Assembly (NCBI GenBank): GCA_017624835.1
Contig: JAGAMG010000055.1
Coordinates: forward strand, 1 to 44,936
DNA: 44,936 nucleotides
Direction: 5' to 3'
From: Lachnospiraceae bacterium
Lineage (GTDB): Bacteria > Bacillota > Clostridia > Lachnospirales > Lachnospiraceae
The notes below the pieces were generated by a model. The model did no database searches. It worked only from the letters and a program-made list of their open reading frames with translations, and was not told where the DNA came from. A program made the position numbers and the translations under genes. Positions 1 to 44,936 of this stretch are shown piece by piece (the first letter of the stretch is position 1; every line of letters starts with the position of its first letter).

Positions 1-769
1 ATTCTCTTTCTTCCACTAGTTCTGCTATCATTTTCTTTACTCCGGCACTCTTTACTTCCTCACTATTTCTTTTTATAAGCAGTCTGTTAAAATGGGATTC
101 CATTCCCTCAACCAGCTTTGAAATCTGTGCCTCTCCTTTACATTCAGCACCATACAGCAATATATTTTTCTCTGTCCGTGTAAAGTCCTTATACTTTTTA
201 TCAAGAGGAATGATGCCTGACTGTGCATATCGTTTCCAGTAATAATTTCCTACATGAAACGCATCTAAATCAGCCATTCCTTCATTCCATGTTTTTTCCG
301 GATCAATTCTGCTTTCTACATTAACTGTTAGCACTTTTCCAATTCCATAACACTCCGGACACATTCCCTTTGGATCATTAAAAGAAAAATAAGACGCTGT
401 CCCTACATAAGGCTCACCTATCCGTGAATACAAAAGTCTGACCGCTGAATATAAATCACTAATTGTCCCTACAGTAGAACGAGCATTTCCACCAAGCCTA
501 CTCTGGTCTATAATAACGGAAGCTGTCAGCTTATCAATATAATCCACCTTGGGCTTTTCATATTTAGGAAGCCTTCCTCTCATAAATGCCGTATACGTTT
601 CATTCATTTGTCTCTGGCTCTCCGCTGCCACCGTATCAAACACAATGCTGGACTTTCCTGAACCGGATACCCCTGTAAATACCACTATCTTTTCTTTTGG
701 TATTTCCAAAGAAATATTTTTTAAATTGTTTTGTCTTAATCCTCTTATTACAATTTTATCTGTATTCAT
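1..769 (-). CDS. UvrA-like excinuclease ATPase (UvrA2 / drug-resistance type), N-terminal part
   Basis: The first 256 residues of an ABC-type ATPase of the UvrA family are encoded here; the rest lies beyond the window edge. The Walker A motif GVSGSGKSS is at about residues 31-39, followed by the family segments LTASVIIDQSRLGGNARSTV and a CPEC zinc-knuckle half near residue 138. True UvrA recognises DNA lesions with UvrB. This form resembles the shorter paralogues often seen next to antibiotic or stress genes, which may act on DNA or transport without UvrB. The start at 769 is supported by an AAGGTAAGAG element just upstream. No partner gene is visible, so its role here is inferred from family only. 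Confidence 0.85.
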   Translation of the reverse strand, partial: MNTDKIVIRGLRQNNLKNISLEIPKEKIVVFTGVSGSGKSSIVFDTVAAESQRQMNETYTAFMRGRLPKYEKPKVDYIDKLTASVIIDQSRLGGNARSTVGTISDLYSAVRLLYSRIGEPYVGTASYFSFNDPKGMCPECYGIGKVLTVNVESRIDPEKTWNEGMADLDAFHVGNYYWKRYAQSGIIPLDKKYKDFTRTEKNILLYGAECKGEAQISKLVEGMESHFNRLLIKRNSEEVKSAGVKKMIAELVEERE

Positions 770-970
770 ATATCTCTTACCTTTCTTAACCATCCTTCGA
801 TATATGATACTTCTCTTTTCATAATTGTTCTCGACTTTTTTTGCTATCTAATTTTAATGCCAGCATGACGATACCCCTGCCAACTGAAATTGACAGTCTA
901 CCCAATCCTAAATACGAAACAACATGTCTCCGTTCATCCAATTAGAAAAAGCTTTTTCCTTGTCACTACA

Positions 971-1214
971 TCACTCCAATACATATGGCACCCATTCTCT
1001 CTTTTTGAAGTGTGAAATCTGAAAATCTTTAGCCGGTGTAATAGCTAAATATCTATCTTTTGAACATTTCCCCATGCCGGACTTTCAAAAAACGCAATTA
1101 TCCCTTCGGGTATTTTTGCTATATTTACTAATGCCTGTATTTTACTACCAAAGTTTTCTACCGCCTTACTAATTCTTTCTAGCTCTCCAGGGATAAATGA
1201 ATTTTTTCACTCAT
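971..1214 (-). pseudogene. Decayed small gene of unknown family
   Basis: A strong ribosome binding site (GAGGAGG, 7 bases from an ATG at 1214) opens a frame that stops after 11 codons (MSEKIHLSLES). Coding-like sequence continues in a second frame (FIPGELERISKAVENFGSK and on) and then in a third (DRYLAITPAKDFQISHFKKR and on), ending with a stop at 971-973. Two frameshifts in about 80 codons point to a broken gene. I do not recognise the family. The rest of the 770-1320 interval shows no other gene. Confidence 0.45.
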
Positions 1215-1267
1215 ATTGTGCCTCCTCTTCCATTACATTCACCGTAACAATACTTATTTTCAACAAT

Positions 1268-1309
1268 CAAAGCCTCACCAGACAGACTTCACTCTATCCA
1301 ATGAGGCTT
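1268..1309 (-). terminator. Probable terminator of the PIN toxin gene
   Basis: An 8-bp inverted repeat, AAGCCTCA (1270-1277) with TGAGGCTT (1302-1309), lies just after the toxin stop codon. On the minus strand it is followed by a modest T-rich stretch (TTTGATTGTTG). The loop is long, so the strength is uncertain. Confidence 0.5.
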
Positions 1310-1319
1310 CTACTGCAAC

Positions 1320-1730
1320 TTACTTATCAATAATATCCATCATCTCAACTGGCGTTACAATAAAGTCCCTTATCGGATAATGCTTCTGATTGCCTGTTAC
1401 CAAATAGGCATCGTCATCTCTCTTCTCCATGGCAACCTCGTAAAATACCAAATCATCCATGTCAATCAGTATCTCACCTGTAGGTTGTGGGAAAACTTCC
1501 ATACCATATTGTTTCACTGCATTTATAACCAGCCGGATTGTCTCTTCTTTAAAATGAAACTTGCTTCTATGAAGCACTTCATCATATTCCGCCAAAATAT
1601 CCTCATGATACAGCGGTACAATTTTACCATCAAACATTGCATCTAATACTCGTACTGTTGCTGCATCTGCTCGTTTTGAAAGCAAAGCTGAAATGAAAAC
1701 ATTTGTATCTATAACTGCATAATACACCAT
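1320..1730 (-). CDS. PIN-domain toxin ribonuclease
   Basis: This 136-residue protein belongs to the PIN-domain family of toxin components (COG1569 type), which cleave RNA using a cluster of acidic residues and magnesium. The N-terminal AVIDTNVFISALL carries the first catalytic Asp (D8), and the later RDDDAYLVTGNQKHYP block carries the C-terminal acidic residues typical of the fold. The ATG at 1730 is chosen over a GTG at 1736 because an AAAAGG element sits about 9 bases upstream. The antitoxin gene ends at 1737, so the two are directly joined and surely cotranscribed. The RNA target cannot be told from sequence. Confidence 0.88.
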   Translation of the reverse strand: MVYYAVIDTNVFISALLSKRADAATVRVLDAMFDGKIVPLYHEDILAEYDEVLHRSKFHFKEETIRLVINAVKQYGMEVFPQPTGEILIDMDDLVFYEVAMEKRDDDAYLVTGNQKHYPIRDFIVTPVEMMDIIDK

Positions 1731-1736
1731 AAGCAC

Positions 1737-2033
1737 TTACCTTTTTCTTTCCGCTCTAACAGTTGATATTTCAGCATTAATTTCATCAAGAGACATCTCT
1801 GGTACATCAGCAGCCTGCTCTCTCAACTCATAGAATGCTTTCTTAGCCTCTGCTCTTGTAATAATTGTTTCTGGTAATGTTGCCTCAAACGGAAGCCCTT
1901 TAACCATCTTACTTCTAGTCATAAACATACGGAAAGCTGTTGGTAAATCCATACCAAGAGTCTCGTAAATCTCTGCAACCTCCTGTTTTAATGCTTTATC
2001 TGCACGAAATTGAATCAAAACCTGTTCTGCCAT
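1737..2033 (-). CDS. RelB/DinJ-family antitoxin
   Basis: A 98-residue protein of the RelB/DinJ ribbon-helix-helix family, expected to bind and neutralise the PIN toxin encoded immediately downstream and to repress their common promoter. The N-terminal EQVLIQFRADKALKQEVAE strand-helix and the GMDLPTAFRMFMTR segment are the usual DNA-binding and dimerisation portion. The C-terminal half is charged, as expected for the toxin-wrapping tail. The start at 2033 is set by a perfect GGAGG five to six bases upstream; a longer frame to 2075 has no such site. RelB antitoxins classically pair with RelE; pairing with PIN toxins also occurs in Clostridia. Confidence 0.88.
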   Translation of the reverse strand: MAEQVLIQFRADKALKQEVAEIYETLGMDLPTAFRMFMTRSKMVKGLPFEATLPETIITRAEAKKAFYELREQAADVPEMSLDEINAEISTVRAERKR

Positions 2034-2142
2034 AATGCTTCCTCCTTCACCATGCTTTGTGTAGTTGTTTTGCATGTGTTTGTAATATTATTATATGTCA
2101 AAACATAAAATATATCAATATATTTACAAAGCAGGAAGCAGG

Positions 2143-2181
2143 AAAAAAATCCCACTACCTACATCTCTGTAAATAGTGGGA
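2143..2181 (-). terminator. Intrinsic terminator downstream of ppdK
   Basis: TCCCACTA (2150-2157) pairs with TAGTGGGA (2174-2181). On the minus strand the hairpin is followed directly by a run of seven T. It lies 40 bases after the ppdK stop. Confidence 0.85.
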
Positions 2182-2221
2182 CGAAAATCTTATATCAGCA
2201 TACTAACTAAACAGCATTCGC

Positions 2222-4852
2222 CTACTTATTGTTCAAAGCAGCCTGTGCTGCAGCCAATCTGGCAATAGGCACACGGAAAGGTGAACAGGATACATAGTTC
2301 AGACCTACCTTGTGGCAGAACTCTACGGAAGAAGGATCTCCACCGTGCTCACCACAGATACCTAACTTGATGTCAGGACGGGTCTTGCGACCTTTTTCTG
2401 CTGCCATCTGTACTAACTGACCAACACCGGTCTGATCCAGTCTTGCAAAAGGATCGGACTCGAAAATCTTAGCCTGATAGTAGGAATCAAGGAACTTACC
2501 AGCGTCATCACGGGAGAAACCGAAGGTCATCTGGGTAAGGTCGTTGGTACCGAAGGAGAAGAACTCAGCTTCCTCTGCGATAGCGTCAGCGGTAAGTGCT
2601 GCACGAGGAATCTCAATCATTGTACCGATATGGTACTTGATGTCAGAATTCTTCTCAGCCTTAACAGCCTCAGCAACCTCAACAACTACATCCTTAACAT
2701 ATTTTAACTCTTTCTTCTCGCCTACGAGAGGAATCATAATTTCAGGAACAATATCGAAGCCCTTCTCATTCTTAACTTCGATAGCAGCTTCCATAACTGC
2801 TCTGGTCTGCATCTTAGCGATTTCAGGATAGGTAACTGCAAGACGGCATCCTCTATGACCCATCATAGGGTTGAACTCATGGAGTTCATCACATTTAGCC
2901 TTAACCTCTTCTACAGTCAGACCCATATCTGCTGCAAGAGCCTTGATATCCTCTTCCTCAGTAGGAACAAACTCATGAAGAGGGGGATCTAAGTAACGAA
3001 CAGTCATAGGCTTTCCTTCCAGAACCTCGTACATAGCCTTGAAGTCTGCCTTCTGGAACTCGCCGATTGCCTTTAATGCTTCTTCTCTTGCTTCCACAGA
3101 ATCAGAGAGAATCATCTTACGGAACTTAGGAATTCTATCCTCACCGAAGAACATATGCTCTGTACGGCAAAGACCGATACCTTCTGCACCAAGATGCACT
3201 GCATTCTTAGTATCTTCAGGAGTATCAGCATTGGTACGAACCTTGAGAGTTCTGAACTGGTCAGCCCAAGCCATGATACGTCCAAAGTTTCCGCCTACGG
3301 AAGCCTCTACAGTTTTAATATCACCCTTGTAAATCTTACCGGTAGTACCATCTAAGGAAATGTAATCACCTTCGTGGAATTCATATCCGCCAAGGGAGAA
3401 TACCTTTGCTTCTTCATCAATCTTGATTTCACCACAACCGGATACACAGCATGTACCCATACCACGAGCTACTACTGCTGCATGGGAGGTCATACCACCA
3501 CGAACAGTTAAGATACCTTCAGCTGCATGCATACCTTCGATATCCTCAGGAGAGGTCTCAAGACGAACAAGGATAACTCTTTCGCCTCTGCCACCCTTAC
3601 CGGCTTCCTTAGCTTCGTCAGCAGTAAAGTAAACCTTACCGGCTGCAGCACCGGGAGATGCAGGAAGTGCGGAACCGATTACTTCGCCAGCCTTTAATGC
3701 AGCTGCGTCGAAGGTAGGATGTAATAACTGGTCTAAGGACTTAGCCTCAATACGAAGAACTGCCTCTTCAGGAGTAATCTTGCCTTCGTCAACCAGGTCA
3801 CATGCAATATTAATAGCTGCAGGAGCAGTTCTCTTACCATTTCTGGTCTGCAAGAAGTATAACTTACCTTCTTCAATGGTGAACTCCATATCCTGCATAT
3901 CGCGATAGTGCTCTTCCAGCTTATTAGCGATTGCCATAAACTCTTTGTAGCACTCAGGAAGATCCTCTTCCAATTTGGAGATAGGCTGAGGTGTACGAAC
4001 ACCTGCAACTACGTCCTCTCCCTGTGCATTAATCAGGTACTCACCAAAGATACCCTTTTCACCGGTGGAAGGATTACGGGTAAATGCAACACCTGTACCG
4101 GAGGTCTCACCCTTATTACCAAATACCATACACTGTACGTTTACAGCGGTACCCCAATCACCGGGGATATCATTCATACGTCTGTAAACAATAGCACGAG
4201 GGTTATCCCATGAACGGAATACTGCCTTAACAGCACCCATCAACTGATCCTTAGGATCCTGAGGGAATTCTTCACCCTTCATAGCTTCTTTATAAACAGC
4301 CTTAAACTTCTCAGCCAAATTCTTTAAATCATCAGCGGTCAGCTCAGTATCAAACTGAACACCCCTTTCTTCCTTCATCTCATCGATAATCTTCTCGAAG
4401 AAGGACTTAGGAACTTCCATAACTACGTCAGAGTACATCTGGATAAAACGACGATAGGAATCATATGCAAATCTGGGGTTGCCGGTCTTCTTAGCAAAAC
4501 CTTCAACTGCTACGTCATTCAAACCTAAGTTAAGGATGGTATCCATCATACCGGGCATGGATGCTCTTGCACCGGAACGAACAGATACAAGCAGGGGATC
4601 TTCGGTATCACCGAACTTTTTGCCCATCAATGCTTCCAAATCTGCGATATTCTGGAAAATCTGCTCCTGGATTTCATCAGAAATCTGCTTGCCGTTATCA
4701 TAATAATCAGTACAAGCTTCTGTTGTTACAGTAAAGCCCTGAGGAATAGGCAGACCTAAATTTGTCATTTCTGCAAGGTTAGCACCTTTACCACCAAGCA
4801 GGTTCCTCATGTCTGCGTTACCTTCTTTGAATTTGTAAACCCATTTCTTCAT
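2222..4852 (-). CDS. ppdK: Pyruvate, phosphate dikinase
   Basis: This 876-residue enzyme interconverts pyruvate, ATP and phosphate with phosphoenolpyruvate, AMP and pyrophosphate in the cytosol. In anaerobes it serves glycolysis or gluconeogenesis. The order is an N-terminal ATP-grasp domain (GGKGANLAEMTNLGLPIPQGF at the start), the swivelling phosphohistidine domain with TVRGGMTSHAAVVARGMGT, and a C-terminal PEP-utiliser TIM barrel ending with GICGEHGGDPSSVEF, which carries the catalytic Cys. Length and all motifs fit an intact enzyme. GGGAG precedes the ATG at 4852. It is monocistronic, with its own sigma-A promoter and terminator, and a cre site further upstream suggests carbon catabolite control. 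Confidence 0.98.
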   Translation of the reverse strand: MKKWVYKFKEGNADMRNLLGGKGANLAEMTNLGLPIPQGFTVTTEACTDYYDNGKQISDEIQEQIFQNIADLEALMGKKFGDTEDPLLVSVRSGARASMPGMMDTILNLGLNDVAVEGFAKKTGNPRFAYDSYRRFIQMYSDVVMEVPKSFFEKIIDEMKEERGVQFDTELTADDLKNLAEKFKAVYKEAMKGEEFPQDPKDQLMGAVKAVFRSWDNPRAIVYRRMNDIPGDWGTAVNVQCMVFGNKGETSGTGVAFTRNPSTGEKGIFGEYLINAQGEDVVAGVRTPQPISKLEEDLPECYKEFMAIANKLEEHYRDMQDMEFTIEEGKLYFLQTRNGKRTAPAAINIACDLVDEGKITPEEAVLRIEAKSLDQLLHPTFDAAALKAGEVIGSALPASPGAAAGKVYFTADEAKEAGKGGRGERVILVRLETSPEDIEGMHAAEGILTVRGGMTSHAAVVARGMGTCCVSGCGEIKIDEEAKVFSLGGYEFHEGDYISLDGTTGKIYKGDIKTVEASVGGNFGRIMAWADQFRTLKVRTNADTPEDTKNAVHLGAEGIGLCRTEHMFFGEDRIPKFRKMILSDSVEAREEALKAIGEFQKADFKAMYEVLEGKPMTVRYLDPPLHEFVPTEEEDIKALAADMGLTVEEVKAKCDELHEFNPMMGHRGCRLAVTYPEIAKMQTRAVMEAAIEVKNEKGFDIVPEIMIPLVGEKKELKYVKDVVVEVAEAVKAEKNSDIKYHIGTMIEIPRAALTADAIAEEAEFFSFGTNDLTQMTFGFSRDDAGKFLDSYYQAKIFESDPFARLDQTGVGQLVQMAAEKGRKTRPDIKLGICGEHGGDPSSVEFCHKVGLNYVSCSPFRVPIARLAAAQAALNNK

Positions 4853-4921
4853 ACTTTTTTGTCTCCCTTTTCTTTCTGTTTTCTTGACAAAAATTATTTA
4901 CTAGTTCTATATTACTCCGTT

Positions 4922-4950
4922 ATTGTAACAATCTACCAAAAGAATATCAA
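4922..4950 (-). promoter_or_regulatory. Sigma-A promoter of ppdK
   Basis: On the minus strand TTGATA (4945-4950) is separated by 17 bases from TACAAT (4922-4927). Predicted transcription start is near 4915, giving a leader of about 60 bases. The 4853-5153 interval otherwise contains only the cre site. Confidence 0.72.
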
Positions 4951-5082
4951 GCTGAATTTGATAAATTTTTGTCACACTGTTTATTTTCGTTTAAGTTGCA
5001 CAATTATCACGTTCACTCCATCGTCACATTGTACAGTACTTTATAACCACAAAAACGCCCGCACTTGTATCTTTTGTACAAA

Positions 5083-5096
5083 TGTAAGCGTTTACA
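5083..5096. promoter_or_regulatory. cre site (CcpA operator)
   Basis: TGTAAGCGTTTACA is a 14-base palindrome apart from the central CG and matches the catabolite-responsive element consensus of Firmicutes. It lies about 135 bp upstream of the predicted ppdK -35 and about 60 bp beyond the end of the phosphodiesterase gene. Its position suggests activation of ppdK, or a site for an undetected promoter; repression by blocking the mapped promoter is less likely at this distance. Confidence 0.72.
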
Positions 5097-5153
5097 TCCA
5101 AACTCTCTTTATCACTATGTTATAATTTTCACATACTCCAAAAAAGTATTTTT

Positions 5154-5990
5154 TTACATTTTTCTCATATTTTCAGGCAAAAAGCTGTCAAAAATAAAAA
5201 TTTCAAAGTGCTTTTTGGCATCAGCAAGCTCCTGCTTACTTTTTATTGTCCATGCCACTGCTATGCTTCCAAAGAATTTATGGCAGATTTTTCTTGACAA
5301 CATATGATAATGCTTATGATTATATGCCACAAAATCCGGTCTGCTGAGAAAATTCATTAATAGATGCTGTAATACAAAATACAGAAACCCTTTATATTCT
5401 TCTCCCTTCAAAAACGCTTCTGCCAACTGTCCTCTCACCACTTCAGGACAGTTTTTGCGAAACCACCATACTGCCAAAGGATTAAAAGATTCAACACAAT
5501 ACTGGCCACGATAAGCCTCCAACATTTTACCGGCAATGGGACAAAGAGAAGTGTCCGTCCACTCCACCTTTAATTCCACAATTAAAGGCACCTTGCCATC
5601 TACCAGTTCTAATACCTCTTCAAATCTAGGAATATGCTCCTTGGAATTGTAAAGCTGAAATTGTTGCAATTCTTCATAAGTATAATCCCGCACATTTCCA
5701 TTTGTGCCACAAACTCTCTCCAAAGTATAATCATGAAAAACCACGGGAATATCATCCTTCGTCAACTGAATATCCAATTCAATGCCAAATCCGGCATCCA
5801 CAGCCTTTCTAAAAGCTTTTATGGAATTTTCCGGGGCATCTGATTCGTTATCATGTAATCCTCGGTGTGCATATAGCCACTGTTTAAAGGGCTTCATATC
5901 CGGCTTATGAAGCATGCGGGGCATAATTGCCCATAGATACAAAAAAATACATAGTAATAAAATAATCAGCAGAACACTCCATCCCTTCAT
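5154..5990 (-). CDS. Membrane-anchored glycerophosphodiester phosphodiesterase
   Basis: A 278-residue GDPD-family enzyme that hydrolyses glycerophosphodiesters to glycerol 3-phosphate and an alcohol, using a metal-dependent TIM barrel. The N-terminal hydrophobic stretch WSVLLIILLLCIFLYLWAI (about residues 4-22) is a signal anchor. The catalytic start HRGLHDNESDAPENSIKAF and the metal-binding GIELDIQLTKDDIPVVFHD follow. The C-terminal ELKVEW and the later blocks also fit. The start at 5990 is preferred because AGGAGG lies about 10 bases upstream; a frame from 6017 runs through that site. The MFS transporter gene ends 47 bases upstream, so the two probably form an operon. Confidence 0.9.
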   Translation of the reverse strand: MKGWSVLLIILLLCIFLYLWAIMPRMLHKPDMKPFKQWLYAHRGLHDNESDAPENSIKAFRKAVDAGFGIELDIQLTKDDIPVVFHDYTLERVCGTNGNVRDYTYEELQQFQLYNSKEHIPRFEEVLELVDGKVPLIVELKVEWTDTSLCPIAGKMLEAYRGQYCVESFNPLAVWWFRKNCPEVVRGQLAEAFLKGEEYKGFLYFVLQHLLMNFLSRPDFVAYNHKHYHMLSRKICHKFFGSIAVAWTIKSKQELADAKKHFEIFIFDSFLPENMRKM

Positions 5991-6037
5991 ATCCCAAGCA
6001 CCTCCTCTCCTGTCCATTCTTTGAGCAGCGGAGCTTC

Positions 6038-7345
6038 CTAATCTTCTACATTAAAATTCTCTAATACACTTTTCGTTTTCACAGGCTTTACATCACCATG
6101 GCGAACCTGCGTCATTGTCAACAATGCCAACAGAGAAAACACCAAGGCATAAGGAAACAATGTTCTATAAGAAATATTTTCCAAAAGGGCACCGGACAGA
6201 ATAGGAGTCAATATCTGGGCTGACATAGAAAAAGTATAATAGGTACCGGTAAATTTACCAATGTCACAACCCTTGCTCATTGCCACAATCATAGGATAGG
6301 AATTAACGCCAATGGCAGCCCACGCCATACCAATCAATGCAAAAGCAATATTAATCAAGGCCGTATACTCATCCACAAAAATAGCTGCCCCATAACAGGA
6401 TGCCATCACAATAATACCACCCATTATGGTTTTCTTTCTGCCTATTTTAGATGCAATATGCCCAATAGGAATATAACCAATAATAGCTGCAACAGTAGCT
6501 ACCAAAAGACAATTGGCAAAGCCGCCGCCCTCCAGCTTCCACACCACCTTAGTGTAACGGGAAAAGGCTGTAGTAACAGCATTATATGCAGTAAACCACA
6601 AAAATATAGATGCTAACAGAAACATCATGCTGCGCTTAACCTCTTTCGGAAGCGGTGCCTGCGTTTCCTTCTTGTCTTCTCCTTCAGCCATTGCACTCTC
6701 TTTACTTACCTCATTCGCTCCTATAACCTCCAACAGTTCCTTTTTCAGCTTGTTCTCACGAATGGTAATTACAAGAGTCCCCACTGCAATTACCATTAAC
6801 GCTGCAACACTGCAAAATAACGGCAAATAATCCGGGCACTTCCCCTTTCCTACCAAAAGCTTAATCATAATCAGAGAATAGACTCCACCAACAGCTCCCA
6901 TCAGATTAATTACTGCATTAGCACGACTGCGTAGATGGTTGGGTGTCAAATCCGGCATTAATGCCACCGCCGGGGAACGGTATAATCCCATGGATATCAA
7001 TGTGAGGAATAATGCTGCTACAAACAAAGTCAGATTTCCTGCCTTATCCGCTGTGGGTAATAACAGCATAAAGCTTACTGCTAAAACCGTTCCGCACACA
7101 ATAAAGGGCATACGTTTTCCTAATTTGGTATCCACCTTATCAGAAAGGGTTCCAAATACAGGTAACAGTATCAATGCCAGCACGTTATCCATTGCCATGA
7201 CTGTACCGGTAACGGTTTCCTTCATTCCAAAGGTATTTTGTAAAATCAGTGGTACTATATTATCATACATCTGCCAAAATGCACTGATACTCAAGAAAGC
7301 AAGACCAATAAAAAAAGTACGCTTATAATTTAGTTTGTTTTCCAT
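6038..7345 (-). CDS. MFS transporter (SLC45-like)
   Basis: A 435-residue major facilitator with about 12 predicted membrane segments. The N-terminal half has the loop sequence GTLSDKVDTKLGKRMPFIV, a variant of the MFS loop motif, and the second half repeats it as GHIASKIGRKKTIMGG. A long charged cytoplasmic loop (about residues 195-235, rich in K and E) splits the halves. SLC45-like carriers move sugars with protons. The substrate here is unknown; cotranscription with the phosphodiesterase could suggest glycerophosphodiester or sugar-related uptake, which is inference. AGGAGGAAAATC precedes the ATG. Confidence 0.88.
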   Translation of the reverse strand: MENKLNYKRTFFIGLAFLSISAFWQMYDNIVPLILQNTFGMKETVTGTVMAMDNVLALILLPVFGTLSDKVDTKLGKRMPFIVCGTVLAVSFMLLLPTADKAGNLTLFVAALFLTLISMGLYRSPAVALMPDLTPNHLRSRANAVINLMGAVGGVYSLIMIKLLVGKGKCPDYLPLFCSVAALMVIAVGTLVITIRENKLKKELLEVIGANEVSKESAMAEGEDKKETQAPLPKEVKRSMMFLLASIFLWFTAYNAVTTAFSRYTKVVWKLEGGGFANCLLVATVAAIIGYIPIGHIASKIGRKKTIMGGIIVMASCYGAAIFVDEYTALINIAFALIGMAWAAIGVNSYPMIVAMSKGCDIGKFTGTYYTFSMSAQILTPILSGALLENISYRTLFPYALVFSLLALLTMTQVRHGDVKPVKTKSVLENFNVED

Positions 7346-7409
7346 GATTTTCCTCCTGATACCCCTCTAATTCCTTTGCTGGCACAATTCTAACCACATT
7401 CCCATAAAA

Positions 7410-7438
7410 AGTATAACAAAAAAACAGTCAACTGTGAA
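7410..7438 (-). promoter_or_regulatory. Sigma-A promoter of the MFS-phosphodiesterase operon
   Basis: On the minus strand TTCACA (7433-7438) and TATACT (7410-7415) are 17 bases apart. The promoter is packed into the arm and T-run of the terminator of the upstream gene. Confidence 0.6.
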
Positions 7439-7475
7439 GCATATGAGCATGAATCATATCATCCGTTGACTGTTT
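7418..7475 (-). terminator. Intrinsic terminator downstream of meso-DAP dehydrogenase
   Basis: AAACAGTCAAC (7422-7432) pairs with GTTGACTGTTT (7465-7475). On the minus strand a run of seven T follows. The loop is about 32 bases and contains a smaller imperfect palindrome around ATGAGCAT. Confidence 0.8.
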
Positions 7476-7533
7476 ATCCCTATTTATAATCCCTTACACA
7501 ATTTTACTCTACTCTAATAAATTCCCACACTTA

Positions 7534-8520
7534 CTACAACATATGTGCCCTTAATTCTTCTCCGCTCTGTCTGCACAGATAAGCAGGTGCCACATCAAAT
7601 ACGGTCTTGCAGCCCTTCTGTCCTTCCTGGTTCAAGCGGTATGCAGCTCTTGCATAGGCTACCAGCACGCTGGATGTAAATTCCGGATTGGAATCCAGCT
7701 TTAAGCTGTATTCAATAATATGCTGATGCTCGTTATTCCAGCCGGTTTTTCCACTGCGAATTACAAAACCGCCGTGAGGAATCCCTGCATGCTTTTCATT
7801 TAATTCCTCTTGGGAAATAAAATGAACGGTGGTATCATAATCAGCAAAGTAATTAGGCATTTCCTTGATTTCTTTTTCGATTCTTGCAAGGTCAGCCCCC
7901 TCCTTTGCCACTACAAAGCATTCTCTGGTGTGCTTCTGTCTGGTGGTTAATTCAGGAGTCTCGCCACTTCTTACCTGCTCTAAAGCCTCCGGTACCGGAA
8001 TGGTATACTGTCTTGCATCTGCAACACCTTCCACTCTGCGGATGGCATCCGAATGTCCCTGACTTACGCCCTTGCCCCAGAAGGTATAATCCTTGCCATC
8101 GGGTAAAATAGCATTTGCATACACTCTGTTTAAAGAGAACATTCCGGGATCCCAGCCTACGGAAATAATAGCAACCTTGCCGGATTCCTGTGCTGTCGCA
8201 TCTACATTTGCAAAATGCTCAGGGATTCTTGCATGGGTATCAAAGCTGTCAATTACATTAAAATATTTTGCATACTCCGGAGTCTGCACAGGAAGGTCTG
8301 TTGCACTTCCGCCACAGATTACAAGTACATCAATTTCATCCTTCTTGGATAAAATATCATCAATATGATAAACCTTTGCACTCTCTGTTAAAATCTTTAC
8401 ACTGTCAGGATTACGACGGGTAAACACTGCCACAAGCTCCATGTCCTCATTCTGCTTCACGGCACATTCCACGCCTCTTCCCAGATTTCCATAACCTAAA
8501 ATACCAACCTTAATGCTCAT
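7534..8520 (-). CDS. ddh: meso-Diaminopimelate dehydrogenase
   Basis: This 328-residue NADP-dependent enzyme makes meso-2,6-diaminopimelate from tetrahydrodipicolinate and ammonia in one step, feeding lysine and peptidoglycan synthesis. The Rossmann start SIKVGILGYGNLGRGVECAV carries GxGxxG. The blocks SVGWDPGMFSLNRVYA, GKGVSQGHSDAIRRVEGV and HGGFVIRSGKTGWNNEHQH are diagnostic for Ddh. The ATG at 8520 follows GGAGGAGG by five bases; the open frame continues 52 codons upstream but without a ribosome site. It is monocistronic. The promoter, mapped at 8582-8610, lies within a large inverted repeat. Confidence 0.96.
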   Translation of the reverse strand: MSIKVGILGYGNLGRGVECAVKQNEDMELVAVFTRRNPDSVKILTESAKVYHIDDILSKKDEIDVLVICGGSATDLPVQTPEYAKYFNVIDSFDTHARIPEHFANVDATAQESGKVAIISVGWDPGMFSLNRVYANAILPDGKDYTFWGKGVSQGHSDAIRRVEGVADARQYTIPVPEALEQVRSGETPELTTRQKHTRECFVVAKEGADLARIEKEIKEMPNYFADYDTTVHFISQEELNEKHAGIPHGGFVIRSGKTGWNNEHQHIIEYSLKLDSNPEFTSSVLVAYARAAYRLNQEGQKGCKTVFDVAPAYLCRQSGEELRAHML

Positions 8521-8551
8521 AGTATCCTCCTCCGTTTCGGTCAAAAAATCA

Positions 8552-8595
8552 GCCTGCATTATAGTAGTACTGTTTAGAACTACTATAATGCAGGC
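8552..8595. promoter_or_regulatory. Perfect 17-bp inverted repeat: operator candidate and terminator
   Basis: GCCTGCATTATAGTAGT (8552-8568) is repeated exactly in inverse orientation at 8579-8595 with a 10-base centre. On the minus strand the hairpin is followed by TGATTTTTT, so it can terminate transcripts arriving from the propeller gene. The same arms overlap the -10 box of the ddh promoter. Because predicted initiation lies in the centre, ddh transcripts would not contain the hairpin, and the repeat could act on them only as a DNA operator. Confidence 0.8.
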
Positions 8596-8610
8596 ATTCT
8601 TCTTTGTCAA
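8582..8610 (-). promoter_or_regulatory. Sigma-A promoter of ddh
   Basis: On the minus strand TTGACA (8605-8610) is a perfect -35 and TATAGT (8582-8587) a good -10, separated by 17 bases. The predicted start is near 8575, giving a 55-base leader. Confidence 0.8.
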
Positions 8611-8618
8611 CCCTTTCC

Positions 8619-10172
8619 CTACTCTTTTATTGTGGGTACATAGTAAATTGTTGTTTTTTCCGGATTTTTTACCCATCCGGCAGCACCATTATGTGCAGTT
8701 ATCTCATATCCTTCCGTGGCATTCAGGAAAATCATTCTGCCATCCCCATAAACGGATACACAGGCTCCCTCAAAGCCACAAACTGCTTCATAGGGTGCAA
8801 TAATACGTTCTGCCTTCTCATTGCCAAGATCATAGGTATATACTCCATCATACCCATACAGTATCAAATCATTTTCTACTCCCTTTGCAATCATATCCCA
8901 AGGCAGATTATCTCCCTCTGCCTGCAGATTTTCATATACCTCATCCAAACCGCCCGTAACGGGATTTATCACTGCAAGTCCCACATTTCCGGTATCCTTG
9001 CTATACACACAGGTATACACCTTTCCGTCCCTGCCTGCTCCGATTCCTGAAGCGGTATGGATTTCATACGCTCCACCGGAAATAAGGGAAAGGAATTCAT
9101 TCTCCTTGTTATAAACCTGAATAACCTCCCTGTTTTCACCAACATATGACCGAAACTTTACATAGAGATTTTCCTCCGCATCCATTGCCATTCCGGTAAT
9201 CATGTTGATGTTATCACTTCCTACCTGAAAATGCTGCAACAGTTCCCCATCTTTGCTTAGTTTATAGATTTCTGTTTTGCCCAATGCTGCGGAATTACTG
9301 TCTCCAAGCTTACTCACACCTGCATACAGCACTCCATCCTCAGCTTCATACAAACAGGTTACCAATGCCTCTTCTGTTCCAAATGCATCAAAAAACAGTT
9401 CCGTCTCCTCTGAACCGATTGCCATGCATTCAATCCGATTATAACCGCCCAAAAACAGGGTTTCCCTACCTGCTGTTATACACTGCACCGGCATATCGGA
9501 TCCATAAGCAATGGTAAGGGCTTGACCCGGCTCATAGATTGCCTTACTTTCCAAAACACTCTCCTCCGTCAGCTCCGGCTCCTGACTCACCGGCTGCTCC
9601 AACACCAGTTCTCCTGCTTCCAACTGCTCATTTATCTTCGCAAGACTGTAATCCCTCTTTTTTATAAAATCAATATACTGTAACAGCTCCTCGTCCTTCA
9701 TCTCTCTCTTTGGGAAAAAGAAGGTACCACTATGGGGAAGATAGGCAACGCCCTTTTTGTAATCCGAAGCTTCTTCCAATATGGTAAGCTCCTTTTTCGG
9801 AAAGACACCCTGCTCCAAATATGCTGTTTCCAATTCAGCCTTTCTCTCCAATTCACTGTCCGTAAATCCGCGGTTATAATTATCCGCAGGCATAATCGAT
9901 GTATACAGCATTTCAAAATAGGCTTCCAGCTTCTCCTGATTCATTGCCTCCATTCGCTGCAGATACAGATTGGCAGCAGCGGTTACCGTAACGGAACACA
10001 TCAGCGTGCAGGCTGCCACCAACACTATGGTTCTTTTAAAGCTATAACGAATTTTTCTATCCCGCTTCCCATTTTCTAAGATTCTGTTTACCTGAAACTC
10101 TAAATTTTGAGGCACACACATTTTTTCCTGTGCTGCCATTTCAAACACTCTTTTATCAAAATCTGTATTCAT
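8619..10172 (-). CDS. Membrane-anchored beta-propeller protein, probable anti-sigma factor
   Basis: A 517-residue protein with a cytoplasmic N-terminus (about residues 1-45), one membrane segment (TIVLVAACTLMCSVTVTAAA, about 48-67), a coiled, charged region, and an external domain of repeated strands with NHL/SMP-30-like patterns such as GAGRDGKVYTCVYSKDTGNV. It follows the ECF sigma gene by 21 bases and has its own GGAGG site. The layout (short cytoplasmic part, one TM, large outer sensor) is the usual one for anti-sigma factors of membrane-signalled ECF sigmas. No zinc-binding HxxxCxxC motif is visible, so the anti-sigma role rests on context. Confidence 0.65.
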   Translation of the reverse strand: MNTDFDKRVFEMAAQEKMCVPQNLEFQVNRILENGKRDRKIRYSFKRTIVLVAACTLMCSVTVTAAANLYLQRMEAMNQEKLEAYFEMLYTSIMPADNYNRGFTDSELERKAELETAYLEQGVFPKKELTILEEASDYKKGVAYLPHSGTFFFPKREMKDEELLQYIDFIKKRDYSLAKINEQLEAGELVLEQPVSQEPELTEESVLESKAIYEPGQALTIAYGSDMPVQCITAGRETLFLGGYNRIECMAIGSEETELFFDAFGTEEALVTCLYEAEDGVLYAGVSKLGDSNSAALGKTEIYKLSKDGELLQHFQVGSDNINMITGMAMDAEENLYVKFRSYVGENREVIQVYNKENEFLSLISGGAYEIHTASGIGAGRDGKVYTCVYSKDTGNVGLAVINPVTGGLDEVYENLQAEGDNLPWDMIAKGVENDLILYGYDGVYTYDLGNEKAERIIAPYEAVCGFEGACVSVYGDGRMIFLNATEGYEITAHNGAAGWVKNPEKTTIYYVPTIKE

Positions 10173-10193
10173 AAATACCTCCGTTTCTTAAAT

Positions 10194-10670
10194 CTACAGG
10201 CTTTCTGTCAGCAACTCCCGTAATTGATTTTTGGCTCTGAAAATTCTGGATTTTACAGTTCCTTCCTTACATTTCATAATTTTGCTGATATCCTTTATGG
10301 AAAACTGTTCATAATAAAACAAAACAATTACATCTCGAAATTCGTTATCCAATTGCATAACAGCATCCCATAATTCGTGATAATCATCATAAAATGCAGG
10401 GGAAAATTGTTCCTCCCACTCCGTAGCATAGGTTCTTTTATTCTTTCTGTATATTTTTTTGGCTTCATTTGCAGTAATTTGCATAATCCATGCCTTGAAG
10501 GCATCTTTTTTCTTTAACGCATTTCTATTTTCAAAGGCTCGTAACACCGCTTCTCCCACTGCATCCTCAGCATCCTGAGTAGAATTTAAAATAGCAAAGG
10601 AAAGCCTGTACATATTAACCATATAACTCCTTATTTGTTCTGCGAATTCCTCTTCTGTAAGTACTGCCAA
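10194..10670 (-). CDS. ECF RNA polymerase sigma factor
   Basis: A 158-residue sigma-70 family protein of the extracytoplasmic-function type. Region 2 is seen as MYRLSFAILNSTQDAEDAVG, and region 4 as IVLFYYEQFSIKDISKIMKC followed by KEGTVKSRIFRAKNQLRELL (helix-turn-helix). It should direct RNA polymerase to stress promoters when released from the membrane protein encoded next. The start is best placed at a TTG (10668-10670), eight bases from a perfect AGGAGG. The GTG at 10679 overlaps that site and is a worse choice. Two-gene operon with the propeller protein. Confidence 0.92.
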   Translation of the reverse strand: MAVLTEEEFAEQIRSYMVNMYRLSFAILNSTQDAEDAVGEAVLRAFENRNALKKKDAFKAWIMQITANEAKKIYRKNKRTYATEWEEQFSPAFYDDYHELWDAVMQLDNEFRDVIVLFYYEQFSIKDISKIMKCKEGTVKSRIFRAKNQLRELLTESL

Positions 10671-10780
10671 AAAAACCACCTCCTCTTTCTTTTTTCTGCC
10701 GGCTTCACAATATATGATTCATTATATCCCCAAAAGGTTCCCGAGTGGTTATATTTTTATGAATAATTTCCTTATTTTTC

Positions 10781-10808
10781 TTGCTTTTTCCATGATTTTC
10801 TGTACAAT
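10781..10808 (+). promoter_or_regulatory. Candidate promoter of the ABC-F gene
   Basis: TTGCTT (10781-10786), 16 bases, TACAAT (10803-10808). The ten bases TACAATAAGG recur about 46 bp downstream, and GGGCTTTGGGAAAGAGCC between them is an imperfect inverted repeat. No leader peptide with a ribosome site was found in this interval. Confidence 0.5.
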
Positions 10809-10884
10809 AAGGAATAGTGGGCTTTGGGAAAGAGCCATTTACAATAAGGTATTTTATAATTTTATAATAAGAAAGGTTTAGAAA

Positions 10885-12522
10885 ATGATTAGTGCAAACA
10901 ATGTAACTTTACGAATCGGTAAAAAAGCATTATTTGAAGATGTAAACATTAAATTTACGGAAGGAAACTGCTACGGTCTGATTGGTGCCAACGGTGCAGG
11001 TAAATCCACCTTCCTTAAGATTCTCTCCGGTAAACTGGAAACTACCAAGGGTGATGTTACCATTACTCCCGGTCAGCGTCTTTCCGTATTGGAGCAGGAT
11101 CACTTTAAATATGATGAATGTGTGGTAATGGACACTGTTATCATGGGTAATGAGCGCCTTTATGAAATTATGAAGGAAAAGGATGCTATCTACGCCAAAG
11201 AGGATTTCACCGACGAGGATGGAATCCGTGCCAGCGAATTGGAAGCTGAATTTGCAGAAATGGACGGCTGGGAGGCTGAGTCCAATGCCGCTATGCTGTT
11301 AAATGGTCTGGGAATTGATACCGAATACCACTACGCTACCATGAAGGATTTGGATGGTAATATTAAGGTTAAGGTGCTGCTTGCAAAGGCATTATTCGGT
11401 AACCCCGACATTCTGCTTCTTGACGAGCCTACCAACCACTTGGATTTGGACGCTATTGCATGGCTTGAGGATTTCCTCATTGATTTTGAGAACACTGTTA
11501 TCGTGGTATCCCATGACCGTTACTTCTTAAATAAGGTATGTACCCACATTGCAGATATTGATTACGGCAAGATTCAGCTTTACGCAGGTAACTATGATTT
11601 CTGGTACGAGTCCAGCCAATTGCTTGTAAAGCAGATGAAGGAAGCAAATAAAAAGAAGGAAGAAAAGATTAAAGAGTTGCAGGAATTTATTTCCCGTTTC
11701 TCCGCAAACGCTTCCAAGTCCAAGCAGGCTACCTCCCGTAAGCGTGCATTGGAAAAAATCGAGTTGGATGAGATTAAACCTTCCAGCAGAAAATATCCCT
11801 ATATTGACTTCCGCCCTGAGCGTGAAATCGGAAACGAAGTTCTTACTGTAGAACATATTTCCAAGACCATCAATGGTGAAAAAGTTCTGGACGATGTTTC
11901 CTTTATCGTGGGACATGATGATAAGATTGCTTTTGTAGGAAGCAACGAATTAGCTAAGACCACTCTCTTCCAAATTTTGGTAGGCGAATTGGAGCCCGAT
12001 GAGGGAACCTACAAATGGGGTGTTACCACCTCTCAGGCTTACTTCCCCAAGGATAATACCGAGGAATTTGACAATGATTTGACCATCGTTGACTGGCTTA
12101 CCGGCTACTCCCCTGTTAAGGACGTTACCTATGTACGTGGTTTCCTTGGACGTATGCTCTTTGCCGGAGAAGACGGTGTGAAAAAGGTTAAGGTTCTGTC
12201 CGGTGGTGAAAAGGTACGTTGTCTCTTATCCAAAATGATGATTAGTGGTGCAAACTGTCTGGTATTTGACGAGCCTACCAACCATTTGGATATGGAATCC
12301 ATTACCGCATTAAACAATGGTCTGATTAAGTTTTCAGGTGTGGCACTGTTCTCCTGCCATGACCACCAGTTTGTACAGACCACCGCAAACCGTATTATTG
12401 AATTCCTTCCTAACGGAACCTTTGTTGATAAGGTTACTACCTACGACGAATATCTTGCCAGCGATGAAATGGCTAGAAAACGTACCGTATTTACTGCTAA
12501 TAAGGAAGACGACGAGAATTAA
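10885..12522 (+). CDS. ABC-F family ATPase (YbiT/YkpA type)
   Basis: A 545-residue soluble protein with two ABC ATPase domains and no membrane segments. ABC-F proteins bind the ribosomal E site and modulate translation or protect from antibiotics. Domain 1 has Walker A GANGAGKST and Walker B LLLDEPTNHLD. The interdomain linker contains SRFSANASKSKQATSRKRAL, a hallmark of this subfamily. Domain 2 has LSGGEK and VFDEPTNHLD, but its Walker A is GSNELAKTT, with Ala in place of the last Gly, and its switch His lies in SCHDHQF. The domain-1 signature is also weak (LDGNIK). These oddities occur in the YkpA/YbiT group, which is more housekeeping than resistance. A terminator follows directly. Confidence 0.9.
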   Translation: MISANNVTLRIGKKALFEDVNIKFTEGNCYGLIGANGAGKSTFLKILSGKLETTKGDVTITPGQRLSVLEQDHFKYDECVVMDTVIMGNERLYEIMKEKDAIYAKEDFTDEDGIRASELEAEFAEMDGWEAESNAAMLLNGLGIDTEYHYATMKDLDGNIKVKVLLAKALFGNPDILLLDEPTNHLDLDAIAWLEDFLIDFENTVIVVSHDRYFLNKVCTHIADIDYGKIQLYAGNYDFWYESSQLLVKQMKEANKKKEEKIKELQEFISRFSANASKSKQATSRKRALEKIELDEIKPSSRKYPYIDFRPEREIGNEVLTVEHISKTINGEKVLDDVSFIVGHDDKIAFVGSNELAKTTLFQILVGELEPDEGTYKWGVTTSQAYFPKDNTEEFDNDLTIVDWLTGYSPVKDVTYVRGFLGRMLFAGEDGVKKVKVLSGGEKVRCLLSKMMISGANCLVFDEPTNHLDMESITALNNGLIKFSGVALFSCHDHQFVQTTANRIIEFLPNGTFVDKVTTYDEYLASDEMARKRTVFTANKEDDEN

Positions 12523-12533
12523 TATTCTTATAG

Positions 12534-12559
12534 AAAGCCCGCTTGCCAAGTGGGCTTTT
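12534..12559 (+). terminator. Intrinsic terminator of the ABC-F gene
   Basis: AAAGCCC (12534-12540) pairs with GGGCTTT (12552-12558). The stem extends to 11 bp around a three-base loop and is followed by a short T-run. Confidence 0.85.
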
Positions 12560-12616
12560 CCCATAAACTTTTGCAGGAAACTATAACTATTCCCAATATT
12601 ATGAGGTAAATTTGCC

Positions 12617-14467
12617 ATGTCAAAATATTCCGAATTTTTTAAAAATGATTTTATCCGATGTCATAATGTAGAAAAAGCTGACGTCAGAGCTCAGGATGGT
12701 GCTCTGCGTCACGCCATTGGCACCCACTGCTTTCAGGTCATGCGTGCCGGTAAGCATCCCGACCGTGCCACTGACGGCTATGGTTGGAGCTATAACCATG
12801 CTGCTGCACTTTGCTTTTGGAATCAACATTTTTTTGTAGATTATTTGTCAGATCCGGAAAGCGAGCATCTGCCACCCTCTCAAACCCTGATTACCTGGTC
12901 AAAGGACGGTGCTAATTGGTGCAAGCCTGTGGTTTTATTCCCTCCTATAGAGGCTCCTTGTGCCCCCTATGCTGGTCCGGGAAAAGAGGATTTGACAGGG
13001 GAAAATGTTCCCTGTGTAATGCATCAGCGCATGAGCTTTTACGTCACCAGCGATAACCGCCTGTTGGCAACCGCCTTTTACGGCATCTCCCCCACCTACA
13101 AAATTGCTCCCTGCAAGGGCTATGGTGTTGGACGTGTGGTAAGAGAGATTTATCAGGATTTTACCTTTTCTGATATTTATTTTCTGCGTCGCAATGAAGC
13201 AGGCGGATATAATGCTGCCAACGCAGATATGTTCCCCCTATACACGAAAAGCCCGGATGAAGGTTTTCGCAACGCCTGTGAGGAATTACTTGCCAATAAA
13301 CTGGTAACCGCCCAGATGTGGGAAGAGGAGCGGCTGAATACCGAATGGTTTACGGTTCCCGGCGGAGAAGCCCTCTCCTACTACACTTTGCCTAATGGAG
13401 ATATCATGGGGCTTTACAAAAAATCCTTTGTAACCAAGTCCACGGACAAGGGTGCTACCTGGTGTGACAATCAGCTTTGCTACTCCTTGGAAACCTCCAC
13501 AGGAAAGGTTTGGGGACAAAAAACACCTGACGGACGCTACGCCCTTGCCTACAATCCCACCACGGACAGTGCACACCGCTGGCCATTGGCTATTGTTACA
13601 GGCGAAAATGGAGAGGATTTTGATAACCTTTTAGCTATTACCCCCGAGGTTTCCCCCAATAAATACGCAGGATTTTACAAGAATCTGGGGCCTCAGTATG
13701 TTCGTGGTATTTGCGAGGATAATCCAAAGCCCGATGACAATGCGCTGTGGCTTGCTTATACCGTAAACAAAGAAGATGTATGGGTCAGCCGCACGCCCTG
13801 TACCATCCGTGGCATAGAAAATGGCTGCGTGGATACGGATTTTAATGACATGGAGAAAGGTTCTTTTGTAAGAAATTGGAATATTTATGCTCCTCTTTGG
13901 TGTCCGGTTTCTATTACTGACGCCCCTGCGGATGGTAACAGTATAAACGCCCTGTGCCTTAAAGATGCTGATCCTTACGACAGAGCCCGCGCCATGAGAG
14001 TTTTCAAGGAAAGCCCCGTGGTTACCATAAAAACAAAAGTTTTATTACAGCCGGCCTGTGTAGAATCACGCTTTACCATAGAACTGCAAAATCAGAATGG
14101 TTTGGTTCCAGTACGGTTTTATTTTAAGGACAATGGGGAAATTATCGTAAAGAATGGGGGACTTTACACTACCGTTGGTAACTACTGTCCCGGAGAATGG
14201 ATGGATATAAAAATAGAAGCCAATTGCTTCACCAACACCTTTACCCTGACCATTACTCAGGGTGAAAATACCCAGACCAAGGAACTACGCTTCAGTAACT
14301 CTGTTTACTCTGTGGAACGCATTCTCTTTACCACCAAGGATACCCTCCCCTTTAATACCATTGAGGATTGTGGTAAATGGGGGGATTTGGGAGATTTGCC
14401 AAATGCAGATGTGAAGCTGCCTGAAAGTTGTTATTATATAGATTCATTAAACGTAATTACAGAATAA
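12617..14467 (+). CDS. Sialidase-fold (Asp-box) protein, possible glycoside hydrolase
   Basis: A 616-residue protein without signal peptide. Two Asp-box motifs, SKDGANW (about residue 94) and STDKGATW (about 275), mark a sialidase/BNR beta-propeller. The last 130 residues look like a beta-sandwich of the concanavalin type. Sialidase-fold enzymes cut terminal sugars or simply bind glycans; the catalytic Arg triad could not be assigned with confidence, so the substrate is open. No secretion signal suggests action on imported oligosaccharides. The PHP-HAD gene starts 11 bases after its stop, so the two form an operon. Confidence 0.7.
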   Translation: MSKYSEFFKNDFIRCHNVEKADVRAQDGALRHAIGTHCFQVMRAGKHPDRATDGYGWSYNHAAALCFWNQHFFVDYLSDPESEHLPPSQTLITWSKDGANWCKPVVLFPPIEAPCAPYAGPGKEDLTGENVPCVMHQRMSFYVTSDNRLLATAFYGISPTYKIAPCKGYGVGRVVREIYQDFTFSDIYFLRRNEAGGYNAANADMFPLYTKSPDEGFRNACEELLANKLVTAQMWEEERLNTEWFTVPGGEALSYYTLPNGDIMGLYKKSFVTKSTDKGATWCDNQLCYSLETSTGKVWGQKTPDGRYALAYNPTTDSAHRWPLAIVTGENGEDFDNLLAITPEVSPNKYAGFYKNLGPQYVRGICEDNPKPDDNALWLAYTVNKEDVWVSRTPCTIRGIENGCVDTDFNDMEKGSFVRNWNIYAPLWCPVSITDAPADGNSINALCLKDADPYDRARAMRVFKESPVVTIKTKVLLQPACVESRFTIELQNQNGLVPVRFYFKDNGEIIVKNGGLYTTVGNYCPGEWMDIKIEANCFTNTFTLTITQGENTQTKELRFSNSVYSVERILFTTKDTLPFNTIEDCGKWGDLGDLPNADVKLPESCYYIDSLNVITE

Positions 14468-14478
14468 GGAAAAGAAAA

Positions 14479-16128
14479 ATGATAGATTTACATGTACACT
14501 CCAACCGTTCCGACGGAACCTATTCCCCTAAGGAATTGGTTGATTATGCAATAAAAAAAGGACTGACCGCTTTTGCTTTGACAGACCACGATACTGTTGA
14601 GGGATTGGAGGAAGCATTGGCGTATGCGAAAAATTTACCCAATGCTCCCGAGGTCATTCCCGGCATTGAGTTTTCTACCGAATACGAGGGGCGTGACATT
14701 CATATTGTGGGACTTGCCATTGATTATAAAACTCCTGAATTTGCTGCACATTTACAGCATTTTGTGGATTCCCGCATTACCCGTAATCAGAAAATGTGTG
14801 CACTGTTGCAGGAAGCCGGCATTGATATTACCTACGAAAAGCTGCTGGAAGAATTCCCGGACGCAGTCATTACCCGTGCCCATTATGCAAGATATCTGTT
14901 CAACCACGGATATATTAAAAGTATGCCGGAAGCCTTTGAACGTTATGTAGGGGACCACTGCCCTTATTTTGTCCCAAGGGAAAAGGTTACTCCCGTACAG
15001 GCGGTGGAATTGATTCTAAAAGCCGGCGGCATTCCCATTTTAGCACATCCTGTACTTTACCGTATGAGTGACAGCCGTTTGGAAAAGCTGGTGGCTGAAC
15101 TTAAGGAAGCCGGGCTGATTGGTATAGAAGCTGTTTACAGTACCTATAATGCCGGAGAAGAAAAACAAATGCGTGCCCTTGCTTCCAAATATCATCTTTT
15201 GATAAGCGGCGGCTCCGATTTCCACGGCAGCAATAAGCCGGACATTGACTTAGGTGTGGGACGCGGAAAGCTTTTTATCCATGAAGAAATCTGGAAAAAA
15301 CTAAAAGCAACCCGCAAGAAAGTCCTGTTTTCCGATATGGACGGCACACTGCTTTTAAATAACAGCACCATAAGCCCTGCCATGAAGGCGGCAATTGGAC
15401 GCATTACCGCTAGCGGGCATCACCTGGTACTCAGCTCCGGCAGACCCTTGCCCAGCATTTTAGAAGTATGTGAGTTGGCAGGTCTTACCTTCCCCAATAT
15501 GCTGATTATTTCCAACAATGGTGCTTTGGTTTATAGCTGTGACAGCAAACAACCTATTCTGGAGCACAAGCTGGCGCAGGATGACATCCGCAAAATTGTA
15601 GCCGCTGCCAATGCCGCCGGAATCCATATCCACGGCTATACGGAAAGCGAAATCGTATGCTACCATGACAATGAGGAGCTTCGGTTTTACACCCGTCGTA
15701 TCCACATGCCTCTCAAATGCGTAGAAAACATTGCAGATGCCCTACCTGATGGTAGCTACAAGCTACAAATGATTCATTTAACAGACCGCACTGTGCTGGA
15801 ACGTTTCAGAGACTCCCTGTTAGCCGACAGTGATTTACAGGGACGGATTCAGGCATTTTTCTCCAATGACCAATATTTGGAGATTCTTCCCATCGCTGCC
15901 GATAAGGGAAGTGCTCTACGATTTGTAACGGACTACCTTCCTGTACTTCGTACCAATACCTTTGCCGCCGGCGATGCAGAAAATGATATTTCCATGCTGG
16001 ATGCCGCCCATATCGGTGTTGCCATGGAAAATGCAACGGATGCTGTGAAGGCGCATGGGGATATTATTACTGAGAAAAGCAACAATGAAGATGGATTAAT
16101 TGAGATATTTGAGAAGTATTTTCAATAA
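14479..16128 (+). CDS. PHP phosphoesterase - Cof-type HAD phosphatase fusion
   Basis: A 549-residue two-domain enzyme. Residues 1 to about 270 are a PHP domain of the TrpH/YciV (RNase AM) kind, with MIDLHVHSNRSDGTYSP, ALTDHDTV, GIEFSTEY, ILAHPVL and GSDFHGSN carrying the metal ligands. Residues about 280-549 are a Cof-type (IIB) HAD phosphatase, with LFSDMDGTLL, the second motif LSSGRP, and the final AAGDAENDISMLDAAHIGVAM. PHP enzymes of this type cleave 3',5'-bisphosphonucleotides or short RNA; Cof-type HADs act on sugar or nucleotide phosphates. Fusion suggests consecutive dephosphorylation of one substrate, which is inference. The start at 14479 follows AAGGAAAAG. Confidence 0.9.
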   Translation: MIDLHVHSNRSDGTYSPKELVDYAIKKGLTAFALTDHDTVEGLEEALAYAKNLPNAPEVIPGIEFSTEYEGRDIHIVGLAIDYKTPEFAAHLQHFVDSRITRNQKMCALLQEAGIDITYEKLLEEFPDAVITRAHYARYLFNHGYIKSMPEAFERYVGDHCPYFVPREKVTPVQAVELILKAGGIPILAHPVLYRMSDSRLEKLVAELKEAGLIGIEAVYSTYNAGEEKQMRALASKYHLLISGGSDFHGSNKPDIDLGVGRGKLFIHEEIWKKLKATRKKVLFSDMDGTLLLNNSTISPAMKAAIGRITASGHHLVLSSGRPLPSILEVCELAGLTFPNMLIISNNGALVYSCDSKQPILEHKLAQDDIRKIVAAANAAGIHIHGYTESEIVCYHDNEELRFYTRRIHMPLKCVENIADALPDGSYKLQMIHLTDRTVLERFRDSLLADSDLQGRIQAFFSNDQYLEILPIAADKGSALRFVTDYLPVLRTNTFAAGDAENDISMLDAAHIGVAMENATDAVKAHGDIITEKSNNEDGLIEIFEKYFQ

Positions 16129-16193
16129 ACAGGGGAATATTGTCCATTTGAAACTATCACTAAAAGAAAACTTTAGTTTAAGGAATGCACATC

Positions 16194-16889
16194 ATGAACT
16201 ACAAAATTGCAGTCTGTGACGACAATGCCACAGACAGAGAATATATCATAAACTTGACCAAAAAATGGGCAACAAATGCTCATCATTCGGTCAGTCTATG
16301 CCCTTTTCATTCTGCCGAAGATTTCCTGTTTCATTATACCGAAGAAAGTGATTTTGATATGCTTTTGCTGGATATTGAAATGGGCACCATGGATGGTGTA
16401 AGCCTCGCCAAAAAGCTACGGCAGGAAAACGAAACCCTACAAATCGTATTTATTACAGGCTACTCTGACTACATTTCAGAGGGCTACGAGGTTGCAGCTC
16501 TCCACTATCTGATGAAGCCTGTAAATGTGGACAAACTCTTTTCTGTCCTCGACAGAGCCACAGAAAAGCTGCACAAAAATGAAAAAGTACTGAACTTTGA
16601 GATTGCAGGAGAAATGATTCGCATTCCCCTTTATCAGATACGCTATATTGATGTACAGCATAACTATGCCACCATCCACGCCAAAGAGGATGTAACCCTG
16701 AAAAAGACCTTAAGTGAACTATCTGCCCTGTTGGATGACCGCTTTTACCGGGTGGGACGCTCTGCCATTGTAAACCTTACCTGCATCAGCAAGGTAACTA
16801 AGACAGAGATTCACTTGAATGATGGCACTACGATTCCACTGCCCAGAGGGGCTTATGAGGGCGTGAACCGGGCGATTATTAATATGTAA
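16194..16889 (+). CDS. LytTR-family response regulator
   Basis: A 231-residue regulator with an N-terminal receiver and a C-terminal LytTR DNA-binding domain. Acidic pocket residues D9 and D10 and the phosphorylation site D60 (MLLLDIEMGTMDG) are present, as is the K of MKPVNVDKLF. The LytTR part begins near residue 135, with YIDVQHNYATIH and FYRVGRSAIVNLTCISKV. Such regulators bind pairs of direct repeats spaced by two helical turns. The start at 16194 is favoured by AAGGA nine bases upstream over an ATG at 16185. A GHKL kinase that could phosphorylate it is encoded 2.4 kb downstream, beyond a terminator. Confidence 0.94.
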   Translation: MNYKIAVCDDNATDREYIINLTKKWATNAHHSVSLCPFHSAEDFLFHYTEESDFDMLLLDIEMGTMDGVSLAKKLRQENETLQIVFITGYSDYISEGYEVAALHYLMKPVNVDKLFSVLDRATEKLHKNEKVLNFEIAGEMIRIPLYQIRYIDVQHNYATIHAKEDVTLKKTLSELSALLDDRFYRVGRSAIVNLTCISKVTKTEIHLNDGTTIPLPRGAYEGVNRAIINM

Positions 16890-16907
16890 AATTTGCACCT
16901 TGTTTCT

Positions 16908-16947
16908 AGTGCTCCACTTAATTGTATTACTAAGATGGAGCACTTTT
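16908..16947 (+). terminator. Intrinsic terminator of the response regulator gene
   Basis: AGTGCTCCA (16908-16916) pairs with TGGAGCACT (16936-16944), followed by TTTT. It separates the regulator transcript from the minus-strand acetyltransferase. Confidence 0.82.
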
Positions 16948-16974
16948 CATAATATCTTATATTCAAATTTTTCA

Positions 16975-17457
16975 TTACAAACTATAACTAAAACGCATTT
17001 GTGATTCATCAATGTAAATCATTTTCCCGCCCATTTCTATATAAAATTTTTGTGCTTCGTAATTCTTTTTATTTACAGCTACTAAAAACTTATTATGACC
17101 CTTTAGGGCAGCCTGTTGCCGTGCAATATTGAAGAAAGTTTTTCCGATGCCTTGTCTTTGATATTCCTTTAAAATATACAACATACCTATTTCTTGTTGA
17201 AAATCCTCAAAGGGCTTATAAGGTTTGCCACATGTCATAAAGCCAACTATCTGCTCAATGTTAACTGCTACATAAACTTCAATTTCCGGATTATTAACAA
17301 TCTGTTCAAAGATTATTTTATTTTTTAGAACATCGTAGTTGGCTAAAGCTTCATCAGTATAAATACCTTTATAAGTAGTATTCCATACAATTCCCTTCAA
17401 TTTGGCAATAGGAAGGCAATCATTAATTTCCGCTTTTCTATATGTAATCATATTCAT
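16975..17457 (-). CDS. GNAT-family N-acetyltransferase
   Basis: A 160-residue GNAT enzyme that would transfer an acetyl group from acetyl-CoA to an amine. The acetyl-CoA loop is ILKEYQRQGIGKTFFNIARQ (Q/RxxGxG type), and the last strand has VAVNKKNYEAQKFYIEMGGK, the usual NxxAxxFY motif. The start at 17457 is chosen because GGGGAG lies about 10 bases upstream; the ATG at 17475 directly abuts the stop of the preceding broken acetyltransferase. It is probably cotranscribed with that pseudogene from the attenuator-controlled promoter at 18139-18167. Substrate unknown. Confidence 0.85.
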   Translation of the reverse strand: MNMITYRKAEINDCLPIAKLKGIVWNTTYKGIYTDEALANYDVLKNKIIFEQIVNNPEIEVYVAVNIEQIVGFMTCGKPYKPFEDFQQEIGMLYILKEYQRQGIGKTFFNIARQQAALKGHNKFLVAVNKKNYEAQKFYIEMGGKMIYIDESQMRFSYSL

Positions 17458-17475
17458 CACAAATCTTCTCCCCAT

Positions 17476-17906
17476 TTATTTCGCTATATAATAACATACC
17501 AAGTCACAGTAGGAATCCGTTTCTGCATCATATCGTCTTTCCTTTAATACAGCATCTTTTATCATGCCTGCTTTTTCCATAACCCGACCACTTGCAGGAT
17601 TGGTGCTATGATGTTTGGCTTCAACAATATGCATTTCACATTCATAAAGTAAATAATTGATAACTGCTTTTAAGACTTCGGTAGCATAACCTTGATTCCA
17701 ATATAACTGTTTGCATCATACCGTTTCACCCAATTTTCAATAACCGCTAGCGTTTCCGCAATATCCACATGAGTGTTCCAACTTACATATTTTGTGACGT
17801 TTTTATCGGATGCCCATCCGTAAAACATTCCTGGTGCATCAGAAATATCAAATTTCCTTAAAATTAGTCTTTCGGTCTCAATTGTTTTAGTTCCTAAATC
17901 ATTCAT
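17476..17906 (-). pseudogene. GNAT acetyltransferase (RimJ/RimL type) with internal deletion and frameshift
   Basis: The first part reads MNDLGTKTIETERLILRKF through WVKRYDANSY, a typical RimJ/RimL-like start. The frame then leaves and stops near 17670. In another frame the C-terminal half continues as YWNQGYATEVLKAVINYL and NPASGRVMEKAGM to a stop at 17476-17478. Compared with the family, about 35 residues of the central sheet are missing at the junction near 17695-17705. The ribosome site (GGAAG) before the ATG at 17906 and the regulatory leader remain intact, so the loss appears recent. Confidence 0.85.
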
Positions 17907-17929
17907 AATATTTTCTTCCTTCCTCAAAT

Positions 17930-17972
17930 AAAAAAACCGTAACATCCTTAGCATATGCTAAATCTATTACGG
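17930..17972 (-). terminator. Leader terminator (attenuator) before the broken acetyltransferase
   Basis: In the minus-strand RNA, CCGTAA (17972-17967) pairs with TTACGG (17942-17937) around the inner palindrome TTAGCATATGCTAA; seven T follow. It sits between a leader peptide and the coding region and ends only about 24 bases before the start codon, so it can only act as a conditional stop. Confidence 0.82.
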
Positions 17973-18026
17973 TTCTGCATCTATGATATCTATAAACAGC
18001 AACCGCACAGAAACAAGACGTCCCCC

Positions 18027-18058
18027 CTTGTAACCATGCGGGAAGCAATGATTACAAG
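18027..18058 (-). promoter_or_regulatory. Leader hairpin overlapping the leader-peptide stop codon
   Basis: In minus-strand RNA CTTGTAATCAT (18058-18048) pairs with ATGGTTACAAG (18037-18027), 11 pairs with one wobble. The leader stop TAA lies in the 5' arm, so a ribosome finishing or stalling on the leader would open it. Downstream segments CCGCA/TGCGG and CGGTT/AACCG offer alternative pairings that reach the terminator. Confidence 0.68.
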
Positions 18059-18108
18059 AGTTTACGTTCTTCTTTCTGTTCTGAATTGTTTACAAATAAT
18101 GTGTTCAT
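18052..18108 (-). CDS. Leader peptide of an attenuator
   Basis: An 18-codon frame, MNTLFVNNSEQKEERKLL, starts at an ATG preceded by AAAGGA with eight bases spacing. It begins about 25 bases after a predicted transcription start and ends inside a leader hairpin, upstream of a conditional terminator. Such leaders sense ribosome stalling by antibiotics or amino-acid shortage. The sequence has no run of one amino acid, which favours drug or translation-stress sensing over amino-acid sensing; this is inference. Confidence 0.6.
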   Translation of the reverse strand: MNTLFVNNSEQKEERKLL

Positions 18109-18138
18109 AGAAATTATCCTTTCAAATTGTTACTTTTA

Positions 18139-18167
18139 AAAATAGCACAAAATAGTCTTATACGCAA
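18139..18167 (-). promoter_or_regulatory. Promoter of the attenuator-controlled acetyltransferase transcript
   Basis: On the minus strand TTGCGT (18162-18167), 17 bases, TATTTT (18139-18144) with an extended TGC before the -10. It is divergent from the promoter at 18192-18220. Confidence 0.65.
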
Positions 18168-18191
18168 GCATTTTAACCACACTTTTTTGCC

Positions 18192-18220
18192 TTGTTTTTT
18201 CCCTTATTAGATGCGATAAT
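18192..18220 (+). promoter_or_regulatory. Promoter of the hydrolase-kinase operon
   Basis: TTGTTT (18192-18197), 17 bases, GATAAT (18215-18220) with extended TGC. Predicted start near 18227, about 95 bases before the hydrolase start codon. Confidence 0.55.
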
Positions 18221-18322
18221 ATAATCCAAACAATTACAGGATAAATTTTCTTAGTTGTGCATTTTATTTATACATTTGGAAATTTACAAATAAGTTATAC
18301 ATTTATTTATGGGGTAATCCAC

Positions 18323-19231
18323 ATGACAAATTTAAGAAATGATATTGCAAATATCATAGGAATTAACGTTGCTGATTTCACAGCCCCTATTACATATAAT
18401 CTGTTAGACTCTTCCCAAGAAAATGGTTATACCAGACAGCTGATTGAGTATGATTCTTACGGAGATAAGGTCACAGCCTTTTTATTACTCCCGGATATTC
18501 TTAATAGCAATCCGGCTATTCTTATCAACCATCAGCATAACAGGGAGCATCATTTAGGGAAAAGCGAGGTATGCGGTTTGGCTGGAAATCCCTTACAGGC
18601 TTTTGGACCTGAATTGGCAAAAAGAGGCTTTGTGGTGCTGGCTCCTGATTCCATCTGCTTTGAGCAAAGACGCAAAGACCCTAGTGTAGAGGGCTTTGAC
18701 TTTTGGCAACACTTTAACGAAGTTTGCTACCGTATCATAAGGGGCGAATCCTTAATGCAAAAAGTATTAGCTGATGCCATGAACAGCATTACCCTGCTTT
18801 CTAATCTTAGCTTTGTGGACAAAAACCGTATCGGCACACTGGGGCATTCCTATGGTGGCAACACCGTACTATTTCTCTCAGCATTGGATGAGCGAATCTC
18901 TTTTAGCTGTACCAGCGGCAGTGCATGTACTTATGAAAATCGTATGAGAAACGATGTAGGAATTGAAATGGCTAGTGTTATTCCGGGATTTCATGGCAAA
19001 TACGATATCTATGATTTAGTGTCCTGTATCGCGCCAAGACGGCTGCTTATTGTTTCTGCCGAGGATGACAAATATTCCAAGGATGCTTCCTATGTCATAG
19101 AAAAAGCAAGTCCTACCTATTTAAAGCTTGGAGCCTTACATAACTTGGAACACAAGCGATATCCGGGTGGACATGGATTAACCAAGGAAAGATTTGATTT
19201 TATGATAGAATGGATTGCAAGAACACATTAG
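18323..19231 (+). CDS. Alpha/beta hydrolase, dienelactone-hydrolase/acetyl-esterase type
   Basis: A 302-residue cytosolic serine hydrolase. The nucleophile elbow is IGTLGHSYGGNTVLFLSALD, the acid is in LLIVSAEDDKYSKDASY, and the His in RYPGGHGLTKERFDFM. The N-terminal strand ending in PAILINHQHNREHHLGK may form the oxyanion region and is unusually rich in His. Family members deacylate small esters or xylan acetyl groups. The kinase gene begins 10 bases after its stop, so the two are cotranscribed. Its placement between regulator and kinase suggests it could modify or remove the signal or the exported compound, which is inference. Confidence 0.82.
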   Translation: MTNLRNDIANIIGINVADFTAPITYNLLDSSQENGYTRQLIEYDSYGDKVTAFLLLPDILNSNPAILINHQHNREHHLGKSEVCGLAGNPLQAFGPELAKRGFVVLAPDSICFEQRRKDPSVEGFDFWQHFNEVCYRIIRGESLMQKVLADAMNSITLLSNLSFVDKNRIGTLGHSYGGNTVLFLSALDERISFSCTSGSACTYENRMRNDVGIEMASVIPGFHGKYDIYDLVSCIAPRRLLIVSAEDDKYSKDASYVIEKASPTYLKLGALHNLEHKRYPGGHGLTKERFDFMIEWIARTH

Positions 19232-19241
19232 GGAGAACACC

Positions 19242-19901
19242 ATGGGACTACTATCCAGAAAAATAGACAAACGCATAGCCTCCTACCAGCAGGAGCTGAT
19301 TCAAACCCACTATGCAGAAGTGGAAAATATGTACAAGCAAATCCGCGGCTGGCGTCATGACTACCGCAATCATATTCAGGCAATGAAGGCTCATGCCGCC
19401 AACGGTGACCTGGAGGCAATCCGGCATTATCTGAATGAATTGGAAACCGACCTTGCCACCGTGGATACAGTTATTAAGACGGGCAACCCTATGACGGATG
19501 CTATCTTAAATTCCAAGATTTCCTTGGCGAAATCCAAGGGCATTCCTGTTATTGCAGATGCCCATATTCCGGTAAAGTTAACCCTGTCAGAGCTTGATTT
19601 ATGCTGTATCATCGGCAATCTCTTTGATAATGCCATTGAAGCAAGTCTCAAGCTACCGGAGTCAGAACGAATGATTCGGGTTTATATGGATATGAAAAAC
19701 ACCCAGCTTTACATCTCCTTTACCAATTTTACTGCCGGAAAGAAAATGAATAAAGTAGGAGGAAGATTTTTCAGTTCCAAGGGAGATGGGCACGGCTTTG
19801 GTCTGGTGCGAATCGATACCATTGTAGACCGTTTGGATGGTTATATCAGCCGTAATAGTGAGGATGGGGCATTTACTACGGAGATTCTGCTGCCACAGTA
19901 A
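19242..19901 (+). CDS. Soluble GHKL-domain sensor histidine kinase
   Basis: A 219-residue kinase of the AgrC/GHKL type that lacks any membrane segment. A short coiled region leads to the phospho-acceptor box GWRHDYRNHIQAMKAHA (H39). The ATP-binding part has LFDNAIEASLKLPESE (N box) and KGDGHGFGLVRIDTIVDRL (G box). Typical relatives carry five to seven membrane helices in front; here they are absent and GGGAG precedes the ATG at 19242, so the protein appears natively cytosolic. Its likely partner is the LytTR regulator at 16194-16889. It is followed by a strong terminator and then the ABC transporter genes. Confidence 0.9.
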   Translation: MGLLSRKIDKRIASYQQELIQTHYAEVENMYKQIRGWRHDYRNHIQAMKAHAANGDLEAIRHYLNELETDLATVDTVIKTGNPMTDAILNSKISLAKSKGIPVIADAHIPVKLTLSELDLCCIIGNLFDNAIEASLKLPESERMIRVYMDMKNTQLYISFTNFTAGKKMNKVGGRFFSSKGDGHGFGLVRIDTIVDRLDGYISRNSEDGAFTTEILLPQ

Positions 19902-19913
19902 ATTGCATACTCG

Positions 19914-19946
19914 CAATTCATCCCCCAATTTATACAATTCGTCCCC
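19914..19946 (+). promoter_or_regulatory. Direct repeat with 21-bp periodicity, LytTR-site candidate
   Basis: CAATTCATCCCC (19914-19925) and CAATTCGTCCCC (19935-19946) differ by one base and start 21 bp apart, the two-turn spacing that LytTR regulators use. TACAAT at 19933-19938 could be a -10 without a matching -35, as expected for an activator-dependent promoter. The second copy also forms one arm of the terminator at 19936-19970, so part of the match may reflect that function. Confidence 0.45.
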
Positions 19947-19970
19947 GAAATTGTCCGGGGACGAATTTTT
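19936..19970 (+). terminator. Intrinsic terminator after the kinase gene
   Basis: AATTCGTCCCCG (19936-19947) pairs perfectly with CGGGGACGAATT (19956-19967), followed by a T-run. A 6-3-6 palindrome ATGTTA-AGG-TAACAT follows at 19971-19985 and may be a further operator. Confidence 0.9.
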
Positions 19971-20013
19971 ATGTTAAGGTAACATTGTGATACCAAAGAA
20001 AGGGAAAAATAAT

Positions 20014-21816
20014 ATGAAAACAAAACCCAAATACAATACCCTGCAAAATATATGGTGGATGTTTGGAAACTCCTGGAAATATTGCAAAAGAGTTCTCCTT
20101 TTCTGTCTTGTTACCATTATTATTGAGATAGGACTAAAGCTGACCCAGCTGTTCGTTGCTCCTGAAATTCTTGAAAAGGTGGAGGAAACTGCACCGCTAC
20201 CTTCTCTGCTTCTGACAATAGGGGGTTTTACCTTAGCACTGTTTTTCCTACAGGCGGCAAGGGCATATGTGGAAGGTAATTCCTGTTTTTCCCGGACAGC
20301 TGTCAGAAGAGCTCTGGAACAGCAATTTCATTACAAAACCCAAAGTACCTCCTATCCCAATTTGCTGGATGTGAACATCCAAAAAATGCAGGGAACGGCA
20401 GTCCGTGCTGTCAGATACACCAATACTGCGGTAGAGCATATCTGGATAACCTTAACCTCTTTATCTATTAATATAGTAGGTTTTATCCTTTACCTTGCCC
20501 TGCTTTCTGATTTAAGTCCGATAATGATTGTGGTGACAATCCTTACAAGTGTTGCTGGCTTTTATACCACCCTCCGCGTGAACCGTTATGACCATGAACA
20601 AAGAGAAGAAAAGGGAAAATACAACAAGCAATTTTATTATATTGAAGAAAGTATTGAATCCCCTGCTTTAGCAAAGGACATCCGCATCTTCGGCTTGGCA
20701 GATTGGCTTAGGGATGTGCAAAACAGTGCACTGGAGCTTTTGCTCCACCTAAGCCGTAAGGTTGAATTGGCAAAACTCTTAGGCAAACTCCTTGATGTCC
20801 TGTTAAGTGTGCTCCGCAATGGTATTGCATACTTTTACTTAATTAATCTTGCTTTGCAGGGTGAGCTTACTGCCTCAGAATTTTTGCTTTACTTTAATGC
20901 TGTAGGTACCTTTACCTCCTGGATTACGGGAATCCTAAAGCATTGTAGCGGTCTCCACAAGGAAGCCCTGGATATTAGTATCTTAAGAGAATACCTGGAA
21001 TTAGAGGAGCCCTTCTGTTTTGAAGACAAGGTTCCCATTCCACAGAACTTTCCCTATGAGCTTAAGCTGGAAAATGTGTCCTTCCGATATCCCAATGCTG
21101 ATACTGATACCATTCATCAGATGAATCTGACCATACATCCCGGGGAAAAGCTTGCCATTGTAGGCTTAAATGGTGCCGGAAAAACCACGCTGGTAAAGCT
21201 ACTTTGCGGTCTTTTCGACCCTACGGAAGGCAGAATCCTGCTAAATGGTCAGGATATCCGACAATTTAACCGTGAAAAATATTATAAATTATTCTCTGCA
21301 GTTTTTCAGGATTTTTCCATCCTGGATGCTACAGTGGCAGAAAATGTAACACAAAGCATATCAGAGGTTGACTTGACCCATCTTACAGATTGCCTTGAAA
21401 AAGCCGGACTGCTAGCAGATATTTCCGCACTTCCCAGGGGTGTGGACACCCACATCGGACGTGATGTTTTTGAGGATGGAGTCCTGTTTTCAGGAGGACA
21501 AACCCAACGTCTTATGCTGGCAAGGGCACTTTACAAAAATAGTCCCATATTATGCTTGGATGAACCAACTGCTGCCCTGGATCCCATTGCAGAAAATGAT
21601 ATTTATAGAAAATACAATGATATGACGGCAGGCAAAACTGCACTCTTTATCTCCCACCGACTTGCCTCCACCCGGTTTTGTGACCGCATTCTTTTCCTTT
21701 CAGAAGGTACCATCGCAGAAGAAGGAACCCATGAGGAGCTGCTGGCAAGAAAGGGTGCATATGCAGAGTTATTCGATATCCAAAGCCGTTATTACCAGGA
21801 AGGGAAGGATTTCTAA
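20014..21816 (+). CDS. ABC exporter half-transporter, copy 1 subunit A
   Basis: A 600-residue fused membrane-ATPase protein (type IV exporter fold). About six helices precede the ATPase domain, the first around VLLFCLVTIIIEIGLKLTQLF. ATPase motifs are canonical: Walker A GLNGAGKTT, signature LFSGGQTQR, Walker B LCLDEPTAALDP, and switch SHRL. The start at 20014 matches the parallel start of the third transporter gene. It overlaps subunit B by one base (TAATG), implying a heterodimer made in equal amounts. It is the close paralogue of the gene at 23731-25545. The substrate is unknown; a peptide or drug is likely by family. Confidence 0.93.
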   Translation: MKTKPKYNTLQNIWWMFGNSWKYCKRVLLFCLVTIIIEIGLKLTQLFVAPEILEKVEETAPLPSLLLTIGGFTLALFFLQAARAYVEGNSCFSRTAVRRALEQQFHYKTQSTSYPNLLDVNIQKMQGTAVRAVRYTNTAVEHIWITLTSLSINIVGFILYLALLSDLSPIMIVVTILTSVAGFYTTLRVNRYDHEQREEKGKYNKQFYYIEESIESPALAKDIRIFGLADWLRDVQNSALELLLHLSRKVELAKLLGKLLDVLLSVLRNGIAYFYLINLALQGELTASEFLLYFNAVGTFTSWITGILKHCSGLHKEALDISILREYLELEEPFCFEDKVPIPQNFPYELKLENVSFRYPNADTDTIHQMNLTIHPGEKLAIVGLNGAGKTTLVKLLCGLFDPTEGRILLNGQDIRQFNREKYYKLFSAVFQDFSILDATVAENVTQSISEVDLTHLTDCLEKAGLLADISALPRGVDTHIGRDVFEDGVLFSGGQTQRLMLARALYKNSPILCLDEPTAALDPIAENDIYRKYNDMTAGKTALFISHRLASTRFCDRILFLSEGTIAEEGTHEELLARKGAYAELFDIQSRYYQEGKDF

Positions 21817-23693
21817 TGAAAAAAGAGACAAAAAACTTATCATGGTCCAAAATCATACAGCTACATTTGAGATCCATTGCCGATATTCACAGGCTCTTTC
21901 CCAAGCTGTATCCCTATATGATAGTACAACGAATCCTGGATGCCCTAAAACCCTATATTTCCATTTACATATCAGCCCAGCTTATCAACGAGCTTGCCGG
22001 GCTGCGACGGGCAGAAGTACTGTGGTTCTGGGTCTTTCTGGCAATTTCCTATGCGGTGGTAATTGCACTCATCAGCAATCTTTTAAATTATGTGAAGAAT
22101 AATCAAACCGCCTTCTTTGGAAGCCGTAAAAATCAGGGGCTGCTTACTGCCAAGCTGCTTTCCATGGATTATGCAGATATGGACAATCAGAACACCCGGG
22201 ATCTCTACTATCAAATTATGCAAAACGAAAACTGGATGAATTGGGGTATTCAGCGCACCTTTCAGCTTTTTCCTAACATCGTCAAGGATGTTACCAGTAT
22301 TATCGGTGCAATTGCCCTGACCTACAGCCTATTTACCATCCCGGTACCGGACACAGCAGGCAGGCTGACCTTACTAAATCATCCGTTATTTGTGCCTGCA
22401 TTGTTTTTACTGATGATTGGTATCAGTGCCTTAAGTGGTTTCTGCCTAAGCAAAGCCGCTGCCCATACCTCTGACAACACCGAATCAGCCAAGTTTTCCA
22501 ACCGTTTGAATTCCTTTTACGGTAAGCTGGGAAGTCAAACAAAACGGGCAGCAGATATCCGGCTTTACAAGCAACAGACAATTTCCCTGCATTATTTTAC
22601 CCATTACAATATCTGGGGACTTGACAGCAAGCTGGCAAAGGAAAGTGCAGGAGCTGTTGGTATTTATAGTGCCATTGCAGATGGTATTTCTGCCCTTTTT
22701 ACAGGAATCGTTTATGTATTTTCCTGCCTAAAAGCATGGACAGGTGCCTTTGGTGTGGGATCCATTACCCAATATGTGGGAGCAGTCACTGCCCTATCAG
22801 GCAGCCTTTCTTCCCTGGTGCGCCTTGTAGGCGAAATGAAAGTGAACGCAGAATATCTGGAAATTACCTATGACTTTTTGGATATTCCCAATTCCATGTA
22901 TCAGGGCAGCCTTACTACAGAAAAACGCTCTGACAGGCAGTATGAAGTGGAATTTCAGGATGTGTCTTTCCAATATTCCGGCACAGACCGCTGGGCTCTG
23001 CGCCATGTGAATGTGAAATTCCAAATAGGCAGCCGCCTGGCTGTTGTAGGCGAAAATGGCTCTGGTAAAACCACCTTTATCAAGCTGCTCTGCCGGCTTT
23101 ATGACCCACAAGAGGGCAGGATTTTATTAAACGGAATTGACATCCGCAAATACAATTACCGAGATTACATGAATATCTTTTCCGTGGTATTTCAGGATTT
23201 TCAGCTACTTTCCCAGCCTTTGGGCGCCAACGTGGCAGGCTGTAAGGCTTATGACAGAGAGCGGGCAAAGAAAGCGCTGATTAATGCAGGCTTTGGAGAA
23301 CGTCTTGCTTCTCTGCCAGAGGGGCTTGATACCCAGCTTTATAAGGATTTTTCCGAAGATGGTGTGGTTATCTCCGGCGGCGAAGCCCAGAAAATCGCCA
23401 TTGCCAGAGCTCTTTACAAGGATGCTCCCTTTATTATTCTGGATGAGCCCACTGCTGCCCTGGACCCTATTGCAGAGGCAGAAATCTATGCCCAATTTAA
23501 CCAAATTTCCGGGGACCGAACTGCTATCTATATCAGCCACAGACTATCCAGTTGTCGGTTTTGCGATGAGATTCTGGTATTCGATAAAGGTGAAATTGTG
23601 CAGAAGGGAAGCCATGAAACCCTGGTTACCTTAGAAAATGGGAAATACCATGAGCTTTGGCATGCCCAAGCGCAGTATTATGCAGAGCAATAA
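21816..23693 (+). CDS. ABC exporter half-transporter, copy 1 subunit B
   Basis: A 625-residue membrane-ATPase fusion. Membrane helices span about residues 30-330. The ATPase has Walker A GENGSGKTT, signature VISGGEAQK (E in place of the common Q), Walker B IILDEPTAALDP and switch SHRL. GGAAGG upstream and the TAATG junction show translational coupling to subunit A. It is paralogous to the gene at 25545-27416: from YQGSLTTEKRSDRQYEVEF onwards the two proteins are near-identical, whereas their membrane parts differ far more. Catalytic residues in both partners look intact, so I see no degenerate site. Confidence 0.93.
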   Translation: MKKETKNLSWSKIIQLHLRSIADIHRLFPKLYPYMIVQRILDALKPYISIYISAQLINELAGLRRAEVLWFWVFLAISYAVVIALISNLLNYVKNNQTAFFGSRKNQGLLTAKLLSMDYADMDNQNTRDLYYQIMQNENWMNWGIQRTFQLFPNIVKDVTSIIGAIALTYSLFTIPVPDTAGRLTLLNHPLFVPALFLLMIGISALSGFCLSKAAAHTSDNTESAKFSNRLNSFYGKLGSQTKRAADIRLYKQQTISLHYFTHYNIWGLDSKLAKESAGAVGIYSAIADGISALFTGIVYVFSCLKAWTGAFGVGSITQYVGAVTALSGSLSSLVRLVGEMKVNAEYLEITYDFLDIPNSMYQGSLTTEKRSDRQYEVEFQDVSFQYSGTDRWALRHVNVKFQIGSRLAVVGENGSGKTTFIKLLCRLYDPQEGRILLNGIDIRKYNYRDYMNIFSVVFQDFQLLSQPLGANVAGCKAYDRERAKKALINAGFGERLASLPEGLDTQLYKDFSEDGVVISGGEAQKIAIARALYKDAPFIILDEPTAALDPIAEAEIYAQFNQISGDRTAIYISHRLSSCRFCDEILVFDKGEIVQKGSHETLVTLENGKYHELWHAQAQYYAEQ

Positions 23694-23730
23694 CAAACAA
23701 ATATTCTTTATTTCGAAGGGGTAAAACTCT

Positions 23731-25545
23731 ATGATAACAACTACAAAAAACAAACCCAAATACAATACCTTCCAAAATGTCTGGTGGATGCTGAAAAACG
23801 CCTGGAAAGATGCCAAATCAGTTCTTTTCCTCTGTCTATGCACCGTTGTACTGGCAATTGGCCTCAAGCTGACCCAGCTTTTTATTGCACCAATGGTGCT
23901 TGCCAAGGTGGAGCAGTCCGCTCCCTTGTCAGAGCTTATAATGACAATTATATTATTTACCTTGGCGCTGCTTTTCCTGCAAGGTCTTAACTCCTATATG
24001 GACAGCACTACCACCTGGGGACGCATCAATCTGCGCAGCCATTTGATTGCCAGAGTCTTTTTTAAGACCCTGTCCACTGGTTATCCAAATATGTTAAATA
24101 CTCAGATACAAAAACTCAAAGAAAAAGCGAACTCTGCCTGCGGAAGTAATCGGGCTGCGGCAGAACACATTTGGATTACCCTTTGCAATCTTGCTACCAA
24201 TCTGGCAGGCTTTCTTATCTACCTGATGATGCTTTCCAATATCAGTTCCATTCTAATTTTGGTAATTATTGCTACCAGTGTTATAGGTTATCTCTCTTCC
24301 CTTCGGGTAAATAGCTGGAACCACGCTCACCGAGAGGAGGAAGGACAATACCAAAAGCAGGCTCGATACATAAAGGAAAAAGCCGAGTCTGTAACTTTAG
24401 CAAAGGATATTCGTATTTTCGGCTTATCCGATTGGCTCATAGATGTGCAAAACAGTATCTTAAACCTTTATCTGTGCTTCCTTACCCGCAGAGAACGGAT
24501 AAAGCTATTTGCCAGTATCACAGATGTTATAATGAATTTCCTTCGAAACGGCATTGCCTATTATTATCTCATAGGATTGACTCTGCAAGGACAGCTTTCC
24601 GCTTCGGAATTTCTACTTTATTTTAACGCTGTGGGCGCCTTTACCTCCTGGATTACAGGTATCTTACAGGAATGTACTACCTTGCACAAGGAATCTCTTG
24701 ATGTTTCCACTGTACGGGAATATTTAGAGCTTGAGGAGCCTTTTCTCTTCGAAAACGGTGCGCCCATCCCTACTGCTACTTCCTATGAGCTTCGTCTGGA
24801 GAATGTATCCTTCCGTTACCCGGAAGCCGAGAAGGATACCATACAACATATGAATCTGATCATTCATCCCGGAGAAAAGCTGGCAATTGTGGGATTAAAC
24901 GGTGCCGGAAAAACCACTCTGGTAAAGCTGCTTTGCGGTCTTTTTGACCCTACCGAAGGACGGGTACTTTTAAATGGTCAGGATATCCGTAGCTTTAACC
25001 GCCGAGATTATTATGAACTTTTTTCTGCAGTATTTCAGGATTTTTGTGTATTGGACATCACCGTTGCGGAAACAGTGGCACAGTCCATTTCCAACATTGA
25101 TACTGCCCGTGTGAGGGATAGTCTCCACAAAGCAGGGCTGACCGAAAAAGTTGCAGACCTTCCCAAGGGAATTGATACCCACATCGGACGGGAAATCTAT
25201 GAAGATGGCATCCTTTTATCCGGTGGACAAATGCAGCGTTTAATGCTGGCAAGAGCACTTTACAAAAACGGTCCCCTCTTATTTTTGGATGAACCTACCG
25301 CGGCTGTTGACCCCATTGCAGAGAATGATATTTATAGAAAATACAATGAAATGACGGAGGGAAAAACTTCACTCTTTATTTCCCATCGTCTGGCTTCCAC
25401 ACGATTCTGCGACCGGATACTTTTCCTTGCAGACGGTGTCATCGTGGAAGAAGGAACCCACGATGAGCTTCTGGCTCAAAATGGGGCTTATGCAGAGCTT
25501 TTTGAAATACAAAGTCGTTACTATCAGGAAGGGGTGAGCTTCTAA
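23731..25545 (+). CDS. ABC exporter half-transporter, copy 2 subunit A
   Basis: A 604-residue paralogue of the first transporter gene; both begin with a KPKYNT(L/F)QN(I/V)WWM block. Motifs are Walker A GLNGAGKTT, signature LLSGGQMQR, Walker B LFLDEPTAAVDP and SHRL. It starts 37 bases after the end of copy 1 with GAAGGGG upstream, so all four genes are probably one transcript. Again the stop overlaps the next start (TAATG). The differences from copy 1 are greatest in the membrane part around residues 80-115, where substrate contacts would be expected. Confidence 0.93.
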   Translation: MITTTKNKPKYNTFQNVWWMLKNAWKDAKSVLFLCLCTVVLAIGLKLTQLFIAPMVLAKVEQSAPLSELIMTIILFTLALLFLQGLNSYMDSTTTWGRINLRSHLIARVFFKTLSTGYPNMLNTQIQKLKEKANSACGSNRAAAEHIWITLCNLATNLAGFLIYLMMLSNISSILILVIIATSVIGYLSSLRVNSWNHAHREEEGQYQKQARYIKEKAESVTLAKDIRIFGLSDWLIDVQNSILNLYLCFLTRRERIKLFASITDVIMNFLRNGIAYYYLIGLTLQGQLSASEFLLYFNAVGAFTSWITGILQECTTLHKESLDVSTVREYLELEEPFLFENGAPIPTATSYELRLENVSFRYPEAEKDTIQHMNLIIHPGEKLAIVGLNGAGKTTLVKLLCGLFDPTEGRVLLNGQDIRSFNRRDYYELFSAVFQDFCVLDITVAETVAQSISNIDTARVRDSLHKAGLTEKVADLPKGIDTHIGREIYEDGILLSGGQMQRLMLARALYKNGPLLFLDEPTAAVDPIAENDIYRKYNEMTEGKTSLFISHRLASTRFCDRILFLADGVIVEEGTHDELLAQNGAYAELFEIQSRYYQEGVSF

Positions 25546-27416
25546 TGAAAACCAAAGAGACAAAAATGCCTATCAAAAATGTAGTAAAGCTCCACAGCCG
25601 TGCCCTACAGGATATCCATAAAATTTCTCCCGGACTTTTTCCTGCTATGGCAATGGACAGGATTATTAATGCCATAAAGCCCTATGCTGCCATTTATATT
25701 TCCGCCCGACTATTGAATGAATTGACATCCTCACGCAGGGTAGAAGCCATTCGCTTTTGGGTTCTGTGTGCAGTTTTTTCTACTGCCTTTATTGCCTTAT
25801 TGAATGCCTTTGTGGAATATCATAAGAACAGACAGGAAAATATTTTTTTCCAAAAGTACGAAACTCATCTTTTTGCCAAGAAAATGTTTACTATGGATTT
25901 TACGGAAATGGATAAGCAATCCACCCATGACCTTCGTTCCCAAATCAGACAGAACGCCAATTGGATGGGATGGGGCATTTCCCGAACCTTAATTATAATT
26001 TCAAATGCCATAAAAGATGCAACCGGTATTTTGGGTGCAATTGTACTGACCTACAGCCTGTTTACCACTCCCATACCGGACTCTGCCGGAAAACTGACAC
26101 TTTTAAATCATCCCATATTTGTACCGGTACTCTTTGGAGTAATGCTTGGTATCAGCGCATTAGGCGGGTTTTTCCGCGGAAAAGCTTCCTCCTGTTTTGC
26201 CAATTTAGGAAGCGAAGTACGCTTTGCTAACCGCTTATTTACCTTTTACAATAAGCTGGGGAATTTTCTCCATCAGGCTGCTGACATCCGCCTATACAAC
26301 CAGCAGCACATTGCCAACCATTACTTTTTAAACTATATCCTTAGCCCTGACAGCTTCTTTGTAAGAGGCTTCCGTGGGCCGATTGCTCTTTATAAAGGAT
26401 TTGCCGGCTGCGTGTCTGCACTTTTAACAGGTTTCATTTATATTTTTACCTGTGTAAAAGCATGGGCAGGGGCTTTTGGCATTGGCTCTGTTACTCAATA
26501 TGTAGGGGCAGCAACTGCTATGTCCGAAAACCTTTCCTCCCTGATTGGTCTGATGGAGGATTGTCGAACCAATGCAATACACCTGCAAATGACCTATGAT
26601 TTTCTGGATATTCCAAATGCCATGTACCAAGGCAGCCTTACCACAGAAAAACGCTCCGACAGGCAGTATGAAGTGGAATTTAGGAATGTTTCCTTTCGTT
26701 ATCCCGGTGCGGACACTTGGGCACTTCGGCATGTAAATATTAAATTCCGGGTTGGTAGCCGTCTGGCAGTAGTGGGTGAAAACGGCTCCGGCAAGACCAC
26801 CTTTATTAAGCTGCTCTGCCGCCTTTATGACCCACAGGAGGGAGAAATTCTTTTAAACGGAATTGATATCCGCAAGTACAATTATCGGGATTACATGAAT
26901 ATCTTTTCTGTGGTATTTCAGGATTTTCAGTTGGTTTCCCAGCCCTTGGGGACAAACGTGGCAGGCTGCATGAATTATGACAGGGAAAAAGTAACAAAAG
27001 CATTGATAGATGCAGGCTTTGGAGCGCGCCTTACCACCCTGCCGGAGGGGCTGGATACCTATCTTTATAAGGATTTTGGTCAAAACGGTGTGGAGATATC
27101 CGGCGGTGAAGCTCAGAAAATCGCAATTGCAAGAGCATTATACAAGGATGCCCCCTTTATTATCCTGGATGAGCCTACTGCTGCCTTAGACCCCATTGCA
27201 GAAGCTGAAATCTATGCCCAATTTAATCAGATTTCCGGGGATAAAACTGCTATCTATATTAGCCACAGACTGTCCAGTTGTCGGTTCTGTGATGAAATTC
27301 TGGTATTTGACAAGGGGCAGATTGTACAGACAGGAAGCCATGAAAACTTGGTTGCTTTAGAAAACGGAAAATATCATGAGCTTTGGCATGCACAGGCACA
27401 ATACTATACAGAATAG
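25545..27416 (+). CDS. ABC exporter half-transporter, copy 2 subunit B
   Basis: A 623-residue paralogue of copy 1 subunit B with the same layout: six membrane helices and an ATPase with GENGSGKTT, EISGGEAQK, IILDEPTAALDP and SHRL. The ATPase domain is almost the same as in copy 1, with long stretches equal at both protein and DNA level. The membrane domain has diverged to roughly half identity by eye. The transcript ends at a strong bidirectional terminator 7 bases downstream. Confidence 0.93.
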   Translation: MKTKETKMPIKNVVKLHSRALQDIHKISPGLFPAMAMDRIINAIKPYAAIYISARLLNELTSSRRVEAIRFWVLCAVFSTAFIALLNAFVEYHKNRQENIFFQKYETHLFAKKMFTMDFTEMDKQSTHDLRSQIRQNANWMGWGISRTLIIISNAIKDATGILGAIVLTYSLFTTPIPDSAGKLTLLNHPIFVPVLFGVMLGISALGGFFRGKASSCFANLGSEVRFANRLFTFYNKLGNFLHQAADIRLYNQQHIANHYFLNYILSPDSFFVRGFRGPIALYKGFAGCVSALLTGFIYIFTCVKAWAGAFGIGSVTQYVGAATAMSENLSSLIGLMEDCRTNAIHLQMTYDFLDIPNAMYQGSLTTEKRSDRQYEVEFRNVSFRYPGADTWALRHVNIKFRVGSRLAVVGENGSGKTTFIKLLCRLYDPQEGEILLNGIDIRKYNYRDYMNIFSVVFQDFQLVSQPLGTNVAGCMNYDREKVTKALIDAGFGARLTTLPEGLDTYLYKDFGQNGVEISGGEAQKIAIARALYKDAPFIILDEPTAALDPIAEAEIYAQFNQISGDKTAIYISHRLSSCRFCDEILVFDKGQIVQTGSHENLVALENGKYHELWHAQAQYYTE

Positions 27417-27422
27417 CAAAAA

Positions 27423-27449
27423 TCGGGAGCACCATTTCCGTGCTCCCGA
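27423..27449. terminator. Bidirectional terminator between convergent genes
   Basis: TCGGGAGCAC (27423-27432) pairs with GTGCTCCCGA (27440-27449). On the minus strand TTTTT follows at once, and on the plus strand a T-rich stretch follows slightly later. It serves the transporter operon and the small acidic gene. Confidence 0.85.
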
Positions 27450-27468
27450 CCTAATCTTCTACTATTTT

Positions 27469-27732
27469 TTATCCTTCCACAATCAGGTATCTGCCATCGC
27501 CGATATCAAACACTTCATCAGCTTCCAGGATTTCATCGTCCATGGCACCTTCCATGTCAATGCCTTCGTCCTCAAAGAATTCAATAACCTCGTCAACGGA
27601 ATTTACCACTACAGCCATACATTCCTCCAGAAAGTTCTCAGCTTCCTCCAAACTTTCTGCTACCGGCTCAGGAAATAGCTGCAACTGCTTCTTTAAGAAA
27701 CATTCCAATACCGCATCATCAAATTCGTGCAT
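27469..27732 (-). CDS. Small acidic protein of unknown function
   Basis: An 87-residue, strongly acidic protein with more than 30 Asp and Glu residues, no membrane segment and no cysteine pair (one lone Cys at each of two N-terminal positions). It is mostly helical by appearance (ESLEEAENFLEECMAVVVNS) with a short strand-like C-terminus DGRYLIVEG. A GGAGG element precedes the ATG by about seven bases and a terminator follows the stop, so it is a real monocistronic gene. I do not recognise the family; a nucleic-acid mimic or chaperone-like role would be guesswork. Confidence 0.7.
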   Translation of the reverse strand: MHEFDDAVLECFLKKQLQLFPEPVAESLEEAENFLEECMAVVVNSVDEVIEFFEDEGIDMEGAMDDEILEADEVFDIGDGRYLIVEG

Positions 27733-27800
27733 ACGCCCAACCTCCTTTTTTTAATTTATTTAGTACTTTTTTCTCATAATAAAAGATTTACGCTTGCTAG

Positions 27801-28772
27801 TCAAGAGGTGTGTGTACTTTCTAATATTTTATGAAACTCTTCTACAGAAAGCCCACATCGTGCAGCAGCATCCGCTTCAGATAAAATATTATCTTTTACC
27901 AATGAAACTAACGTCATGTAAGTTCCTTTTTCTATACCTTTTTCTATACCTTTTGCCATACCTCTTTTTATAGCCTTTTCCTCAATCATTTCTGATAAAT
28001 TACACATTTTCTGCAAGCCTCCTTCCATTTCTACAGAAGTTGCAATTCCATACTCCTGTTTTAAAATCTGTTTTTTTTCGTTAGGTTCCAATTCATCCGA
28101 CAATAGCGTGCTTAGCAATCCATGAAGCATTGTTCCTGCTGTAAGCTTTTCCTCTCTACCTAGGCATATCATGACAACTTCCAATAAATCATATCGCCCC
28201 TCATCGGATACTTGACCATATACCTCTTCCTTATTCATCTTATACTTTGTTATTTTATATTCCATTTTTTGAGGAACATCCATACATATCCAAATAGAAT
28301 ATACTTTCTTTATATCATTATAATTCCTTGGCGTAAATTCTGTTCCACATTGAGCAGATAATAGTCTCGCACAATAAAATACGGCTCGTGTTACAATATC
28401 ATATCCCGGATAAAAAGATTTCTGAGCCTCAACATTAATAATAAGCTTTACCTGCTCCCCACCAGGAATCATGGCATAAAAACAGATATCATAGGTTATA
28501 GTTCCCTCACCCGGCACAGAGCTTTCAGTATTCATTCCCGAAATTTCCTCCGGCGAGTATCCCGGAAGTACTTTTCTAGTCGAAATTTCCGGCTCCCCCT
28601 CAATACATTCCCGAATCATTTCTATCGAATACTGTTCAAACTCCCTAATAGAATATTTCATAATCCAAGAAAGTATTGTTTTGTCACTTAGAATCTTTTT
28701 AACTTCCGAGTCATACTTACTCTTATCTGCATTCCCTTCAAGTACATTAGAAATGTTTGTGTTTACCTGCAT
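27801..28772 (-). CDS. Rpn-family recombination-promoting nuclease / PD-(D/E)XK transposase-like protein
   Basis: A 323-residue protein of the Rpn/YhgA-like family. These are PD-(D/E)XK nucleases that nick DNA and promote RecA-independent recombination. The core is seen as ITYDICFYAMIPGGEQVKLI followed by INVEAQKSFYPGYDI, giving the D...ExQ catalytic pattern. The C-terminus carries a KGIEKGIEKG repeat, typical of these proteins and prone to length change. The start at 28772 follows GGGAGG; the frame extends upstream to 28871 without a ribosome site. Such genes are often present in many scattered copies in Lachnospiraceae. Confidence 0.85.
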   Translation of the reverse strand: MQVNTNISNVLEGNADKSKYDSEVKKILSDKTILSWIMKYSIREFEQYSIEMIRECIEGEPEISTRKVLPGYSPEEISGMNTESSVPGEGTITYDICFYAMIPGGEQVKLIINVEAQKSFYPGYDIVTRAVFYCARLLSAQCGTEFTPRNYNDIKKVYSIWICMDVPQKMEYKITKYKMNKEEVYGQVSDEGRYDLLEVVMICLGREEKLTAGTMLHGLLSTLLSDELEPNEKKQILKQEYGIATSVEMEGGLQKMCNLSEMIEEKAIKRGMAKGIEKGIEKGTYMTLVSLVKDNILSEADAAARCGLSVEEFHKILESTHTS

Positions 28773-28879
28773 TTTTCCTCCCTTTTTACACTTCTCCTTT
28801 GCACATCCATCCTTTTTCCCTTTATATAATATCCCTATTTTTATATTATCATCATTCTTATCATGATTCAATGACGTAA

Positions 28880-29908
28880 TTATAGGTCATTTCTGAAATA
28901 TTCACACATCCACTCCAAAAACACTTCCCCTTCTTCAAACTGCGGAAAATGCGCTGATTCTTGAAATAAAACAAATTCTTTTCCCTGAGGACAGTTTAAA
29001 CTGTCCAAATATGCTTTTGCGGCCTCCGGTGATGTCATACTATCATACTTCCCCATCAAAAAATAAACCGGCACATTTAATTCCGTAACACTGTCCGTTA
29101 GTGGATTATCGGAGGATTCCTTCAGCAATGCATCCTGATACAAATAGGTAGCTGTATATAAACGTATGGTATCCAGTAAATTATATTCCGGTCGCAGCAG
29201 AAATCCTTCCAGATAATCCATATTATCATCTATTTTTCTAGCTGCAAATCCATATTTTCTCACATAATGTCTTGGAGTAAGTATCTCTTTTCTTTTGATG
29301 GATTCTTCCAAGGACTTTAAATAATTCACATCTGATGTATTTCCCATCTCTTCTGCTGCGGATATACATTTGTTCAGACTATCCAATTCACTTTCCACCT
29401 TATTGGATACTTGCCCGATACCAATGTATGCCTGATACAACTCCGGCTTCTGTGATGCTGCACGGGTTGCTATGTATGTGCCATAAGAATGCCCTGCCAA
29501 TATGACCTGCTCCTGCCCTAAATATCCTGCAATATATTCTGTAAGAGCAATTAAATCCTCTACATGAGTATTAACCGTAACTTCTGAATAATCATGAAAG
29601 AATTGGTAGGATTTACCACTCCCCCTCTGGTCATAGTGAACAATAGTAAATTTTTCTTCCCATTCCTTCTGATACTTAACTACATAGGGAATTTCCGACC
29701 AACAGGGGCCTCCATGTACAAATAAAAGAATGGGATTCTTTTTATCACATCCTCTTATCATTATTTGAAGATTTTCTCCATTGATTTCTACTTTCCGAAG
29801 TTCACTAATACTGTTTTCACCTTTGATTTTAGGCGTCCATGTGGGAAATAGTAAACCTACAACTATCAAAATAAGCAATAGGATACCGAATTTTTTCTTT
29901 TTCTTCAT
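28880..29908 (-). CDS. Membrane-anchored alpha/beta hydrolase, proline-iminopeptidase type
   Basis: A 342-residue serine hydrolase with an N-terminal anchor (KKKKKFGILLLILIVVGLLFP), so the enzyme faces the outside. The oxyanion segment LFVHGGPCWSEIPY (HGGP, as in prolyl iminopeptidases), the DQRGSGKS block, and the nucleophile elbow ILAGHSYGTYIA are present. The acid is in FLMGKYDSMTSP and the His in FQESAHFPQF. The ATG overlaps the stop of the S66 peptidase gene by one base, so they are translationally coupled. It probably cleaves N-terminal residues from peptides or an ester substrate. Confidence 0.87.
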   Translation of the reverse strand: MKKKKKFGILLLILIVVGLLFPTWTPKIKGENSISELRKVEINGENLQIMIRGCDKKNPILLFVHGGPCWSEIPYVVKYQKEWEEKFTIVHYDQRGSGKSYQFFHDYSEVTVNTHVEDLIALTEYIAGYLGQEQVILAGHSYGTYIATRAASQKPELYQAYIGIGQVSNKVESELDSLNKCISAAEEMGNTSDVNYLKSLEESIKRKEILTPRHYVRKYGFAARKIDDNMDYLEGFLLRPEYNLLDTIRLYTATYLYQDALLKESSDNPLTDSVTELNVPVYFLMGKYDSMTSPEAAKAYLDSLNCPQGKEFVLFQESAHFPQFEEGEVFLEWMCEYFRNDL

Positions 29909-30948
29909 TACTCCTCCGTGGCAGCTTCCAGCAAGGTAAATCTCTTATTCTCGCAATCTATCTCATACTGTAACCCTAAAGGGAAAACACCGATTGGGTA
30001 AGCATGTCCCACATTGACATTATATAGGATTGGTAAGTCAGGTAAATTTGCCTCCACTCCAACAATCTGCTTATACACTCCCTTATACTTCTCCACCTTC
30101 TCTTCCACTGCCGGCTTTCCTACTACAATTCCTTTAATCACATGCAAAATTCCCTGAGCATGTAGATTTCTCAAAAACCAACTCAATACCATTTCCGGCA
30201 TATCTACCTCACTGGTTTCCAAAAGCAATATTTTCCCCTGCCACTCTTCAAGCGATGGCCACAAGGAGGTTCCAAGCAATTCCGGGAACACATCAATACA
30301 ACCGCCCAGCAATTCTCCCCTCACTTTTCCGGCGCCTTGTAAAATTTCATATCCACTGTTGGGATGGCGTGGGGTGCTTATTCCCATATTTTCTTCTTTC
30401 CACCACACCTTATCTTTTTCATAACTGCAAAAATCACTGCTTAAGATTTCAAATCGCTCCTGCGGATAAAACAGCATCGCTTCCATAGCCTGCTTTGTAT
30501 ATTCATTGATGGACACATACTCTGCAATATTATTCATTACAGATAATCCATAATAAGACACAATCCCTGCCTTGTACATCATAAAATGATTGGTTGTAGA
30601 ATCGGAAAACCCTGTAAATATCTTTGGATTATTCTGCAATACTTCAAAGTCAATATATGGCAAAAGCCTGATAGCATCGTCTCCCCCAATGGCATTAAAT
30701 ACGGCTCTGATTTCAGGGTTACGAAAGGCATCCATCAAATCCCGGGCTCTTGCTTCCGGGTGCTGATACAAGTAATCAATTCCTTTTAATGCATTGGGCA
30801 TTGCCACCACTTGCAAGCCATAGTCTTCCTCTAATCGCTTCTTTGCCAGTTCATATTTGTGAATAAACATTTTCTCACCAAGCATACCTCGGGATAAGGA
30901 AACAATGGCAACTTTGTCACCTTTTTTTAATCTTTTGGGTTTTATCAT
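29908..30948 (-). CDS. Peptidase S66 (LD-carboxypeptidase / MccF-like)
   Basis: A 346-residue serine peptidase of family S66. LdcA members trim murein tetrapeptides, and MccF members inactivate microcin C-like peptidyl nucleotides. The nucleophile is S115 in FTGFSDSTTNHF, the Glu lies in ILLLETSEVDMPE, and the His in YNVNVGHAYPIGVFPLG. No signal peptide is present, so it acts in the cytosol. The neighbouring HAD phosphatase and external hydrolase form an operon with it. The sequence block NPKIFTGFSD and the WFLRNL segment look more MccF-like than LdcA-like, but by eye this is a modest preference. Confidence 0.88.
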   Translation of the reverse strand: MIKPKRLKKGDKVAIVSLSRGMLGEKMFIHKYELAKKRLEEDYGLQVVAMPNALKGIDYLYQHPEARARDLMDAFRNPEIRAVFNAIGGDDAIRLLPYIDFEVLQNNPKIFTGFSDSTTNHFMMYKAGIVSYYGLSVMNNIAEYVSINEYTKQAMEAMLFYPQERFEILSSDFCSYEKDKVWWKEENMGISTPRHPNSGYEILQGAGKVRGELLGGCIDVFPELLGTSLWPSLEEWQGKILLLETSEVDMPEMVLSWFLRNLHAQGILHVIKGIVVGKPAVEEKVEKYKGVYKQIVGVEANLPDLPILYNVNVGHAYPIGVFPLGLQYEIDCENKRFTLLEAATEE

Positions 30949-30974
30949 GGTGTTCCTCCCGCAAATTCTGTTTT

Positions 30975-31661
30975 TTATGTAATAATATCAAATAAATCTG
31001 TAAGCTGTTCACAGCAGGTCTTTCCGGCTTCCCTGTTATGAACCAGAATAGGCGTCATTCCTGCTTCCAATCCTCCTTGGTAATCTGTCACTGGATTATC
31101 ACCAATCATATATTTTATTTGAGGATTCCCTGCGTTTAATAGAGAATATTCGTAAATTTCCTTTCGTGGTTTCTCATATCCAACACTGGCAGAAAGAAAA
31201 TATCCTGATATTTCAGTATCAAGTCCAAGTCGTTCAAACACCTTCCCCAGCTCAGGAAAATTATTAGAAATAATATAATTCTCATAGCCTTTTTCTTTAA
31301 AATAATGCAATACCGTCTTGGCATAGGGATATGCTTCATATTCAAATGTGACAACATTCTCCCGAAAAGAGTTGCAAATAGAGGTAATGTCAGACTTATC
31401 TACTCCATGTTCTTCGCAGAACAGACGAATTTCCCCTAATAATTCCGCCCACCACTCTTCTCCATTTTTATCAGAATGATTCTTCTCGGGCACATACCAA
31501 GAGCATACACTTCTCATTAAATCCTTGGCATCCTTTTCTTCTAAGGAATATCCATGCTTTTCGAAAGCTCTTACCAGCGAACTTTTGAAAGACTCATTTC
31601 CGTACAACAGGGTTCCGTCACTGTCCCAAAAAATTGCTTTTTTTTGTATTTCCATAGGCAT
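30975..31661 (-). CDS. HAD-superfamily hydrolase
   Basis: A HAD phosphatase of about 228 residues with a C1-type helical cap. Motif I is AIFWDSDGTLLY (nucleophile and acid Asp), motif II is YIISNNF, the Lys is in VGYEKPRKEIY, and motif III is YMIGDNPVTDYQGGLEAG. Three closely spaced ATGs (31667, 31661, 31655) compete; 31661 has AAGGGA at a good distance. It is the first gene of the operon with the S66 peptidase and the anchored hydrolase and sits 25 bases behind a promoter that contains a palindrome. Substrate unknown, probably a small phosphate ester. Confidence 0.88.
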   Translation of the reverse strand: MPMEIQKKAIFWDSDGTLLYGNESFKSSLVRAFEKHGYSLEEKDAKDLMRSVCSWYVPEKNHSDKNGEEWWAELLGEIRLFCEEHGVDKSDITSICNSFRENVVTFEYEAYPYAKTVLHYFKEKGYENYIISNNFPELGKVFERLGLDTEISGYFLSASVGYEKPRKEIYEYSLLNAGNPQIKYMIGDNPVTDYQGGLEAGMTPILVHNREAGKTCCEQLTDLFDIIT

Positions 31662-31690
31662 CTCCATTCCCTTAAAATCGTATATTACTC

Positions 31691-31719
31691 ATTATAAAGT
31701 ACACTTTATAAATACACAA
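31691..31719 (-). promoter_or_regulatory. Promoter with internal palindrome, HAD-S66-hydrolase operon
   Basis: On the minus strand TTGTGT (31714-31719), 17 bases, TATAAT (31691-31696). The palindrome TATAAAGT-AC-ACTTTATA (31693-31710) fills the spacer and touches the -10, so a bound repressor would block RNA polymerase. Confidence 0.68.
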
Positions 31720-31750
31720 TAATATTTCATAATCTACCTATCTCTCACCC

Positions 31751-31779
31751 TTGACAGAACTATTTCTACATGTTATTTT
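31751..31779 (+). promoter_or_regulatory. Strong promoter of a candidate small RNA
   Basis: TTGACA (31751-31756), 17 bases, TATTTT (31774-31779) with extended TGT. No plus-strand gene follows within 750 bases; only a self-complementary region ending in a T-run does. Confidence 0.68.
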
Positions 31780-31785
31780 GTTTAT

Positions 31786-31849
31786 ATAAAACTTTGGGTC
31801 TCTTTTAAGATCGTCCTATTGGACGGACTGAGCAACTCAAAGTTTTTTA
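31786..31849 (+). ncRNA. Candidate small structured RNA
   Basis: Predicted RNA of about 64 bases. ACTTTGGGT (31791-31799) pairs with ACTCAAAGT (31835-31843, one wobble), CTC with GAG inside it, and CGTCC-TATT-GGACG (31812-31825) forms the apical hairpin. TTTTTT follows the outer stem, so the molecule is its own terminator. The reverse strand folds equally and ends TTTTATAT, so it can also terminate the convergent LPD3-like gene. Whether it is an RNA with a function or merely a terminator behind an orphan promoter cannot be told. Confidence 0.5.
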
Positions 31850-32299
31850 TTTCTCATCAATATTATGTATCCAAAAATGATTGGAACCCACTTTTTTCTT
31901 TATGGAAATGCGTACTCCCACTTTTTTATCGTCTATAGCTATTTCATTTCCAATATAAGCATATCTATAGCCAGCTTCATCGTGTGAATTTACTGCATCT
32001 ATATCTATAATATAACCCGTTTTGATAAGCTCTGGTAAATATCTAATTGTAGCAACCTTAAACTGCTTCAATTTTTTAGGCAGTGTCTGAAAACGATTCC
32101 CATTCCCAATAGTTTCTCTAATCCCCTTTGAAGTAATCCTTACTGCTATATTTGATTCCGTATTTACCACCTCATTTTGCTCAAAATAATTCTGTTCTCT
32201 GAGCACTTGCAATATTTCCTTTTGAACTCCAATATAATCATTCCATTTTCCCTCCAGATTATATATGGACAATTCTTGCTCCATACAAATACTTTCCAT
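31847..32299 (-). CDS. Probable LPD3-domain protein
   Basis: A 150-residue protein with AGGAGA seven bases before its ATG. The C-terminal 95 residues (VRITSKGIRETIGNGNRF, then KQFKVATIRYLPELIKTG, YRYAYIGNEIAID, and KKVGVRISIKKKVG) resemble the LPD3-type domain found in large polyvalent phage and conjugative-element proteins. Those domains are thought to be related to BECR-fold nucleases. Here the domain stands alone with a 45-residue N-terminal extension. Nuclease activity is not shown by any motif I can name with certainty. It may be a remnant of a mobile element. Confidence 0.5.
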   Translation of the reverse strand: MESICMEQELSIYNLEGKWNDYIGVQKEILQVLREQNYFEQNEVVNTESNIAVRITSKGIRETIGNGNRFQTLPKKLKQFKVATIRYLPELIKTGYIIDIDAVNSHDEAGYRYAYIGNEIAIDDKKVGVRISIKKKVGSNHFWIHNIDEK

Positions 32300-32445
32300 A
32301 CAATCTCTCCTTCATATTCAATTATTTCATTTATACTTGGAATTTTGGGCGAACGCCTAGACCAAGTTGAAAAGCAAATGCTTTAAGATATGGTACATTA
32401 TAATCGCCAACGTATTTTTTTGCAATACCTAAAACCTCTAAATGC

Positions 32446-32474
32446 TTGAAAAACTCAACACTTTATGGTAAAAT
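32446..32474 (+). promoter_or_regulatory. Sigma-A promoter of the flagellin-like gene
   Basis: TTGAAA (32446-32451), 17 bases, TAAAAT (32469-32474). No sigma-28 (SigD) promoter pattern, the usual driver of flagellin, was found upstream. Confidence 0.65.
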
Positions 32475-32537
32475 ATGGGTGAAAATATACCTTGTTGTTT
32501 TAATACATTTCACATAGCTTGTGAAAGGAGGATTCAT

Positions 32538-33287
32538 ATGAGTATATCAGGAATACAGTCACAGAATACATATACCGCATTGGCTAGTGGCTATAGAATA
32601 AATAGCGCCGCTGATGACGCAGCAGGATTATCAATTAGTGAGAAGCTTACAGCCCAAGAAAACGGATATAACGTCGCTTCTAGGAACGCTCAGGACGGCA
32701 TCAGCTTAATTAATGTAACCGATGGAGCCCTTTCCGGTATGCAGGATTCCCTCCAACGGATTCATGAGCTTGCAGTAAAGTCTATGAATGGTTTCTATTC
32801 CGATTCCGACAGGGGTGCTATTCAAGCAGAAATTGATCAATTGAAGCAATCCATTCAGGCAACCGCAAAGGGTACTACCTTTAATACCCTGAAGCCTTTG
32901 GATGGCAGTATGGCAGATATTCAATTAGCAACCAATCCTGAAGGAGGCGGATTGGAGATTCAGTTGGAAAACTCTACATTGGAATCATTAGGAATTGCTG
33001 ATTTTGACGTAACCGGTGATTTCAACCTTGACGATATCAAGAATGCTATGGAAAAGATTAGTAAAGCCAGAAGCGGTCTTGGCGCACAGTCTAATGCATT
33101 GGAGCACACCATTAGAAATAATGATTATACCAGTTATAATACCACCGCTGCCAATAGCAGATTAAAAGATACCGATTACGGCGAAGAAATCATTAAGAGG
33201 AACCGCGACAAGCTCCTTCAAAACTATCGCATTTTTGGTATTAAAGCCAAGAAAGAAGCAGATGCCGGAATATTACAGTTATTCTAA
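32538..33287 (+). CDS. Short orphan flagellin
   Basis: A 249-residue flagellin-like protein. The N-terminal core has ASGYRINSAADDAAGLSISE and NAQDGISLINVTDGALSGMQ; the C-terminal core has GAQSNALEHTIRN and SRLKDTDYGEEIIKRNRDKL. The first about 28 residues of standard flagellin (the MRINHNISALNT type) are replaced by a short MSISGIQSQNTYTA, and the very C-terminus (RIFGIKAKKEADAGILQLF) is altered. The D2/D3 variable region is almost absent. No other flagellar gene is in the window. A perfect AAAGGAGG site precedes the ATG and a strong terminator follows. It may be a secreted or minor filament protein. Confidence 0.85.
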   Translation: MSISGIQSQNTYTALASGYRINSAADDAAGLSISEKLTAQENGYNVASRNAQDGISLINVTDGALSGMQDSLQRIHELAVKSMNGFYSDSDRGAIQAEIDQLKQSIQATAKGTTFNTLKPLDGSMADIQLATNPEGGGLEIQLENSTLESLGIADFDVTGDFNLDDIKNAMEKISKARSGLGAQSNALEHTIRNNDYTSYNTTAANSRLKDTDYGEEIIKRNRDKLLQNYRIFGIKAKKEADAGILQLF

Positions 33288-33293
33288 AGTAGA

Positions 33294-33338
33294 AAAACAG
33301 GGAAATAGTCTCCTACGTTATGGACATTTCCCTGTTTT
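33294..33338. terminator. Bidirectional terminator
   Basis: AAAACAGGGAAAT (33294-33306) pairs perfectly with ATTTCCCTGTTTT (33326-33338). It serves the flagellin gene and the convergent small gene. Confidence 0.9.
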
Positions 33339-33345
33339 ATTACTT

Positions 33346-33570
33346 TCATTTTGCTAGACGTACATAATCACCCACTTTATCTATTTTAATACCCTTAAGG
33401 ATAAGTGAAACTGTTTCCAGATACCACTCTGGAATTTCTCCCTTAAAAGAGTAATGTGTTGGGCTGCCCACTTCAAATATATTTCCCAATTCATCTCGAA
33501 GTATGTTCCCTATTTCAATAAACACTTCTTCGTATACATCAATAAATTTTCTCCGTATTTGCATATTCAT
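33346..33570 (-). CDS. Small hypothetical protein
   Basis: A 74-residue protein, MNMQIRRKFIDVYEEVFIEI at its start, then GNILRDELGNIFEVGS and IPEWYLETVSLILKGIKI. GGAAGGATA precedes the ATG by a suitable distance, and a shared terminator lies after the stop. It looks alpha/beta and soluble. I do not recognise the family. It stands among other small unknown proteins of an accessory region. Confidence 0.55.
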   Translation of the reverse strand: MNMQIRRKFIDVYEEVFIEIGNILRDELGNIFEVGSPTHYSFKGEIPEWYLETVSLILKGIKIDKVGDYVRLAK

Positions 33571-33678
33571 TATCCTTCCGATAAAGTTTTAAAATATCTG
33601 CCACACACACTAATGTATCCTTTGATTAAAAAATTGGCAAACCATATGCCATAGCTTAAGATTTTCCTATAATCTCCG

Positions 33679-34224
33679 TTATTCACACATTCCCATCAAC
33701 TCATCCTGATGTCGAAACAAAACATCAAAAAAGAAATCCCTAATCTCAATCTGATGATTTTCAATCCAGTTTTCTGCATATATTACTTTCTCATATATCT
33801 CATCTGGCCATTCCGGCAGCCATTTTTCACTTTCTGGAAATTTACCCGCATCAAACATAGCATAATTGTAGCATTCAGCAATTGCCTCATATCCATTTTC
33901 AGACAGATATCTGGCTGTTTTCTGAATACTATCATAATCTGTGGATTTGTAAAAATTTACATAATAACCGAAAAGCCCCTCGTAAAATGCTTGGAATTCC
34001 CACATATACACTTGATAATAAGCATTAACCCAATCAGGAACCTCTTTATACAGCTTCGGCAACTGCTCTAAAAAATCATCCAACACATACCAATCTGCAT
34101 CTATAGAAGCCGAACCGCCATAAACATTGCCTTCCTCATCCAATTCTTTAAGTTCCGTTAATCTAGCATATAATGCTGTCAATTCTTCTTTTTTCATCTT
34201 TATATATTTTAGCTCTCTCTCCAT
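33679..34224 (-). CDS. DUF4375 (DMP19-like) domain protein
   Basis: A 181-residue soluble acidic protein. The middle segment EFQAFYEGLFGYYVNFYKST followed by KTARYLSENGYEAIAECYNYA resembles the DUF4375/DMP19-like family, whose members are helical and of unknown function; the Neisseria relative DMP19 mimics DNA. The start at 34224 overlaps the end of the broken HAD gene by 16 bases; ATG at 34197 is an alternative, and neither has a strong ribosome site. Function cannot be assigned. Confidence 0.6.
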   Translation of the reverse strand: MERELKYIKMKKEELTALYARLTELKELDEEGNVYGGSASIDADWYVLDDFLEQLPKLYKEVPDWVNAYYQVYMWEFQAFYEGLFGYYVNFYKSTDYDSIQKTARYLSENGYEAIAECYNYAMFDAGKFPESEKWLPEWPDEIYEKVIYAENWIENHQIEIRDFFFDVLFRHQDELMGMCE

Positions 34225-34756
34225 CCCAAAATTTCTCTGATATCTCCTACGATATAATCCGGTTGTATCGAAGCAACTGGGCTGAACTGTTTCTTTCTAT
34301 CCACTAAAACAGTAGTAATTCCAACACTCTTCGGACCTGCAATATCATCCTGCAATGAATCACCTATAAAAACGGTTTCCTTCGGTTCGTATCCTTCGCA
34401 TTGCAATATGTACTGGTAAAATCCTTTGTCCGGCTTATATTTTTGAATCATTTCCGAAGTATAAACCTTATCCACCAGAAGATTGTTACACTTCATGTTC
34501 TCCAACAAGGGCGCTTAATTTGGTACTGCTCATATAAAACTTCCAAATCCTTTATAAAAATATCCTTTTCCATCATAAATGTAGTTTCAATGGATTCGTC
34601 GATATGCTTCCTGTGAATCCGCTTCCAATCTCTATAAAAGGCTTTGGCATCTATCTCTTTTTCCTGCAGAGACAATATTTTTCGGGTCGCCTCTATAGAG
34701 CCGTTTCCTGTAGAAATTAGTGTTCCATATGCATCAAATATAAGCAATCGTTTCAC
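34209..34756 (-). pseudogene. HAD hydrolase gene with internal deletion and frameshift
   Basis: The N-terminal part (KRLLIFDAYGTLISTGNGSI, motif I) runs to about LYEQYQIKRP and then meets a stop. The C-terminal part (MIQKYKPDKGFYQYILQ, the Lys, and VFIGDSLQDDIAGPKSVG, motif III) continues in another frame from about 34508. About 45 residues that normally carry motif II and the end of the cap are missing between them. The remaining ribosome site and ends look intact, so the lesion is recent or this is an assembly fault. Confidence 0.85.
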
Positions 34757-34815
34757 AAATCCCTCACCTGCTTCATATCATTCTCAGTGCTTTTTTCCTC
34801 TGCCTCATAATATGT

Positions 34816-35247
34816 TTAACATATCAATATCTTGTCAAGTTCTACCGCTTCGATTGCAAGTTCAATTGTATTCCGGCATTCTCTGTAAATCTCTCTTGTA
34901 CATCCCTTGGGGTCCATAATTCTGTTGTCTAAAATTCTTATCTTATCAGAGGATATGCCATACTCTTTCACAAGTTTTTCCATAATTGTGTTGTCCAATG
35001 CGAAATAGTAGTATTCATCCCCTATTAGCTCTTTCGATATTTTTCGCCGCTTTCTTCCGGCTATTTTTATACCAATTTCCTCCAAAACAGCCTGTGTATT
35101 TTGACCTACTTCCTGTGTATCATCGGCATTGATACCACAACTACATACTTCAACCTTATCCTGCCAAACCTTGCGTGCAATGTATTCTGCCATGATAGAC
35201 CTTGAATTATTACCATTACAAACAAAACATATTTTTTGGATTTTCAT
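34816..35247 (-). CDS. Low-molecular-weight protein tyrosine phosphatase-like protein
   Basis: A 143-residue protein of the LMW-PTP/arsenate-reductase fold. The phosphate loop is FVCNGNNSRSIMAEYIARK, giving Cys10-x5-Arg16, and the general acid lies in RIMDPKG. Members dephosphorylate phosphotyrosine or phosphoarginine, or reduce arsenate; in Gram-positives they often control capsule or stress proteins. The start at 35247 is preferred since AGGAG lies about 10 bases upstream, whereas an ATG at 35256 overlaps that site. No partner kinase is visible nearby. Confidence 0.85.
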   Translation of the reverse strand: MKIQKICFVCNGNNSRSIMAEYIARKVWQDKVEVCSCGINADDTQEVGQNTQAVLEEIGIKIAGRKRRKISKELIGDEYYYFALDNTIMEKLVKEYGISSDKIRILDNRIMDPKGCTREIYRECRNTIELAIEAVELDKILIC

Positions 35248-35270
35248 TGTGAGCATTCTCCTTTGAATTT

Positions 35271-35801
35271 TTAATCACAGTCAACACCTAATCTATATTT
35301 TCCACAGTGAATACACCGAAACAAATAACCGGCTAAAGAACCACCTTTTGCCAACCATTCGTTTTGAAAATCAAAATCATTTTCTTCTTTATATTCATCA
35401 ATAATACTTTCCAGATTCATTTCCTTTAACTCTTCATATCCCACATCCCCTAGATATTCGCAATAATCATCACAACATGCCAGCCAGTATTCCCCCTGCC
35501 ATGAACAATATCCCGGCGTTCTCAAAAATAACTCATCCCTTTTCTTTTCATCCGATATTTCTTCTGCATCCTGAATAAATTCACCTGCAAATTTATCTGC
35601 TGCTTTTCCACTTGCTACACATTCCATACAGATACACTCAATATCCGCAGTACAATACATGGATGTTATATATACATCTGTTTTATTTCCACAACACTGG
35701 CAAATACCCTCTCCATATGTAACACTATCTAATACTTTTTCTGAATTATAGATATTGGGATGATATTTAAACTTTGGTAACTTTGAAATTCTATTGTCCA
35801 T
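35271..35801 (-). CDS. CbrC family protein (UPF0167)
   Basis: A 176-residue protein with the UPF0167/CbrC layout. It begins LPKFKYHPNIYNSEKVLDS, followed by zinc-type cysteine pairs (GICQCCGNKTDVY, CICMECVASGKAA) and a final FRCIHCGKYRLGVDCD. The E. coli member CbrC is linked to colicin E2 tolerance, by an unknown mechanism. GGAAAGGAAAG lies before the ATG. It ends 23 bases before the phosphatase gene start and may be cotranscribed with it. Confidence 0.85.
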   Translation of the reverse strand: MDNRISKLPKFKYHPNIYNSEKVLDSVTYGEGICQCCGNKTDVYITSMYCTADIECICMECVASGKAADKFAGEFIQDAEEISDEKKRDELFLRTPGYCSWQGEYWLACCDDYCEYLGDVGYEELKEMNLESIIDEYKEENDFDFQNEWLAKGGSLAGYLFRCIHCGKYRLGVDCD

Positions 35802-35888
35802 TCTTTTCTTTCCTTTCCAAGCAGTATATTCTATTCCCGTACAAGTATTTTACTCCATTAGCATAATATCAACTTATGACAGTTCTCC

Positions 35889-36212
35889 TTATAACTTTCT
35901 CTTTGATAAATGGATTTCATTATCATCTCTATATCCAAGTTTGCCATACACAGCTTGTGCAATAAGATTTTTCTTCCCTGTAAGAAGTTCATATTTGTGA
36001 AGTGGATAATTCTTGGCACAATAGTCTTCTGCAAAAGTAATCATTTTACTTGCAATTCCTTTTTTTCTATAGGTTGGATTCACATACACTTCTGTAATTT
36101 CAGGCATATATTCATCGTAACAAAAGGATTTTTTTGTTTCGCCTTTACTATTAAATTCTTCATTTAGAACACTTAATTGCTCTGCATCATTTACATTTGC
36201 TTTTCTTATCAT
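35889..36212 (-). CDS. GNAT acetyltransferase with in-frame internal deletion
   Basis: A 107-residue protein that has both ends of a GNAT enzyme but not the middle. MIRKANVNDAEQLSVLNEEF opens it and EITEVYVNPTYRKKGIASKM supplies the acetyl-CoA loop, ending LIAQAVYGKLGY. Family members are about 145-150 residues; about 40 residues between NEEFNSKGET and KKSFCYDEY, which form strands 2 and 3 of the sheet, are absent without a frameshift. It probably cannot fold as an active enzyme. The start at 36212 follows GGGAGAGG. Its frame stays open and it could still be expressed. Confidence 0.7.
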   Translation of the reverse strand: MIRKANVNDAEQLSVLNEEFNSKGETKKSFCYDEYMPEITEVYVNPTYRKKGIASKMITFAEDYCAKNYPLHKYELLTGKKNLIAQAVYGKLGYRDDNEIHLSKRKL

Positions 36213-36256
36213 TATGACCTCTCCCATATCAATAGATATAACACAAATATCTCGTA

Positions 36257-37510
36257 TTATCTACTCATTTTATTTCGTTTCAAATTACATTCCAATATTT
36301 CCAAAGACAAGGGACAAACACTACCCTGTTTTACCAAATGGATGTTTCCTGTATATGTAACATGTTCGTCCTTGATGAATATGGCACTTTCATCCTCCAT
36401 AGCATAAATGGGCAGATTTTGCTCTAGGGAAATCTGCAACAGGATTTGCAATAATTCCTGATTTTCTTGACTAAAATGTGCTTTAACAGTAATATCAGCC
36501 AGTCCAAGCCCATCATAAGGCACAGGGGATTCCCATATATCAAGAGCACGCTTTGCCATGTTATAGGAACCGGCACTTACGCCTAAAATAACAGCACTGC
36601 TCTTACGAATTTCATCCCCTATACCTTTTTCACAAATCAGTTGAAATTGCTGTACTGCATGTCCCCCCATAAGAAATATACAGGATGCCTCCTGAATGAG
36701 TCGCTTAGCTTCCAAAGCATCCGTCCTGTTATCAATCACGCTGTATCGCTTAAACGACATATGGCATTCCTCAAACATGTGGTTCATCCCCGCCGAATCG
36801 CTGTCATTTCTTTCATAATCAGAAGGCCATGCACTTACAAAAACAAGGCTATCACGATTTATCAACTCTTCTTTCAATCGCTCCGCTATATCCACAGGAA
36901 AATGACGTGTTGGAAATCCGCTGAAAAAACCTAAAAGTTTAGCATTCATTACAGTTTCTCCCTCATGAAGCGCTTCATAGAAAGAATAATCAACAAACCC
37001 ACTTATCCTTTCTAAAGCACCCTTTTCTAATTCTTTCACCATAAGACAGTCCGGATGTGGCAGCTTTATATTGGGACCTGCCTCTATTCCAAATTTGTAG
37101 CTTGACTGAAAACCACGATTATTATAATTGCGTGGATTTCCCTCCACAAGAATCGCTTGAAATCCCAGCCTCTTTGCCACATCAAATCCATATTCCAATA
37201 ATTCCTTTGAAATATGCTGTCTTTGCAGCTGCGTTTTTACAGCAACCGGTGTAAGTATCAGCAATTCGTTTTCGTACTTTCCTTCAATATGAAAACGAGA
37301 AAACATCGCATATCCCATAATCTCGTCATTTTCATTAACCATAATAAGTTCCAATTCCGGGATATAATATTTTTTTGCTCTGATTTCTTCTACCAATCGT
37401 CTTACAATTTTGCCCTCCTTTGGACTATCATATTCCGTAAAAACCTCTTGCACCAGCTCCAGTGACGGAAGAAGATATTTCTTCTCCATCGATTTTATAA
37501 TACGCTTCAT
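36257..37510 (-). CDS. GNAT acetyltransferase - S51 peptidase fusion
   Basis: A 417-residue two-domain protein. Residues about 1-165 form a GNAT domain (LILTPVAVKTQLQRQHISKE as the acetyl-CoA loop, VEGNPRNYNNRGFQ as the following motif). Residues about 205-400 form a peptidase S51 domain of the dipeptidase E/cyanophycinase type, with LVFVSAWPSDYERN, the FLMGGHAVQQF block and the nucleophile elbow AVILGVSAGSYNMA; a likely His is in VKAHF. S51 enzymes cleave Asp-X or aspartyl peptides. GAGGAGG precedes the ATG. It lies 15 bases after the MutS2-like gene, so it probably shares that attenuated transcript. Confidence 0.88.
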   Translation of the reverse strand: MKRIIKSMEKKYLLPSLELVQEVFTEYDSPKEGKIVRRLVEEIRAKKYYIPELELIMVNENDEIMGYAMFSRFHIEGKYENELLILTPVAVKTQLQRQHISKELLEYGFDVAKRLGFQAILVEGNPRNYNNRGFQSSYKFGIEAGPNIKLPHPDCLMVKELEKGALERISGFVDYSFYEALHEGETVMNAKLLGFFSGFPTRHFPVDIAERLKEELINRDSLVFVSAWPSDYERNDSDSAGMNHMFEECHMSFKRYSVIDNRTDALEAKRLIQEASCIFLMGGHAVQQFQLICEKGIGDEIRKSSAVILGVSAGSYNMAKRALDIWESPVPYDGLGLADITVKAHFSQENQELLQILLQISLEQNLPIYAMEDESAIFIKDEHVTYTGNIHLVKQGSVCPLSLEILECNLKRNKMSR

Positions 37511-37525
37511 TGTATCAATCCTCCT

Positions 37526-39427
37526 CTAATCCTCTGACTCTATCACAGCATCCGTATATTTTCTTTGCATATCATGCCTCTTTTTTCGATTTTCAACGGT
37601 TTCAAATATAATGGAAAAATCATAATCCTCCGGATAAAGCTCTGTTGCTGCCACATGCAATTTTACCCTCTTATGATTAATCCAAATTTTTTTATTGGGT
37701 AGCTGTACTCTTAACACACCTTTTTCATTAATTGGTACACACACTATTCCTATCTTTTTCTCAGGATAAACCATTACACTATCGCCGATTTTATACTTGG
37801 TACTAAGCTCAGCATTATTTTTTCCGGTTTTCGTTTTTGTAATTTTAGGAACACTTTTCTTAATGATATTAGTTCCCTGATTACGAAATGAATAGGATTT
37901 TATCGCTTCTTCGCCATATGCTGCATGAATCGCCACCTTCAACATTTCCTCCGGCATCCCTAATCTGTCTGCAATATAAAATGCACAGCTTTCACCAGCT
38001 TCTCCTATCACCATTTGATAGGTAGGACATAAGGTTTCTTTGTCAAAGGCCATTCTTGCATTCACAATATCCTCTGCCTTGGCTGCATATTCCTTCACCT
38101 CCGGGTAATGAGTTGTTACCAGGAAAAGGGCACCGCTTTTTCTAAGCTCTTCCAGGATTGCAATTGCAATCCCCATACCCTCCGTAGGGTCCGTACCGGA
38201 GCCTAATTCATCCATAATAACAAAGCTATCCTTATTTGCTTCCCTTAAAACCTCCAACACATTCGTAATGTGTGCAGAAAAGGTAGACAGATTTTCCGAC
38301 AAATTCTGTCCATCGCCAATATCACATAAATAAGAGCTATTCATACAAATATCTGCCTGCTTACATGTGACATGCAGTCCGCACTGGGCCATAATACAAT
38401 TTAGCATAACCGTCTTAATTGCTACGGTTTTTCCTCCCGTGTTAGGTCCTGTAATAACAATACCTCGAACTCTTTCGCCTACCTCAAACTGCAATGGAAC
38501 CGCTACTTCTTTCTCCATTAAGGGATGACGTGCTTCCAATAATTTCATTCTTCTTTCCGTATTAATTATGGGCTCAGAAGCCTCCATATCTACACTTAAT
38601 TTGCCCTTGGAAAAAATAAAATCCAGCTTTTCAATCATTGTTAAATCTGCATATAATACTGGTGCTGCTGCCATAACCAACGCGGATAAGGTATACAGAA
38701 TGTTATATACTTCGTTTTCTTCGCTTATTTTAAGCAATTGCAGCTCTTCATAATATTTTGCAACACTTGAAGGTTCTATGAAAAGTGTGCTGCCTGTAGA
38801 AGACTTGTCTATCATGCTACCGGATATCTTAAACTTGTATTCCTTTTTTACCGGAAGGCATAGCCGACCATTTCTGAATGTACAATAATTATCTGCCATA
38901 CATTCCTTATTAGAGCGCAGAATTTGTTCGGCCTTTTGTTTCATTTGTTCTTCACATTTTGTGATTTGCTTTCGTATCTGCTCTAATTCCTTTGATGCAT
39001 AATCATCCACAGCTCCATTCCGGATTTTATTGCATATTTCCTGTCTCAATTCTGAAACATCATCCAGATTTTCATCATAATAAGCCAACGAATTCTGATA
39101 CACTTTTCCCCTTGCCAAATAATCCTTAAGGCGTCTTACTACCACCAAAACTTTTTCCACCCGCTCTAATTGATAGGGTGATAAACAATCCCCTTTTTCC
39201 GCTATCATCAGAACTTCTTTTATTTCTGTAATGTTTTGTAATGGCGGTGTTCCCAATTTTTCAATCAAAAATCTGGCATCCGTTGTATCTTTTAATTGCT
39301 TTTTCAGTTCATTTTCTGAAAAATACAGGCTCGCATCTCTTATTTTTTCTTTAGCCCAATCCGTAATAGCCAAATCGGACCATATTTCTTTCACTTTATC
39401 AAATTCAATTTGTTTTTCAATATTCAT
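37526..39427 (-). CDS. MutS2-like ATPase lacking the Smr domain
   Basis: A 633-residue protein of the MutS2 branch. The core clamp region contains the coiled segment ELEQIRKQITKCEEQMKQKA. The ATPase has Walker A ITGPNTGGKTVAIKT, the SENLSTFSAHI block, Walker B SFVIMDELGSGTDPTEG and TTHYPEVKEYA. Full MutS2 (about 780 residues) ends with KOW-like and Smr nuclease domains; here the protein stops soon after a KOW-like segment (YKIGDSVMVYPEKKIGIV), so Smr is missing. MutS2/RqcU splits collided ribosomes in Bacillus. The gene lies behind a leader peptide and conditional terminator, so its synthesis appears to respond to translation. GAGGGAAAG precedes the ATG. Confidence 0.92.
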   Translation of the reverse strand: MNIEKQIEFDKVKEIWSDLAITDWAKEKIRDASLYFSENELKKQLKDTTDARFLIEKLGTPPLQNITEIKEVLMIAEKGDCLSPYQLERVEKVLVVVRRLKDYLARGKVYQNSLAYYDENLDDVSELRQEICNKIRNGAVDDYASKELEQIRKQITKCEEQMKQKAEQILRSNKECMADNYCTFRNGRLCLPVKKEYKFKISGSMIDKSSTGSTLFIEPSSVAKYYEELQLLKISEENEVYNILYTLSALVMAAAPVLYADLTMIEKLDFIFSKGKLSVDMEASEPIINTERRMKLLEARHPLMEKEVAVPLQFEVGERVRGIVITGPNTGGKTVAIKTVMLNCIMAQCGLHVTCKQADICMNSSYLCDIGDGQNLSENLSTFSAHITNVLEVLREANKDSFVIMDELGSGTDPTEGMGIAIAILEELRKSGALFLVTTHYPEVKEYAAKAEDIVNARMAFDKETLCPTYQMVIGEAGESCAFYIADRLGMPEEMLKVAIHAAYGEEAIKSYSFRNQGTNIIKKSVPKITKTKTGKNNAELSTKYKIGDSVMVYPEKKIGIVCVPINEKGVLRVQLPNKKIWINHKRVKLHVAATELYPEDYDFSIIFETVENRKKRHDMQRKYTDAVIESED

Positions 39428-39471
39428 TTTTCTTTCCCTCGCATTCCAGACTGTAGCTTCGCCTTAAACGC

Positions 39472-39516
39472 AAAAAGACCACAGATACCTTAAGTGCATT
39501 AAGATACTATGGTCTT
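39472..39516 (-). terminator. Leader terminator (attenuator) before the MutS2-like gene
   Basis: In the minus-strand RNA the arms 39516-39499 and 39492-39475 form a stem of about 18 bp (two G-U pairs, one bulge) capped by a short loop, followed by TTTTT. It ends 45 bases before the start codon. A 7-base segment TATGGTC (39575-39569) is complementary to GACCATA in its 5' arm (39514-39508) and can act as antiterminator. Confidence 0.85.
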
Positions 39517-39539
39517 GAAATCTCGATATGATTATTCCC

Positions 39540-39663
39540 GCTATTTCAAAAAGACAGAAAAATAGCATGACCATACAGTCACGCTAATATCATCAATGGA
39601 AATATATATACCACAATATTAAGCAATTGTAAGGCGAAAACGTTGGCAACTTACGTGCCAACA
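39540..39663 (-). promoter_or_regulatory. Hairpin chain in the MutS2-like leader RNA
   Basis: Three stem-loops are visible: GTTGGCA/TGCCAAC (39643-39663), GCGTGAC/GTCATGC (39565-39584, one G-U) and GCTATTT/AAATAGC (39540-39566). The second covers part of the antiterminator segment. TTCGCCTTA (39639-39631) can also pair over a long distance with TAAGGCGAA (39466-39458) just before the coding region. Confidence 0.65.
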
Positions 39664-39706
39664 AATGGGCAGACTCCTAGTGCATACTAAAATTGCCCTG
39701 CAATAT

Positions 39707-39745
39707 TTATTTTGCAATTTTCTCCATTACAATAACACTTAACAT
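39707..39745 (-). CDS. Leader peptide of the MutS2-like gene
   Basis: A 12-codon frame, MLSVIVMEKIAK, with a perfect AGGAGG seven bases before its ATG. It starts about 20 bases after the predicted transcription start and is followed by about 280 bases of structured leader and a terminator. The hydrophobic SVIVM core recalls drug-sensing erm leaders (for example the IFVI and IAVV stalling motifs), but the likeness is short and could be chance. Confidence 0.72.
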   Translation of the reverse strand: MLSVIVMEKIAK

Positions 39746-39772
39746 GCAAAATCCTCCTAAAACTTTTTCTAC

Positions 39773-39801
39773 ATTGTACATCCACTTACATGATTGGTCA
39801 A
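39773..39801 (-). promoter_or_regulatory. Promoter of the MutS2-like leader transcript
   Basis: On the minus strand TTGACC (39796-39801), 17 bases, TACAAT (39773-39778). Predicted start near 39766, only about eight bases before the leader-peptide ribosome site. Confidence 0.78.
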
Positions 39802-39839
39802 GTGGGTAATTAGAGTTTTTGTTTCTTCATTCACAAAAA

Positions 39840-40493
39840 TCACTCTATTGTCAAACGCAGACTATCTAAGCCAAGCTCATCCTCATTTGCCAATCTAAAT
39901 TCCGTAATTTCAAATTCCGGCAATTCCCATACTAAAGAGGATAAATACATCCCCTTTAGATATTCTTTCGTTTCATCTACAACGATGGGTTTTATGGTAA
40001 AAACATAATTTTTACCCACTTCTAATTGTTTTCCAATCTCTTCCCCTACAAATATTGTAAATGGATAGCTTTGAAACTCCGTAACAACTGCAACATTTGG
40101 TGTTGTATCATCAAAACAGTAATCCGGAATCACATCTCGCACATTAACAGTAAACGAACCACTAACCGTTGTTCTTGCTGCAGGAGTTCTCAACGTGATA
40201 GCATATACTGTATTTATCTGCATTGGATAACTCTCTGCTATGTTACCATCATAATAAACTACAACTTCATCGCCTATATTAAAATGGGTGACACTATCTT
40301 TGTTTTCCACCTCCAGCGATACCCAATATTGGCCGGTTTCATTTTCAACTAAAATAGAATTATCCGTAGTCTCTTTGACAATACCGATAATGTTCGCCTC
40401 ATGCTCAATAATATAATTCATACTCCTGTTATTACAACCTGTAAACAATACCCCAAAGATTACTACTAAAACTAATGTTATCAGTTTTTTCAT
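39840..40493 (-). CDS. Lipoprotein of unknown function
   Basis: A 217-residue secreted lipoprotein. The signal MKKLITLVLVVIFGVLFTGC ends in a lipobox (LFTGC), so Cys20 should be lipid-modified and the protein held on the outer face of the membrane. The remainder is beta-rich (GIVKETTDNSILVENETGQY, FNIGDEVVVYYDG), with a pattern like the OB-type DUF3221 domain. GGGAG lies about 10 bases before the ATG at 40493. It lies directly upstream of the MutS2 leader but has a separate promoter situation; no functional link is evident. Confidence 0.75.
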   Translation of the reverse strand: MKKLITLVLVVIFGVLFTGCNNRSMNYIIEHEANIIGIVKETTDNSILVENETGQYWVSLEVENKDSVTHFNIGDEVVVYYDGNIAESYPMQINTVYAITLRTPAARTTVSGSFTVNVRDVIPDYCFDDTTPNVAVVTEFQSYPFTIFVGEEIGKQLEVGKNYVFTIKPIVVDETKEYLKGMYLSSLVWELPEFEITEFRLANEDELGLDSLRLTIE

Positions 40494-40620
40494 ACAATTA
40501 TACTCCCTTGTCAAACTTTGTTCCCAATTACTAATTCACTTATTTATATACTTCATTTTAAAATACCCTTACCTTTTATGCAACAGTGTTTCAACAATCT
40601 CTTATCCTTCAACAACATAC

Positions 40621-40663
40621 AAAAATGCCCTATATCAGCCACAAAAAGCCAATATAGAGCATT
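40621..40663 (-). terminator. Intrinsic terminator of the kinase-like gene
   Basis: AATGCCCTATATCAGC (40624-40639) pairs with GCCAATATAGAGCATT (40648-40663) with two imperfect positions. On the minus strand TTTTT follows. Confidence 0.75.
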
Positions 40664-40695
40664 CTACTATTTCAATTCTTTCACATACAATCGGT

Positions 40696-41349
40696 CTATT
40701 CCATTACCATAAAACCAAAATGACGCTCCACTTTTTTAACAGTTTCAGCCACCGTACTGCTTGGAGTTCTTTCAATCCAATAATACTCACTATCCTTGAC
40801 AGCATTGTAGTGATTTTGGTTAAGGCTTTTTAGAGTTTCATTACATGTGGTCTTTGCTTTCTCCGTATCGGATGCACTGTTTATAAAATTACGAAACCCT
40901 TGATGGTCTGGACGATTACAGTAATCATCAATTATATTGGAGGGCTCTTTTATCAGAAATACAATTCGGGATGGTTCCGTGAATCTTTCAACCTCTTCCA
41001 TGGTCAAATGACAGTCGCACAATATAATTTGATTTTCCGAAAGTCGTATCAAATCCAATAGCACAAAGTCTAATTGCTCTCTTGTATTATCAATCAGCCA
41101 TTTTCTGTATTCCTCCACCGTACGTCCAAAAAACTCATCTGCATCTTTAAAGAATTGATTCATTGCGGGTTGATAAACAACATTTGAAATTTTTTGATGC
41201 TTTTCAAACTGCTCATCCACATCATAAACTAATAAATTGTGTCTCTTAGCCAACTCCCTTGAAATCGTTGTTTTTCCGCCACAAGGCGTTCCGGTAATAA
41301 AATAAACATTTTTCAAATACTCTTTGATTACATTATCTTGAAATATCAT
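40696..41349 (-). CDS. P-loop kinase-like protein
   Basis: A 217-residue soluble protein with an N-terminal P-loop, FITGTPCGGKTTISRELAKR, and a DVDEQFEKH segment where small-molecule kinases hold a catalytic acid. Overall it resembles the AAA_33/shikimate-kinase-like group, which phosphorylates small metabolites or drugs. A later ILCDCHLTMEEVERF strand fits the core sheet, and the Arg-rich lid is near PSRIVFLIKEPS. AAAGGAGA precedes the ATG. It is monocistronic. Substrate unknown. Confidence 0.75.
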   Translation of the reverse strand: MIFQDNVIKEYLKNVYFITGTPCGGKTTISRELAKRHNLLVYDVDEQFEKHQKISNVVYQPAMNQFFKDADEFFGRTVEEYRKWLIDNTREQLDFVLLDLIRLSENQIILCDCHLTMEEVERFTEPSRIVFLIKEPSNIIDDYCNRPDHQGFRNFINSASDTEKAKTTCNETLKSLNQNHYNAVKDSEYYWIERTPSSTVAETVKKVERHFGFMVME

Positions 41350-41489
41350 GACAAAATCTCCTTTATTAAATAGTTTTTAGTAGTCTGTATGTACATAAAA
41401 CTATTTAACACAGTCCTATGTACTTAGATATTTCTTAACCTTAAGAACATCACCATAGATTTCACCTCCTAAACTTTTTTATCCTTGCT

Positions 41490-42446
41490 CTAATCAAGCA
41501 ACTCTGCAAAAAATATTCTAATTTCGCCCCTAATTGCATCATATTCATAATCGTGAACATAATGAGGACAATCTAAATTTACCAATTTCCCATTTTCAAC
41601 ATTTTCCAAATAACTACTTTGATACCCACGCCATTCATCCGTATTCCATCCTGTTCCAATTCCATTTGAAACAAACAGAAGCATAGGAACCTGTGGCACT
41701 CCATTATTTTGAACTATTTCAGCATTCTCTTTAATCCACTTAACTTCATTCATCATTGTTGTAGTAGCCGTTTTTTCATAAAATACAGCTCTGTATCTCT
41801 CTTTCTCCGTAGTAGTAAGCGTTCCATATTTAATTGCATCGCTCTCTGAAATCCCCAGTAAAATTCTTGTAATTCCGACTCTTGCCGCAAACTGACTGAT
41901 TTTAAGCATGGGCATATTTATCTTGTAATCTTCATATGCTTTCGGAACTGCCATATCAAGCCCAATAATGGCTTCTACTTCGTCCGGATATTGCTGTGCC
42001 CAATACAACGCCTCAATCCCAGACATAGAATGAGGACACAACACATAGGGACCCGCAATATCCGCTTTTGCCAATGCGGTTCTGGTATCTTCTAATATAG
42101 AATCTATCCTTCTCTCCTTGTCAACCACATCACTAAATCCATAACCAAACTTCTCTACCACAACAATTTTATAGTTATCAGATAATGTTGAATATAATGA
42201 TTTAAAATCCAAAATGGGAGAACAAGTACCTCCTCCCGACATAAAAACGATTGTCTTTGCACCATTACCCTCTACATAAACGCTCATTTTATGACCATTA
42301 ACATCAACCATCTTACCAAGTGGTATTCTTAAGTCTTTCTCTTTATCTAATCGAACCCTGTGATTGATATAAATTGCTACCAAAACAATGATAAATACAA
42401 GCAATAAAATAATTACAGCTTTCATTATCTTCTTTACCTTCTTCAT
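41490..42446 (-). CDS. Membrane-anchored alpha/beta hydrolase
   Basis: A 318-residue serine hydrolase with an N-terminal anchor (MKAVIILLLVFIIVLVAIYI, about residues 8-27). The core has TIVFMSGGGTCSP (oxyanion region), EKFGYGFSD, and the nucleophile elbow LCPHSMSGIEALYWA with Ser in HSMSG. The closing His is in NLDCPHYVHDYEYD. GGAG lies about 10 bases before the ATG at 42446; an ATG at 42458 has no such site. It is the last gene of a four-gene operon with an isochorismatase-fold enzyme, an M29-like metalloenzyme and a flavoprotein. It acts outside the membrane or at its surface. Confidence 0.85.
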   Translation of the reverse strand: MKKVKKIMKAVIILLLVFIIVLVAIYINHRVRLDKEKDLRIPLGKMVDVNGHKMSVYVEGNGAKTIVFMSGGGTCSPILDFKSLYSTLSDNYKIVVVEKFGYGFSDVVDKERRIDSILEDTRTALAKADIAGPYVLCPHSMSGIEALYWAQQYPDEVEAIIGLDMAVPKAYEDYKINMPMLKISQFAARVGITRILLGISESDAIKYGTLTTTEKERYRAVFYEKTATTTMMNEVKWIKENAEIVQNNGVPQVPMLLFVSNGIGTGWNTDEWRGYQSSYLENVENGKLVNLDCPHYVHDYEYDAIRGEIRIFFAELLD

Positions 42447-42467
42447 AACAAACTCCATTTTGACATA

Positions 42468-42899
42468 TCATTTCTTAGAAAAATCAATCTCATAACGTGT
42501 TCCATGAGAAAGTAATAATCCATCTGTTAACTCAATACACAAAATACAAGTATTTTCATCCTCAAAGTTGTTATGTCCATTATCAATCCATTCAGCAAAC
42601 GCTACCCGCATCTTCTCTGCAATTTCTTTATTTTCCTCTTTTCCGAAATACCCCAAATTTATCCCTTTTCCATGTGCTGTAAACCAGTCACCGGCAATTG
42701 CCACAATGGGGTTTCTCTCAATTTGCTTCATTTTGTTTGATAATCTGTAAGTAAGCACATAAAATGCACCTTCAGAATAAAAAGCATTTACATTCCGAAC
42801 ATAGGGCATTCCATCTACCGTTGTTGCCAAGGCAATAATACTATCCTTGCCAAATCGTTCCATTAGTATTTCTTCCGCTTCTTTTGTTAGTTTTTCCAT
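42468..42899 (-). CDS. Pyridoxamine 5'-phosphate oxidase-like flavoprotein
   Basis: A 143-residue split-barrel protein of the PNPOx-like family that usually binds FMN or F420 and reduces or oxidises small molecules. The opening ALATTVDGMPYVRNVNAFYS, the middle YRLSNKMKQIERNPIVAIAG and GINLGYF fit the fold. TGGAGG lies six bases before the ATG, inside the end of the M29-like gene; the two overlap by 59 bases in different frames. Operon position suggests redox action on the same substrate as its neighbours, which is inference. Confidence 0.82.
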   Translation of the reverse strand: MEKLTKEAEEILMERFGKDSIIALATTVDGMPYVRNVNAFYSEGAFYVLTYRLSNKMKQIERNPIVAIAGDWFTAHGKGINLGYFGKEENKEIAEKMRVAFAEWIDNGHNNFEDENTCILCIELTDGLLLSHGTRYEIDFSKK

Positions 42900-43818
42900 G
42901 AATTACCTCCACAGCTTCATAATGTTTAATAATTGGATTCTTAATAACAAGATCCAAATGGGTTCCGCATTTCCAGCCATCTCCAAAACCAAAATGACAA
43001 GAGTCAATTATGCTTTCATCAACACCTATCAAACCTGTTGGTTCCATTTTTGATAATCCCTGACCGAGTTCTACTAGTTTACGGCACTCAATCGGCAAAC
43101 CAAATAATTTATCTTTAAATTCCGTAGCCATATTATCGCCATAAATGTCAGCAATAATACCATCTTTAACAATAAGCATAATAGGCTCTGAAACAAGTCC
43201 AAAATATCCTATAAGTTCACCAAAATGATATAGTTGTCCTACTGTCATATCTATAACAATTTTCCCATTTGCAGTATCTGTAATGACATCCGCTGAGGTT
43301 TCTGATGGCGGCAGAAAAGCAAACCCTCCATCAGTAATTATTTCATGTGAACATGTAGTGAAAGGATTCACTCTAAATGATATATTTGTTCCGCTTTCAC
43401 TCGTTACTGTAATTATCGCATCAGAATTAAGCGAGTTCATTTCTTCAATCTTATCATATACAAGTTCTTTATCCGTTGAAAGCCCTTGTATTAATGATTC
43501 CTTAGATATATCAAGTCTTACAAATATATATTTTGCTATAAGCCAATCCGGCTTTTTTAATGCTGAAAAGTATTCGTTAGCGCCTGATTTCATATATGTA
43601 TCAATGGATAATAACACCATAACCAAATCACTACTTTTCATTGACTTGAGCAAGGAAAAAAAGGCATCGTTTTTTGAAAAATATTCTATTTGAACTTCAT
43701 AGATTTTCTCTTCTTTTATTGAATCGGCAATGCTTTTTTGAATATCATCTACAATAATCAATATTTTAGATGTTTCATTAATACCACTCCATTTTTGTAT
43801 AAGATTACTAATGCTCAC
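42841..43818 (-). CDS. M29 aminopeptidase / NicX-like metalloenzyme
   Basis: A 325-residue protein of the fold shared by thermophilic M29 aminopeptidases and 2,5-dihydroxypyridine dioxygenase (NicX). The C-terminal metal site is intact by eye: Glu in VELGQGL, His in DSCHFGFGDG and the HxD pair in GTHLDLVI. The N-terminal domain holds the alpha/beta part (ILIIVDDIQKSIADSIKEEK). It starts with GTG, preceded by GAGGGGG at seven bases. It overlaps the flavoprotein gene by 59 bases. Whether it is a peptidase or a ring-cleaving enzyme cannot be read from motifs; an oxygenase would be odd in a strict anaerobe. Confidence 0.78.
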   Translation of the reverse strand: MSISNLIQKWSGINETSKILIIVDDIQKSIADSIKEEKIYEVQIEYFSKNDAFFSLLKSMKSSDLVMVLLSIDTYMKSGANEYFSALKKPDWLIAKYIFVRLDISKESLIQGLSTDKELVYDKIEEMNSLNSDAIITVTSESGTNISFRVNPFTTCSHEIITDGGFAFLPPSETSADVITDTANGKIVIDMTVGQLYHFGELIGYFGLVSEPIMLIVKDGIIADIYGDNMATEFKDKLFGLPIECRKLVELGQGLSKMEPTGLIGVDESIIDSCHFGFGDGWKCGTHLDLVIKNPIIKHYEAVEVIHGKTNKRSGRNTNGTIWQG

Positions 43819-43882
43819 TGTGCTGCCCCCTCAAAATTCAAGTTCATGTGTGCTCTCAATCTCGCTGATAGACTAAAATTTG

Positions 43883-44404
43883 TCAGCCCATTAATTCAAG
43901 TGATTTTTCAAAAGAAATACATTCAGCGTATCTTCTATTCCACACAAATTCGTTGTAATAGTTGTATGTCTGTTCAGCAGACATATACTTATTATCAAAT
44001 GTACTATTTGTGTTAGCAGGAACTATCATTTTAAAACCATGCTCAAAGCCAGCTTTGATAGTTGCATCTATACAATAATCTGTCTGCAAACCAACAATAA
44101 CAATCGTATTTTCTTCTTTTTTTCTCAAATATTCCAGCAATCCCGTATCCTTAAATGAACTATTTACATTTTTGTCAAAAACCACTTCATCATCCATAGG
44201 CAGAAAACCTTCATATATTTCAAAACCTTCATTGCCCTTTGTTAATTCATTGCCAACCCCATCATCATGTCTAACAAAAATAACTTCTACATCATTTCGG
44301 CGAGCTCGATTTATCAATTCTTTAACATTTGTTTCAAACAACTTAAACTGATATAAACCACTATTTGTAATAGCTTTTTGTGTATCAACAACTAAAAGTA
44401 CCAT
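43883..44404 (-). CDS. Isochorismatase-family cysteine hydrolase
   Basis: A 173-residue amidase-type cysteine hydrolase. The catalytic triad is D7 (VVDTQKAI), K78 (VFDKNVNSSF) and C111 (GLQTDYCIDATIKAG). Relatives hydrolyse nicotinamide, maleamate, N-carbamoyl compounds or isochorismate. A GAGGTG element lies six bases before the ATG. It is the first gene of a four-gene operon with the M29-like enzyme, the PNPOx-like flavoprotein and the anchored hydrolase. The same three fold types occur together in the aerobic nicotinate pathway (NicF, NicX, NicD), so an amide of a ring-cleavage product is one possible substrate. Confidence 0.88.
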   Translation of the reverse strand: MVLLVVDTQKAITNSGLYQFKLFETNVKELINRARRNDVEVIFVRHDDGVGNELTKGNEGFEIYEGFLPMDDEVVFDKNVNSSFKDTGLLEYLRKKEENTIVIVGLQTDYCIDATIKAGFEHGFKMIVPANTNSTFDNKYMSAEQTYNYYNEFVWNRRYAECISFEKSLELMG

Positions 44405-44485
44405 ATTAACACCTCACCAAAATTTAAATCTTCATAACTCATTATAAACTCCTCAGATGCATTCTAGAAGGTGGGCAAGCTTTTC

Positions 44486-44514
44486 TTGCCAAAAGGGAAT
44501 ACACTAGTTATAAT
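44486..44514 (+). promoter_or_regulatory. Promoter of the antisense antitoxin RNA
   Basis: TTGCCA (44486-44491), 17 bases, TATAAT (44509-44514). The -35 overlaps one arm of the inverted repeat GGCAAG-CTTTT-CTTGCC just upstream. Confidence 0.78.
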
Positions 44515-44521
44515 AAAAATG

Positions 44522-44626
44522 GGTGTTACCGCAATAAGCGGCTTGCCCATAAAAATTGTTTCTTAGTTACTTTAATAGAAAAAGCAACCGTAATCTTTCT
44601 CAGGGACTGACGGCTGCTTTTTCTAT
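44522..44626 (+). ncRNA. Candidate type I antitoxin RNA
   Basis: A predicted RNA of about 105 bases from a strong promoter. It begins with a hairpin (ATGGG...CCCAT enclosing CCGC-AATAA-GCGG) and ends at the hairpin at 44577-44624. It is antisense to the 3' part of the small membrane-peptide gene and encodes nothing with a ribosome site. Layout matches Fst/Ldr-type loci. Confidence 0.6.
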
Positions 44627-44756
44627 GTTTACATTTGCTTACATTAGGTTTACCACGCCTCATATGCATATATCCTTTGTAAGCAATATATGTCCCGATA
44701 ACAGTAGTAAGTAAAGTCAACTCTACTACTAACAGAGACATTACATCTGTATTCAT
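44526..44756 (-). CDS. Small hydrophobic peptide, probable type I (holin-like) toxin
   Basis: The frame begins MNTDVMSLLVVELTLLTTVI and continues GTYIAYKGYMHMRRGKPN: a single membrane helix followed by a basic tail, as in Fst/Ldr and holin-like toxins. It is open for 76 codons to 44526, but the last 30 run through the terminator hairpin and the antisense RNA. The usual stop before the terminator is missing in this frame; a one-base shift would give one at once (for example TAA at GTAAGC). So the working toxin may be about 40 residues and the extension an artefact or mutation. The ribosome site (GAGGATAATTGG) is distant. Confidence 0.5.
   Translation of the reverse strand: MNTDVMSLLVVELTLLTTVIGTYIAYKGYMHMRRGKPNVSKCKHRKSSRQSLRKITVAFSIKVTKKQFLWASRLLR
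44577..44624. terminator. Shared bidirectional terminator of the toxin-antitoxin locus
   Basis: AGAAAAAGCAACCGT (44577-44591) pairs with ACGGCTGCTTTTTCT (44610-44624) with one mismatch that is a G-U pair in the minus-strand RNA. T-runs occur on both strands. Confidence 0.82.
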
Positions 44757-44790
44757 AAAAATCACGTATAATCCAATTATCCTCTTTTGA

Positions 44791-44831
44791 GGGTAATTGT
44801 TATTCGTAACTTTACCCACTCCCAATTACCC
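44791..44831. repeat. Inverted repeat upstream of the toxin frame
   Basis: GGGTAATTG (44791-44799) is repeated inverted as CAATTACCC (44823-44831). It may fold the 5' end of the toxin mRNA or be an operator near its promoter (TTGGGA, 17 bases, TAACAA as a weak candidate on the minus strand). Confidence 0.5.
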
Positions 44832-44850
44832 GAAAATTCTTCAAATTAAA

Positions 44851-44913
44851 AGAAGGTACAGCATAATTCATTCTGATGAATATTACATCAGATTGTTTTA
44901 TCCTGTGCCTTCT
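44851..44913 (-). terminator. Nested hairpin, probable terminator of a gene beyond the right edge
   Basis: Outer arms AGAAGGTACAG (44851-44861) and CTGTGCCTTCT (44903-44913, one wobble) enclose TCTGATG (44872-44878) and CATCAGA (44886-44892). On the minus strand it is followed by TTTTAATTT. Confidence 0.55.
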
Positions 44914-44936
44914 GTTATCATATCAAAGTCACTGTC

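Follow-up and report, generated by a model that had tools for sequence, protein, structure and literature searches.

A candidate ribosome-stall-controlled attenuator before a family of Smr-less MutS2 paralogues

The locus and its upstream parts

The window, by which we mean the whole analysed stretch of 44,936 nucleotides from a Lachnospiraceae bacterium, carries on its minus strand a short MutS2 paralogue with a promoter, a leader frame and two terminators before it and an accessory gene behind it. In order of transcription, the parts are as follows.

39773..39801, minus strand: sigma-A type promoter, TTGACC - 17 - TACAAT, 10/12 consensus match
39753..39758, minus strand: Shine-Dalgarno sequence AGGAGG of the leader frame, perfect
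39707..39745, minus strand: leader ORF MLSVIVMEKIAK plus stop, 12 codons; BLOSUM-scored leaders with a Shine-Dalgarno sequence occur in relatives
39642..39662, minus strand: covarying hairpin between leader and anti-leader, 6/8 pairs changed on both sides
39611..39640, minus strand: anti-leader block UUUUCGCCUUACAAUUGCUUAAUAUUGUGG, predicted to pair with the leader codons (OFF) or the T1 foot (ON)
39574..39631, minus strand: predicted antiterminator, anti-leader plus T1 foot and 5' arm, from folding with the leader held single-stranded
39563..39586, minus strand: terminator T1, a stem-loop followed by a U run, the core terminator of the element (helix 4, 97.4% of cells paired)
39472..39516, minus strand: second terminator T2, an intrinsic terminator about 45 bases before the start codon
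37526..39427, minus strand: short MutS2 paralogue, 633 aa, with ABC ATPase, KOW-like segment and its own C-terminal tail, without Smr
36257..37510, minus strand: GNAT plus peptidase-S51 protein, accessory gene, 15 bases behind the short MutS2

The sigma-A promoter and the 12-codon frame with a perfect AGGAGG that an earlier note had read from this DNA are both in place. That note had also described a strong terminator 45 bases ahead of the start codon; it is present as T2, but the best conserved terminator is the earlier T1. Its 7-base antiterminator candidate is replaced by a predicted antiterminator that is larger, with the anti-leader as its 5' arm. Of 100 shuffles of the 353-base upstream stretch, none folds as well as the real sequence (z -5.9).

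The leader peptide MLSVIVMEKIAK lacks the repeats of a single amino acid expected of a charging sensor, and the RLR/RYR macrolide motif is absent both from it and, as read by eye, from the hand-assigned leaders of distant loci. Rfam gave 0 matches in the window, while its seven matches in ten related loci were all to tRNA or a ZTP riboswitch; on the leader, two weak matches fell far under their thresholds. Membership in an Rfam family was rejected, since no family reached the gathering threshold on the leaders searched. Also rejected were T2 as a dispersed repeat (one genome site with at most two mismatches, the reversed control pattern likewise giving one), the leader as a sequence common to many genes of the window genome (one site with at most three mismatches), and a mobile or phage origin, for which the leader DNA gave one chance-like match against plasmids and the query P0001 gave three phage records covering at least 80% of it. 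Two of these three records, L120 and L121, are unannotated contigs from wastewater that carry Enterococcus and Listeria phage labels, and are probably bacterial DNA.

A separate clade of short MutS2 proteins

The ATPase motifs of the 633-aa paralogue are intact, with Walker-type residues invariant in the alignment, and Pfam MutS_V was matched in every short MutS2 protein of two overlapping sets (29/29 and 33/33). Pfam Smr was matched in none of either set (0/29 and 0/33), as against 7/7 canonical proteins, and the HGxGxG motif past residue 500 was absent from 80/80 short proteins. The window protein matches TIGR01069 at 535.7 bits (cut-off 400), over profile positions 3-509 of 790 only. A KOW-like segment is suggested by hhalign, whose alignment to the canonical KOW region extends to residue 591; Pfam MSSS was matched in 0/29 short versus 7/7 canonical proteins. 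Among solved structures, the closest are MutS2 entries, the best being 7qv3 and 8qpp over residues 5-499, which we take to be B. subtilis MutS2 on ribosomes.

In a tree made by a quick method, with two long-branch rows flagged, 71 short and 29 canonical MutS2 rows lie on opposite sides of one branch (SH-aLRT 99), and the short rows fall outside the canonical (RqcU) clade. The tail motif LYP..YD occurs in 79/80 and 28/28 short proteins, and in 0/20 canonical ones. Judged by these sequences, the Smr-less MutS2 is a distinct clade with its own C-terminal tail. The earlier description of a shortened MutS2 without its nuclease is right as to the absence of Smr, but Smr should be called a nuclease with care, as no mRNA cleavage was observed for B. 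subtilis MutS2 in PMC10897456. Such genes are labelled 'endonuclease MutS2' and 'DNA mismatch repair protein MutS' in two public records. Of 398 Bacillota genomes, at least 31 have a short MutS2 gene, with a patchy spread.

Conservation of the element and the operons behind it

The earlier note had made conservation of the leader frame and terminator in homologues one test of its reading, and both are kept across the family. Our covariance model R1 found an upstream match in 69/80 relatives at E<=0.01 (64 scoring above 29 bits, five weak); among 46 loci outside its training set, 35 matched at E<=0.01 and 30 scored above 29 bits. One locus, L008, has 2 kb of upstream DNA from which the element is absent. 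A leader frame, as judged by BLOSUM score with a Shine-Dalgarno sequence, was found in 52/80 loci plus the window. Across 41 distinct 12-codon leaders, changes at codon positions 1, 2 and 3 numbered 44, 46 and 78, and changed codons were nonsynonymous in 95 cases and synonymous in 46. In the Lachnospiraceae-type loci, window included, a promoter scoring at least 9/12 precedes the leader in 47/53 (176/1060 in shuffles). All 53 of these loci have at least one terminator between leader and gene, and 39 have two or more. T1 starts 157-184 bases past the leader ATG in the 32/53 loci, window included, that match the T1 pattern, whereas its distance to the gene varies widely. Alignment A4 omits L077, one of the 35 listed reference stretches.

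The arrangement extends to distant Bacillota. A terminator lies within 260 bases upstream of 28/28 distant short-MutS2 genes, and is accompanied by a rule-fitting leader in 21/28, the promoter, leader and terminator rules having been chosen by us, with the leader rule derived from the first distant set and the second set already seen, so that the count is not blind. The corresponding values were 39/204 and 1/204 for neighbouring-gene controls, and 0/20 and 0/20 for canonical MutS2 genes from genomes in which the short gene is present too; under the same rule, the Lachnospiraceae set gave a terminator in 59/76, the leader motif in 33/76 and both in 33/76. The 28 exclude L173, which is contig-cut with no leader visible, and G843. 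An earlier, stricter script applied to the second distant set, L173 included, found a terminator in 17/29, a leader in 15/29 and an 8-base complement in 10/29. By eye, a leader of the same style was seen in all 28 second-set loci with usable upstream DNA, although those of L168 and L172 exceed the 16-codon limit. A promoter of at least 9/12 precedes the leader in 40/44 distant loci, against 180/880 shuffles. R1 itself matched 12/55 distant short-MutS2 loci at E<=0.1, with one match elsewhere (L132).

Distant leaders, which were assigned by eye, often share M-S-V or V-L-N, and the shortest are simply MSV-stop (L111, L114 and L166). The serine of the recurring M-S-V start is TCG in 18/45 and AGT in 10/45 hand-assigned leaders; because it is written with both codons, the leader peptide itself seems to matter. 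Throughout the family, the Shine-Dalgarno sequence and short frame are retained while the RNA sequence changes.

The GNAT-S51 gene is probably co-transcribed with the short MutS2. The proposal that it is the co-expressed partner agrees with the 15-base spacing and with a relative downstream in 8/80 loci (8/73 of those with at least 800 bases downstream), but elsewhere the operon holds other GNATs, a methyltransferase or an ABC exporter, and we reject this partner as a family-wide trait. The R1 element also stands before operons that hold an ABC exporter, a methyltransferase or GNAT acetyltransferases, and these often include a short MutS2. The wider search gave 57 R1 matches, seven of them outside the examined set; by an adjacency rule, 20 loci were counted with MutS2, those of L217 and L233 being assigned from partial matches and L229, with a GNAT and only a C-terminal piece of MutS2, being excluded. 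In L216 and L220, a GNAT of the GNAT-S51 gene's kind stands between attenuator and MutS2. The other GNATs, methyltransferase and ABC exporter in these operons fit a resistance-type cassette.

Alternative pairing, mechanism and rival readings

Over the whole structure, 11/33 pairs show two-sided changes, against 4.4 in shuffles (0/500 as high), and sliding the structure along the alignment gave 2 to 8 such pairs compared with 11 in place; in the leader helix, the figure is only 2/12. When the leader is held open, the mean number of predicted antiterminator pairs rises from 1.15 to 6.1, while shuffling the foot gives 2.77. In the full-length transcript, masking the leader leaves T1 dominant (mean 7.99 pairs versus 8.45), and the switch must therefore be kinetic. 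Leader/anti-leader duplex energies are modestly better than shuffles (mean z -1.1 and -1.7), and a perfect 9-13-base complement at p<=0.01 was found in 12/45 distant loci, the other 33/45 falling short of it. Folding and covariation together predict that the leader pairing and the antiterminator are mutually exclusive, with the window weak in one fold: its leader/anti-leader pairing is close to zero in the truncated fold (0.06), though it becomes the best fold once T1 has been transcribed.

We propose that, without stress, a ribosome would complete the 12-codon leader and depart, the leader RNA would pair with the anti-leader, and T1, then T2, would form and end transcription. A ribosome held near the leader start, most likely by a peptidyl-transferase-centre drug, would cover the leader, leaving the anti-leader free to pair with the foot of T1, and RNA polymerase could then continue through MutS2 and the other genes of the operon. 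The protein retains ABC ATPase motifs as in the ribosome-splitting B. subtilis MutS2 and might be held on the ribosome by its putative KOW-like domain, with the short conserved tail standing in place of the coiled coil and Smr. From these parts we infer that stalling is what the element responds to, that an antibiotic provokes it, and that the response is the splitting of ribosomes. We are fairly confident that the element is a ribosome-stall-controlled transcription attenuator before a Smr-less MutS2 family, which is probably an inducible ribosome-rescue or antibiotic-protection factor.

The same parts could be read otherwise. The attenuator might sense translation in general, through slow initiation, amino-acid shortage or collisions, and not a drug, with the short MutS2 serving as a housekeeping-stress rescue factor that is raised at any faltering of translation. 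The MSV-stop leaders appear too short for much drug-specific nascent-chain arrest, and general stalling does not require the single-amino-acid run that the leader lacks. Nevertheless, VmlR, with its three-codon leader, is drug-responsive according to PMC9226507; exporter, methyltransferase and acetyltransferase partners are typical of drug-resistance operons, and the patchy spread is unlike that of a core stress factor. We hold this reading to be unlikely.

We give still less credence to a protein- or metabolite-sensing, riboswitch-like RNA that controls the terminators, the leader frame being a by-product of conserved RNA structure and its translation irrelevant. The RNA is indeed strongly structured and conserved beyond the leader also, and nonsynonymous leader differences outnumber synonymous ones; against this, the Shine-Dalgarno sequence and short frame persist while the RNA sequence varies, the serine of the M-S-V start is drawn from two unrelated codon sets, and no Rfam family reached threshold on the leaders searched. 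Least probable of all, in our estimate, is that the short MutS2 handles branched DNA or recombination instead of splitting ribosomes, with the attenuator merely coupling it to the translation state. The names in the public records favour such a role, but the closest structures are the MutS2 entries 7qv3 and 8qpp, the Smr domain is absent, stall-controlled leaders suit translation factors, and leader plus terminator was found in 0/20 canonical MutS2 genes. The reading that we prefer is that a ribosome stalled on the leader, probably by an antibiotic, would antiterminate a rescue or resistance operon, by analogy with HflXr or VmlR.

Comparison with known systems

In the literature searched, no paper was found on a leader-attenuated Smr-less MutS2. 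We lean slightly towards the view that a MutS2-derived Smr-less ATPase is a third, widely spread inducible ribosome-protection kind in Bacillota, beside ARE-ABCF and HflXr, silenced by an attenuator that reads stalled ribosomes via the M-S-V start, and that some Lachnospiraceae share this switch with exporter, methyltransferase and acetyltransferase genes as a small resistance regulon. If so, many Bacillota, gut Lachnospiraceae included, would hold an inducible system for rescuing ribosomes, its gene being labelled endonuclease or mismatch repair in two public records, and drug-inducible attenuators would gain a new effector class. The short MutS2 would also be a candidate for the kind of further splitting factor beyond MutS2 that has been proposed for B. 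subtilis (PMC11633108). The RNA model would offer a handle for finding possibly drug-responsive operons.

HflX is a GTPase of another family, whereas the short MutS2 is a MutS-type ATPase, and its element is found before exporter, methyltransferase and GNAT operons as well. In Listeria monocytogenes, HflXr (lmo0762 under rli80; PMC6310831) is an additional copy of a ribosome-splitting factor. It is controlled by a drug-induced attenuator that is likewise built from a short leader frame, an anti-antiterminator, an antiterminator and a terminator; its leader has 14 codons with an RLR macrolide motif, which the short-MutS2 leader lacks.

Canonical MutS2/RqcU of B. subtilis shares the MutS core and ABC ATPase, and probably the KOW-like segment, whereas the short protein is without coiled coil and Smr, has its own tail, forms a separate clade and has an attenuator that is missing from the canonical genes examined. 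PMC10897456 reports that deletion of B. subtilis mutS2 causes sensitivity to chloramphenicol, tetracycline and erythromycin, that the ATPase is critical, and that KOW or SMR mutants show modest erythromycin sensitivity only.

The ARE-ABCF attenuators, as described in PMC9226507 and PMC10201436, have tiny leader frames (VmlR uORF MIN, CplR MR[I/M], VmlR2 MK[L/Q] and LsaA MAGN), leader/anti-antiterminator pairing and a terminator before the gene, and their proteins act on stalled ribosomes, as we propose for the short MutS2. Unlike these systems, the element described here has a MutS2 paralogue as its product, leaders that are often M-S-V or V-L-N, and terminators that are often doubled.

A short MutS2 family with its own C-terminal tail

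The gene at the centre of this analysis encodes a MutS2 paralogue lacking the Smr domain:

37526–39427, minus strand: short MutS2 gene, product of 633 aa

The MutS2 model TIGR01069 scored 535.7 bits on this product (cut-off 400), with a profile span of merely 3–509 of 790, and the nearest solved structures were the MutS2 entries 7qv3 and 8qpp, which we take to be B. subtilis MutS2 on ribosomes. In Pfam searches, MutS_V was present in all aligned short proteins (29/29 and 33/33), Smr in none of them (0/29 and 0/33), and MSSS, which is KOW-like, remained sub-threshold; canonical MutS2, the RqcU type, carried MutS_V, Smr and MSSS in 7/7. Profile comparison aligned the short family with canonical MutS2 up to residue 591, including the KOW region, and the coiled coil of canonical MutS2 was missing. 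Beyond residue 591, the short proteins end in a tail specific to their family. The tail residues R587, L597-Y598-P599, Y602-D603 and R614-K615 are invariant among 29 aligned short proteins, and the tail motif LYP..YD occurs in 79/80 and 28/28 short proteins versus 0/20 canonical ones.

The short MutS2 is a family in its own right and not a degraded copy. Pattern searches of genome contigs gave 180 matches; 122 code for a relative, from which the top 80 were retained, and 75 of these 80 encode 620–660 aa, and the remaining five 613, 668, 691, 714 and 493 aa, the last (L067) having an early stop. At least 31 genomes in a sample of 398 from Bacillota, which includes the window's own genome and in which at most three candidates per genome were scored, carry a short-type match (692 bits or more), 30 of these being full length; canonical MutS2 in this sample scored from 649 bits downward, with partial coverage. 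Twenty canonical copies taken from genomes that also carry the short gene measure 785–820 aa, and 19 of them possess an HGxGxG-type Smr motif. In a tree made by a quick method from the first 520 residues (523 columns; L195 and L123 flagged as long branches), one branch with SH-aLRT 99 divides 71 short from 29 canonical rows. Canonical MutS2 was not found in the window's own genome, which is 84.8% complete, and was found in 26 of 36 other genomes of the genus; the window's genome may have only the short paralogue, or its assembly may lack the canonical gene.

Two members bear the public labels 'endonuclease MutS2' (L122) and 'DNA mismatch repair protein MutS' (L124), yet belong to the short family without Smr. 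Two wastewater contigs named as Enterococcus and Listeria phage (L120 and L121) carry short MutS2 with the leaders MSVVGI and MSVAGI, and look like fragments of bacterial chromosome.

The leader and proposed attenuator upstream of the gene

Transcription probably starts near 39766, and a perfect AGGAGG precedes the 12-codon leader MLSVIVMEKIAK. A covariance model of the attenuator element (R1), built on 35 rows, matched upstream in 69 of the 80 loci at E ≤ 0.01, and 64 of these matches exceed 29 bits; the other five (L055, L068, L069, L070 and L079; 20–24 bits) score at or little above the level of three reverse-strand matches (19–21 bits) that this search also gave. Outside the training set, 35 of 46 loci matched, 30 of them above 29 bits. 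Among the 11 misses, three (L007, L018 and L038) have scant upstream DNA, six adjoin an upstream ABC-2 permease, and L065 adjoins an upstream methyltransferase. The remaining miss, L008, is accounted for by neither circumstance; it is a close relative whose protein is 86% identical, and no leader or attenuator was found in its 2 kb of upstream DNA.

A leader, defined by a Shine–Dalgarno sequence and a BLOSUM score of at least 20 within 750 bases, was detected in 52 of the 80 loci and in the window. Among 41 distinct 12-codon leaders, the differences at codon positions 1, 2 and 3 number 44, 46 and 78, and the steadiest codons are 6 (Val, 40/41), 2 (Leu, 39/41) and 11 (Ala, 37/41); coding constraint is partial, because nonsynonymous codon differences (95) exceed synonymous ones (46). 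The interval between leader and gene holds at least one terminator in 53/53 loci and at least two in 39/53. The conserved terminator T1 begins 157–184 bases past the leader ATG where its pattern matched (32/53). Between leader and T1 lies the strongly conserved block TTTTCGCCTTACAATTGCTTAATATTGTGG, the anti-leader, which is base-paired with leader codons in the consensus fold. Two-sided changes occur in 11 of 33 pairs (shuffles: mean 4.4, 0/500 as high; slid partners: 2 to 8), and most of them fall in the middle hairpin and T1, the leader helix having 2/12.

Folds of 35 loci suggest how such an element would operate. With the leader free, the anti-leader pairs with it at a mean of 0.64 of positions. 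When the leader was held open and the transcript ended inside T1, the anti-leader formed a mean of 6.1 pairs with the T1 foot versus 1.15 with the leader free; a shuffled foot gave 2.77, and the real foot was above the shuffled mean in 29/35 loci. In the full transcript T1 prevails either way (8.45 pairs leader free, 7.99 leader open), and the decision must therefore fall during T1 transcription. In the proposed mechanism, a stalled ribosome would keep the leader open and the anti-leader would then pair with the T1 foot while RNA polymerase is still inside T1. In the window's truncated fold the leader/anti-leader helix is almost missing (0.06), but it belongs to the optimal fold when T1 is present in full; masking the leader yields the following feature:

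39631–39574, minus strand: predicted antiterminator

Recurrence of the architecture in distant Bacillota

At E ≤ 0.1, R1 matched 12 of 55 distant loci and gave a single further match that lay elsewhere. Leaders recurring upstream of distant short genes are MSV-stop, MSVVGI, MSVAGI, MSVIVLL, MMSVSVLN and MMSVLSVMVIIN, together with MLGVVLN, MIVGVLN, MTTGVLN and others. Among 45 hand-assigned leaders, serine after the start codon is written TCG in 18 and AGT in 10, which argues for selection on the leader peptide. Paenibacillus- and Bacillus-like members repeat their final leader codons GTTCTTAACTAA as TTAGTTAAGAAC ahead of the terminator; this spaced pair occurs in 3/398 genomes, always immediately upstream of short MutS2. 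A perfect complement was found at p ≤ 0.01 in 12/45 distant loci. A stricter first script gave a terminator in 17/29, a leader in 15/29 and an 8-base complement in 10/29.

Occurrence of a terminator within 260 bases and of a leader motif, by one rule drawn up with both distant sets already seen (terminator; motif; both)
Second distant set, L145–L172: 28/28; 21/28; 21/28
Lachnospiraceae set: 59/76; 33/76; 33/76
Neighbouring genes of 18 stretches: 39/204; 3/204; 1/204
Genes with at least 200 bases free upstream: 22/95; 1/95; 0/95
Seven canonical MutS2: 2/7; 0/7; 0/7
Canonical copies from genomes with the short gene: 0/20; 1/20; 0/20

In several Clostridia (L092, L095 and L145–L151), the final 130 bases upstream of the short MutS2 start contain a second terminator with the recurring inner motif CAGGAGCATTCTGC and variants, which may be a second switch; this type of motif was not seen in the window's second terminator (39472–39516).

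Partner genes, function and known parallels

R1 matched in 53 of 138 genomes of the genus, and 50 of the 57 matches listed were examined. Ten (L199–L208, window included) all lie upstream of short MutS2; of the other 40, 20 lie directly before short MutS2, nine before an ABC ATPase, four before a SAM methyltransferase and three before a GNAT gene, and four are on stretches too short for reading. Two more exporter genes follow the ATPase in 8/9 cases, the ninth being cut. Short MutS2 is the last gene in 4/9 ABC, 2/4 methyltransferase and 2/3 GNAT operons; the third GNAT operon (L229) has only a C-terminal piece of MutS2 downstream, short MutS2 is absent within 4.5 kb in three ABC operons (L211, L221 and L223), and the others are cut. 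The three-gene exporter with attenuator (L211, L213, L214, L221, L223, L230, L242 and L248), to which four of these loci add short MutS2 as the fourth gene, consists of an ABC ATPase, an ABC-2 permease and a second membrane-like gene. The ATPase is of the ABC_tran family and closest to DrrA (203.9 bits, below the cut-off of 312); the third gene is ABC2_membrane_6, and the second, which has no Pfam or NCBIfam family match, we call a permease by its place and sequence. The other element-led genes are Methyltransf_25/11 and Acetyltransf_1. Two genomes, G1024 and G019, each hold two copies of the element, one ahead of MutS2 and one ahead of the exporter.

Around the 80 loci, GNAT-S51-type genes (8) and methyltransferases (4) lie downstream, and methyltransferases (3), ABC-2 permeases (7) and another GNAT (4) upstream. 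Drug-resistance operons typically consist of export, methylation and acetylation genes, and the partners would fit such operons by kind. In the window, the same strand run includes a CbrC-like UPF0167 protein (35271–35801, minus strand; below the NCBIfam cut-off), behind which lies a low-molecular-weight phosphatase- or arsenate-reductase-like gene.

According to the excerpts of PMC10897456, the MutS2 ATPase splits stalled ribosomes without mRNA cleavage, deletion of mutS2 renders B. subtilis sensitive to chloramphenicol, tetracycline and erythromycin, and KOW or SMR mutants show only modest erythromycin sensitivity. These results, together with the intact ATPase motifs and KOW-like region of the short paralogue, make it plausible that this Smr-less protein is a ribosome splitter; B. 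subtilis likely holds splitting factors besides MutS2 (PMC11633108, in excerpt). Since leaders are as short as MSV-stop, drugs acting on the first peptide bonds are suggested as candidate inducers rather than macrolides.

Among the literature matches listed, which cover few subscription papers or bioRxiv preprints, none linked MutS2 to an attenuator, a uORF or a leader peptide, the sole partial exception being a Pseudomonas review in which the terms occur separately; in Rfam, no family of this kind reached thresholds on the stretches searched. As far as the excerpts of these papers extend, HflXr (PMC6310831), VmlR (PMC9226507) and CplR (PMC10201436) follow the same regulatory plan, but the effector in each differs from the MutS2 type.
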